Shown here: in pieces, positions 1 to 45,842 of the stretch | How positions within the stretch are numbered: the stretch's first letter is position 1 | Layout of the letters: every line of letters starts with the position of its first letter | Assembly (NCBI GenBank): GCA_003599255.1 | Contig: QZJF01000011.1 | Span: forward strand, 1-45,842 | Length of the DNA stretch: 45,842 bases | Direction of reading: 5' to 3' | Source of the DNA: a candidate division WWE3 bacterium | Lineage (GTDB): Bacteria > Patescibacteriota > WWE3 > UBA101185 > UBA10185 | Notes under the pieces: generated by a model | Told to the model about the DNA's origin: nothing | What the model saw: the letters and a program-made list of their open reading frames with translations, nothing else | The model's database searches: none | Position numbers and translations under genes: made by a program

Positions 1-56
1 TTCAAGTTTATCTCTTCGGCTTTTTTTCCTGTTTTGTCTAATAACGTTGCTTTCAT
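1..56 (-). CDS. rplD: Ribosomal protein L4, N-terminal fragment (cut by window edge)
   Basis: The minus strand encodes ATG at 54-56 followed by 18 codons reading MKATLLDKTGKKAEEINL, which resembles the beta-strand start of L4 proteins (a short hydrophobic stretch followed by a TGK turn). It begins three bases after the rplC stop, as expected for the order rpsJ-rplC-rplD. The rest of the gene lies outside the window. L4 is a large-subunit protein lining the exit tunnel and, in some bacteria, an operon regulator; neither role can be tested from 18 residues. Confidence 0.75.
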   Translation of the reverse strand, partial: MKATLLDKTGKKAEEINL

Positions 57-58
57 AT

Positions 59-487
59 TTATAAAACTTTAATCTTCAAACTGGAGTTTCTGGCTCCCGG
101 AACAGGTCCGGAAACAAGTACTTCTTTCTTTTCAGGATAGACTTTAACAATTTTTAAACCTTTAATTGTAACCTGTTTATTACCATGTCTGCCTGCCATT
201 TTTTTACCTTTCATGACTCTTGACGGTGTCTGGCTTCCTATTGACCCGGCAGATCTTGGCTTGTTTGATTGGCCTCTTGTAGCCATTTCACCCTTAAAAT
301 TCCACTTTTTCATAACACCGGTAAATCCTTTTCCCTTTGAAAAACCGGTGATCTCAATATCTTTGTTTTCGAGTTCCTGCGTAACATCAGCATTACAAGT
401 GACGATGGTTACGGGCACAAGCACGCCTGTCTCCAAAAATATCTGGGACATATTTAATTTTTTTCCTTTAATTATTTGTTTCTCCAT
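59..487 (-). CDS. rplC: Ribosomal protein L3, internally shortened
   Basis: L3 binds the start of 23S rRNA assembly and sends a loop to the peptidyl-transferase centre. The protein keeps the N-terminal GKKLNMSQIF motif, the SKGKGFTGVMKKWNF segment, the GSIGSQTPSRVMKGKKMAG loop and the C-terminal SGPVPGARNS motif. It is only about 142 residues against about 205-210 in Escherichia coli: between the first strand (PVTIVTCNADVTQ) and the SKGKGF segment roughly 60 residues are missing, with no frameshift in view. I start at ATG 485-487 because it places GKK at the usual distance; an in-frame ATG at 508 adds seven residues. Neither start has a clear Shine-Dalgarno site. It follows rpsJ after a structured 165-base gap and is followed at once by rplD. 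Confidence 0.9.
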   Translation of the reverse strand: MEKQIIKGKKLNMSQIFLETGVLVPVTIVTCNADVTQELENKDIEITGFSKGKGFTGVMKKWNFKGEMATRGQSNKPRSAGSIGSQTPSRVMKGKKMAGRHGNKQVTIKGLKIVKVYPEKKEVLVSGPVPGARNSSLKIKVL

Positions 488-533
488 ATCAAAAAAATTG
501 ACGTCCATAGGACGCCCGCTGAAAACTTCCTAT

Positions 534-640
534 GCTAAAAATTTAAAACTTATGTTTTAGCCTCTTTTTTTAACATCAAGTAAAATACTCAGCCAATACG
601 CGGCACCCGATATATATACCTACGTTGCAGAAGTGCCACG
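534..640 (-). promoter_or_regulatory. Structured gap between rpsJ and rplC
   Basis: In an otherwise tightly packed array this gap holds two inverted repeats. The first pairs 599-606 (CGCGGCAC) with 633-640 (GTGCCACG) around a 26-base loop. The second pairs 534-540 (GCTAAAA) with 555-561 (TTTTAGC). No good -35/-10 pair was found on the minus strand. It could be an mRNA-processing or autoregulatory site, or simply a remnant. Function unknown. Confidence 0.35.
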
Positions 641-652
641 CAGGTTAATTTA

Positions 653-973
653 TCACATCTTGATCGAAATACCAACACCGGCGGGCAAGCTAAGTCTGGA
701 CAGATTTTCTACTGTTGAACTTGTAGGGTTCATCACATCAATCACCCTCTTATGTGTGCGTAGTTCAAACTGCTCCCTGGATCTCTTGTCAATATGGGGC
801 CCTCTAATAACAGTGAATTTCTCAATTCTTGTTGGAAGCGGTATAGGACCCACAACCTGAGCACCTGTTCTAATTGCAGTATCAACAATCTTAGAACAGC
901 TGAGATCTATGATCCTACTGTCATAAGATTTTAACTTTATTCTAATTTTTGATTCTTTCTGACCTTTTGCCAT
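653..973 (-). CDS. rpsJ: Ribosomal protein S10
   Basis: S10 is a small-subunit head protein, and in other bacteria also a partner of NusB in antitermination. The 106-residue product has normal length and the family signatures [34 protein letters not shown] and [16 protein letters not shown]. It starts at ATG 971-973 (MAKGQKESK). It ends in TGA, immediately followed by TAA. The gene lies between tuf, from which it is separated by an intrinsic terminator or attenuator hairpin, and rplC. This is the standard str-to-S10 junction. Confidence 0.97.
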
Positions 974-986
974 ATTTTAACCCTAC

Positions 987-1015
987 AAAAAGCATCCCCG
1001 CAGTTGTCTGCGGGG
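987..1015 (-). terminator. Intrinsic terminator or attenuator between tuf and rpsJ
   Basis: On the minus strand a perfect 8-bp GC-rich stem (CCCCGCAG at 1015-1008 with CTGCGGGG at 1003-996) closes an ACAA tetraloop and is followed, after four bases, by five Ts (991-987). It sits between the tuf stop and the rpsJ start, so it would end or attenuate transcription within the array. The short gap before the T tract makes it weaker than a textbook terminator. Confidence 0.7.
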
Positions 1016-1030
1016 CTGAATGTCTAACTA

Positions 1031-2212
1031 TTACGCATTTATCTTTGTAATGACTCCTGCTCCAACTGTATGTCCACCCTCTCTTATAGCAAAGCGTAAG
1101 CCTTCTTCAAGAGCAACCGGAGTAATCAACTTAACTTTAAGATTAACATCGTCCCCGGGCATTACCATTTCTACACCATCGGGCAATGTGATTTCACCGG
1201 TAACATCAGTGGTTCTTAGATAGAACTGAGGTCTGTAACCGCTAAAGAATGCCTTGTGTCTTCCGCCTTCCTCTTTGGAAAGTACATAGACTTGAGCGTC
1301 AAAATCGGTATGAGGTTTCACTGTTCCGGGTTTAGCCAAAACTTGTCCTCTTTCAACTCCTGTTCTTTCTATACCTCTCAAAAGTATACCTACATTGTCG
1401 CCGGCTTGACCTTCCTGCATAGATTTCTTGAACATTTCAACACCGGTAACAACCGATTTGATAGTATCTTTGATACCGACGATCTCGACCTCGTCGTTAA
1501 CCTTTACTATACCTCTGTCGATTCTACCTGTAACAACTGTTCCTCTTCCTGAAATCGAGAATACATCCTCAATTGGCATAAGGAACGGCTTTTCCAGATC
1601 TCTGACCGGAGTAGGAATGTAGGTGTCAACAGCGTCCATTAGCTTCATAATGCTCTCAACAGCATCAGTATCTCCCTCAGCAGCTTTGAGTGCTGAACCT
1701 CTGATTACAGGCACTTCGTCGCCGGGGAATTGATACTTTGTCAGGAGCTCCCTAACTTCCATCTCGACCAAATCAAGAATCTCAGGATCCTGGACCATGT
1801 CGCATTTATTCATAAAGACGACAATAGCAGGTACGTTAACTTGTTTGGCCAGTAGAATATGCTCCCTGGTCTGGGGCATCGGACCATCCGGGGCCGAAAC
1901 AACCAAGATTGCACCGTCCATCTGAGCGGCACCGGTTATCATGTTTTTAATGTAGTCCGCATGTCCCGGGGCGTCAATATGGGCATAATGCCTCTTTTCT
2001 GTTTCATACTCCACGTGAGTAATGTTAATTGTTATACCTCTTTCTCTCTCTTCCGGAGCCTTGTCTATGTTTTCAAAAGCGTAAAACTGAGACAGGCCTT
2101 TTTGAGATAACACCTTGGTAATGGCAGAGGTCAATGTTGTTTTTCCGTGGTCAACATGGCCGATAGTACCAATATTAAGGTGCTCTTTATTTCTTACAAA
2201 TTCAGCTGCCAT
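1031..2212 (-). CDS. tuf: Elongation factor Tu
   Basis: EF-Tu is the GTPase that delivers aminoacyl-tRNA to the ribosomal A site. The 393-residue protein has normal length. GTP-binding motifs are in order: P-loop GHVDHGKT near residues 18-25, [12 protein letters not shown] (switch I threonine), [12 protein letters not shown] (G3) and NKCD (G4). Domains 2 and 3 follow ([29 protein letters not shown]). The start is ATG 2210-2212 with an AAAGG element a few bases upstream. It lies downstream of fusA after a 121-base gap and upstream of rpsJ beyond a terminator hairpin. Only one tuf copy is in the window. Confidence 0.98.
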
Positions 2213-2310
2213 AATTAGCCTTTCTTAGATAAATTAATACTTCAAATATCTAATTGATTTAGCAAAAGATAGTTAAGCAAATTAACGGGCAAAAATCAAG
2301 ACCTTTGTTC

Positions 2311-2337
2311 AAAAGATAGCTCAAAATAACAAGCTAT
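2311..2337 (-). terminator. Weak hairpin at the end of fusA
   Basis: On the minus strand ATAGCT (2337-2332), which includes the fusA TAG stop, can pair with AGCTAT (2321-2316) around a 10-base loop, followed by C and four Ts (2314-2311). The stem is short and A+T-rich, so this is at best a partial terminator or an mRNA 3'-end stabiliser between fusA and tuf. Confidence 0.3.
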
Positions 2338-4415
2338 TTTGCCATTGAACTCTTAATCTGCTCAGCTATATTCGCAGGTACTTCTTCATAGTGACTTGGT
2401 TCCATTGTAAACGTAGCTCTCCCTTGTGTCATCCCCCTTAATTCAGTTGCATAGCCAAACATCTCAGCCAAGGGTACTTTTGCGCTTATTACTCTTGAAT
2501 TACCTCTGTTCTCAGTTTGCTCGATTTTGCCCCTCTTACTGGATAAATTACCTATTACGTCGCCCATAAACTCATCAGGGGCTACAACTTCTACGTTCAT
2601 AATAGGTTCAAGCAGAAAAGAATCCGAACTTCTTTGTGCCTGACGCATGGCATCAATAGCAGCCATTTTAAATGCCATTTCAGACGAATCAACTTCATGA
2701 TATGACCCATCAAAAAGAGTTACCGAAAAATCCACCAAAGGGTAACCTGCCAAAATTCCTGATTCACAGGCTTCCCTGATACCTTTTTCGACTGCAGGAA
2801 CATACTCTCTGGGAATAGATCCTCCGACTATTTTGTCTATAAATTCAACACCCTTGCCACGTTCAAGCGGTTCCACTTTAATAACTACATGTCCGTACTG
2901 GCCTCTACCACCAGATTGCCTTATATATTTACCCTCAACAGATACCGGATTTCTCATCGTTTCACGGTATGCTACTTGAGGCTTGCCGGTGTTAACTTCA
3001 ACGTTAAATTCGCGTTTCATTCTGTCAACAATAATCTCAAGGTGCAGTTCACCCATCCCATATAGGACTGTCTGAGCCGTTTCCTCGTCAGTTTTAATTC
3101 TCAAGGTAGGATCTTCCTCTAAAAACTTTTTAATTGATTCTGACATCTTGTCCCTATCACCTTTAGTTTTAGGTTCAAGAACAATGCCGATGACCGGCTC
3201 GGCAAAGTTTATTGACTCCAAAATTATTTCATTTCCCTCACCGCAAATAGTATCTCCGGTACGCGCTTCAAGTCCTACAGCTGCAGCAATTTCACCTGCC
3301 TTAATTTCTTTTACTTCTTCTCTTCTATTTGCATGCATCAATAGTATTCTTCCGATTCGTTCTTTAGACCCTTTAGTGGAATTTAGGACATATGAGCCTG
3401 ATGCCAGTTTTCCTGAATAAACTCTTATGTAAGTAAGTCTTCCGACATATGGATCGGTCTGTATCTTGAATGCTAATGCACAAAAAGGTCCTTCTCCATC
3501 GGCTTTAAGAACTATTTCACTTCCATCTGTTTTATGTCCAGTTACGTCAGGCACATCCTTAGGAGATGGCAAATAGTCAATAACACCATTCAACAAAAGT
3601 TGGACACCCTTATTCCCAAGTGCGGTACCGCAATATACTGGGAAAAGTTTCGCAGATATAGTGAGTTTGCGAATACCTGATTTTATTTCCTCTACAGTCA
3701 GCTCCTCGCCCGCCAGGAATTTCTCAATTAAAGAATCATCTGCTTCTGCTACTTTTTCAACCAGCTTAGATCTGTACTCCTTAACTTTTCCCGTCATATC
3801 CGAGGGGATCTCAGTTTCGACAACATTTTCTCCGTGTTCGCCTTCAAACTTGTAAGCTTTCAATTCAATTAAATCTATGACTGAATTAAAGTCGTTTTCT
3901 ATACCTACCGGCAGTTGAAGAGCCACTGCTTTATTTGTCAATCTTTCATTTATTGAATCGAGAGACATATAGAAGTCACCGCCCACCTTATCCAGTTTAT
4001 TTGCAAAGAAAAGGAGAGGTACATGATACTTTTCAGCTTGTCTGAAAACAGTCTCGGACTGAGGTTCAACACCTTGGGATGAATCAAGAAGAATTATACC
4101 CGCATCTAAAACCCTTAAGGATCTTTCAACTTCAGCCGTAAAATCTACGTGTCCCGGGGTATCAATGATGTTTATTCTATGGTTAAGCCAAAAACAAGTA
4201 GTGGCCGCTGATGTAATGGTAATTCCTCTTTCCCTCTCTTGGGCCATCCAGTCCATTTGGGCTTCACCTTCGTGCACTTCTCCTATCTTATGAGATTTAC
4301 CTGTATAAAAAAGAACTCGCTCAGTGGTAGTTGTTTTACCCGCATCAATATGAGCAATAATTCCAATATTGCGGATTTTTTCTAAAGGATATGTTTTATT
4401 TGTGTTTTCTGCCAT
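2334..4415 (-). CDS. fusA: Elongation factor G
   Basis: EF-G is the GTPase that drives translocation and, with RRF, ribosome recycling. The 693-residue protein has the family's usual length. Visible motifs are the P-loop [12 protein letters not shown] at residues 21-32, the switch region [20 protein letters not shown], and [10 protein letters not shown]. The C-terminal domains IV and V are present ([29 protein letters not shown]). The start is ATG 4413-4415. It follows rpsG by 52 bases and precedes tuf, the classical str operon order. Nothing is unusual in the conserved motifs. Confidence 0.98.
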
Positions 4416-4467
4416 AAATGCAACCTTATAATTATTTTGCCAAAGGTATCAATAATTTTATAGGAAA

Positions 4468-4935
4468 TTAATACCTAGCGAAATGTGCAAAAGCTCTGTT
4501 AGCATCAGCCATCCTGTGAGTATCTTCTCTTTTCTTGATTGCATCACCTGTCCCCTGATATGCATTTTTTAACTCATCCGCTAGTCTGTCCTGCATAGGT
4601 CTCCCGCTTTTTCCCCTGGCAGCTTTTGCTATCCATCTGAGTGCTAATGCCTCCGACCTGTCATGTTTCAGAGGCATTGGTACCTGATAGGTCGCGCCGC
4701 CTACTCTTCTTGATCTTACTTCTTGTACAGGCATAACATTCTTTACAGCACCTTCAAACATCTTTATTGCTTCCTTTTTATCCTCTGCAAGTGAATCTAT
4801 AGCGTCATAAACAATTGTTCTGGCAATGGATTTCTTTCCGTGCATCATAAGAATATTTATCATTCTCTCAACAATTTTGGATTTATAAATTGGGTCAGGT
4901 TGTATTATTCTTTTTTTAGCTTTTTTCGATCTCAT
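4468..4935 (-). CDS. rpsG: Ribosomal protein S7
   Basis: S7 nucleates assembly of the 30S head and contacts E-site tRNA. The 155-residue product has normal length and shows PDPIYKSKIVERMINILMMH near the N-terminus, VRSRRVGGATYQVPMP in the centre and KKREDTHRMADANRAFAHFA at the C-terminus, all diagnostic. The start ATG lies two bases after the rpsL stop, so translation is probably coupled. It is part of the rpsL-rpsG-fusA-tuf block. Confidence 0.97.
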   Translation of the reverse strand: MRSKKAKKRIIQPDPIYKSKIVERMINILMMHGKKSIARTIVYDAIDSLAEDKKEAIKMFEGAVKNVMPVQEVRSRRVGGATYQVPMPLKHDRSEALALRWIAKAARGKSGRPMQDRLADELKNAYQGTGDAIKKREDTHRMADANRAFAHFARY

Positions 4936-4937
4936 AT

Positions 4938-5357
4938 TTACTTGCCTGCCTTCTGCTTTTTAGTGCCATAAATAGATCTGGAAGATTTCCTGTTCTGAAC
5001 CCCTGCGAGGTCATATATGCCTCTGACTATTGTAAATTTTATGCCGGGCAAATCCTTGACTCTTCCGCCTTTTACCATTACCACGGAGTGTTCCTGAAGA
5101 TTGTGCCCCTCACCAGGTATGTATGCAGTAACTTCGCGCTTATTAGAGAATCTTACACGAGCAACTTTTCTTAATGCCGAGTTTGGCTTTTTCGGGGTTT
5201 GAGTCTTTACTTGAAGGATAACGGCTCTCTTAAACGGACTTGGAAACTTTACAACTTTTCTTTTAACAGAGTTAAAGGACTCTTTTAAGCCCGGGGTCTT
5301 AATTTTCTGTTTTTTCGATTTTCTGCTTTTTCTTATCAACTGGTTTATTGTTGGCAT
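4938..5357 (-). CDS. rpsL: Ribosomal protein S12
   Basis: S12 sits at the decoding centre. I start at ATG 5355-5357, giving [12 protein letters not shown], the canonical N-terminus and 139 residues; a longer reading upstream would overlap the end of rpoC and has no family support. The decoding loop [17 protein letters not shown] and the second loop [12 protein letters not shown] are intact, with lysines at both sites whose substitution gives streptomycin resistance in E. coli. An N-terminal insertion of about 15 residues relative to the E. coli protein ([18 protein letters not shown]) is present. It begins four bases after the rpoC stop. Confidence 0.96.
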
Positions 5358-5361
5358 TGTA

Positions 5362-8300
5362 TTATTCCAATCTGGCCCCTTCACCGGTCGGGATTTCCCT
5401 ACCAATGATGACATTTTCTTTTAGCCCTAACAAGTTATCAACTTTACCAGAGGCTGCGGCGTCGGTCAATACGTTGCTTGTTTGTATAAAGGATGCGGCC
5501 GCCAAAAAGCTATCAGTGTTAAGTGACGCCTTTGTGATTCCAAGCAATGTTAATTTAGCGGTAGCTGGAGTTCCACCTCCGGCTAATACTTCTTCATTTT
5601 CCTCTTCAAAAGCAGCTTTGGTAACAATTTCTCCCGCCATAAACTTAGTGTCGCCCTGGTCCTCTATCTTAACATGATTAAACATCTGCTTTACTATAAC
5701 TTCAATGTGTTTGTCGTTTAAGGCAACGCCCTGAGAAGCATATACTTTCTGAACTTCATCAATTATGTATTTCTTTGTTTCATCAACTCCTACCGTCCTG
5801 AGCAAATCAGTAAGATCGAGATGTCCTGCAGTAAGTCTGTCGCCTCTGGCTACAATCTGTTCATCCTCAACAACTATTTCGGCTACGGGATCAACATAAT
5901 ACTCTGCCACTTGAATCTCTTCTGTAGGATCAGCAGCTGTCACAAGAATCTTTCTCTCGTCACCGTTTTGTATAATTTTTACCGTTCCTGTTATTTCACT
6001 CATAGTTGACAAGAATTTAGGAGATCTGGCTTCAACTAATTCCTCGACTCTGGGCAAACCTTGAGTAATATCTTTTCCTGCAATACCACCTGTGTGGAAT
6101 GTTCTCATGGTCAACTGAGTTCCGGGCTCACCAATTGATTGAGCAGCAGCAACACCCACCGCGGTGCCAAGCCCTACAATCTTTCCGGTCATCAGATCAT
6201 TTCCGTAGCAGTAAGCACATATTCCTCTTCTTGTTTCACAATGCAAAGGGGATCTTACTATAATATAAGGGACTCCTGCTTTCTCAATTGATTCGATATC
6301 TGATCTCGACAGAATAGTATTTCTCTTAACCAGGACTTTCCTACCATCTTTTACGTCTTCGGCTAATATTCTTCCGATCATTCTTTCCGCAAAAGTTTGA
6401 AGCATAGTACCTTCCCCGACCTTTATACTTCGTCCTCTTTCGGTACCACAGTCAATATCCCTGACAAGAACATCCTGAACAACATCGACCAATCTTCTTG
6501 TCAAGTAGCCTGCATCCGCAGTCTTTAATCCTTTATCGACAAGACCTTTTCTTGCACCTCTTGCTCCTACAAAATACTCAAGAGCCGATAAACCGTATTT
6601 GTAATTTCCAAGAATAGGCATTTCAACCACTTTTCCTGTAGGATCAACGATAACACCCTTCATTCCTGAAATCTGCTTCACCTGATCCCTGGAGGCTCTC
6701 GTTGAACCTGACTTTACCAATACTTTAACAGGATTGTCAGCCTCAAGATTGTCCCAAACAGCGTTATCAAGTTCAGCAATAACGTTATTCCACGCATCTT
6801 CGGTAAGTCTCTGAGCCTCAGAGCGCGTGATCAATCCTCTTTTGTAATTTTTCTCTATTTCCGCTACTGATTCCTTTCCCTTGTTTATCAAACCTTCCCT
6901 TGCTTCAGGCACTTCAATATCAGATAAGGAAACCGATTGTCCCGCTAGGGTCCCATATTTAAGCCCCATGCCCTTAATATCGTCAATAAGGTTTACAACT
7001 ACACTGTTCGCTTCAGTATCAAACGCCTTTTCCAGCAATTTAACTACTTGTTTTTTATCCATAGTTTGATTCAAGTAGCCAAAAGTCTCAGGAATAATTT
7101 CATTGAAAAGAATTCTCCCGGGAGTCGTTTCGAGAATCTCAGAATTGTACTGAATCTTTATATTTTGTCTTAGATCTATTTCATTAGTTACATATAAGGC
7201 ATACAGCATCTCTGTCTTGGATGAGAAAATTCTTCCAAACGCCGGCAGTTTCTCATCTATTGATGTCATATAGTAAACTCCGAAAAGCATTATCTTTGTG
7301 GGAACTGAATAAGGAACACCATTTGACGGATTTAGTAAATTGTTAGTCGAAATAAGAATATTTCTTGCTTCTTCTTTAGCTTCTTGGGAAAGAGGAACGT
7401 GGACAGCCATTTGGTCACCGTCAAAGTCAGCATTAAATCCTGAACAAACACACAAGTGAAGTCTGATAGCATTACCTTCTATTAACTTGGGATAAAACGC
7501 CTGAATACCTAATCTCCAAAGCGTAGGTGCTCTGTTTAGTAATACGGGGTGGTCCTTAACAATCTCTTCCAGGATATCCCACACTTCATCGCTCCTCTGC
7601 TCAACAAAGTATTTTGCACTCTTAACGTTAGGAGCATACCCACGGGATAGAACCTCTCGTAAAACCATGGGCTTAAACAATTCCAATGCCATTTCCTTCG
7701 GTAAACCGCACTCGTTAAGTTTCAAATTTGGACCATTTATAATAACGCCTCTTCCTGAGTAATCTACTCTTTTGCCTAAAAGATTTAATCGAAAAATTCC
7801 CTGTTTTCCTTTGATCATATCCGCAAGTGATCTGAGTTCTTTCTTCCCTCTTGTCACTCTATTCTTTTGTCTCTGTTTTGATGAGTCAAAAAGAGCGTCA
7901 ACGGCTTCCTGGAGCATCCTTTTTTCGTTTCTCACAATTATCTCAGGTGCACCCAGATCTAAAAGTCTCTTTAATCGGTTATTTCTATTGATAAGTCTTC
8001 GATACAGCTCATTTAAATCAGAGCTGGCAAAACGACCTCCTTCAAGCTGTACCATAGGTCTTAGATCAGGCGGAATGACCGGAATAACATTAAGTATCAT
8101 CCTGTCAGGAGAAATAGAAGCTCGCCTGAACTGTTCAACTACTTTTAATCTCTTGGAAATTTTTGCGGCTTTCTGACCCTTTGAAGATTCAAGTTCGTCC
8201 CGCAATTGCTGTGAGAGGGCGTTTAAATTCATCTTTTTTAAAATGCCCTGCAAAGCTTCCGCACCTATTTCGAGCTCACAGAATTTCTCAAGATAAACAC

Positions 8301-9036
8301 TCAGGGAAACATACTCGGCGTCGGATATAACCGAATATAACTCCACGCTTTCAATCTTTTTCTGCATTAGCTTAAATACTTTTTCCTGATCTTCTATCTT
8401 TTTATCATAAGAATTTCTGAGGGCTTGAATTTTCTGGCGTACCTTAAGCACTTCTTCCTGAGCCTTTAATTCGTCTTTTTCTTTTGACAACTTAGAGATT
8501 TCTTTTTCAAAATCCTTCGCCTTTTCTTCGAACTCCTTGTTTAAAGAAACTCTTACCTTCTCGAGATCCTTTTCAATTTCAGAAATTGCTTCAGCCTTCT
8601 TCTTGTTGTCTATTTCGGTAATTATAAAAGACGCAAAATAAATTACTGACTCAACATTTCTTGGAGTTAAATCTAAGAGCAAAGCCATCTTCGAAGGAAT
8701 ACCTTTGAAAAACCAAATGTGAGCTATCGGAGATGCAAGTCCTATGTGGCCCATGCGCTCTCTCCTGACTCTGGAATGAGTCACCTCTACGCCGCACTTA
8801 TCACAAATAACTCCCTTATATCTTATTCCTCTGTACTTTCCACAATAACACTCAAAGTTTTTTACAGGGCCGAATATTCTCTCATCAAAAAGCCCTTCAC
8901 GTTCTGATTTAAATGTTCTGTAATTTATTGTTTCAGGTTTAGTAACCTCACCGAAAGACCAGGACAAAATCTCTTCGTTGGAGGCTAGATATATTTTTAT
9001 TGCGTCAAAATTTCTTAGTTGATTTAAATCTTTCAT
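5362..9036 (-). CDS. rpoC: RNA polymerase beta' subunit
   Basis: The catalytic subunit of RNA polymerase, 1224 residues. The N-terminal zinc site is complete (C63, C65, C78, C81), followed by a charged, probably coiled-coil segment at about residues 140-235, and the clamp and switch regions ([13 protein letters not shown]-like at about 420). The Mg-binding motif NADFDGDQM is at 535-543 with all three aspartates. The second zinc site ([18 protein letters not shown]) and the bridge/trigger helix region ([19 protein letters not shown]) are present. It starts 11 bases after rpoB and ends four bases before rpsL, so the beta subunits and the str ribosomal proteins probably share a transcript. Confidence 0.98.
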
Positions 9037-9047
9037 TTTTGTTTGAA

Positions 9048-12000
9048 TTAATTTTCTACTTCTTCCAAAGCTCCTTCTTCATAAATCTGTTCACCCGGTG
9101 AAAGTAACGGATCTTCCCCTGTGCTTACATTCTCGTTATTTTCTTGAGAATCGTCTTCAGTACCTGACGTCAAAGCTTCAAGACTTAATCCAAGTGCATT
9201 TAATTTTCGAACCAGTAATTTAAATGTCTCCGGAACAGTGGATTCAGGTATAATCTTGCCTTGAATCATTGCACTATACGCCTGAGTCCTGCCCAGCATA
9301 TCGTCCGACTTTATGGTAAGCATTTCCTGAAGAATGTTTGCAGCACCGTAAGCTTCCAAAGCCCAGACTTCCATTTCCCCGAATCGCTGACCGCCGAATT
9401 GTGCCTTTCCGCCCAGTGGTTGCTGAGTAATTAAGGCGTAAGGGCCCGTTGACCTTGCGTGCATTTTCTCTTCGCTCATGTGAATAAGTTTTAGTATGTA
9501 GGTATTTCCTACAACAATTTCCTCGTGGAAAAATTCGCCGGTACGGCCATCTACCAGTTTCATCTTTCCGGAAACGGGAAGTTCGGCTTTTTTCAATTCT
9601 TCCACTATCAATTCCTCAGGTATCTCCTGCAAGGAAGGAACTTCATAATACGTATTAAGTTTCACGCCTGACATTCCAAGTGAAGCTTCTAGTATTTGTC
9701 CTACGTTCATTCTTTTTAATACCGCTTCGGAAGAAAAAACGATATCAACAGCGGTTCCGTCAGGCAGCATGGGCATATCCATCGCCGGAACAATGGCTGA
9801 TATTACACCCTTATTTCCGTGTCTTCCTGCCAGTTTGTCTCCTATTTCAATCTTTTTTTGCTGCGCCACGTAGACAGTTATCTCTTCTAAGGTTCCTGCG
9901 GGAAGAGTTTCGTTTTCGTGTTTAGTGACTCTTTTTACACCAATGACTACACCGTGCTCACCATGGGGCATGTATAAGGAATTATCTCTTACATCTTTTG
10001 CTTTTTCGCCAAATATAGCTCTTAAAAGTCTTTCCTCCGCTGTTAGATCGACTTCACCCTTTGGAGCTACTTTTCCAACGAGAATGTCACCTGATTTAAC
10101 CTTTGAACCTACAGCCACAATACCGTTTTCATCTAAATTCCTGAGGGCTTCCTCGGAAACATTGGGGATATCTCTGGTTATTTCTTCCGGACCTAACTTA
10201 GTTTCTAAAACCGGCAATATATAGTCGGAAATATGAATTGAAGTAAAAACATCTTCCTTTACCAATCTGTCTGAAATTACGATTCCGTCCTCAAATTCGA
10301 GACCTTCATAAATCATGTAGGCTACCGTAACGTTTGTTCCGATTGCTATTTCTCCGTCCTCTACAGCAGGACCTTCCATCAAAACATCGCCTTTTTTCAC
10401 TTTCTGACCGGTAATAACTCGTACCTTCTGGTTATAACAAGTATCAGAATTTGTTTGAACAAATTTTGCAGTGGCATATTCGGTTTTTTTCTTGTCCCCA
10501 TCATAAAGCACAGTAACTTTCTGGGCGTCAGCATACTCAACAACACCATTTTTTTCAGCAAGGGTTACCGCCCCCGAGTTTTCTGCAATTTCTTTTTCAA
10601 TTCCTGTGCCAACAAATGGCTTTCTTGGACTGACTAGGGGAACTGCTTGTGACATTTGCTGTGCTGCAACAAGAGATCTAACGATATCGTCATTTTGAAG
10701 GAATGGTATAAGTCCTGCTGAAATTCCAACAGCCTGACGTGGTACAACCTCCACATATTCCGCCAGAGAAACGTCACCAAGAATAAAGTTTGCTCCCTTT
10801 CTCAGAGGAACCTGTTTGTCCAATACGTATCCATTTTCGTCAATATTAACGGATTGGTCGGTTATATACACATCCGCTTCGTTGTATGCCGCAAGATAAA
10901 CTATTTCACTAGTAAGCTGAATCCGTCCCTGATTATCTTTTTTAAGTTTTATATAAGGGGTTTCAAGAAAACCATACTCGTTGACATGCGCATACATGGC
11001 AAGATAGTTTATAAGACCTATACTTGGCCCTTCAGGAGTTCTAACAGGACAAATTCTACCAAAAGAAGAATAATGCACGTCTCTAACTGACATGCTTGCT
11101 CTTTCTTTAGTTAATCCGCCGGGACCTAAAACTGAAACTCTTCTAAGATGATCAAGAGCTGTAAGCGGATTTTGCTGATCGTGAAGCTGCGAAAGCTGAC
11201 CGGTCGCAAAAAAACTATGAATGGAAGCGGTAATTGCCCTTGGTGAAATCAAAGAAGACGGCTCCGGTAAGATTTCCCGTGGCGAGAGACTCATTCTTTC
11301 CTTAATATTCTTCTCCATTCTTAGGAATCCGATTCTGACTTGCCATTGCAACAACTCTCCGACACTTTTCAATCTTCTGTTACCGAGAAAATCTACGTCA
11401 CTTTCCTTCTCAAGTCCATTATTGATCTGAATTATTCTCGATATTATCTTGACAAGATCCTCCAGATGCAAAAGTCTGTGTTCAGGTGTGTTTGGAAAGT
11501 TTAGTCCTAGGGTTTGATTAAATTTAAATCTTCCGACTGCGCCTAAACTGTAGCGTCTCTTGTTAAAAAACATTGCATCTACAAGAGATTTGGCGTTTTC
11601 CAGAACCAGGGGCTCGCCAGGTCTCATTTTTCTGTAGATTTCAAGACAAGCTTCTTCATAGGTACTCGCAGGATCTTTTGCCAATGTACTTTCTACATAA
11701 TTAATTTCGGGGTTAGTCTCAACATCCTTGAAAGCATTTAAAATATCCTCATCGGTTTCAAGACCAAAAATTCTAAGTAAAGTAGAAGCCGTAATCTTCC
11801 TCTTTCTATCTATTCTGACACTTATAACACCGGTTCTGGACGTTTCGAACTCCAGCCAGACACCACTTCTAGGAAGTACTTTTGCCCCTGCAAGGAATTG
11901 TCCGGTAATGGGAGAATATTCTCCCGTAAAGAGAACACCTTCTGATCTGATAAGTTGGTTAATAACTACTCTTTCAACACCATTGATAATAAAAGTTCCC

Positions 12001-12332
12001 CTCTTGGTCATAAGGGGAATATCACCCATGTAAATTGTCTGGGTCTTTTTCTGCTTCTTAATGGGATCTTCAATGATTGCCTTTACATACCAGGGTGCAT
12101 CGTAAGTTCTACCGTTTCTAAGTGCATCATCAACAGTAAGATTCTCCTTTTCAATTGTCGGTTCGGTCAAATTCAAAAGCCAACCGCGGCCGGAATTATC
12201 TTCAATTGTACCAAGCTCATTTAAAATTTCCTGTAACCCCTCGTTTCTCAGCCATTCGTAAGAATCGATTTGAATATTAAATAAGTTTGGTAGTGGAAGT
12301 GCAATTTTTCTTTTTGAAAAGCTATATCTCAT
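9048..12332 (-). CDS. rpoB: RNA polymerase beta subunit
   Basis: The beta subunit, 1094 residues, shorter than the E. coli protein (1342), as usual outside Proteobacteria because lineage-specific inserts are missing. The N-terminus MRYSFSKRKIALPLPNLF, the rifampicin region (about 379-405), the RDVHYSSFGRICPVRTPEGP segment, the GDKLAGRHGNKGV motif and the C-terminal PLGGKAQFGGQRFGEMEVW are all present. In the rifampicin region the residues equivalent to E. coli D516, H526 and S531 are retained, while F514, M515 and N518 correspond to L, H and Q. A strong promoter lies about 140 bases upstream, just after lepB. rplJ/rplL are not upstream. Confidence 0.98.
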   Translation of the reverse strand: MRYSFSKRKIALPLPNLFNIQIDSYEWLRNEGLQEILNELGTIEDNSGRGWLLNLTEPTIEKENLTVDDALRNGRTYDAPWYVKAIIEDPIKKQKKTQTIYMGDIPLMTKRGTFIINGVERVVINQLIRSEGVLFTGEYSPITGQFLAGAKVLPRSGVWLEFETSRTGVISVRIDRKRKITASTLLRIFGLETDEDILNAFKDVETNPEINYVESTLAKDPASTYEEACLEIYRKMRPGEPLVLENAKSLVDAMFFNKRRYSLGAVGRFKFNQTLGLNFPNTPEHRLLHLEDLVKIISRIIQINNGLEKESDVDFLGNRRLKSVGELLQWQVRIGFLRMEKNIKERMSLSPREILPEPSSLISPRAITASIHSFFATGQLSQLHDQQNPLTALDHLRRVSVLGPGGLTKERASMSVRDVHYSSFGRICPVRTPEGPSIGLINYLAMYAHVNEYGFLETPYIKLKKDNQGRIQLTSEIVYLAAYNEADVYITDQSVNIDENGYVLDKQVPLRKGANFILGDVSLAEYVEVVPRQAVGISAGLIPFLQNDDIVRSLVAAQQMSQAVPLVSPRKPFVGTGIEKEIAENSGAVTLAEKNGVVEYADAQKVTVLYDGDKKKTEYATAKFVQTNSDTCYNQKVRVITGQKVKKGDVLMEGPAVEDGEIAIGTNVTVAYMIYEGLEFEDGIVISDRLVKEDVFTSIHISDYILPVLETKLGPEEITRDIPNVSEEALRNLDENGIVAVGSKVKSGDILVGKVAPKGEVDLTAEERLLRAIFGEKAKDVRDNSLYMPHGEHGVVIGVKRVTKHENETLPAGTLEEITVYVAQQKKIEIGDKLAGRHGNKGVISAIVPAMDMPMLPDGTAVDIVFSSEAVLKRMNVGQILEASLGMSGVKLNTYYEVPSLQEIPEELIVEELKKAELPVSGKMKLVDGRTGEFFHEEIVVGNTYILKLIHMSEEKMHARSTGPYALITQQPLGGKAQFGGQRFGEMEVWALEAYGAANILQEMLTIKSDDMLGRTQAYSAMIQGKIIPESTVPETFKLLVRKLNALGLSLEALTSGTEDDSQENNENVSTGEDPLLSPGEQIYEEGALEEVEN

Positions 12333-12471
12333 TTAATTTCTTTATAATACCAATATTTTTAATAAGGCTCGATAAGCTATAATATTTTACAACTTATCTT
12401 ACACTAAAGTGAAGCCACTTTTTTTACCGAAAACGAAAAAACGCATGTCTTGATGCGCAGAAACGTAGGGA

Positions 12472-12500
12472 AGATTATCACAACAATAAAACTATGTCAA
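12472..12500 (-). promoter_or_regulatory. Sigma-70 type promoter for the rpoBC-str-S10 array
   Basis: On the minus strand TTGACA (12500-12495) and TAATCT (12477-12472) are separated by exactly 17 bases. Initiation near 12465 would give a leader of about 130 bases before rpoB. The leader contains AAGTG/CACTT, a small hairpin near 12400-12425. The promoter begins four bases after the lepB stop, so lepB and rpoB can be transcribed independently. Confidence 0.8.
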
Positions 12501-12503
12501 CAT

Positions 12504-13061
12504 CTATTTAATGAACCCCGCGCTGCTTATCGGCCAAAATCTGAAGATCACCCTGCCTATTATATCCTCTTTTGCTATAAAACCAAAGAAACGTGAATCC
12601 ACAGAGGCTACCCTGTTGTCGCCAAGTACCATATATTCATCGTCTTTAATCTTAAGTGATCTGCCATTTTTAATTTGAACTCCGCCGTTTGTACAGATAT
12701 TTGTGGCAAGATAGGGCTCAACCAGAACAAAACGATCGACACCGTTAGATATGTATACTTTACAGTCGTAAATTTTGATTATATCTCCGGGCAACCCGAT
12801 TATCCTCTTAATAAAATGCTTTCCGTCCTCTCCCGGAGGGGATAATACAACTATTTCTCCCCTTTCAAATGTCTGATAGTACTTGGTAACCTTATCAACC
12901 AGTATTCTTTCCCCGGTGTAAAAATTAGGCTCCATACTTGATCCTGATACGACTTCAACGGAGGCAACAAAAGCATAAATCAGGTAGATAATTACGGCTG
13001 AAAGCACCAATGTTTCAATAAGTTCGGTTAAAGCGTTTTTAAACATAGAGCAAGATATCAT
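12504..13061 (-). CDS. lepB: Signal peptidase I
   Basis: A membrane-bound serine protease that removes signal peptides from exported proteins. One N-terminal transmembrane segment (about residues 17-37) precedes the catalytic serine in SGSSMEPNF (S42). The catalytic lysine is K86 in KHFIKRIIGLPGD, and the box GDNRVASVDSRFFGFI follows. At about 185 residues it matches small Gram-positive-type enzymes. The ATG at 13046 (MFKNALTELIETL) may be the true start because it leaves a more typical N-terminus; neither start has a Shine-Dalgarno site. It is divergent from the TPR membrane protein across 32 bases. Likely substrates in this window include the secreted protein at 28112. Confidence 0.95.
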   Translation of the reverse strand: MISCSMFKNALTELIETLVLSAVIIYLIYAFVASVEVVSGSSMEPNFYTGERILVDKVTKYYQTFERGEIVVLSPPGEDGKHFIKRIIGLPGDIIKIYDCKVYISNGVDRFVLVEPYLATNICTNGGVQIKNGRSLKIKDDEYMVLGDNRVASVDSRFFGFIAKEDIIGRVIFRFWPISSAGFIK

Positions 13062-13065
13062 TTAT

Positions 13066-13078
13066 AAGTATAATACTT
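13066..13078. promoter_or_regulatory. Palindrome between lepB and the TPR gene
   Basis: AAGTAT-A-ATACTT is a perfect inverted repeat centred on 13072 in the 32-base divergent gap. It contains TATAAT on the plus strand and TATACT on the minus strand, so it could hold overlapping -10 elements, an operator, or both. No convincing -35 elements were found, and A+T-rich gaps make chance palindromes common. Confidence 0.3.
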
Positions 13079-13093
13079 AATATATTTAATACC

Positions 13094-14752
13094 ATGAACG
13101 ACAACATTAAACCAAACGGTAATTTCACAATCAAAACATTCAAGGACATAAAAACAGCTCTTATTTCAAACGTTCCTCTTTTTGTATTGTTATCAGTTTT
13201 GATTATTGTTTTATACGGCAACGGTCTGTCAGGTCAATTTCTCTCTGCCGACGATGTACCGGGAATTGTGAACAATCCAAGGGTACAAGATTTGCCCGCC
13301 TCATTGGCAACGTGGGAACTTGAAGCAATTTACCCGGCGGTGCTATATAAACTATTCGGAATGAATCCATTGCCTTTTCATCTGGTTTCTACTCTGCTGC
13401 ATATTGTAAACACAATACTGGTTTTCATATTTATTTTCGTCATTTTAGATAAAAAAACCGCCACTATCTCTGCCTTTTTGTTTGCAGCTCATCCAGTAAA
13501 TTCAGAGGCTGTTCTGTGGATCTCTGCATACGGATATCTGATTCTGACGCTTTTGGCGCTTCTAATCATGATCTCATACGCCTTATACAGATATAACGGA
13601 GATAAAAGGTATTTGTACACAGCCGTAACAGTCTTCATACTTGGCCTTATATTTTATAGAAAACCATGGATTTTGGTCGTACCGGTAATGACTTTTTTGG
13701 TGGAACAATTTTTCATAGAAAGTAAATTGAATCTCAAAACAATTAAACAGCACCTGCTCTTCGCCATCCCAGCGGTCATTTACGTGGCGGTGTGGCTAGT
13801 CGGTCAATATGCTTTCAGAATTAGCTCTCTTGAAACTCTCTATTACGTAAATCAGGAGGATCAGGCCCCATATATCAACAGAATTTTTTATACCGGGTAT
13901 ATGACTGCCAAATTACTTCTTTTTCCCAAAGATTTAACAATTTACCACGAGGGTGAGGTAGTCAGTTCAATAGCATTCTTTACTATAATAACGGGCGCGA
14001 TCTCTTTTTTAATTGCCGGGTTATCAATTATTTTCATAATCAAGAGTTACAAAAGGGAAGGTTGGAAAAATCTTCGTTACATTGGAACAAGCATAATACT
14101 TATTTATGTAACCATACTCTTTTCGTTCAGTCCCAAAGTCCTGGTTTGGTCTTCCGCGGAAAGATACCTTTATCCCGCAGCTGTTTTCTTTGCCATAATC
14201 GTGTCCATAATTCTAATAAAACTAGACCACAAATATAAAAATCTTGGTTTATTATTTGGCTTGATATTGGTACTTTATTCAATTAAAACATTTACCCGCA
14301 CAAATGACTGGAAAAACAGCAAGAATCTGTGGATAGCAACCCAAAAAGTGTCCCCTTATAGTTACAGAGTCTATAACAATTTAGGTGATATTTACGCTTC
14401 CGAGGGTAATTATCCTGAGGCTATAAGGAATTTCCAGTTATCGCTCCAACTTAGCCCCGGATTCGCCGATGCGGTACACAATCTTGGATTCACATATTAT
14501 CAGATGGGCAACATTGAACTGGCAATATATTATCTCAACCAATCTTTAATAATGAACCCTATGTTGTATCAATCTCATTACAAACTCGGGGTGATTGAGT
14601 ACCAATTGAAAAATTTCGACAATGCACGGGCTCACTTCAGAAAAGCGCTTGAGATTAAATCGGATTATGGACCTGTCATAAATGCACTGATGGTAATGGA
14701 CCAGAACAACCTATCAGGCAATAACACTTCAGTTAGCGCCCCCGGCAATTAA
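13094..14752 (+). CDS. Polytopic membrane protein with C-terminal TPR repeats (GT-C glycosyltransferase-like)
   Basis: The 552-residue protein has about ten hydrophobic segments (roughly residues 25-415) and then three tetratricopeptide repeats (about 430-535; NLGDIYASEGNYPEAIRNF, NLGFTYYQMGNIELAIYY, KLGVIEYQLKNFDNARAHF). Early in the protein, after the first membrane segment, is an acidic SADDVPG motif, which is where GT-C glycosyltransferases of the PMT/TMTC type carry their catalytic aspartates. The architecture resembles TMTC-like O-mannosyltransferases. The activity is inferred from architecture only; the TPRs could instead serve docking. It is divergent from lepB and its stop overlaps that of the convergent methyltransferase gene. 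Confidence 0.7.
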   Translation: MNDNIKPNGNFTIKTFKDIKTALISNVPLFVLLSVLIIVLYGNGLSGQFLSADDVPGIVNNPRVQDLPASLATWELEAIYPAVLYKLFGMNPLPFHLVSTLLHIVNTILVFIFIFVILDKKTATISAFLFAAHPVNSEAVLWISAYGYLILTLLALLIMISYALYRYNGDKRYLYTAVTVFILGLIFYRKPWILVVPVMTFLVEQFFIESKLNLKTIKQHLLFAIPAVIYVAVWLVGQYAFRISSLETLYYVNQEDQAPYINRIFYTGYMTAKLLLFPKDLTIYHEGEVVSSIAFFTIITGAISFLIAGLSIIFIIKSYKREGWKNLRYIGTSIILIYVTILFSFSPKVLVWSSAERYLYPAAVFFAIIVSIILIKLDHKYKNLGLLFGLILVLYSIKTFTRTNDWKNSKNLWIATQKVSPYSYRVYNNLGDIYASEGNYPEAIRNFQLSLQLSPGFADAVHNLGFTYYQMGNIELAIYYLNQSLIMNPMLYQSHYKLGVIEYQLKNFDNARAHFRKALEIKSDYGPVINALMVMDQNNLSGNNTSVSAPGN

Positions 14753-15672
14753 GATTTCACAAATTTTGCTATATAAAAACCGTCAAATAAATCGTTGGGG
14801 AGAATTCTTATGGTTTTAGAAAGAGATGGGTGCATATTTTTCTTCTTCCAACAGGTAAACCCCGGAGTAGAGTTTTCCAGTTTGATGCTTAAATCCGCTA
14901 AATATACGTCAGAAAATTTCTTTAAGGCCCAGTTTACTACCAATTCGTTTTCTTCGGGGCTGTAAGTACAAGTTGAATACACAAGCGTTCCTCCCGGTTT
15001 CAGAACCGTTAAACCGGAGGCTAGTATTCGTTTCTGCAATTTCGGTAAATGTTGGGATAATTTTGGATTCCATTTCGAAAAATCATAATTATCAATATCC
15101 CGGATAAGTCCTTCATTGGAACAGGGAACATCCGCTAAAACCTTATCGAATTTGTGGATAAAAAGAGGATTTCTACCTAGTAAAGCTGCGTTCGTTCTTA
15201 TAAATGTAACATCCTGAACATTGAGTGTGGCCATATTTGCCTTCATGGCGTGTAATCTGGCGCTGTTGTTTTCAATTGCAGTTATTTTGGCCTTATTTTG
15301 TGCTAAATCTGCTATGAGTGATGTTTTGCTCCCCGGAGCCGCGCAAAGATCTATTACATTTTCGTTCGGTTTTGGATCCAGTTCATAAACAGTAAGCATA
15401 CTTGACAAACCCTGAATGTAGATTTGACCTGAAGTATATAAGACATTTTTGGTTAGCATTTCTTTGTCAGTACTGCTTTTTAAGTAATAAGTGTCAAAAT
15501 ATCCTGTCACGGAGCAAAAAGGCAGCAGTAACTGTGATTTGGGTTGAGGTTCTTTGTAAAGACGAAGAAAATTCTTTCTGAAAGTTACATTTCTTTCTTG
15601 TTTTATACCCTCAAGTATTTGATTCGAGATATCGGATATTTTGTTAATAAAATGCTCTTTTTTTGCGTTCAC
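14749..15672 (-). CDS. RNA m5C methyltransferase (RsmB/RsmF/NSUN family)
   Basis: A SAM-dependent cytosine-5 RNA methyltransferase. The SAM-binding motif DLCAAPGSKTSLIADLA, the motif IV cysteine (ADVPCSNEG) and the motif VI nucleophile cysteine (YSTCTYSPEEN) are all intact. There is no N-terminal NusB-like domain and no clear PUA domain, so the exact target (16S rRNA or tRNA) is open. An ATG at 15732 would add 20 residues, but that stretch is the stem of the upstream terminator hairpin, so I start at GTG 15672 (307 residues, reading on as NAKKEHFINK). It has no Shine-Dalgarno site. Its stop overlaps that of the TPR gene. Confidence 0.88.
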   Translation of the reverse strand: MNAKKEHFINKISDISNQILEGIKQERNVTFRKNFLRLYKEPQPKSQLLLPFCSVTGYFDTYYLKSSTDKEMLTKNVLYTSGQIYIQGLSSMLTVYELDPKPNENVIDLCAAPGSKTSLIADLAQNKAKITAIENNSARLHAMKANMATLNVQDVTFIRTNAALLGRNPLFIHKFDKVLADVPCSNEGLIRDIDNYDFSKWNPKLSQHLPKLQKRILASGLTVLKPGGTLVYSTCTYSPEENELVVNWALKKFSDVYLADLSIKLENSTPGFTCWKKKNMHPSLSKTIRILPNDLFDGFYIAKFVKS

Positions 15673-15685
15673 AGAATGAGTGTAT

Positions 15686-15732
15686 AAAAAGAAAAGTGCA
15701 GCTGCAACAAGGGTCTGTTGTAACAGCTGCAC
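15686..15732 (-). terminator. Intrinsic terminator of the SPFH cassette
   Basis: On the minus strand GTGCAGCTG (15732-15724) pairs with CAGCTGCAC (15704-15696); an inner CAACA/TGTTG stem extends it, and TTTTCTTTTT (15695-15686) follows at once. It ends 14 bases before the GTG start proposed for the RNA methyltransferase gene. Confidence 0.9.
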
Positions 15733-15757
15733 ATAGCGTTCAAAGATTCGTTCTTAC

Positions 15758-16021
15758 TTAGCCGGCCATCCAGCGGATGAGCCAGATAACAGCAGCGATG
15801 AAGAGAAGACCGCGAAGGACCCAAAGGACAAATGTCCGGTTTCGCTTGATTTTCATCCAAAAGTCCACGAGCCATCCCATGAGAGGCCAGAGCTTGGACC
15901 ATACCGGATGATCTTTTATCTCTTCACGACGGCGATCCAGCGACTCAAGTTCCTTTACGAGCCAGTAACCCAACAGGAAAAAGAGCGCTATCGGGATCAG
16001 TTTCGCCACAAGAGCAGGCAT
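15758..16021 (-). CDS. Small two-span membrane protein of the SPFH cassette
   Basis: An 87-residue protein with hydrophobic segments near residues 3-22 and 67-84 separated by a charged, tryptophan-rich linker (ESLDRRREEIKDHP; WSKLWPLMGWLVDFW). I do not recognise a family; it is not an NfeD domain, the usual companion of SPFH proteins. It has a strong GGAGGG site five bases before ATG 16019-16021 and lies 13 bases after the SPFH gene, so the two are probably co-translated. Base composition matches the SPFH gene rather than the flanks. A partner or membrane anchor of the SPFH complex is an inference from position only. Confidence 0.75.
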   Translation of the reverse strand: MPALVAKLIPIALFFLLGYWLVKELESLDRRREEIKDHPVWSKLWPLMGWLVDFWMKIKRNRTFVLWVLRGLLFIAAVIWLIRWMAG

Positions 16022-16025
16022 TGTT

Positions 16026-16031
16026 CCCTCC
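16026..16031 (-). promoter_or_regulatory. Strong ribosome binding site of the small membrane protein
   Basis: GGAGGG on the minus strand, four bases before the ATG at 16021-16019. Sites this strong are missing from most genes in the window, which supports a foreign origin for the cassette. Confidence 0.75.
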
Positions 16032-16034
16032 AGA

Positions 16035-17186
16035 TTAAGGAATATCGGATTCGCCAGGCACTATGACATTAACGCCCGTGGAACCGGTGCCGGGTTGAAT
16101 GATCGTTGTCGGATCCGTACCGGCCGGAATGTAAATAGCTCCAGCTTCTGCAAGTGCGGCGGACCACATTTCCTGAACGAGCATATCAAGATACTCAGGA
16201 TGCAACGAATAAAGCTCAGCCAGCGCTGTGTCCTTTGCGATCAAGGAAAGCGCTTCTTGCTTTTTGACCTCGAAAATTGCGACAGCGATTTCGAAGTCCT
16301 TCTGAGCTTTCAGAAGCTCGTTGGCCTTTTCGGCTTCGATCACCACCTTCTGTGCCTCCAGAGCTTTACGCTCTAGCTCAGCGGTAATGGCGGCTTGACG
16401 CTGTTCTTCCTGGATCTTGCCCTGCTCCACGCGGATTTGAGCCTGCGTTTCAGCAAGTAGCCGACGACCGTTCTCTTCCGCTTTCAAGGTATCCTGACGT
16501 GCAAGATCCACCTGAAATTTGGAATTGGTGATCTGATCGAGGAGAGAGGTTACTTCGGGGCTCAGGATGATGTTCGGAACAATGATGTTCCTGACTTCGA
16601 TTCCGCCGTACTGAATGGCGAGTTTTGAAATCTCCTCATCGATGCATCCGCGAAGCTCGTCACGTGCTGATCCGACCACAGATTCTGCGAAGGTGCGGTC
16701 GCCTACACATACTTTCATTGCTTGCTGGGCCAATCCTTGCATCAATCCGGGCGTCTGAACAAATTTCTCGCCACGTTCTGATGTGCCGATTTCACCCACC
16801 AGTGCCTTATCGTTGGTATAGAATGTCCGGTATAGAGACCACCCATCCCGAATTACATCGACCTTGTCAAGCCCGGGGCGATATACATCCCCTTCGACAA
16901 CCAGGCCGATGCGCTGCTGATCCTTTGTCAACACTTCAGGATCTACCGCGTAGAAGCGCACACCCTCGATTTTTATATCGTGAATGTCTGCGAACCACGA
17001 CGGATCATTGTAGACACCAGGTCCAACAATATCGGTGATGACGGAGCGGCGCAGTTTGACAGCGATCTCGTTGTCTTTCACGCCATGAAGCATATAACCG
17101 AACACGGCTGTTCCGGCCGCCAGTAAAACCAGCAGTATCAGCACAGCCACAACCAGAGTTGCCCATCGACTATAACCACGATCCAT
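16035..17186 (-). CDS. SPFH/band-7 (stomatin-prohibitin) domain membrane protein
   Basis: A 383-residue protein with one N-terminal membrane span (about residues 8-32), an SPFH/band-7 domain (about 35-215, including GLMQGLAQQAMKVCVGDRT and YGGIEVRNIIVPNIILS), a long charged coiled coil (about 215-320, rich in A, E, K, Q) and a Thr/Gly-rich tail. SPFH proteins form large membrane rings that scaffold or protect other membrane proteins. I start at ATG 17184-17186 because GGAGG lies eight bases upstream; a GTG at 17234 would add 16 unsupported residues. One hand-counted 60-base line inside the gene has 58% GC and another 55%, against 40% in a line of secA. It has its own promoter and terminator and was probably acquired horizontally. 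Confidence 0.88.
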   Translation of the reverse strand: MDRGYSRWATLVVAVLILLVLLAAGTAVFGYMLHGVKDNEIAVKLRRSVITDIVGPGVYNDPSWFADIHDIKIEGVRFYAVDPEVLTKDQQRIGLVVEGDVYRPGLDKVDVIRDGWSLYRTFYTNDKALVGEIGTSERGEKFVQTPGLMQGLAQQAMKVCVGDRTFAESVVGSARDELRGCIDEEISKLAIQYGGIEVRNIIVPNIILSPEVTSLLDQITNSKFQVDLARQDTLKAEENGRRLLAETQAQIRVEQGKIQEEQRQAAITAELERKALEAQKVVIEAEKANELLKAQKDFEIAVAIFEVKKQEALSLIAKDTALAELYSLHPEYLDMLVQEMWSAALAEAGAIYIPAGTDPTTIIQPGTGSTGVNVIVPGESDIP

Positions 17187-17194
17187 TGCGATAT

Positions 17195-17199
17195 CCTCC
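17195..17199 (-). promoter_or_regulatory. Ribosome binding site that fixes the SPFH start
   Basis: GGAGG on the minus strand with eight bases to ATG 17186. It selects this start over the GTG at 17234. The same leader has a GCTTG-AAAAAA-CAAGC hairpin between the promoter and this site. Confidence 0.75.
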
Positions 17200-17248
17200 A
17201 ATCTGTTGTTTTGTGCGCTTGTTTTTTCAAGCACGGTTGATGCCTGAG

Positions 17249-17277
17249 ATCATATCAAAATAAAGAATAAATGTCAA
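17249..17277 (-). promoter_or_regulatory. Near-consensus promoter of the SPFH cassette
   Basis: TTGACA (17277-17272), 17 bases, then TATGAT (17254-17249) on the minus strand. Initiation near 17242 gives a leader of about 55 bases. It lies in the gap after the secA stop. Confidence 0.82.
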
Positions 17278-17311
17278 CTTATAGTATGGGTTATAAGGCC
17301 ATGAGGGTAGT

Positions 17312-19876
17312 TTATTTACCGTGACAATGTTTGTATTTTTTACCGCTTCCACAAGGACAGGGATCGTTGCGCCCCACTTTTTCTTTGCCGGAAACTACTT
17401 TTTCCACCTTCAATTCCCTACCGGATTCATCCACATATCGCGGGTTATCGCTACCTTCTCCTGCAGCACCGGCGGCATATTCTTCTGAAACCCCGGATTC
17501 CAGCTCACTGTGCTGATACTGAAGATTCCTGAATAGACTTTCACGTTGAGGTTTAACTGAGACGTTTTCTTTATCAAAGCTTATCAATCTTTGGCCTATG
17601 GTCGAATAAATCCTGGATACCAATATAGAGAATCTCTCATGTCCCTCCTTTTTGTACTCAACCATGGGGTCGCGTTGGGCATATCCTCTCAGGCCGATAC
17701 CCTCCCTAATCTGATCCATATCTACCAAATGCTCCATCCAAAGAATATCCACGACCGGGCGACTGGCTTCGGAAACTATCGCACCCCACAGTTTTTTACC
17801 GAATTCTTTTTTCTTTGCTTGCCAAATTGAAGGGTCAAAACCTGAATTCTCCTGCAGTTTTTGTATGAACCAGTCTTCATTTTCATCGTTTCCGTTGGCA
17901 ATTTCCAAAATCCTTCTGCGAAGTTTGTATACAACATCTCTGTGGACGTTCATGACGTCGTCCATCTCCACAACATGCTTTCGGCGGTCAAAGTTAAAAC
18001 CTTCTACCTTTTTTTGTGCATTTTCAATCGACTTTGTAACCAGACCGGCCTCCATAGGCACCGTGTCATCAAGTCCGAATTTGTCCATTATCCTTTGGAT
18101 AGACTCACCGCCAAAAATCCTCATCAAATCATCCTGTAAGGAAACATAAAATCTTGAGGAGCCTGGATCTCCTTGACGTCCCGCTCTTCCTCTTAACTGA
18201 TTGTCTATCCTTCTGGATTCGTGTCTTTCGGTGCCTATTACATGTAGACCGCCAATTTTCTTTACTTCTTCATGCTCATTAACTTCCGGAGGATCTCCTC
18301 CAAGAATTATGTCAACACCACGGCCTGCCATGTTTGTTGATATCGTCACTGAGCCCTTTTTGCCAGCTTGGGCTATAATCAAAGCTTCCCGTTCATGATT
18401 TTTAGCGTTCAAAATTTCGTGGGGAACGCCCCGCCTTTTCAAAAGTTCGTGTAGGAGCTCACTCTTTTCCACTGATGTTGTACCGACCAACACCGGTTGC
18501 CCCAGTTTATTCCTCTCTACTATCTCATCTGCTACAGCCCTAAACTTTCCTGCCTCGGATTTATAAACCATATCATTGTTATCTATTCGAATGTTGGGCT
18601 TATTGGTGGGTATTGATACAACATCAAGCTTATAGATTTTATAAAATTCCTCAGCTTCGGTAACGGCAGTACCCGTCATACCTGCCAGCTTTGTGTACAT
18701 TCTAAAATAATTCTGATAAGAGATTTCTCCAAGAGTCTTGGATTCCTTTTGAATTTCGACACCCTCTTTTGCCTCTATGGCTTGGTGTAATCCATGAGAA
18801 AACCTGTTGTTCTCAAGAATCCTTCCTGTGAACTGATCGACAATCATTACTTTCCCGTTTTTTACGACGTAATCCTTATCCTTTTCAAAAAGAGCGTGGG
18901 CAGTCAGGGCTTGTTCAATTAAATGAACCATTTCAAAATCTTCTTCATACAAGTTTTTTGCCCCCAAGAGACGCTCAACTCTGCGTATACCGAAATCGGT
19001 TAGGGTAGCATTCCTGAACTTTTCTTCAACTTCGTAATCGGTGTCTTTTGATAATGACTTAACAATCCTGTCGGCCTCGGCATATCTTTCTGAGGAGCGC
19101 TCATCACTGGTGGAAATAATAAGAGGAGTCCTTGCCATATCAATTAAAATTGAGTCCACCTCGTCAACAATTGCGAAATAATGCTCTCCCCAACTGCCAT
19201 TGGGATTTGTTTGCACCATCTGATCAAGTGAGGCAACCATGTTGTCCCTTAAATAATCAAAACCAAACTGGTGGTTCGTACCATAAACAATGTCTGCTTT
19301 ATAAGCCTCCTGTTTTGGTACTGCTTTCAGGTGGGTTGCATAAGAGTCCTCAAATTCTGCGCTGACATACTCTGAATCATAAACAAAACCTTTTTCCTCC
19401 ATTATTACACCCACTTTTATTCCAAGATAATCATAAAGAGGCCCCATCCACCCGGCACCGTGTCGAGAAAGATAATCATTTGGAGTAACCAAATGAACTC
19501 CCCTTCCCGTTAAACTATTCAAATACAGAGGTAAGGTTGCAGTTAATGTTTTTCCTTCTCCAGTCTTTTGTTCAGAAATTTTACCTTGATGTAGCGCCAT
19601 ACCTGCCATTAATTGGACATCGAAATGTCTCATATTTAATACCCGTTTTCCCGCTTCTCTCACCACGGAAAAAGCTTCGGGCAGTATTTCGTCCAAATAT
19701 TTTTTTTGCGTATCCAGAGACATTCCTTTTAGTTCATTCTGCCAACTATTTGTTTTAGCTACAAGCTCTTCCCTGGACAAACCCTGTACTTCGGTCTCCA
19801 GCTTATTAATCTGGTCTACCACCGGTTTTAGTACTCTTATCTGTTTTTCGTTAGAATCAAAGAGAAAATTTAACAT
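17312..19876 (-). CDS. secA: Preprotein translocase ATPase SecA
   Basis: SecA drives post-translational export through SecYEG. The 854-residue protein has normal length: Walker A GEGKT at 106-110 (within SEQKTGEGKTLTA), the DEVD Walker B at 238-241, the NMAGRGVDIILGG motif, the QLRGRAGRQGDPG motif VI, and a C-terminal SEC-C zinc motif CPCGSGKKYKHCH. The preprotein crosslinking region (YGTNHQFGFDYLRDNM) is intact. The start is ATG 19874-19876. It is the last gene of serS-methyltransferase-uppP-secA; its downstream gap holds the SPFH cassette promoter and only a weak A+T hairpin. Confidence 0.98.
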   Translation of the reverse strand: MLNFLFDSNEKQIRVLKPVVDQINKLETEVQGLSREELVAKTNSWQNELKGMSLDTQKKYLDEILPEAFSVVREAGKRVLNMRHFDVQLMAGMALHQGKISEQKTGEGKTLTATLPLYLNSLTGRGVHLVTPNDYLSRHGAGWMGPLYDYLGIKVGVIMEEKGFVYDSEYVSAEFEDSYATHLKAVPKQEAYKADIVYGTNHQFGFDYLRDNMVASLDQMVQTNPNGSWGEHYFAIVDEVDSILIDMARTPLIISTSDERSSERYAEADRIVKSLSKDTDYEVEEKFRNATLTDFGIRRVERLLGAKNLYEEDFEMVHLIEQALTAHALFEKDKDYVVKNGKVMIVDQFTGRILENNRFSHGLHQAIEAKEGVEIQKESKTLGEISYQNYFRMYTKLAGMTGTAVTEAEEFYKIYKLDVVSIPTNKPNIRIDNNDMVYKSEAGKFRAVADEIVERNKLGQPVLVGTTSVEKSELLHELLKRRGVPHEILNAKNHEREALIIAQAGKKGSVTISTNMAGRGVDIILGGDPPEVNEHEEVKKIGGLHVIGTERHESRRIDNQLRGRAGRQGDPGSSRFYVSLQDDLMRIFGGESIQRIMDKFGLDDTVPMEAGLVTKSIENAQKKVEGFNFDRRKHVVEMDDVMNVHRDVVYKLRRRILEIANGNDENEDWFIQKLQENSGFDPSIWQAKKKEFGKKLWGAIVSEASRPVVDILWMEHLVDMDQIREGIGLRGYAQRDPMVEYKKEGHERFSILVSRIYSTIGQRLISFDKENVSVKPQRESLFRNLQYQHSELESGVSEEYAAGAAGEGSDNPRYVDESGRELKVEKVVSGKEKVGRNDPCPCGSGKKYKHCHGK

Positions 19877-19914
19877 AACATTGAGATTATACCATCAGGC
19901 ATTTAAGCCGGAAT

Positions 19915-20721
19915 TTAAAAAATAATTAGGGATAGAATCAAAAAAAGCACTATACGGTATACAACAAACACATATAAAGTATTTTTCTTCACAAACTCCA
20001 GGAGTATCTTTATTGCCGCCAGTCCCACAACAAAACTGCTGATAAACCCGAAACCCAAAACACCGAATGATACATCGCTGCCGGTCCATTCGGTTGATAG
20101 TAGTTTGTAAAATCCTGCGGCAAAAATAATTGGAATAGACAGCAAAAAAGAATATCTGGCGGCGTTTTCCCTGGTCAAGCCAAGAAACATCCCTCCTGAG
20201 ATTGTGGACCCGGAGCGTGAAAAACCGGGAAAAAGTGCCAAAGATTGAAATAATCCTATTAAAAAACTCTTTTTATATGTGATTTTATTATCTTCGCGTT
20301 TAAGGAGTTTCTCGGCAAAATATATTAACAGAGCGCCGGCCATCAGAAACAACATCACACTTTCTACACTCCTGAAATATGTTTCAAAAGCATCCTCAAA
20401 AAAGAAACCCAGTAATCCGGCCGGAATGCATCCAACAACTATCTTGAGAGCCAATGCGCCATTCTCGGTATATTTTCCTAACGCAAATCCAAAGGAGGAG
20501 AAATCAGCAAAAAAATTTCTAGCAATATTCCAAATGTCTTTCCAAAAATAAACACTAAGCGCACATGCCGTTGCAATATGCATCGTTGTGTCAAAGACTA
20601 CAGGCTGCTCGCGCCAGTTTAAGAGAATCGGGAAGATAACAAGATGTCCTGATGAAGAAATGGGTAAAAATTCCGTAAGACCCTGGACCGCGCCTAAAAC
20701 CACGGCCTGAAAAACACTCAT
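19915..20721 (-). CDS. uppP: Undecaprenyl-diphosphatase
   Basis: UppP (BacA) dephosphorylates undecaprenyl diphosphate to recycle the lipid carrier for wall and polysaccharide synthesis. The 268-residue, multi-span protein carries the (E/Q)xxxE motif as Q13-E17 inside VQGLTEFLPISSSGH, with H26, and the second signature PGFSRSGST. Length and motif order are normal for the family. The ATG overlaps the TGA stop of the upstream methyltransferase gene (ATGA), which indicates translational coupling. secA follows after 38 bases. Confidence 0.96.
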   Translation of the reverse strand: MSVFQAVVLGAVQGLTEFLPISSSGHLVIFPILLNWREQPVVFDTTMHIATACALSVYFWKDIWNIARNFFADFSSFGFALGKYTENGALALKIVVGCIPAGLLGFFFEDAFETYFRSVESVMLFLMAGALLIYFAEKLLKREDNKITYKKSFLIGLFQSLALFPGFSRSGSTISGGMFLGLTRENAARYSFLLSIPIIFAAGFYKLLSTEWTGSDVSFGVLGFGFISSFVVGLAAIKILLEFVKKNTLYVFVVYRIVLFLILSLIIF

Positions 20722-21422
20722 TCGTGATTAACAATAGCGTAAATAAGTACGTTATCGCTGTTTGTATATCCTGCTACTACAAGGTTTTTGACACTAGGGA
20801 AGAACTCACTGACGTAATCGATGAAAATATTAACATCGTCCTGATGTTCTTCTCTATATATCCTATTAAATATAATTATTCCTCCCGGTTTTATAAGTCT
20901 TTTTAAGGCAGCAATGAAATTACCTGACTTTCCTAAATCCGGAAATTTTTCCCCTATATAAATATCGACTAACAGGCCATCATATGAATACTCAGGTATT
21001 TCGAACTCATCCGGTTCTATTACTACTCTCATTGCGTCCGCCACTATAACCCTGTGATTAGGAACCGAATCCAAATCAAAGTAGTTCTTGGCTATATCAA
21101 CCATTACCTGGTCAATATCAACACTGGTAATGTGGACATTTGGGAAATTGTTATGTATCAAATGCACCAGAGTCCCTCCACCAAGACCTAAAATAAACAT
21201 GTTACTTAAGTCGGGTTTATTCTCTTTTAGAATGTCCACTACTTTACCCCAGTACAATCTTGAACAATTAGGAGCAAAGTGACTTATAGACTGATCAATA
21301 TTATCTACCCTGATTTTACGGGTACCGTTATTTAGTTCAATAACCTTTATGTGGCCGTTATATTGCGATTCTGTTTCAAATAGTATTTTCGGGCCATGTA
21401 GCCCGGTGAATATATTCATCAA
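20718..21422 (-). CDS. Spermidine-synthase-like SAM-binding protein
   Basis: A 234-residue Rossmann-fold protein of the polyamine-synthase/methyltransferase superfamily. The glycine-rich motif FILGLGGGTLVHL and the acidic VDIDQVMVDIAKNYFDL that follows it are present, and a later LLVDIYIGE replaces the catalytic DxTDP-type motif of true spermidine synthases. It lacks the N-terminal beta-barrel signature of SpeE, so polyamine synthesis is doubtful; a methyltransferase of unknown target is equally possible. MM at the N-terminus leaves two adjacent possible starts. It lies 19 bases after serS and is coupled to uppP. Confidence 0.75.
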   Translation of the reverse strand: MMNIFTGLHGPKILFETESQYNGHIKVIELNNGTRKIRVDNIDQSISHFAPNCSRLYWGKVVDILKENKPDLSNMFILGLGGGTLVHLIHNNFPNVHITSVDIDQVMVDIAKNYFDLDSVPNHRVIVADAMRVVIEPDEFEIPEYSYDGLLVDIYIGEKFPDLGKSGNFIAALKRLIKPGGIIIFNRIYREEHQDDVNIFIDYVSEFFPSVKNLVVAGYTNSDNVLIYAIVNHE

Positions 21423-21441
21423 ACCCCATTATATGACATTT

Positions 21442-22716
21442 TTACCTTGCTGGCTCGATTTTATCGAATCCCGTATACGATCTCAACACTTCCGGAACCG
21501 AAACACTGCCATCTTCCTGCTGATAATTTTCCAAAACTGCAGCCAAAAGACGCGGTGTGGCGGCAACAGTGTTGTTTATGGTACTAACGTATTTTAGCTT
21601 TCCTTCCCTGTCTTTATACCTGATATTCAACCTCCTAGCCTGAAACTCAAGGAAATAAGAATCCGAATGAGTTTCTTTATATGATTCCTGTGAAGGGAAC
21701 CAGGTTTCAATATCGTATTTCTTCCTCTGGCCTGCCCCCATATCTCCGGTACACATCAATAGCACCCTATAAGGTAGTCTCAACGCCTTCAGAATATCCT
21801 CGGCATACCCGAGCATCTTATCGTGCCATTCACGTGATAAATCCTCCCCCTCGGGCAAAAGCACCACTTGCTCGACTTTGGTAAAGTAATGGACTCTGAA
21901 AACTCCCTTTGTGTCCTTCCCATAACCACCCACTTCTCTTCTAAAACACGGACTTTGACCTGTAAGTAGTACCGGCAATTGCGACTCATCGAGTACTTCG
22001 TCGGCATAGTATGAAGTCAAAGAGACCTCCGCAGTACCTACAAGCGCTTGACCTTCCTGAGTCGTATAGTGGTCTTCGCTCCCCCAGGGAAAGTATCCAG
22101 TTCCCACGAAATACTTCTTATCCAGCATTACGGGAACATTCATTGGTGTAAAACCCTGTTGGATCATATGGTCGAGTGCAAACCTAAGAATAGCCTGCTC
22201 AAGAAGCATACCTTTACCGGCCAGAAAATAGGATCTGAATCCGCCCAATTTTGCACCCCGTTTTGTATCAATTATTCCAAGGGACTCTCCTAGGTCCAGA
22301 TGGTCCTTAGGCTTAAAAGTAAACTCTGGCAGAGTACCATCTTGTTTGATAACTTTGTTTCCTTCCTCGTTCTCACCATAGGGTACATCGGCAGCAGGGA
22401 CATTTGGAACCCAAAGCATCATTCCATCGATACGCTCCTTTAGATTTTTGAGTTCTTCCTCCATTTCCTGGAGTTCTTCCTTTACGTTCTTAGCTTCGTC
22501 CAACAATTTAGCTTTCTCCTCAGGCGACACTCTTGAAATATCTTTCGACAAACTGTTTCTAAGATTTCTATGTAATTCAACTTTTCGGAGCAGCTCGGAG
22601 TAAGTATCGTGTAAATTTACCAATTCATCGATATCTACCGTGCCTTCAAGCTGCTTGTCATGAAGCGCTTTTTTGACAGTTTCCTTATTTTCTTTTATGT
22701 ACCTGATATCAAGCAT
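21442..22716 (-). CDS. serS: Seryl-tRNA synthetase
   Basis: A class II aminoacyl-tRNA synthetase charging tRNA-Ser. The N-terminal coiled-coil arm (about residues 27-105) precedes the catalytic core with motif 2 (CFRREVGGYGKDTKG) and motif 3 (NNTVAATPRLLAAVLENYQ). In motif 3 the usual NGSG-type run reads NNTV, within the family's known spread. I use ATG 22714-22716 (MLDIRYIKENKE), the family's standard N-terminus; an upstream TTG would add five residues. A strong promoter lies upstream. I saw no T-box consensus in the leader. Confidence 0.96.
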   Translation of the reverse strand: MLDIRYIKENKETVKKALHDKQLEGTVDIDELVNLHDTYSELLRKVELHRNLRNSLSKDISRVSPEEKAKLLDEAKNVKEELQEMEEELKNLKERIDGMMLWVPNVPAADVPYGENEEGNKVIKQDGTLPEFTFKPKDHLDLGESLGIIDTKRGAKLGGFRSYFLAGKGMLLEQAILRFALDHMIQQGFTPMNVPVMLDKKYFVGTGYFPWGSEDHYTTQEGQALVGTAEVSLTSYYADEVLDESQLPVLLTGQSPCFRREVGGYGKDTKGVFRVHYFTKVEQVVLLPEGEDLSREWHDKMLGYAEDILKALRLPYRVLLMCTGDMGAGQRKKYDIETWFPSQESYKETHSDSYFLEFQARRLNIRYKDREGKLKYVSTINNTVAATPRLLAAVLENYQQEDGSVSVPEVLRSYTGFDKIEPAR

Positions 22717-22758
22717 TTTTATCCGTTTCAAAATTTATAACCTTAGGTAAAGAAGTGC

Positions 22759-22918
22759 CTTCGGTGCAGTAACCACTTGTTGCAATTCCTTTTTATAATG
22801 GTAATATAGATTTCGAATCTTTGAATGTCAACGAAAAGACAGCTTTGGGTGCAGATATAACCTTGGTTTTACACCCCAAAGAACACTTAAACGGAAAGAG
22901 AAAAGGGGTGAATTCACC
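22759..22918. repeat. Direct and inverted repeats in the serS-infA divergent region
   Basis: An imperfect direct repeat occurs at 22759-22774 and 22843-22862 (shared GGTGCAG followed by TAACC). Inverted elements overlap it: CTTTGGGTG (22843-22851) pairs with CACCCCAAAG (22872-22881) with one bulge; CACCCC (22872-22877) can instead pair with GGGGTG (22905-22910); and GGTGAATTCACC (22907-22918) is a perfect palindrome three bases before the infA -35 box. This could be a set of operators or mutually exclusive RNA hairpins; no promoter was clearly placed to transcribe it as RNA. Confidence 0.45.
22803..22831 (-). promoter_or_regulatory. Promoter for serS
   Basis: TTGACA (22831-22826), 17 bases, TATATT (22808-22803) on the minus strand. 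Initiation near 22796 gives a leader of about 80 bases containing an AAGTG/CACTT hairpin. Confidence 0.8.
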
Positions 22919-22921
22919 TCA

Positions 22922-22950
22922 TTGACCTTGCCCTGGGGTTTTGGTAGAAT
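22922..22950 (+). promoter_or_regulatory. Promoter for the infA-alpha operon
   Basis: TTGACC (22922-22927), 17 bases, TAGAAT (22945-22950). Initiation near 22957 gives a leader of about 50 bases before infA. The perfect palindrome at 22907-22918 sits directly upstream. Confidence 0.8.
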
Positions 22951-23008
22951 CTTCCGCGTCAAGCTGTATTAATTCTATTAATAACAGAAAGATTCATAAA
23001 CCTAATTA

Positions 23009-23236
23009 ATGAGTAGTAAGGACACAATTACAAAAGACGGAAAAGTAACTGAATCGCTCATGGGCGGTATGTTCAAGATAGAGCTTGACGGCGAAGAGGA
23101 GACTCGTGAGGTCCTCGGAACGCTTTCCGGCAAAATGAGAAAGTTCAAGATTAAAATCTTACCCGGAGATAGAGTGAAAATTGAATTTTCACATCATGAC
23201 CTGACCCGGGGAAGAATATCTTTCAGATATAGGTAA
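23009..23236 (+). CDS. infA: Translation initiation factor IF-1
   Basis: A single S1/OB-fold protein that binds the ribosomal A site during initiation. The 75-residue product has normal length and shows [18 protein letters not shown], the [20 protein letters not shown] stretch and [11 protein letters not shown], which correspond to the E. coli order. The start at 23009 follows a promoter and about 50 bases of leader with no clear Shine-Dalgarno. It heads the plus-strand alpha operon, its usual position next to rpmJ and rpsM. Confidence 0.96.
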
Positions 23237-23242
23237 GAAATT

Positions 23243-23359
23243 ATGAAGGTACGATCGTCAATAAAACCTATTTGCAGAGAATGCAAAATTATAAAACGGA
23301 AAGGTGTGCTTAGAGTTATTTGCAAAAGAAATCCTAAGCATAAGCAAAGACAAGGATAA
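23243..23359 (+). CDS. rpmJ: Ribosomal protein L36
   Basis: A 38-codon gene six bases after infA. The product begins [15 protein letters not shown] and ends NPKHKQRQG, with the zinc ligands C11, C14, C27 and H33 at the same positions as in E. coli L36 (zinc-binding form). The stop TAA is at 23357-23359, six bases before rpsM. Confidence 0.97.
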
Positions 23360-23365
23360 TTTATT

Positions 23366-23752
23366 ATGGCAAGACTTGCAGGCGTAGACATACCAAATGA
23401 AAAAAGAGTCGAGGTAGCATTAACTTATGTAAAAGGTGTAGGTTTGACAACAGCAAAAAAGATTCTTAAGAAAACCGGCATTAGCTCTGATGTTAGAGTA
23501 AAGGATTTGAGCGAAGCCGATCTTGCAAACATTCAGAGTACTATTGTACAATTCGAAATCCCTGTAGAAGGCGAATTGAGAAGAGTAGTCAGCCAAAGTA
23601 TCCGCCGACTGCAAGAAAATGGCAGCTACAGAGGCTCAAGACACAAGTCGGGACTTCCGGCAAGGGGCCAAAGAACACGATCCAATGCCAGAACCAGAAA
23701 AGGAAAAAGAAAGACAGTCGGAGGACAGAAAAAGAAATTAGCCAAGAAATAA
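23366..23752 (+). CDS. rpsM: Ribosomal protein S13
   Basis: A 30S head protein that forms intersubunit bridges and contacts P-site tRNA. The 128-residue product begins [19 protein letters not shown], has the helix-two-turn-helix region ([15 protein letters not shown]) and the basic tail [20 protein letters not shown]. Length is slightly above the usual 115-125 owing to a lysine-rich C-terminus. It lies between rpmJ and rpsK, the standard order. Confidence 0.97.
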
Positions 23753-23766
23753 TATTTTTATAAAAT

Positions 23767-24150
23767 ATGGCAAAAGCGAAAACTAAGAAAAAAGAAACAA
23801 GACAAATACATAGTGGCAGGGTGTATATCACCGCCGGCTTTAATAATACTTTAATTACAATTACTGATTCTGACGGTAACACAATTGTATCTGGAAGCGC
23901 AGGAAAAGTCGGATTCAAGGGATCCCGACGTGCTACGCCCTATGCTGCAACAAAAGCAACCGAGGCAATAGCACTTCAGGCAGCTAATCTAGGCTTAAAA
24001 GAAGTATCTGTCGTAGTTAAGGGACCGGGTTTAGGAAGAATTTCATCAATAAAAGCTCTTAAAACGGCAGGACTTAATGTAGTATCAATTTCTGACACTA
24101 CGCCCATTCCTCATAATGGGTGCAGACCTAAGAAGAAAAGAAGAGTCTAA
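23767..24150 (+). CDS. rpsK: Ribosomal protein S11
   Basis: S11 forms the 30S platform near the Shine-Dalgarno helix. The 127-residue protein has a basic N-terminus, GRVYITAGFNNTLITITD, GSRRATPYAATKATE and the C-terminal PIPHNGCRPKKKRRV signature. Its TAA shares the last A with the ATG of rpsD (TAATG), so the two are probably translationally coupled. Confidence 0.97.
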   Translation: MAKAKTKKKETRQIHSGRVYITAGFNNTLITITDSDGNTIVSGSAGKVGFKGSRRATPYAATKATEAIALQAANLGLKEVSVVVKGPGLGRISSIKALKTAGLNVVSISDTTPIPHNGCRPKKKRRV

Positions 24151-24752
24151 TGGCTAGAAACGCAGGACCAAAATGCAGAATGTGCCGAAGAGAAGGCATG
24201 AAACTATACCTCAAAGGAACAAAATGTGAGGGGGATAAGTGTACCTTGAACAAACGCAATCAGGCTCCCGGACAGCACGGGACAAGCAGAAGAAGTCTTT
24301 CAAATTACGGTAAGCAACTTAGGGAAAAACAAAAAGCTAAAAGAATATACGGAATTCTGGAAAAGCAATTTTCAAATTATGTGGGAAAAGCTTTGAAAAC
24401 TAAAGGGGTTACAGGGGAAGTCTTACTCCATAACCTTGAGACTAGATTTGATAACGTTGTATACAGAAGCGGTTTCGCGGTATCCCGCGGACAGGCCAGA
24501 CAATTCATAAGAAATGGCCTTTTTCTCGTGAATGATAAAAAGGTGGATATACCATCGCAGCAACTTAAAGTAGGAGATATAATTAAACCTGTAAGTTTTG
24601 AGAAAATTCAACTAAGAGAGGGATTTGTTCTTCCCGAATGGCTGGAGGCCAATGTCAAGGAAAAATATGTAAAATTTTCCAGGCTTCCCAACCAGGATGA
24701 TGTTCAGGAAAGAATAGATATTCCTCTAATAGTCGAATACTATTCCAGGTAA
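24150..24752 (+). CDS. rpsD: Ribosomal protein S4 (zinc-binding form)
   Basis: A primary 16S binder of 200 residues. The N-terminus carries four cysteines (C9, C12, C26, C31) that form the zinc site of C+ type S4, then NQAPGQHGTSRR and an S4 RNA-binding domain at about 90-155 (NLETRFDNVVYRSGFA; RQFIRNGLFLVNDKKVDIPS). In E. coli S4 is also the translational repressor of the alpha operon; no equivalent pseudoknot was identified here. It overlaps rpsK by one base. Confidence 0.97.
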   Translation: MARNAGPKCRMCRREGMKLYLKGTKCEGDKCTLNKRNQAPGQHGTSRRSLSNYGKQLREKQKAKRIYGILEKQFSNYVGKALKTKGVTGEVLLHNLETRFDNVVYRSGFAVSRGQARQFIRNGLFLVNDKKVDIPSQQLKVGDIIKPVSFEKIQLREGFVLPEWLEANVKEKYVKFSRLPNQDDVQERIDIPLIVEYYSR

Positions 24753-24783
24753 TTAATTAAATTTAGAAAGTTTTAAAAAGAAT

Positions 24784-25698
24784 ATGCAAGTAAATATAGA
24801 AAACACAAAAATCGAGACACTTAAAGAGAGTAAAAATTTAGGAATTTATAGCATTGAACCACTTCCCACAGGATTTGGCGCTACTCTGGGCAATTCTCTA
24901 AGACGAATATTGCTCACATCGTTGAAGGGTGCCGCAGTGACTCAAATAAAGATCAACGGGGCAAATCATCAATTCACGACGCTGCCGGGAATCAAGGAAG
25001 ACATAGTGGAGATGACTCTCAATCTTAAAAAACTTAAGTTTAAACTTCATGGAGATGAAACAGTTATAGCAACTATAAAGAAAAAAGGTCCGGGTGCTGT
25101 AACCGGAGCAGACATTACTGTTTCCTCGGAAGCCGAGGTTATGAACAAAGACCAGCATATTGCGACACTTGCCAATAATAAAGCCGAGATTAACATGGAA
25201 CTCGTAATAGAATCAGGAACCGGTTACTCACCCATGGAAGAACGACAAACATCAAAAATTGGAGTTATTGTTTTGGATTCTCTGTTCTCACCTATTCTAA
25301 GATCCACCTATGAAATTGAGCCTACAAGATTTGGAAGAAAAGCCGACTTGGATAAATTAATACTGACCGTCGAAACGGATGGAAGCATATCTCCAAAGAA
25401 TGCAATTAAGGAAAGTGCAGAAATTCTCAGATCATATTATGAGCATATTCTAAAATGGGAAGCACCGTCCGAGGCGGAAGAAGAACCAAAAGAAAATAAA
25501 GTCAAACATACGGAAACAATTTCAATAGATGAACTACCGCTACAAACAAGAACGGTAAACGCGTTGAAGAAACACGGGATAGAATCACTTCAACAACTGG
25601 CAAAGAAATCGGACGAAGAAATTTCCGATATTAAAAATTTGGGTGAAAAATCACTAACCGAAATCAAGAAACTGCTCGAAAAAGAAGGTTACAGATAA
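24784..25698 (+). CDS. rpoA: RNA polymerase alpha subunit
   Basis: The 304-residue subunit has the N-terminal dimerisation domain (GFGATLGNSLRRILLTSLKG; ESGTGYSPMEERQ; PTRFGRKADLDKLIL), an acidic linker (about 225-245, EAEEEPKENK) and the helix-hairpin-helix C-terminal domain (SIDELPLQTRTVNALKKHGI; IKNLGEKSLTEIKKLL). The protein is complete, so response to UP elements and activators through the CTD is possible. It follows rpsD by 31 bases and ends one base before rplQ. Confidence 0.97.
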   Translation: MQVNIENTKIETLKESKNLGIYSIEPLPTGFGATLGNSLRRILLTSLKGAAVTQIKINGANHQFTTLPGIKEDIVEMTLNLKKLKFKLHGDETVIATIKKKGPGAVTGADITVSSEAEVMNKDQHIATLANNKAEINMELVIESGTGYSPMEERQTSKIGVIVLDSLFSPILRSTYEIEPTRFGRKADLDKLILTVETDGSISPKNAIKESAEILRSYYEHILKWEAPSEAEEEPKENKVKHTETISIDELPLQTRTVNALKKHGIESLQQLAKKSDEEISDIKNLGEKSLTEIKKLLEKEGYR

Positions 25699-25699
25699 C

Positions 25700-26164
25700 A
25701 TGAGACATAGAGTAAATAAAAAGAGAATAAACAGAGACAAAGATCACATGAGATCGTTATTGATGAATTTATCGACAGAGCTAATCATCCACGAAAAAGT
25801 AGAAACTACACTCGCAAAGGCAAAACTTCTGAAGCCTCACATTGAGAAGATGATTACTTATGCTGGAAAAGCCCAAAAAACCGATGATAAAATCAAAAAG
25901 TACAACGTGGTCAGAAACCTTAATAGGAAACTTGGGGAGTCTGAAGCAATTAAAAAACTTGTAAATGATATTGCCGCGAGATTCCAGGGTACCCCGGGCG
26001 GATATACCAGAATCGTTAAGGTCGGAAATCGGCAGGGAGACAACGCATTACTTGCAAGAATAGAATTCACCAAAGATGCAACTCCTAAAGCTGCCAAATC
26101 CAAACAAAAAAAGAACGTAGAAGAAAAGGAAGTAAAAAATTCAGAGTCGCAGGATGCAGAATAA
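25700..26164 (+). CDS. rplQ: Ribosomal protein L17 with charged tail
   Basis: A 50S protein near the tunnel exit. The core begins MRHRVNKKRINRDKDHMRSL (normal E. coli-like start) and includes LIIHEKVETTLAKAKLLKPHIEKM and TPGGYTRIVKVGNRQGDNA. At 154 residues it exceeds the core length of about 116-127 because of a lysine- and glutamate-rich C-terminal tail (about 130-154). It starts one base after rpoA and overlaps rplM by 11 bases. Confidence 0.96.
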   Translation: MRHRVNKKRINRDKDHMRSLLMNLSTELIIHEKVETTLAKAKLLKPHIEKMITYAGKAQKTDDKIKKYNVVRNLNRKLGESEAIKKLVNDIAARFQGTPGGYTRIVKVGNRQGDNALLARIEFTKDATPKAAKSKQKKNVEEKEVKNSESQDAE

Positions 26165-26588
26165 AACAACAGTACCACAGAAACACACAGTAAGGCATGC
26201 TTGGCATTTCATAGATGCTGAGGATAAAACATTAGGAAGACTCGCCTCCGAAGTTGCTAAGTTGTTAATTGGAAAACACAAACCCAATTTTGCCAACAAT
26301 ATTAATGTAGGTGATAATGTGGTGATAACAAATGCTGAAAAAATCTTTGTAACAGGAAAGAAACTGAAAGATAAGGAATATGAATGGTACACAGGATATC
26401 CAAAAGGTCTTAGAAGTGAGGCCTTGGGAAAGAGGTTAAAAAGATCCCCTGTTAGAGTTGTTGAAGATGCAATAAAAGGAATGCTCCCGAACAATAAATT
26501 AAGAAAAGAGAGAATGGGGAAACTTTACGTATATGCTGGAAGTGAGCATCCTCATAAAAGCCAGGAAAAAAATTTGAATAAGATATAA
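26154..26588 (+). CDS. rplM: Ribosomal protein L13
   Basis: An early-assembling 50S protein of 144 residues. It shows RHAWHFIDAEDKTLGRLASE, LIGKHKPNFANNINVGDNVV and the C-terminal RLKVYAGSEHPH-type motif (KLYVYAGSEHPHKSQ). The start inside the end of rplQ is supported because the family N-terminus is present in full. It forms the standard pair with rpsI three bases downstream, attached here to the alpha operon. Confidence 0.97.
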   Translation: MQNKTTVPQKHTVRHAWHFIDAEDKTLGRLASEVAKLLIGKHKPNFANNINVGDNVVITNAEKIFVTGKKLKDKEYEWYTGYPKGLRSEALGKRLKRSPVRVVEDAIKGMLPNNKLRKERMGKLYVYAGSEHPHKSQEKNLNKI

Positions 26589-26591
26589 ATT

Positions 26592-27053
26592 ATGCCAAGA
26601 GTAAAGAAAGAAGAAATCACAGAACAAATAAGTACTAAGCCGCGAACCAAAGTAAAGAGCGGATTCATAGCCGGCACAGGCAGACGAAAAACTGCAACTG
26701 CAAGGGTTTTTCTATGGGAAGAAAAGGGTGAATTTACGATAAACGGAATGGACATCTCCGAATATTTCGCCACAGAACAAGAACAAACCCAATGGTTGAA
26801 ACCATTTCATCTTATAGGGGTTTCTCATCCAAAAGCCAAGTTTACCGCCTCAATAAAAGTCCAGGGGTCAGGTAAGTCGGCACAACTTGGTGCAGTCGTT
26901 CATGGAATTTCTGCAGCGTTGGCAGGCATGAATGAGGAATTCAGATCAATATTGGCAAAACAAGGACTGCTGACGCGAGATCCACGAATGGTGGAAAGAA
27001 AGAAATACTTCCTACATAAAGCAAGGAAAAGACCCCAGTACTCCAAGAGATAA
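26592..27053 (+). CDS. rpsI: Ribosomal protein S9
   Basis: S9 reaches the P-site tRNA with its C-terminal tail. The 153-residue product has an N-terminal basic extension of about 22 residues, then GFIAGTGRRKTATARVFL, GGGKSAQLGAV-like QGSGKSAQLGAVVHGISAAL and the C-terminus DPRMVERKKYFLHKARKRPQ, ending SKR as expected. It is the last gene of the plus-strand run and ends seven bases before the convergent Xre regulator. No terminator hairpin was seen. Confidence 0.97.
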   Translation: MPRVKKEEITEQISTKPRTKVKSGFIAGTGRRKTATARVFLWEEKGEFTINGMDISEYFATEQEQTQWLKPFHLIGVSHPKAKFTASIKVQGSGKSAQLGAVVHGISAALAGMNEEFRSILAKQGLLTRDPRMVERKKYFLHKARKRPQYSKR

Positions 27054-27060
27054 TCCAAAG

Positions 27061-27333
27061 TTAATTAATAAAGATTTCTTCAATTTCCGTTGTCGCCTCT
27101 TTTATGAGCCTTATCTTGGCTTCAATGTTTAATTTTTTATCCGAATTAAGCTGGATAAAGTCCGCATTATATACTTCACTCATTTTCTCCAATATTCTTA
27201 GAGGAGGCATGCATTTTCCGGTTTCATACGCCGAAATCGTTTTGCCTGATAGACCTATTTTGTTACCAAATCTTTCTTGAGACATATTAAGTTTGGTTCT
27301 TATTTTTTTAATTTTTTTAGACACATCTTCCAT
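27061..27333 (-). CDS. Xre-family helix-turn-helix regulator
   Basis: A small DNA-binding protein of about 90 residues. The HTH (about residues 5-60) reads IRTKLNMSQERFGNKIGLSG and KTISAYETGKCMPPLRILEK, the typical Cro/C1-type helix pair, with a short C-terminal helix rich in E, I and K that could dimerise. I start at ATG 27331-27333 (MEDVSKKIKKIR); an ATG at 27393 would add 20 residues spanning the promoter and palindrome region and is unlikely. It is divergent from radC across a perfect 16-bp palindrome, which makes it the best candidate for binding that site and repressing both genes. Confidence 0.88.
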   Translation of the reverse strand: MEDVSKKIKKIRTKLNMSQERFGNKIGLSGKTISAYETGKCMPPLRILEKMSEVYNADFIQLNSDKKLNIEAKIRLIKEATTEIEEIFIN

Positions 27334-27360
27334 ATTCTTTTTTTTGTAGAAATTGATACA

Positions 27361-27389
27361 TTGTATTAGATATTGCTGCAATATATATT
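27361..27389 (+). promoter_or_regulatory. Candidate radC promoter giving a leaderless mRNA
   Basis: TTGTAT (27361-27366), 17 bases, TATATT (27384-27389). The -10 box lies inside the palindrome, and the start point would fall at or just before ATG 27399, so the transcript would have no room for a ribosome site. Confidence 0.45.
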
Positions 27390-27392
27390 GCA
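27371..27392. promoter_or_regulatory. Operator-like palindrome between xre and radC
   Basis: TGCAATATATATTGCA (27377-27392) is a perfect 16-bp inverted repeat. An extra ATTGC half-site directly upstream (27372-27376, as TATTGC) gives ATTGC-T-GCAAT, so three half-sites lie in a row. It overlaps the candidate radC -10 box, a typical placement for repression. Confidence 0.6.
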
Positions 27393-27398
27393 TAATAC

Positions 27399-28115
27399 AT
27401 GAGTTATTATCGCATTAAAGACTTAAATAAAGATGAAAAACCAAGAGAGAAAATACTGACTCTGGGTCCAAAGGCTTTAAGTGAAGAGGAACTATTAGCC
27501 TTAATAATTCGATCAGGAGGCAGCGACGAGTCGGCAATAGAACTATCAAGAAGAATAATTAAAGAATCCGGGGGATTAAAAAACCTCACGACCAAATCAA
27601 TCCAACAACTTATGAGTATAAAAAATATTAATTTGGCAAAGGCGGCATGTATTATTGCCGGTTTTGAATTGGGAATCAGGTCGGCGGATGAAAGAACTGA
27701 GAACCCAAGGGTAAAAAGACCTGAAGATGTGTTTCACTTAATAAAGGCTGAGTTATACGGAAAATCCAAGGAATATCTTTACTTAATATCGTTAAATACA
27801 CGTAATCGATTGATTTCAAAGGATATTATATCCATAGGCACTGTCAACGAAACGCTTATGTCCCCCAGAGAGATATTCAGGCAGGCGCTCTCAAGAAATG
27901 CAGTTTATATAGTACTCGCTCACAATCACCCATCTCAGGAAACTACACCAAGTGAAGAAGACATACTGGCTACAAAGAAAACACAACAAATAGGTTTTTT
28001 GCTGGGAATTCCTTTAATTGACCATTTAATTGTGTGCAACGATAAATTCACAAGTATGAAATCTCTCAACCAACTGGAAACCAAAAAATTATCGCAGAAA
28101 GGAGGTGAATTATGA
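27399..28115 (+). CDS. radC: RadC family JAMM/MPN protein
   Basis: The 238-residue protein has an N-terminal helix-hairpin-helix region (KDLNKDEKPREKILTLGPKA; LSEEELLALIIRSGG) and a C-terminal MPN domain with the JAMM metal motif AHNHPSQETTPSEED (usual HNHPSGxPxPS). Biochemical function of RadC is unsettled; the motif predicts a zinc hydrolase. It is divergent from the Xre gene and its TGA overlaps the ATG of the secreted protein gene (ATGA). A consensus Shine-Dalgarno for that next gene is inside its last codons. Confidence 0.95.
   Translation: MSYYRIKDLNKDEKPREKILTLGPKALSEEELLALIIRSGGSDESAIELSRRIIKESGGLKNLTTKSIQQLMSIKNINLAKAACIIAGFELGIRSADERTENPRVKRPEDVFHLIKAELYGKSKEYLYLISLNTRNRLISKDIISIGTVNETLMSPREIFRQALSRNAVYIVLAHNHPSQETTPSEEDILATKKTQQIGFLLGIPLIDHLIVCNDKFTSMKSLNQLETKKLSQKGGEL
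28098..28108 (+). promoter_or_regulatory. Full-consensus ribosome binding site inside the end of radC
   Basis: AAAGGAGGTGA, complementary to the whole anti-Shine-Dalgarno core, ends three bases before ATG 28112. It fixes the start of the secreted protein and contrasts with the weak sites elsewhere in the window. Confidence 0.85.
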
Positions 28116-28696
28116 AAGTAAAAAAACGAATAGTTACTTTTGCATCGTTTGCGCTACTTACCGGACTGCTTGTAGGCGTTGTACTTGCAGCTTTTGCAGA
28201 TAAAGGCAAGATCCTGGGTTCTACGTTTTCCGTTGGCAGCTCGGATTTAAAGTTCCTGACTAATTTATCAGGCGGAATAGACAGCGGGAATCTTTCCGAT
28301 GAACTGCAAGGCCCGGGCTTCGCCAATATAAGTTCTAACTGGACTATGGACTACACATTAAAAATGTTAAACAACGGCACGTCCCAGGTGCAGGTGACGT
28401 CAAATGCAAATTATCTCACTGCGAATGACCCGGACGATCTTAGAAACATAATTTTCGTAGAACCACTGGAATGGAATGACTCCAATGGGGATGGCTTGGT
28501 AGACACAGGCGAAGAAGGACAAAGTTTGGGCAGGAAGACACTTGTGAAGTGGAAAACCGAGGGGTATAACATCGGGGCACTTAACCAAGGAGAAGTTAAG
28601 GGTTTAATCCTAAGGTTCTCGACGGATACAGTAAGTGACACAAAACAGGGCAAATCAGGAGTTTTTGATTTCGAATTTGATTCGATAAGCCCCTAA
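28112..28696 (+). CDS. Secreted TasA/camelysin-like protein with EF-hand loop
   Basis: A 194-residue exported protein. The N-terminal signal (residues 1-27, basic then hydrophobic, ending VVLAAFADKG) and the GSTFSVGSSDLKF segment right after it match the layout of SipW-processed TasA/CalY proteins. Residues 123-134 (DSNGDGLVDTGE) satisfy every liganding position of an EF-hand/dockerin calcium loop. The rest is beta-rich with NNGTSQVQVTSNANY. It may be a surface or matrix protein whose fold is stabilised by calcium; this is inference. It is translationally coupled to radC (ATGA), has a consensus ribosome site and is followed by a strong terminator. SecA and LepB in the window could handle its export. 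Confidence 0.72.
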   Translation: MKVKKRIVTFASFALLTGLLVGVVLAAFADKGKILGSTFSVGSSDLKFLTNLSGGIDSGNLSDELQGPGFANISSNWTMDYTLKMLNNGTSQVQVTSNANYLTANDPDDLRNIIFVEPLEWNDSNGDGLVDTGEEGQSLGRKTLVKWKTEGYNIGALNQGEVKGLILRFSTDTVSDTKQGKSGVFDFEFDSISP

Positions 28697-28708
28697 GCTA
28701 ATTTATGA

Positions 28709-28769
28709 GCCCCCCGTGAACGGATATGCTTATAAAAAAGCAAAAAAGTTCATGGGGGCGGTTTTTTTT
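28709..28769 (+). terminator. Strong intrinsic terminator after the secreted protein
   Basis: GCCCCCCGTGAAC (28709-28721) pairs with GTTCATGGGGGC (28748-28759) with one bulged C and one G-T pair, around an A-rich loop; GG and then eight Ts (28762-28769) follow. It closes the radC transcript and separates it from the Clp-like gene 18 bases on. Confidence 0.92.
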
Positions 28770-28786
28770 GATATCCTTAATACATC

Positions 28787-31354
28787 ATGAGTTTCCTGCC
28801 AAAGTCACCGCATCTTTTTTTATATTGGTGGGCCGTAAAGGCTCCTAAACATATATTCACTGTTTTTAAAAGAATTCTGCTGATTGTAAATAATCATATT
28901 TCTTTCACAACAAATTTAAGACTTATATTCACTCCCCTTTTCGGAGACTATACCATCATAGGAAGATTCATCGGTTTTACCGTCAGGATTTTCGAGATTG
29001 TTTTTGGATCAATTTTTGTTGTTGCAGTAAGTATTGTCGCAGTAATAGCACCAGTAGCATGGTGGCTAGTACCGTTTGCCGGCTTTATTGAATATAAGAT
29101 CTACGTTTTAATGTTCATCGCCGGTGGATACCTTGTTTGGGCTTTTAAAACAAAGAATACACCGGAAAAAAGAATTAAAGACTGTAAAACGGAAGATTGC
29201 ATACGATCTTTCAGGCCGGGAACACAAGGTCTTTACGAAGATATTATGGACAATCATCATAAGGGAATAGAAAAGTTATTGAAATCACAACCTGTATTTT
29301 TCCTTCTAAGAAAATTGGAATTACAAAATGATGAATTTAAACAAAAACTGACGGGAGTACCCCATTTGGATACACACAATTTACTCTCATCCATTTATGA
29401 ATATGCAAAAACAACCGGCACGCGTTACATTGAAACAGAACATTTGTTTGTAGGTCTCCTAAAAAATCTCCCAAATAGAGATATTTTTCTTTCAACATAC
29501 GGAACAAGAATTGAAATGGTTGAACGTGGAACATCCTGGTTGCTTGAAGAACGCGAAAAACTTGCAAAGATGTATATCTGGCAGGAAGACTTTGAAAGTT
29601 TATTCCTGGGCGGCACCGGAAAAGGAATGACAGGGAGAGTTACTCCTTTCCTGGATTCTATGAGTGAAGACTTCACCAGAATGGCAGTGCGGGGAGGATA
29701 TGAACGATTCACCATGTTGGAGAGATACATAAGAAAAATCGGGGAATTAATGAGCGGCAGTAATGAAAATATTCTGATCATAGGCCCTCCCGGTAGCGGT
29801 AAAACATCCTTAGTTCGCGGAATAGCTTACAAAATAATGCAAGGAATTGAGTTCAAGTCACTTTCAAACAAAAGGATTATAAGTCTACAACTTGCAGGGA
29901 TTTTATCAGGCACAAAGACCGCAGGTGAAATCGCCGAGAAATTAAAAGGTGCCTTGGCAGAAGCTAAAGGCTCCGGAGATATTGTGCTATTCATAGATGA
30001 AATTCATACACTTGTTACCGGCGGCGGTGATCAGAATCCGGAAGTCGCGACTATATATTCCTTACTTGAACCGGAACTCTCTTTAAACAAGATCCAGTTT
30101 ATAGGCGCTACCACGATCCAGAATTACAGAAAATACATCGAACCCAACGGTGCCTTTGCACGTTTATTCAATATCCTCGAAATAGAAGAAGCTACACGGG
30201 AAGAAACCATAAATATTTTAAAATATGTAATTCGCGAAGTGGAGAGGAGAAAGGGTGTAACTGTGACATATGCTGCCGTGGAAAGAACTCTGGATCTATC
30301 TAAGAAGCTAATTCATGACAGAGTACTTCCTGATAAAGCAATCTTAATCATTGATAGAGCAGCCACATATGCGGCAGGAAATACGAAATATTTGGATACA
30401 AAGGCAGTTGAACACGTGGTAGCGGACATCACTCATGTGCCTTCACAAATGATTTCGGAAGAAGAATCCTCCAAACTCTTAAACATTGAGGCAGAAATGA
30501 AACAGATGGTAATAGGTCAGGATCACGCCATAAAACAGGTAGCGGCAGCTTTAAAAAGGGCACGGGCCGGCATACGTAATGAAAATAAACCCATTGCGAG
30601 TTTTCTCTTTGTCGGTACAACAGGAGTTGGAAAAACCCAAACTTCCAAAGCATTGGCAAAATCTTACTTCGGGGACGCAAAAAACATGATACGGCTTGAC
30701 ATGAGCGAGTATCAGCAACTCGATAGTATGTCCCGTTTGTTGGGGTCCCCCGACGGTAAATCAAGAGGGGTATTAACTGAAGCAGTAAGAACCAAGCCTT
30801 TTGCACTACTCCTTTTGGATGAAATTGAAAAGGCACATCCCAATATATTGCTGACATTTCTACAAGTTTTAGATGAAGGAAGGTTGACCGATTCCACAGG
30901 ATTGGAAATTAATTTTACAAACACACTTATCATAGCAACCAGCAATGTAGGAACCAGGAAAATTCAGGAAATATTTGCAAAAAATGGAAATATAGATGAA
31001 ATGCAGGAATCGGCAATGAGAGAAGTCAGATCGCACTTCGCACCAGAATTCCTAAACAGATTTTCCGGAATAATAGTGTTCAACCCATTAACTAAAGAAA
31101 ACGTCAGGGATATCACAATATTACTACTCCAGAACGTCCAGAAATCGGCTGATGCAAAAGGTATCAAAATTGCATTTAAGCCCGAAGTTATTGAGGAACT
31201 GATAAAGAGGGGTTATAACCCCGAATGGGGAGCACGGCCTCTTTCACGGGTGATCGAGGATACCGTGGAATCATATCTCGCAGTAAAGATGCTTACCAAA
31301 GAATTCAAAATGGGGGATGACATTGAGTTGGGATCAGAAGTGTTTGAAGATTAA
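28787..31354 (+). CDS. Membrane-anchored Clp-type AAA+ ATPase with altered pore loops
   Basis: An 855-residue protein with two or more N-terminal membrane spans (about 60-120), a Clp-N-like segment (about 195-260, [18 protein letters not shown]) and two AAA+ modules. Module 1: Walker A GPPGSGKT (333-340), Walker B FIDEIH (402-407). Module 2: Walker A GTTGVGKT (610-617), Walker B LLLLDEIE (674-681) and sensor 1 IATSN. There is no ClpB/ClpC middle-domain coiled coil. The D1 pore loop reads GTKTAGE instead of AKYRGE, and in D2 [15 protein letters not shown] replaces the usual segment with GYVGY, losing its tyrosines. No [ILV]GF ClpP-binding loop is seen after sensor 1. It is probably a membrane remodelling or unfolding ATPase of unknown substrate. 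It has no clear ribosome site; prfB follows. Confidence 0.88.
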
Positions 31355-31392
31355 GGCACTATAAGTGGCCTTTCCATGATATATTACCCAGT

Positions 31393-32403
31393 ATGCAAAA
31401 TATTGAAGAATACAGAGAAAGATTAAATAACCTGAAAAAGGCGCTGTTTATAGACGAAAAACGGGAAAAAATCGTTCAATTAAAGGAACGGCTAAATGAT
31501 GAAAAGACGTGGCAAGATTGGGAAGAAGGTCAGAAAATCTCAAAAGATCTAGCTACTTTGCAAAAAGATATCGAAGATTACGAAATGCTTGAAATGATGC
31601 TGGATGATGATGACCCTGAACAATTTGAAATCGAATTCAGGATCCTGGAATTGAAAACGTTTTTATCAGGTAAACACGATATCGGTCATGCCATTATGTC
31701 AATCCATTCCGGGCAGGGCGGAACTGAAGCTATGGACTGGACTGAGATGCTATATCGCATGTATATAAGATATGCCGAAAGAAAAAAATGGGGGGTTGAA
31801 GAAATTCACAGAGTTCCCGGAGATGAAGCGGGATTGAAAAGTATAACTTTCGAAGTTTCAGGACCCTACGCTTACGGCTTCCTAAAAAAAGAATCCGGTG
31901 TGCATAGATTGGTCAGGCAATCCCCATTCAATGCCGACAGCCTGAGACAAACATCATTTGCGCTTGTCGAAGTCACCCCAATTATCGATGATGATGTTGA
32001 GATTGAGATTAAGGAGGACGAGCTTGAGTGGGAATTTTATAGAGCAGGCGGACATGGCGGGCAGAATGTAAACAAAGTATCCACAGCCGTCAGATTAAAA
32101 CACCTACCCACCGGAATAATTGTAGAGTGCCAGGAAGAAAGGTATCAGGGCAAGAATAGAGAAAAAGCGTTGAAACTTTTAAGATCCAAACTTTATGCAT
32201 CTAAATCTGAAGAATTGGAGAAAGAGAAAAAAGATCTAAAGGGATCCTATCAGACACCGGGTTGGGGAAATCAGATAAGAAATTACGTACTCCATCCCTA
32301 CAAATTAGTTAAGGATCTTAGAACCAATGTGGAGAATACAAACCCGGAAAAGGTTCTGGACGGGGATATAGATATGTTTGTAGATGCAGAGATCAGAGTC
32401 TAA
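31393..32403 (+). CDS. prfB: Peptide chain release factor 2
   Basis: RF2 releases peptides at UAA and UGA. The 336-residue protein has the codon-recognition tripeptide SPF ([15 protein letters not shown]) and the catalytic GGQ in [20 protein letters not shown]. The reading frame is continuous from ATG 31393, so the programmed +1 frameshift common near codon 25 of prfB genes is absent; that region reads [12 protein letters not shown] without an in-frame stop. Its presence is evidence that UGA is a stop codon here. It follows the Clp-like gene by 38 bases and its end overlaps the convergent small membrane protein gene by 11 bases. Confidence 0.97.
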
Positions 32404-32680
32404 ACAATTGGGAAAATGCATCCGCTCCAAAACCTGTGTTCTTTAAAAGAACTAGCAATATAATCGAGAACAATGCAAACCCAAGATTTTTTATTAAATC
32501 TCTTTTAATTTCTGACAGAGGTAAAAGCACTTGTTCCGAATTAGAATTAGAGCTCACTGCTGCTGATGCCGCAACATGAATATCTTCATGCTGAACAATT
32601 CTACCGGCGTATTTTACCTGCGCTTTTTTGGCTTCGTTTAGGCGGCGTTCTTTTTTGTGAGCTTTTCTTTTATTTGCCAT
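32393..32680 (-). CDS. Small single-span membrane protein of unknown function
   Basis: A 95-residue protein with a very basic N-terminus ([20 protein letters not shown]), a serine/asparagine-rich middle and one hydrophobic segment near residues 66-82 ([19 protein letters not shown]). I do not recognise a family. The N-terminal positive charge suggests contact with nucleic acid or lipid head groups. It is the last gene of the rodZ-ftsK direction, 18 bases after the RodZ-like gene, and its end overlaps prfB on the other strand by 11 bases. It could be a real gene or a weak prediction; position and the membrane span favour a real one. Confidence 0.6.
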
Positions 32681-32698
32681 AAAGACATAATAACAAAA

Positions 32699-33418
32699 TT
32701 ATTGTTCTCCTACACTTTCCGATGACTCAGTGGACTCGCCCGCTACGTCATTAATATCAATCGGAGGAGCATCTGCCGGTCTGTAAATAATTGTGCGGAC
32801 ATATTCCGTGGTTTTGGCCAGTTTGTTAGTAGCCCTAATACTGATTGTGTTAAGTCCCTCTTTTAACTTTACTGATTCGGCAAATGACCCGTCCGGACTT
32901 AAAATGATTTTCTGATTATTTATATATACCTCTGAATCCAAATCAGTTTTACCGGTAATATCTAAGATGCTGGCGCTTGTTATTAGGTTGTCGCCCGGAT
33001 AAAAAATATTTAATGCGGGAGCACCAGTAAAATTTCTATATTGATAATATAAATAACCAAAAAATGCTGTCAATGCAACAAAAACAAAAGCTATAAGAAC
33101 TGCCCCCGGGGTTATCACAAAGCTAGGAGATTCGACAAACTTTTTTTGAAAGAATCGTTCCTCTTTTTTATCTTCAAATTCATGTTCATACTCCCTGCGC
33201 CAAAGAGCGAGAATTTCCGACAAGTCCAATCCTAAAAAATCAGAATACAATTTTAGAAATCCTTTGGAATGAACTTTTCCGGAAAACACCGTATAGTTGT
33301 CTGTTTCAAGTGCTCTTAAGTAGGATGGGTGTATTTTAATAGCTTTGTACACATCGTCTATAGTCATCCTTCTCTTTTCTCTTGCTCTTTTCAAGATTTC
33401 ACCTATAGATTTTGTCAT
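32699..33418 (-). CDS. RodZ-like protein (HTH, membrane span, extracellular domain)
   Basis: A 239-residue protein with a cytoplasmic helix-turn-helix (about 3-70; GEILKRAREKRRMTIDDVYK, IHPSYLRALETDNY), a linker rich in charge, one membrane span (about 106-128) and an outer beta domain (GKTDLDSEVYINNQKIILSP) resembling small Ig-like/glucodextranase-B domains. RodZ links MreB filaments to the elongation machinery; the outer domain here is not the standard DUF4115, so the equivalence is partial. No mreB gene is in the window. It follows ftsK by 33 bases, consistent with a cell-shape/division role. Confidence 0.8.
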   Translation of the reverse strand: MTKSIGEILKRAREKRRMTIDDVYKAIKIHPSYLRALETDNYTVFSGKVHSKGFLKLYSDFLGLDLSEILALWRREYEHEFEDKKEERFFQKKFVESPSFVITPGAVLIAFVFVALTAFFGYLYYQYRNFTGAPALNIFYPGDNLITSASILDITGKTDLDSEVYINNQKIILSPDGSFAESVKLKEGLNTISIRATNKLAKTTEYVRTIIYRPADAPPIDINDVAGESTESSESVGEQ

Positions 33419-33451
33419 GAATTAGATTCTACCACTCGGGCAAAAGTGTGT

Positions 33452-35725
33452 TTAAAGTATCTCACTAATTGTATCGTCTTCTTTGTGTTCAAATCCAGAG
33501 GATTCAGGAGTATGATACATTCCATCGATTAGGACACCCCTGGGCTTTGCCCCATCCGAAGGCCCAATGATCCCCTTTTCTTCCAGCATATCCATTATTC
33601 TAGCTGCTCTGGCATAACCAATCGATAACTTTCTTTGAAGTAGAGACGCAGAAGCCTTTTGTGCAGACACAACTATATCAACGGCCTGATCAAATAACTC
33701 GTCACTTTCGCCTCCGTAACCGGCCGATCCCGACTTAACCTGTTCTGCAGATTGGAGTATTTCATGATTATATTCCGGAGCAACTCCTTGGCTTTTCAGA
33801 AAAGTTACTAAATCCGCTATCTCTTTATCGGATACCAATGCCGCCTGCAAGCGGACAGGTTTTGAAATATCCGGTGGTATAAAAAGCATGTCTCCACGTC
33901 CGAGTAGTTTCTCAGCGCCAGGCTGATCTATTATTACCCTGGAATCAACCTGACTCATGACGTTGAAAGCAACCCTACAGGGAATGTTGGCCTTAATAAG
34001 TCCGGTTATGATGTCAGTGGATGGTCTTTGTAAAGCTAATACAAGGTGTATTCCCGTTGCTCTCGCTAATTGTGCTAATCTAATAACGGTTTTCTCTACC
34101 CCCGCTTGATCTACAGCCATAACTTCCGGAAATTCTTCCACAACTATCATAATATAGTGCAATGCCTGAAAACCCGATTTAATATTGTATCCCTCAATAT
34201 TGCTGACTTTCGCGGATTCAAATAGCTTGTAACGTCTTTCCATTTCAGATACAGCCCATTTCAATATTCCTCCTGCATTGTGAGTGTCAGTCACAACCGG
34301 CGATAATAGATGCGGAATATCGTTGTAACGGGATAGTTCAACCCGTTTCGGGTCTATAAGAATTAACTTAACTTCCTGCGGGGTAGCTCTATATAAAACT
34401 GAAAATAAAATGTTATGAATGAAAATAGATTTACCGGAACCTGTTGTACCTGCAACAAGCATATGGGGCATCTTACCTATGTCATAAACATGAACTCTCC
34501 CCCCGACATCTTTCCCCAACGCAATCCCAAGTTTTGATTTCAAACCTTTCATTGGTTCAGATGTAATCAGAGACTTAAATGACACAATTGCCCTTGTATT
34601 GTTGGGTACCTCTATTCCTATTAGAGATTTACCCGGTATCGGTGCCTCTATTCTCACGGTACCGTTGGGAGACGCAAGTGCTAAAGCAATATCATTTTGC
34701 AGACTCGCAATCTTTGACACTTTGATTCCGGACTCCTCCTTTAATTTTAATGCATATTGCGTAACCGAGGGTCCGACTTTAGTGTCAGCTATGTCCACTT
34801 CTATGCCAAATGCCTTAAGTGTGTCTTTTATTTTCTTTCCCCGCAAATCGGTATCTCCCGAATCAGCGGCTTTTTCATCAGAGTCCATTAGAATTTCCAG
34901 CGGAGGATTCTTCCAAACCCTATCAATGTAAGGAAGCGTCGGGGTTGCATGTACTAAAGAATGCACCGAACCTACAGGAATTTCAGGATGTTCGGACTGT
35001 GGTTCCGAAAGAGAGGGCACAATTTCAAATGCAAAATCATCTCCGAACGCGCCTTTAGCATCGCCAACCTGTTGTTTTGACAATTGCTCCTGTTCATTTT
35101 CACTCATTGCAGGCACTCCAGATGATATTTCTATTTCAGATTCTTCTCCCTCATGTTTCTCCCGTTTGAATTTACTTAAAACTTCACCAAAATGAATATT
35201 ACCGAATATTTTGGCCAAAAAAGCAACTATCTGATCTAGTGAAACATCAAAAATGATAACCAGAGAGATAACACCCAACATCAACAAAACAAGTACTGCA
35301 CCGTAAATACTAATTGTATTTACAAGCAAACCCGCTATCTTATAGCCAAAAAGACCTCCTCCCCCTCCGTCCCGTGCTAACTCGTAAGCTTCTTCCTCAG
35401 ATACAAATACGTGGAAAAATCCGGTCAGTGTTATAAAGAGCAAAAATATTCCTATAAGTATTTTTGGCTCTTTTATCTTCATCTTTACTGACTCAACGAA
35501 CAGTAGAGCTAGGAGAATGAGGAGAAAAGGAACAAAAATTGCTGTTACACCAAAGAGACTTTTCCATAGCACTTGGATTTTTTCATTAAGCGAATAATCC
35601 GGGGCGATAAAAGATACAAGTGTAAGCACTCCGAATAGAATCAACAGCAATGCCGCGATAGTTTTTGATGTCTCAGGTTTTATGTTAAGACTAAGTTTAA
35701 ATTTCTTTTTTCTTCCTCTGGGCAT
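33452..35725 (-). CDS. ftsK: DNA translocase FtsK/SpoIIIE
   Basis: A septum-located motor that clears chromosomal DNA during division. The 757-residue protein has about four N-terminal membrane spans (about 22-160), an acidic linker (about 185-300), the RecA-like motor with Walker A GTTGSGKS (426-433) and DPKRVELSRYNDIPHL, a Walker B LHYIMIVVEEFPEVM and the C-terminal gamma winged helix (LLQRKLSIGYARAARIMDML). It is complete. The ATG overlaps no neighbour but starts three bases after the RNase J stop, so the two are probably co-transcribed. Confidence 0.96.
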   Translation of the reverse strand: MPRGRKKKFKLSLNIKPETSKTIAALLLILFGVLTLVSFIAPDYSLNEKIQVLWKSLFGVTAIFVPFLLILLALLFVESVKMKIKEPKILIGIFLLFITLTGFFHVFVSEEEAYELARDGGGGGLFGYKIAGLLVNTISIYGAVLVLLMLGVISLVIIFDVSLDQIVAFLAKIFGNIHFGEVLSKFKREKHEGEESEIEISSGVPAMSENEQEQLSKQQVGDAKGAFGDDFAFEIVPSLSEPQSEHPEIPVGSVHSLVHATPTLPYIDRVWKNPPLEILMDSDEKAADSGDTDLRGKKIKDTLKAFGIEVDIADTKVGPSVTQYALKLKEESGIKVSKIASLQNDIALALASPNGTVRIEAPIPGKSLIGIEVPNNTRAIVSFKSLITSEPMKGLKSKLGIALGKDVGGRVHVYDIGKMPHMLVAGTTGSGKSIFIHNILFSVLYRATPQEVKLILIDPKRVELSRYNDIPHLLSPVVTDTHNAGGILKWAVSEMERRYKLFESAKVSNIEGYNIKSGFQALHYIMIVVEEFPEVMAVDQAGVEKTVIRLAQLARATGIHLVLALQRPSTDIITGLIKANIPCRVAFNVMSQVDSRVIIDQPGAEKLLGRGDMLFIPPDISKPVRLQAALVSDKEIADLVTFLKSQGVAPEYNHEILQSAEQVKSGSAGYGGESDELFDQAVDIVVSAQKASASLLQRKLSIGYARAARIMDMLEEKGIIGPSDGAKPRGVLIDGMYHTPESSGFEHKEDDTISEIL

Positions 35726-35728
35726 ATT

Positions 35729-37450
35729 TTATACAACAATTGTATGTACAATAATAAGCGGTGCTCTGCCTGTCTCCTTAAACAGAAATTTATCTATATC
35801 TTTTTCCAATTTTCTTCTTACAGAGTTCCAATCTTTCTCATTTGAAAACTTTTTCAGTTTGTCAGTTATGTATTTTCTGGACCTATCCATCAGAGCCTGA
35901 GAATCTTTGACGTAAATGAAACCTCTGGTAACTATTTCTACCTTCTCTGGGAATAGTTTTCCTGATGAATCCACTGGTATTACCGCCACAAACACACCTT
36001 CTTCCGAGAGCTGCTCTCTGTCCTTAACAACAACCGGACTCAGTTCATTTCTATATCTACCGTCGATGTATACAGGCTTAACTTCCACCTTTTCTCCCAG
36101 TTTAGCCTCGCCATTTCTGAACTCAAGCACTTCTCCCTCCAACAGCTCAAAAACTCGGCTTCTATCAATTCCTAAATCACGTACCATATTTGTATATGCT
36201 CTTTGCTTCGCAGCGGTACCTCCAATCGGAATATAATATTTAGCTTTTGAAAGCGCAGTAATTGTCGTGATATCGCCCTTTAGACCATGCCCGGACACGT
36301 GAAGATTGTCCTGGATCTCGCTGTAAATCACTTCTGACCCAGCTACCGTAAGATTATGAAGCAGTCTCTCAACAGGTTCCTGTACTCCCGGAGGATTAGG
36401 ATCCGCAGAAAAAATCACTAAGGCATTATCTTCAAGTGTAATACTTCCATGCTCACCTCTGCTTAATCTCTCCAGACCTGACCCGCTTTGTCCATAACAA
36501 CCGGCTATTATATAGACCAAAGAATCTTGCTTATAATTCATCGCTTCTTTTTCCGTGATAAAATTGCTGTCTTCAAAAGAAAGATATCCCAGTTCCCTTG
36601 AAACCCTAGAACTTTGTTCTATGGATCTTCCTGAGAACACAATTTTTCTATTGTGTTTAAGAGCTGCACTTATGATCTGATGCATTCTGGAGATATTAGA
36701 AGATATGGTAGTCACAAATATCTGGCGTCCTTCCGCTTTCTCAAAGAAATTTCCAAAAGTTTCATTTAGAGCTTTTTCGGACTTCGTGAATCCCTCCGCG
36801 GTCACCCCTAAACAATCGGACAACAAACACAACACTCCTTCATCCCCGTAACGGGCAATTTTACCGAGCTCAATAGGTTTGTCCAGAACCGGCGTAAAGT
36901 CAATCTTGTAGTCAGCTATGTGTAGAACTGTTCCTTGCGGTGTCTTAATAGCAAAACCCATACCAAATGGAACTGAGTGGTTTACTCCAAAAGCCTTAAC
37001 TTTAAAATCCCCCAGAACAATTTCTTCCGTGTCAGGAGTAATGAGGTTGAAACTTACGTTCTCAACTTGCGCTTTTTGGTATTTATCCTTCAACCTCTCT
37101 TTTATGAAGCCCTGCACAAGTTTACTGGTATAAATAGGAACATCCAGGTCGTCAATAACATAAGGTATCGCTCCAAGATGATCTTCGTGGGCGTGTGTAA
37201 CAAACAAACCACGCAACTTGTGCTTCCTATCCAGTAAATATGTGACATCGGGTATCACTACGTCCACCCCGAATAGTTCACTGTCGGGAAATCCTATACC
37301 GCAATCTACAATGATTATGTCATTGGCGGTCTCATAAACGGTCATATTCTTGGTCGCCCCTACGTCGCTCCCAAGTTTAATTATCTTGAGCGAGGCATCC
37401 CTATTGGTTCCGTCGCTATATATAGTATTCACTTTATTTTCTTCATTCAT
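35729..37450 (-). CDS. rnj: Ribonuclease J
   Basis: A metallo-beta-lactamase/beta-CASP nuclease with 5'-3' exonuclease and endonuclease activity on RNA with a 5' monophosphate. The 573-residue protein has the zinc motif THAHEDHLG (H86, H88, D90, H91), the later HIADYKIDFTP motif and the beta-CASP segment with VSGHGLKGDI. The C-terminal domain is present, so this is a full-length RNase J rather than a short beta-CASP enzyme. It lies in a tight run with pnp and an RppH-like Nudix gene, forming an RNA-decay set. Confidence 0.96.
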   Translation of the reverse strand: MNEENKVNTIYSDGTNRDASLKIIKLGSDVGATKNMTVYETANDIIIVDCGIGFPDSELFGVDVVIPDVTYLLDRKHKLRGLFVTHAHEDHLGAIPYVIDDLDVPIYTSKLVQGFIKERLKDKYQKAQVENVSFNLITPDTEEIVLGDFKVKAFGVNHSVPFGMGFAIKTPQGTVLHIADYKIDFTPVLDKPIELGKIARYGDEGVLCLLSDCLGVTAEGFTKSEKALNETFGNFFEKAEGRQIFVTTISSNISRMHQIISAALKHNRKIVFSGRSIEQSSRVSRELGYLSFEDSNFITEKEAMNYKQDSLVYIIAGCYGQSGSGLERLSRGEHGSITLEDNALVIFSADPNPPGVQEPVERLLHNLTVAGSEVIYSEIQDNLHVSGHGLKGDITTITALSKAKYYIPIGGTAAKQRAYTNMVRDLGIDRSRVFELLEGEVLEFRNGEAKLGEKVEVKPVYIDGRYRNELSPVVVKDREQLSEEGVFVAVIPVDSSGKLFPEKVEIVTRGFIYVKDSQALMDRSRKYITDKLKKFSNEKDWNSVRRKLEKDIDKFLFKETGRAPLIIVHTIVV

Positions 37451-37456
37451 AATTTT

Positions 37457-38092
37457 TTATAAACCAAGACCCAACTGCCCATCATCGTGTTCAGTTACAT
37501 CAGGTATATTACTTGTTACTGTGTTAGAACTTTCTAACTTCTTTAAAACAGCCGGTATCCCTACAAAATCGCTCAAAAAATCCTTCATCATCCCGGGATT
37601 CCTTAATGCAGCAGCCGGATGATAAACAGGATATACATTGTAAGGACCGGATCGAATAACTCTCCCTCTATCGCGTGATATCTTTCCTTCAGGGTAAAAG
37701 TAATTCATAGAAAACCTTCCTAAAGTTACTATTAATAGAGGACTAATAGCTTCTAATTGCATGGCCAGGAAACCCTCACAAGCTGCAATTTCATCCGGTA
37801 AAGGGTCCCGATTTTGCGGAGGTCGATGTTTGATAATGTTGCCTATCCAAACATTTTCCCTTTTATATCCGATCTTTTCCAGAGACTTCTCCAAGAGTTG
37901 TCCTGCCCTGCCCACAAAAGGTCTTCCGGTCTTATCTTCCATTTCACCGGGTGCCTCACCGATAAATACGATCTTGGAATTTATATTCCCTTCACCCGGA
38001 ACTGCCTTAGTGGCTGTTTTGCACAATCTGCACTTTTGGCAAACTCTGATATTATTTTCAAGCTGCTCAATTGTTTTCTCTTTGCTCAGCAT
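37457..38092 (-). CDS. Uracil-DNA glycosylase, family 4 type
   Basis: A base-excision repair enzyme removing uracil from DNA. The 211-residue protein has C18 and C21 of the iron-sulfur cluster and a third cysteine in IAACEGFL, the catalytic motif GEAPGEMEDKTGRPFVG, VWIGNIIKHRPPQNRDP and the HPAAALR motif near the C-terminus. The cluster and GEAPGxxED signature place it in family 4 rather than family 1. It sits two bases after the Nudix gene and six before RNase J, so it is co-transcribed with RNA-decay genes. Confidence 0.93.
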   Translation of the reverse strand: MLSKEKTIEQLENNIRVCQKCRLCKTATKAVPGEGNINSKIVFIGEAPGEMEDKTGRPFVGRAGQLLEKSLEKIGYKRENVWIGNIIKHRPPQNRDPLPDEIAACEGFLAMQLEAISPLLIVTLGRFSMNYFYPEGKISRDRGRVIRSGPYNVYPVYHPAAALRNPGMMKDFLSDFVGIPAVLKKLESSNTVTSNIPDVTEHDDGQLGLGL

Positions 38093-38094
38093 AT

Positions 38095-38622
38095 CTAAGA
38101 AATCACATCCATCTCTTTAAGCGAATTTAGCGCCTTTATGGTTACCCGTCTCTTTCCAGGTTGATGAATCTTCTTCGCCAGAAACATTGCAGGCTGATAC
38201 TCGAGCCAATAATAATCATCGAATTCCGTATCCTTTATATCAAGCTCCTCGGATAAAGAGGCCACGGCGCAGAAATAAAATTTCTTCCCAAGCATTGTCA
38301 TAGACTTACCGTCATCTGCTTGAAGTCCATCAGGTATCTGTTTCTCGGGCAAAAATTCAATTTGATCGTCGCCGTAAACTAAAATTTCATCCTGAATACA
38401 ATTGTCGTTAAATTTCTCCCCAAGTTCCTCCTTTATTTCTTTAAAAACTGCATCAATAATTTCCTCTCCGTTATCAACACCCTTCTGTGGAAACATCCAC
38501 AACGAATACTCTTTCTTGTAAAGCAACAAAACTTTCTTCTCATGAATGCAGCTACACATAATACTGGGTCTAAATCCTGTTTTCCTTACTTCGTTTAAAT
38601 CTTTTTGAGTAGGTATTTTCAT
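38095..38622 (-). CDS. Nudix hydrolase, RppH-like
   Basis: A 175-residue protein resembling RppH, the RNA 5' pyrophosphohydrolase. Around the box, GFRPSIMCSCI matches the RppH N-terminus in position, and WMFPQKGVDNGEE is the counterpart of WQFPQGG. The Nudix box retains E, KE, EE and G in KEIKEELGE, but the first glycine of the box is K and the usual arginine is K. A later TEFDDYYWLEY corresponds to RppH's PEFDGWRW. RNase J prefers the 5' monophosphate this enzyme would make. The substrate is inferred from similarity; other Nudix activities such as diadenosine polyphosphate cleavage are possible. Confidence 0.82.
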   Translation of the reverse strand: MKIPTQKDLNEVRKTGFRPSIMCSCIHEKKVLLLYKKEYSLWMFPQKGVDNGEEIIDAVFKEIKEELGEKFNDNCIQDEILVYGDDQIEFLPEKQIPDGLQADDGKSMTMLGKKFYFCAVASLSEELDIKDTEFDDYYWLEYQPAMFLAKKIHQPGKRRVTIKALNSLKEMDVIS

Positions 38623-38643
38623 ATAATAAACTTCTACAAGCTA

Positions 38644-39711
38644 TCATTTAGGCAGATAATATTTTAGGTTATCGGCAGTTAAGTATACCTGCTTTGTCTT
38701 TCCTTCTACAATTTCCTTAGCCACTTTTCTACAAATTGATTCCAATGTACGTCCCAAACTTCTAATACCGGAGTCGTAACCAAACGGCCTTACAATTCCC
38801 GGCCAAAGATCCGGTTCAATGACAAGCTCTTCTTCAGTAAGACCTGCTCTTTCCAAAATTTTGGGCATCAGATAATCCCTTGCTATAACAAGCTTTTCCT
38901 GGTCCGTGTATGACGGCATTTTTATAAGTTCCATTCTGTCCATCAAGGCTGTTGATATAGTTCCAGTGTTATTTGCAGAACATACAAACAGGACATCGGA
39001 CAAATCAATGGGGTAATCAATATAGTGATCACGAAAAGCTATGTTTTGGTTAGGGTCAAGAATCTCAAGCAAAATAGCCATAATATCCATTCTTAATCCT
39101 TGCTCGCCGCTTGCTTTTTCTATTTCATCCAGGAGGATAAGAGGGTTCTTCACACCGGTCTTTATGAGCGCTTTAATAATCTGCCCAGGTTCGGACTCAG
39201 GAAACGCTTTGCTTCGTCCACGCAATTCGTAGGAAGACCCTATACCACCCATGGCAATTCTGACGAATTTACGATCTAAAGCCTCGGCCATTGAAATAGC
39301 CAGTGTAGTTTTTCCGACACCTTGCAGACCTACAAACAATAGAACCGGTGTCTTGGCCAGTGCATCTTTGCCCCTTTGTTTTAAAAGTATCAACGTTGAC
39401 ATGTACTCCAGAACTCTTTCTTTCACATACTCCATTCCGTGATGATTTTTATCAAGCATCTGCCTTGTCATTTCAAGGTCAAGCTTGTCTGTTGTCTTAG
39501 CAACCCAAGGAATAGATATTACCGTTTCAATGTATCTCGATAGAGTATCGAATTCGGAGGCATAATGACCCAATTTTGCCATTCTCTCAAGCCTTTGCAA
39601 CATTTGGATCATCCTGTTCTTAAGATCTTCCGGTAACCCTTCCGTTTTATTCACTTTGTCCGACAGAACTTGGAGTTCCTCGAACATGTATTGCTGTGAT
39701 TCGATAACCAT
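38644..39711 (-). CDS. ATPase-only Lon-like AAA+ protein
   Basis: A 355-residue protein made of the Lon helical/ATPase core. It starts with a charged helix, then EFDTLSRYIETVISIPWVAK, which matches Lon's YLDWLLSLPW region, and the AAA+ module: Walker A GLQGVGKTT (128-136), Walker [11 protein letters not shown] (191-200), sensor 1 CSANNT, an arginine-finger region DRMELIKMPSYTDQEK and sensor 2 GIRSLGRTLESICRKVA. The N-terminal LON substrate domain is missing and the protein ends before the Ser-Lys protease domain; the next gene is unrelated. In the pore loop the usual TYIG is AFPES. It is probably an unfolding or scaffolding ATPase, not a protease. Confidence 0.85.
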   Translation of the reverse strand: MVIESQQYMFEELQVLSDKVNKTEGLPEDLKNRMIQMLQRLERMAKLGHYASEFDTLSRYIETVISIPWVAKTTDKLDLEMTRQMLDKNHHGMEYVKERVLEYMSTLILLKQRGKDALAKTPVLLFVGLQGVGKTTLAISMAEALDRKFVRIAMGGIGSSYELRGRSKAFPESEPGQIIKALIKTGVKNPLILLDEIEKASGEQGLRMDIMAILLEILDPNQNIAFRDHYIDYPIDLSDVLFVCSANNTGTISTALMDRMELIKMPSYTDQEKLVIARDYLMPKILERAGLTEEELVIEPDLWPGIVRPFGYDSGIRSLGRTLESICRKVAKEIVEGKTKQVYLTADNLKYYLPK

Positions 39712-39715
39712 ATTT

Positions 39716-40666
39716 TTAATAAATTACTACATCTTCCAAACCTGACTGGTTAAACGATTGTATAATTTTAAATAAATCTTCTGAAGAACCAAATTCCGTC
39801 TCTTTGTTTTTACTCTCTTCCTTACCTTCATTGGTCAGTGCCAAAATATACAGTTGTCCGCTCTTTGGAGCTGCATTTTTAGACAAAATATACTTCGGAT
39901 TCATTTGGAGATTTCTGCTTACACGCGACTTTGCTTCCTCGGATTTTGCAAGCAGCAGGGGATGATTTGCAATAAGTATTGCGTCATCAATTTTAAGTGT
40001 TTCCAGCCACTCATAGTTAGAAAGATCTATATTTACTCCTCCCTCCGGATTAACGGGAAACAAGACAACACTCCAGTACATTTCATCTTCTACTCTCATT
40101 CCAAAAAATGCGAAGTGCTGACTAAAGTTATCCTTCACATATTCCGCCAACTCAAGATAATGAGGCTTTACTACCACAAATTTATCTGCCAATGAATTCA
40201 AATCCTGACCCTCCACATAGAAATCGGCATCATAAGGAATCCACTCGCTTATCTTATCCGTACCGAATACATGGCTTTTCAGGCTCAGCGAAAGCTTTAA
40301 AGCATTTTTACCGGCATTTGGTTCCTGAACATTCTGAGTTACTTCAGTGTCCCGTTTTAGACTAAGTCCTCTGCCGAACTGATATTTATCTATCAACACG
40401 TATATCGGAAAACCCACCGCAATCATTACCAATAAAACTGCCAACACCAATTTTAGGTTAAGAATATGGGAAACTCTCAAAAGTACCGGTTTCAGGTTAT
40501 GAAGAAATTCCAAACCTTTCTTTTTCTCCGGGATAAAATTTATGGTCTTTACAAATGAATATCCTGAATTGACCAGCTCTGACGGCAGCGCCGTACCGCA
40601 CACACTGCAGAAGAAATAATCATATATTCCAAGCTTATTGTTACATGTAGGGCAGATCCTTACCAT
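39716..40666 (-). CDS. Zinc-ribbon, single-span membrane protein of unknown function
   Basis: A 316-residue protein: an N-terminal zinc ribbon (C5, C8, C20, C23 in VRICPTCNN and FFCSVCG), one membrane span (about 70-95) and a long extracytoplasmic region beginning about residue 100, with WIPYDADFYVEGQDLNSLAD and GYWSVVLFPVNPEGG-like MYWSVVLFPVNPEGG. The outer region loosely recalls DUF3352-type proteins; I do not assign a function. I start at ATG 40664-40666 because the upstream in-frame stretch is the end of pnp read in another frame. It lies 19 bases after pnp and four before the Lon-like gene. Confidence 0.72.
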   Translation of the reverse strand: MVRICPTCNNKLGIYDYFFCSVCGTALPSELVNSGYSFVKTINFIPEKKKGLEFLHNLKPVLLRVSHILNLKLVLAVLLVMIAVGFPIYVLIDKYQFGRGLSLKRDTEVTQNVQEPNAGKNALKLSLSLKSHVFGTDKISEWIPYDADFYVEGQDLNSLADKFVVVKPHYLELAEYVKDNFSQHFAFFGMRVEDEMYWSVVLFPVNPEGGVNIDLSNYEWLETLKIDDAILIANHPLLLAKSEEAKSRVSRNLQMNPKYILSKNAAPKSGQLYILALTNEGKEESKNKETEFGSSEDLFKIIQSFNQSGLEDVVIY

Positions 40667-40685
40667 CAATGAAATTATACTATAT

Positions 40686-42884
40686 CTAGCGGTGATTTCG
40701 TCCTCTTCTTGGATCTCTATCTCTGCCTCTAAAATTTTTCCTTCCGCCACTCTGCCCACCTCTATTCTCGTTAGGTACGTAATCCGGATCCATGGCTCTT
40801 CGGGATAATCCAATTTTTCCGTCATCTGACGTGTTTATCACCTTCACTGTGACCTTATCGCCGATATGTACCCAATCATCGATTTTCTCCACATATTCAG
40901 TGGTAATCTCACTTATATGCATCAATCCCACTCTTCCGGGCAATATCTCAACCAGCGCACCAAAATCAAGAAGTTCTACAACTTCTCCTTCGTAGACCTC
41001 ACCGACTTTAACTTCATGTGTAATACCATCTATTATCTCGGCGGCTTTCTGTGCATTTTCTTTTGACGTGGAGGTAACCACAACTGTGCCTTCCTGATCA
41101 ATGAAAATTTCAGTAGAAGTTTTTTCCTGTATTTCTTTAATTGTCTTTCCACCCGCTCCAATTACCATTCCAATTTTATCTGGATCAATTTGTAAAGTTA
41201 CCATCTTAGGTGCATATTCGGAGACTCCTTCTCTAGGCTTTTTGATACTTTTCTCCATTTCATCAAGTACCTTTAGTCTACCTTCTTTAGATTGCTCAAA
41301 AATTTTCGGGAGCATATCCATAGGTATACCTTGCATTTTCATATCAGACTGAATTGCAGTGACCCCGTTTCTGGTACCGGTCATCTTGAAATCCAAAAAT
41401 CCAAAAGCGTCTTCCATGTAGGCCAAATCGGTCATAATCTTATATTTTGTAAAATCATCATTGGTAATCAGACCCACACCGATACCTCCTACCATGTCTT
41501 TTATTGGAACACCGGCATCCATCAAAGCTAACGATGATGCACATGTTGCTGCCATAGAAGATGAACCGCTGGATGATAATGTTTCCGATACTAAAAGTAT
41601 CATGTACGGAAATTCCTTTTGTGAAGGAATTACATGGAGTAAGGCCTTTTCTGCCAACATTCCGTGTCCTATGTCTCTTGACTTAGGAGAACCCATATTT
41701 CCTGTTTCTCCGGATGCATAAGGAGGAAAATTGTAGTAATGAATGTATCTTTTTGTGTCTTCGCCGTACATGTCCTGAACAATTAATTCCAATGACGGGG
41801 AACCTAATGTTGCAACCGTAAGTACCTGAGTTACTCCTCTGGTAAATAAGGCACTCCCGTGGGTCCTTGGCAGAAGACCTACTTTTGATGAGATGGCACG
41901 TATGTCAGTGATCCCTCTGCCATCAGGTCTTTTACCTTCATCTAAAATAATGTGCTGAATAGCTTTTTTCTCAAGTTCAGAAATAGCTCGCAGCATATCA
42001 ACTTTTTTGTATTTACCTTCATATTTTATTAATACTTCATCCCTTATTTCGTCTTGTTTTAGAGTCATTTCTGTCTTGTCCAATTCCGACTTCATAAGTT
42101 CATGTATTCTTTCTTTTGCAATTTCGGACACGTCCTTCATAAGATCTTCACCTAATGCTTTGGATTCGTATTCATACTTATGATTGTCAGGATTAACTTC
42201 GGCAGCAAACTCCTCTATTAACTTCAATACGGGCGTAAGTCCGTCCCGAGCGAATTCAATGGCTCCAAGTATCTTTTCTTCCGGAAGGATGTTAGCTTTT
42301 GCCTCTATCGCTAGAAACTTTTTGTCTTTTCCGGCAAAAGATACTGTAAGATCCAAATCACTTTCATCCTCTAAAATTTTTCTCTCCGGATTCATTATGT
42401 AACCGTTATCAACATAGCCGACTTTTGCTGTAACCATAGGACCATTCCATGGTATATCCGAAGCGTAAAGCGCCGCGGACACTGCATTCATAGCCACAAA
42501 CTCCGGATCGGAGGTTTCATCCAAAGAAAGTACGGTTGCAACAACTTGCACGGCATCCATATAGTCATTTGGAAACAGAGGTCTGACGGCATGATCAATC
42601 AATCTCTTTGAGATAATCGCCTCGTCGTTAGGCCTGCCGTCCCTTTTTACAAATCGGGAAGATTTTATTAGACCGCTAGCGTACAACTTTTCTTCATAAT
42701 TAACTGTTAAAGGAAAAAAATCGAGATCGGGGTTTGCCTCACCGGCTACTACAGTAACTAAAATGACTGTATCTCCATAGGTTGCTTTAACCGCCATATT
42801 GGCTAAAAACGCTAACTCTCCGGTCTCCAGCACGAGCTTTTTACCGGCTAACTCAATTTCCTTTTTTACATACTTTTTATTCAT
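40686..42884 (-). CDS. pnp: Polynucleotide phosphorylase
   Basis: A phosphorolytic 3'-5' exoribonuclease. The 732-residue protein has two RNase PH domains, the second with TRGVTQVLTVATLGSP, GNMGSPKSRDIGHGMLAEKAL and LSSSGSSSMAATCASSLALM, then a KH domain (KIGMVIGAGGKTIKEI) and an S1 domain (VGEVYEGEVVELLDFGALVE). It ends in a basic, arginine/glycine-rich tail (RGRDRDPRRGRNHR). Length and domain order are normal. It follows rpsO after a gap with a hairpin, as in many bacteria where rpsO and pnp form an operon. Confidence 0.98.
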   Translation of the reverse strand: MNKKYVKKEIELAGKKLVLETGELAFLANMAVKATYGDTVILVTVVAGEANPDLDFFPLTVNYEEKLYASGLIKSSRFVKRDGRPNDEAIISKRLIDHAVRPLFPNDYMDAVQVVATVLSLDETSDPEFVAMNAVSAALYASDIPWNGPMVTAKVGYVDNGYIMNPERKILEDESDLDLTVSFAGKDKKFLAIEAKANILPEEKILGAIEFARDGLTPVLKLIEEFAAEVNPDNHKYEYESKALGEDLMKDVSEIAKERIHELMKSELDKTEMTLKQDEIRDEVLIKYEGKYKKVDMLRAISELEKKAIQHIILDEGKRPDGRGITDIRAISSKVGLLPRTHGSALFTRGVTQVLTVATLGSPSLELIVQDMYGEDTKRYIHYYNFPPYASGETGNMGSPKSRDIGHGMLAEKALLHVIPSQKEFPYMILLVSETLSSSGSSSMAATCASSLALMDAGVPIKDMVGGIGVGLITNDDFTKYKIMTDLAYMEDAFGFLDFKMTGTRNGVTAIQSDMKMQGIPMDMLPKIFEQSKEGRLKVLDEMEKSIKKPREGVSEYAPKMVTLQIDPDKIGMVIGAGGKTIKEIQEKTSTEIFIDQEGTVVVTSTSKENAQKAAEIIDGITHEVKVGEVYEGEVVELLDFGALVEILPGRVGLMHISEITTEYVEKIDDWVHIGDKVTVKVINTSDDGKIGLSRRAMDPDYVPNENRGGQSGGRKNFRGRDRDPRRGRNHR

Positions 42885-42922
42885 TTTTTTATTTTCCGGA
42901 AAACAGCAAGCTGATTAAGTTC

Positions 42923-42954
42923 CAAAATATTATGCACAGACAAGTGCACAATAT
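42923..42954 (-). terminator. Hairpin between rpsO and pnp
   Basis: On the minus strand ATATTGTGCAC (42954-42944) and GTGCATAATAT (42937-42927) form an 11-bp stem (one G-T pair) around a 6-base loop, followed by four Ts (42927-42924). It could be a leaky terminator of rpsO or a processing stem of the pnp leader, as known from the E. coli rpsO-pnp gap; no RNase III site can be read from sequence alone. Confidence 0.55.
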
Positions 42955-43005
42955 CCTAACACCTAATCTGACTTGATATCCTCCAGTTTCCAAAAATTTA
43001 CTAAA

Positions 43006-43272
43006 CTACTTAATGTCAATTTTCTCTATAAGAGAGCTATACCTGTCGTCATCCTTTTTCTTAAGATAAGATAGGAGTCTTCTTCTCTTATTAACCATCT
43101 GCAGAAGACCTCTTCTGGAGTGGTTATCTTTCTTATGAAGCTTCAAATGCTCTGAAAGCTTAGAAATCTTCTCTGATAATAATGCTACCTGGACCTCCGG
43201 AGACCCTGTATCAGCATCATGCAATCTGGACTGTTTTATAATCTTGGTTTTCTTTTCCTTTAGTATAGCCAT
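43006..43272 (-). CDS. rpsO: Ribosomal protein S15
   Basis: An early 16S binder that forms a bridge to the 50S subunit. The 88-residue product has normal length and shows [40 protein letters not shown] and [17 protein letters not shown]. The start is ATG 43270-43272. It follows the NrnA-like gene by 45 bases and precedes pnp by 121 bases containing a hairpin. Confidence 0.97.
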
Positions 43273-43317
43273 ATCTAGTAAGGAATCTTAGCATAGTGAC
43301 AACTAAAAATCAACTAT

Positions 43318-43965
43318 TTATACCGCTCGGTGCGACACTCCAAGTAATAATGCCCGGGCTGCATCTTTTGTAACATTTAAGTTCCAACTTACGGATGTAT
43401 TTAATACCAGAAGGCTCAAACTATCGGCAAATGGCTCTACTATATTAAAATGACCAAATCTAAAGTTTCTGTCAGTGTTGTCCAAATTAACTATCTTTGC
43501 CGCATGAATCTCTTTTTCTAGCTCTTTATATGTCTGGCCGAAATCATCCAGAACTTGGGCGCCTATTGTAATAAATGCATCATAATCGCTCCCTTTTAAT
43601 TCGGTCCGGACTCGTGTAACATCAAATTCCTTGAGTACTGGGCTTATCCTAAGGTATAGAATTCCATGGTCGGTTGAATACTGAACCTTTGCTGCAGGCG
43701 TGTTTGAATAATCTATGGAAACGTGCAATTCCCTGCTGGACAAGTCGGATACAATTTCTTCCTTTCTCAACAAGTTCTCACACTTTTCAGGGATTTTACC
43801 CGGGTATATAAGGGAAACATTTTTTTCCTTATTCTTCAGCATATAATAAAGCCCAACACCCGCGCAGTAAGCGTCAACTCCACTGACCTTGGACGGCAGT
43901 ATCGCTACGCGCTTTGAATTCTCAAGCAACTCGGTTATTAAATTGTTTTTTTCTTTGATTTCCAT
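43318..43965 (-). CDS. Degenerate NrnA/DHH-family protein
   Basis: A 215-residue protein that aligns along its length with the DHH domain of NrnA-type nanoRNases: an N-terminal strand and VDAYCAGVGLYYMLK (family: DPDAxGS), and later AAKIVNLDNTDRNFRFGHFNIV (family: KIDHHPxxxxFGxxxWVD). In the second motif the catalytic DHH is replaced by DNTD, and of the first motif only D31 remains. It stops after ALLLGVSHRAV, where family members read a GIVxDTG motif, so the DHHA1 domain is missing too. It is probably catalytically inactive and may be a structural or regulatory remnant. Its place next to rpsO-pnp and near infB matches that of nrnA in other bacteria. Confidence 0.7.
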   Translation of the reverse strand: MEIKEKNNLITELLENSKRVAILPSKVSGVDAYCAGVGLYYMLKNKEKNVSLIYPGKIPEKCENLLRKEEIVSDLSSRELHVSIDYSNTPAAKVQYSTDHGILYLRISPVLKEFDVTRVRTELKGSDYDAFITIGAQVLDDFGQTYKELEKEIHAAKIVNLDNTDRNFRFGHFNIVEPFADSLSLLVLNTSVSWNLNVTKDAARALLLGVSHRAV

Positions 43966-43984
43966 AAGTTTGATAAATCTGGCA

Positions 43985-44013
43985 ATTATATAACATTCGA
44001 CTTATAGCGTCAA
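43985..44013 (-). promoter_or_regulatory. Promoter for the NrnA-like/rpsO/pnp run
   Basis: TTGACG (44013-44008), 17 bases, TATAAT (43990-43985) on the minus strand, with a perfect -10 box. Initiation near 43978 is about 13 bases before ATG 43965. It is the only strong minus-strand promoter seen for the eleven-gene run down to 32393. Confidence 0.8.
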
Positions 44014-44065
44014 ACTGGAAGTCTTTTTCCTTATATGTTAGTATCCATGTTATCCCATAATAAAT

Positions 44066-44072
44066 AAGGAGG
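44066..44072 (+). promoter_or_regulatory. Strong ribosome binding site of the 65-residue ORF
   Basis: AAGGAGG, ten bases before ATG 44083. It is the best support that this short plus-strand ORF is translated. Confidence 0.7.
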
Positions 44073-44082
44073 TTACTTTGAA

Positions 44083-44280
44083 ATGGCTCACATTAAGTGC
44101 GGGACAGATGAGGAGGGACGGAAGACGTGGTTCCGTATAATATTAAGTGAACCCACTGAAAAAGAGGCTGCAGAACTTTTACGGCTAAGAAAGTCAGAAC
44201 TTTCAGATTTTCACCGCGGCAGGGTTCTTGACTTAATGAATCTGATTGACACGGCCCAGGAAGCCTTGAGCATCCTGTAA
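44083..44280 (+). CDS. Small soluble protein of unknown function
   Basis: A 65-residue acidic, helix-prone product (AEEL-type runs: KEAAELLRLRKSELSDFHRG; LDLMNLIDTAQEALSIL). I do not recognise a family. It has a consensus AAGGAGG site and lies alone on the plus strand between two minus-strand genes, divergent from the NrnA-like gene and convergent with infB. In many bacteria rbfA occupies the space between infB and the nrnA-like gene; this ORF does not resemble RbfA. No convincing promoter was found upstream, though the region is A+T-rich. Confidence 0.6.
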   Translation: MAHIKCGTDEEGRKTWFRIILSEPTEKEAAELLRLRKSELSDFHRGRVLDLMNLIDTAQEALSIL

Positions 44281-44350
44281 ATTATAGTGACCGAAAGAAA
44301 TGTTTTCAGGGGATTTGGACATAATTTAATTTATGATTCTGAATTCCCTT

Positions 44351-45841
44351 TTATTTTGCTTCTATCCACATACCCAGTGAAATATTTTCAAATTGAGGCT
44401 TGAGAAGTACACCACATTCTACATCCTTACCAACGATATTTACTTCGTCTTTTCCTTTCTTCAGTTTTTTGATGGTACCGGTGTATAAAGGAATGTCTTC
44501 TGCGGTTATATCAGCGGGATCTTTGTCATAAACCGAAATCCTACCGTTTACTTTTAGTGCACCTGCAAGAACTTTTGACCCTGCAACTATATCACCTGAC
44601 GGAAGTTTAAATATTTTGAGAACTTGAGCCCGTCCTTTTATTCTGGCCTCAGCCTCACTTGCCGTACCTTCCAAAATGCTTTGGGCATCATCCACAAGTT
44701 CATATATGGTTTTATAAGTTTTTAGAGGCACCTTATATACTTCGGCAAGCTCTTCTATCGCAGGAGGGATTCGCACATTGAATCCAATTACCACACCTTT
44801 AGCGCTTTGAGCCAACATAACATCAGATTCTGACACATCTCCGGTAGCTGAATGCAGAAACTTTAACGCAAAACTAGCCCCTACAGACGAACTTATAAGC
44901 TCCGCTAGACTTCCCTTTACGGCTTCTAAAGTACCTTGAGTATCTGTTTTCAAAACTACTGCAATTGTTTTTTTGGCTTCTTTACCAATAATTTCAACTT
45001 TGTCTATATCCTTTGCCAATTCCGCAAGTTCGCTTCCCTTAGTTAAAACCAGATCTCCCACGTTCGGAACGTTGCTGAATCCCAGAATTTCTACTGGCGT
45101 TCCCGGTAGAGCTTCTTTAAGAACCTGACCTTTATCATCCATTAAGGACTTGACTTTGGCGTTAAACCCACTTGCAATAACCTCGTCTCCGGTCCTCAGT
45201 TTGCCGTTTCTTACAATGCACGAAACTACAACACCTTTTTTTCTATCCAATCTTGCTTCAATGATTGAAGCTTCAAGTTCTGTATCGGGATCAGCTTTGA
45301 GCTCAAGAACTTCAGAAAGGGCTAATATGGCATCAAGAAGGGCATCAAGATTTTTTCCTGTTTTGGCAGAAACTTCGACAGATATTACATCACCGCCCCA
45401 ATCTTCCACTAATACCGATTCGTTGGCTAATTCCTGCTTCACTTTCTGAGGATCAGACCCTGCCGTATCAATCTTGTTAATGGCCACAATTATCGGCACA
45501 TTACCCGCCTTTGCATGTGAAATGGCTTCTTTTGTCTGAGGCTTAACACCTGCATCGGCAGCTACAACCAAAACAACTATGTCCGCGGCTTTACCACCTC
45601 TGGCACGCATCTGTGTAAATGCCGCATGTCCAGGAGTATCAATAAATGTTATTTTTTGGGAATTATGAGTTATTTGATAAGCACCAATGTGCTGGGTAAT
45701 ACCGCCGTACTCTTTCTGCTGAATATTTGTCTTTCTGATAACATCAAGAATAGAGGTCTTTCCATGATCAACATGGCCCATGACGGTAACGATAGGAGGT
45801 CTTGTATTAACTTGTTTGCTCGCAGCTCTGTCTTTTGACAT
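44351..45841 (-). CDS. infB: Translation initiation factor IF-2 (5' end at window edge)
   Basis: The GTPase that loads fMet-tRNA onto the 30S subunit. Visible order: P-loop GHVDHGKT (22-29), [11 protein letters not shown] (switch), [20 protein letters not shown] and the C-terminal domains ending in [13 protein letters not shown]. The visible 496 residues begin [16 protein letters not shown] just before the G domain. ATG 45839-45841 is the last codon before the edge, so it may be the true start of a short IF-2 without its N-terminal region, or an internal methionine of a longer protein. No terminator was seen after its stop. Confidence 0.95.
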
Positions 45842-45842
45842 A

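Follow-up and report, generated by a model that had tools for sequence, protein, structure and literature searches.

A predicted membrane-anchored Clp ATPase family of Patescibacteria, largely without pore-loop tyrosines, and its small membrane partner, separate or fused

The gene at 28787-31354 of the window (the whole stretch of DNA analysed, 45,842 nucleotides from a candidate division WWE3 bacterium of the Patescibacteriota) encodes a protein that by sequence belongs to the two-ring Clp/Hsp100 ATPases, with predicted membrane spans and a predicted ClpC-like N-domain; its closest relatives are also from WWE3. We consider it somewhat probable (about 55%) that it is a membrane-tethered, double-ring remodeller of the Clp/Hsp100 type that works independently of ClpP, lacks the aromatic grip in both rings and acts through a membrane partner. 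We found no description of a membrane-anchored patescibacterial Clp in the open-access literature, and the family to which the protein belongs, in which a small membrane protein accompanies the ATPase or is fused with it, is apparently undescribed.

Domain layout and the pore loops

The reading frame is complete and its coordinates are exact. Its features are as follows.

28787..31354, + strand: reading frame of the membrane Clp-like ATPase, 855 aa, ATG start; the orthologue L001 has the same start position
28808..29086, + strand: N-terminal membrane domain, by profile match a homologue of the separate small membrane protein encoded directly 5' of the Clp-like gene in other Patescibacteria
28997..29122, + strand: two predicted transmembrane spans, residues 71-89 and 94-112 (Kyte-Doolittle)
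29165..29608, + strand: predicted ClpC-like N-domain, residues 127-274 (Pfam, AlphaFold, Foldseek)
29783..29809, + strand: D1 Walker motif, 10 letters not shown (alignment)
29909..29929, + strand: D1 pore loop 1, reading GTKTAGE where G-[AT]-KYRGE is canonical; non-aromatic (alignment)
29984..30001, + strand: D1 Walker B, VLFIDE (alignment)
30161..30166, + strand: D1 Arg-finger position, Arg459 kept and the second Arg replaced by Leu460 (alignment)
30614..30637, + strand: D2 Walker A, GTTGVGKT (alignment)
30743..30769, + strand: D2 pore loop 1, GSPDGKSRG, non-aromatic and shortened by four residues relative to the canonical GAPPGYVGYEEGG (alignment)
30806..30823, + strand: D2 Walker B, LLLLDE (alignment)
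30938..31045, + strand: segment 3' of D2 sensor 1, without the [ILV]GF ClpP-docking loop (alignment, motif scan)
31058..31060, + strand: D2 Arg finger, Arg758, present in all 69 family members compared (alignment)
31229..31237, + strand: D2 sensor 2, GAR (sequence)

Pfam recognises two AAA+ modules and a Clp D2-small domain (PF00004, PF07724 and PF10431, all above cut-off), and the best PDB matches are ClpB and ClpC, with E about 1e-120. The NCBIfam scores are far under the equivalog cut-offs of ClpB, ClpA and others (510 bits versus 1232 for ClpB), and the protein is therefore a Clp/Hsp100 protein of none of the named kinds. No insert of the length of the ClpB middle (M) domain was found between D1 and D2 in the alignment, where the D1 match runs to residue 527 and the D2 match starts at residue 540.

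The N-terminal membrane spans and Clp-N-like segment of the original prediction are both supported. Two 19-residue windows, residues 71-89 and 94-112, exceed a Kyte-Doolittle value of 1.6, and the spans predicted from this hydropathy are long helices of low confidence in the full-length AlphaFold model (mean pLDDT 53.5, from an alignment of four sequences), a model that is unusable for the D1 and D2 pores. The Clp-N-like segment is weak by sequence (18.5 bits for PF02861, versus a cut-off of 20.7), but residues 127-274 are predicted by AlphaFold with a mean pLDDT of 89.7, and the top Foldseek matches in the PDB are ClpC N-domains (probability 1.00, TM 0.53-0.59, E about 0.04). The predicted fold supports a Clp-N-like segment without proving homology.

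In ClpB, ClpC and ClpA, tyrosines in the pore loops grip the substrate; the [ILV]GF loop is the element that docks ClpP. Using E. coli ClpB and E. coli ClpA as reference sequences, we found that the window protein has none of these. In D1, the alignment of GTKTAGE with the GAKYRGE of E. coli ClpB is gap-free, placing Thr at Tyr251 and Ala at Arg252, and there is no aromatic nearby; we thus reject the idea that this tyrosine is shifted rather than lost. In D2, the alignment with GAPPGYVGYEEGGYLTE has a four-column gap over the Y653 stretch; written out, GSPDG----KSRG lies against GAPPGYVGYEEGG, such that the GYVGY tyrosines are gone by a deletion of four residues and here, too, a shift is rejected. 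Similarly, no [ILVM]GF was found between sensor 1 and the Arg-finger motif. The original prediction had read all three losses from the sequence (KYRGE to KTAGE in D1, the four-residue D2 shortening that removes the GYVGY aromatics, and no [ILV]GF after sensor 1), and alignment with ClpA, ClpB and homologues from candidate phyla radiation bacteria establishes that the tyrosine losses are real. Both Walker A/B sets are intact, as it had also claimed for D1 and D2; what it overlooked among the D1 motor residues is that the second Arg finger is gone (ERRF to ARLF).

Conservation in WWE3 and across Patescibacteria

The loss of the D1 tyrosine, the D2 deletion and the lack of an IGF loop are common to all 15 proteins of a WWE3 set made up of the window protein and 14 others that are 48-74% identical to it, and no aromatic residue occurs anywhere in either pore loop in any of the 15. 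In 13 of these proteins Ser or Thr stands at the D1 tyrosine position, a conserved small residue and not a product of random decay. All 15 retain the Walker B Glu and the first Arg finger of D1, with Leu in place of the second Arg. Because all 15 agree, the losses are due neither to chance nor to sequencing error, and a sequencing or frameshift artefact is rejected. Between the window gene and L001, pN is 0.17 and pS is 0.83, with synonymous sites saturated; the Clp-like gene is under strong purifying selection. Pseudogene decay is rejected on the basis of this selection and the intact frames.

We compared 69 membrane-type proteins from Patescibacteria (including the window protein), sampled from the best matches to the window protein and thus biased toward the membrane family, with a control set of 33 patescibacterial Clps assigned as soluble partly by their lack of a membrane stretch. 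A strongly hydrophobic N-terminal stretch is found in 68 of the 69 membrane-type members. None of them has an aromatic at the D1 position or an IGF loop, and only four have an aromatic at the D2 position, although some aromatic is present inside the D2 loop in 18. All 69 retain the Walker B Glu and the Arg finger of D2, whereas the D1 Walker B Glu is kept in 32 and lost in 37, and the D1 Arg fingers erode. In the soluble set, the D2 tyrosine is found in 33/33, the D1 Walker B Glu in 32/33 and the IGF loop in 17/33, and the D1 pore position is His, Tyr or Phe with one exception. Since only 17 of the 33 soluble proteins have an IGF loop and their D1 position is variable, loss of the IGF loop alone is common and the D1 position tolerates change. 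Indeed, ClpB is without an IGF loop, and the absence of this loop alone is ordinary. Loss of the D2 tyrosine, by contrast, is peculiar to the membrane family within this sample of 69 and 33 proteins, and the gripless pore is not absolute outside WWE3, given the aromatics at the D2 position (4/69) and in the D2 loop (18/69).

In a tree built on D1 and D2, from which the pore loops and the IGF region were excluded, the membrane members form one side of a branch with support of 98/95, or 100/100 without the long-branched L006, and by this measure the Clp-like membrane proteins are a single clade. Soluble, IGF-less proteins of the kind of L066 and L078 branch beside this clade, and at one locus (L142; G122 C9) the L066 gene lies a few kb from a membrane form. 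Some members (L039, L043, L056, L070, L071 and L079) have a zinc-finger-like N-terminus, CxxC(x)G...CxxCxG, which recalls the cysteine-rich repeats of DnaJ; six of the 69 fit this simple pattern, mostly those with a separate membrane partner.

A search of the host genome for clpP and for a canonical Clp ATPase, as suggested with the original prediction, found clpP on contig C6 and two further Clp ATPases (699 aa on contig C4, 764 aa on contig C3), each with GYVGY and an IGF loop. In the soluble host Clp L006 (C3:66842-68713), the Walker B and the Arg fingers of D1 are lost while D2, GYVGY and IGF remain; to judge from these motifs it is a half-dead ClpP-type ATPase. In a group of short, soluble, IGF-bearing Clps from WWE3 and close relatives (L005, L084-L091), which are probable ClpP-docking ATPases, the D1 loop has His for Tyr (SHRG/GHRG).

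A small membrane partner, separate or fused

In 27 of 40 neighbourhoods of Clp-like genes, a gene for a membrane protein of 107-154 aa lies immediately 5' on the same strand. A profile of these 27 separate partners, which all come from outside WWE3, aligns with the window protein over residues 10-100 (E 1.1e-19); it also matches the N-termini of the other fused members and no soluble Clp, and its search of the host genome gave a single match (E 2e-19). By this profile, residues 10-100 are a fused copy of the small membrane protein. The original prediction saw the membrane spans in the N-terminal region, but it overlooked that this region, over about the first 100 residues, is a membrane domain in its own right, fused from a widespread partner.

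The partner domain is present in 142 of 240 Patescibacteria genomes and is single-copy in all 142. In 118 of the 119 testable genomes, which are the partner-bearing genomes whose Clp-like gene was among the matches listed, it either precedes the Clp-like gene on the same strand or is fused with it; in the one exception the Clp match is at a contig end. The partner is fused (in a frame of >600 aa) in 37 genomes and separate in 105, and at least three changes between the fused and split states are needed on the tree. This adjacency, the single copy and the repeated fusion constitute strong evidence that partner and Clp-like ATPase act together; the linked partner could be an anchor only. The partner domain has no Pfam or NCBIfam match, and we found no description of it in the open-access literature.

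The genes on either side of the ATPase gene in the window are as follows.

28112..28696, + strand: protein of 194 aa with a hydrophobic segment at its N-terminus and without a Pfam match; found upstream in nearly all of the WWE3 loci examined
31393..32403, + strand: prfB, release factor 2 (named from sequence); downstream neighbour in most WWE3 loci and in several more distant relatives

The 194 aa protein is probably secreted or anchored. We judge that these two neighbours reflect synteny and not function, with prfB conserved somewhat beyond WWE3. Elsewhere in the window, a Band 7/SPFH-like membrane protein (16035-17234; 23.1 bits for PF01145, just below the cut-off of 23.6) adjoins secA.

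Proposed mode of action and relation to known systems

In ClpB, the D2 residue Tyr653 is essential for disaggregation, while the Y251A variant keeps partial activity (PMC6593972). Since ClpB needs Tyr653 and does not strictly need the D1 tyrosine, the D2 deletion carries most of the weight. The original prediction took the tyrosine losses as its basis, and this holds for D2; it holds less well for the D1 tyrosine, whose loss ClpB partly tolerates, and for the missing IGF loop, which is ordinary. A Clp ring without both tyrosines is unlikely to be a strong threading motor, a ring without an IGF loop is unlikely to feed ClpP, and the conserved ATPase sites argue for real work. The protein thus probably works without the canonical threading grip, and conservation of the ATPase residues across a large family is consistent with an enzyme that is active but works in another way. 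Torsins are Clp relatives that act at membranes; their pore loops likewise lack aromatics, and threading is not considered their way of working (PMC4999309, PMC5425593). From the losses, the conserved ATPase sites and the likeness to torsins, we infer that motion of the ring is transmitted via the N-domain and the membrane partner. In the topology that we envisage, a hexamer would form under the membrane, and ATP cycles in D2, aided by D1 in WWE3, would move the ClpC-like N-domain and the attached partner. The force would reach membrane proteins, as the candidate substrates, or the membrane domain itself, and may serve in pulling apart, inserting or remodelling, with no processive threading into a protease. 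The earlier proposal, that the enzyme may remodel proteins at the membrane by a different mechanism and without a protease, is partly supported, by the loss of grip and docking, the membrane anchoring, the conserved ATPase residues and the presence in the same genome of ClpP and IGF-bearing Clp ATPases, while enzyme activity itself is something that we infer.

The protein might instead still be a threading unfoldase anchored in the membrane, in which non-aromatic loops (small hydroxyl residues in D1 and a PDG-x-x-[KR]G-like loop in D2) hold the polypeptide less tightly, in a way suited to loosely folded or membrane-extracted chains. The two-ring Clp architecture, the substrate-type N-domain and the intact ATPase sites would suit such a role, some relatives keep an aromatic in the D2 loop, and p97, whose D1 has no aromatic, translocates using D2 (PMC5543420). 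Other pore features, such as backbone contacts, charged secondary loops and conserved small or basic loop residues, could still move a polypeptide weakly. However, both rings are without an aromatic in all 15 WWE3 proteins, and the D2 tyrosine is essential for disaggregation by ClpB; we thus regard threading as unlikely, although it merits serious weight. It is more doubtful still that the protein serves mainly as a structural scaffold or regulator, binding ATP but doing little mechanical work, as a pseudo-motor heading to loss of activity. Such a fate is suggested by the loss of the D1 Walker B Glu in 37/69, by the eroding D1 Arg fingers and by the same D1 decay in the soluble paralogue L006, but all 69 have the catalytic Glu and the Arg finger in D2, the WWE3 proteins keep the D1 Glu and first Arg in 15/15, and purifying selection is strong. 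Finally, a membrane-anchored Clp protease subunit that docks ClpP by other means has in its favor that ClpP is encoded in the genome, but it is highly improbable, given that 0/69 members have an IGF loop while both other host Clp ATPases have one, and that clpP was not seen among the neighbour families common to at least four of the 40 loci.

Beyond the remodeller that we favour, it is quite possible that Patescibacteria have a dedicated two-part membrane machine, in which a small membrane protein and a Clp-derived double-ring ATPase would exert force on the membrane or on membrane proteins with neither a gripping pore nor a protease, in functional parallel to torsins. The pair is a conserved patescibacterial membrane system. 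That bacteria with such small gene sets carry it in over half of the genomes sampled suggests for it a basic function at the cell envelope. How Clp-type AAA+ proteins work without pore-loop aromatics has been asked mainly for torsins, and a bacterial family that comes in many natural variants, has an identifiable membrane partner and shows repeated fusion offers a genetic and biochemical handle on that question.

The window protein resembles ClpC, ClpA and ClpE in its two AAA+ modules, D2-small domain, predicted ClpC-like N-domain and lack of the long ClpB middle domain, but differs from them in having neither IGF loop nor pore tyrosines and in its N-terminal membrane domain. ClpB and Hsp104, which also work without ClpP, are its closest sequence match in the PDB and NCBIfam, but the window protein lacks their middle domain and the equivalents of Tyr251 and Tyr653, scores 510 versus 1232 bits and is membrane-anchored. 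Like p97/Cdc48, it has a non-aromatic D1 pore loop (PMC5543420), although p97 keeps its D2 aromatics and belongs to another AAA+ clade. NorQ-NorD, of the MoxR AAA+ proteins, is likewise an AAA+ ring that works via a dedicated partner, by a proposed twisting mechanism (PMC13036017), but it is from an unrelated clade, with a VWA partner and a single ring. The torsins, such as TorsinA with LAP1 or LULL1, are similarly Clp-type, sited at membranes, without aromatic pore loops and provided with a membrane partner; the resemblance is in the way of working only, because torsins have one AAA+ domain, no Arg finger and a place in the eukaryotic ER, whereas the window protein has two AAA+ domains and the D2 Arg758.
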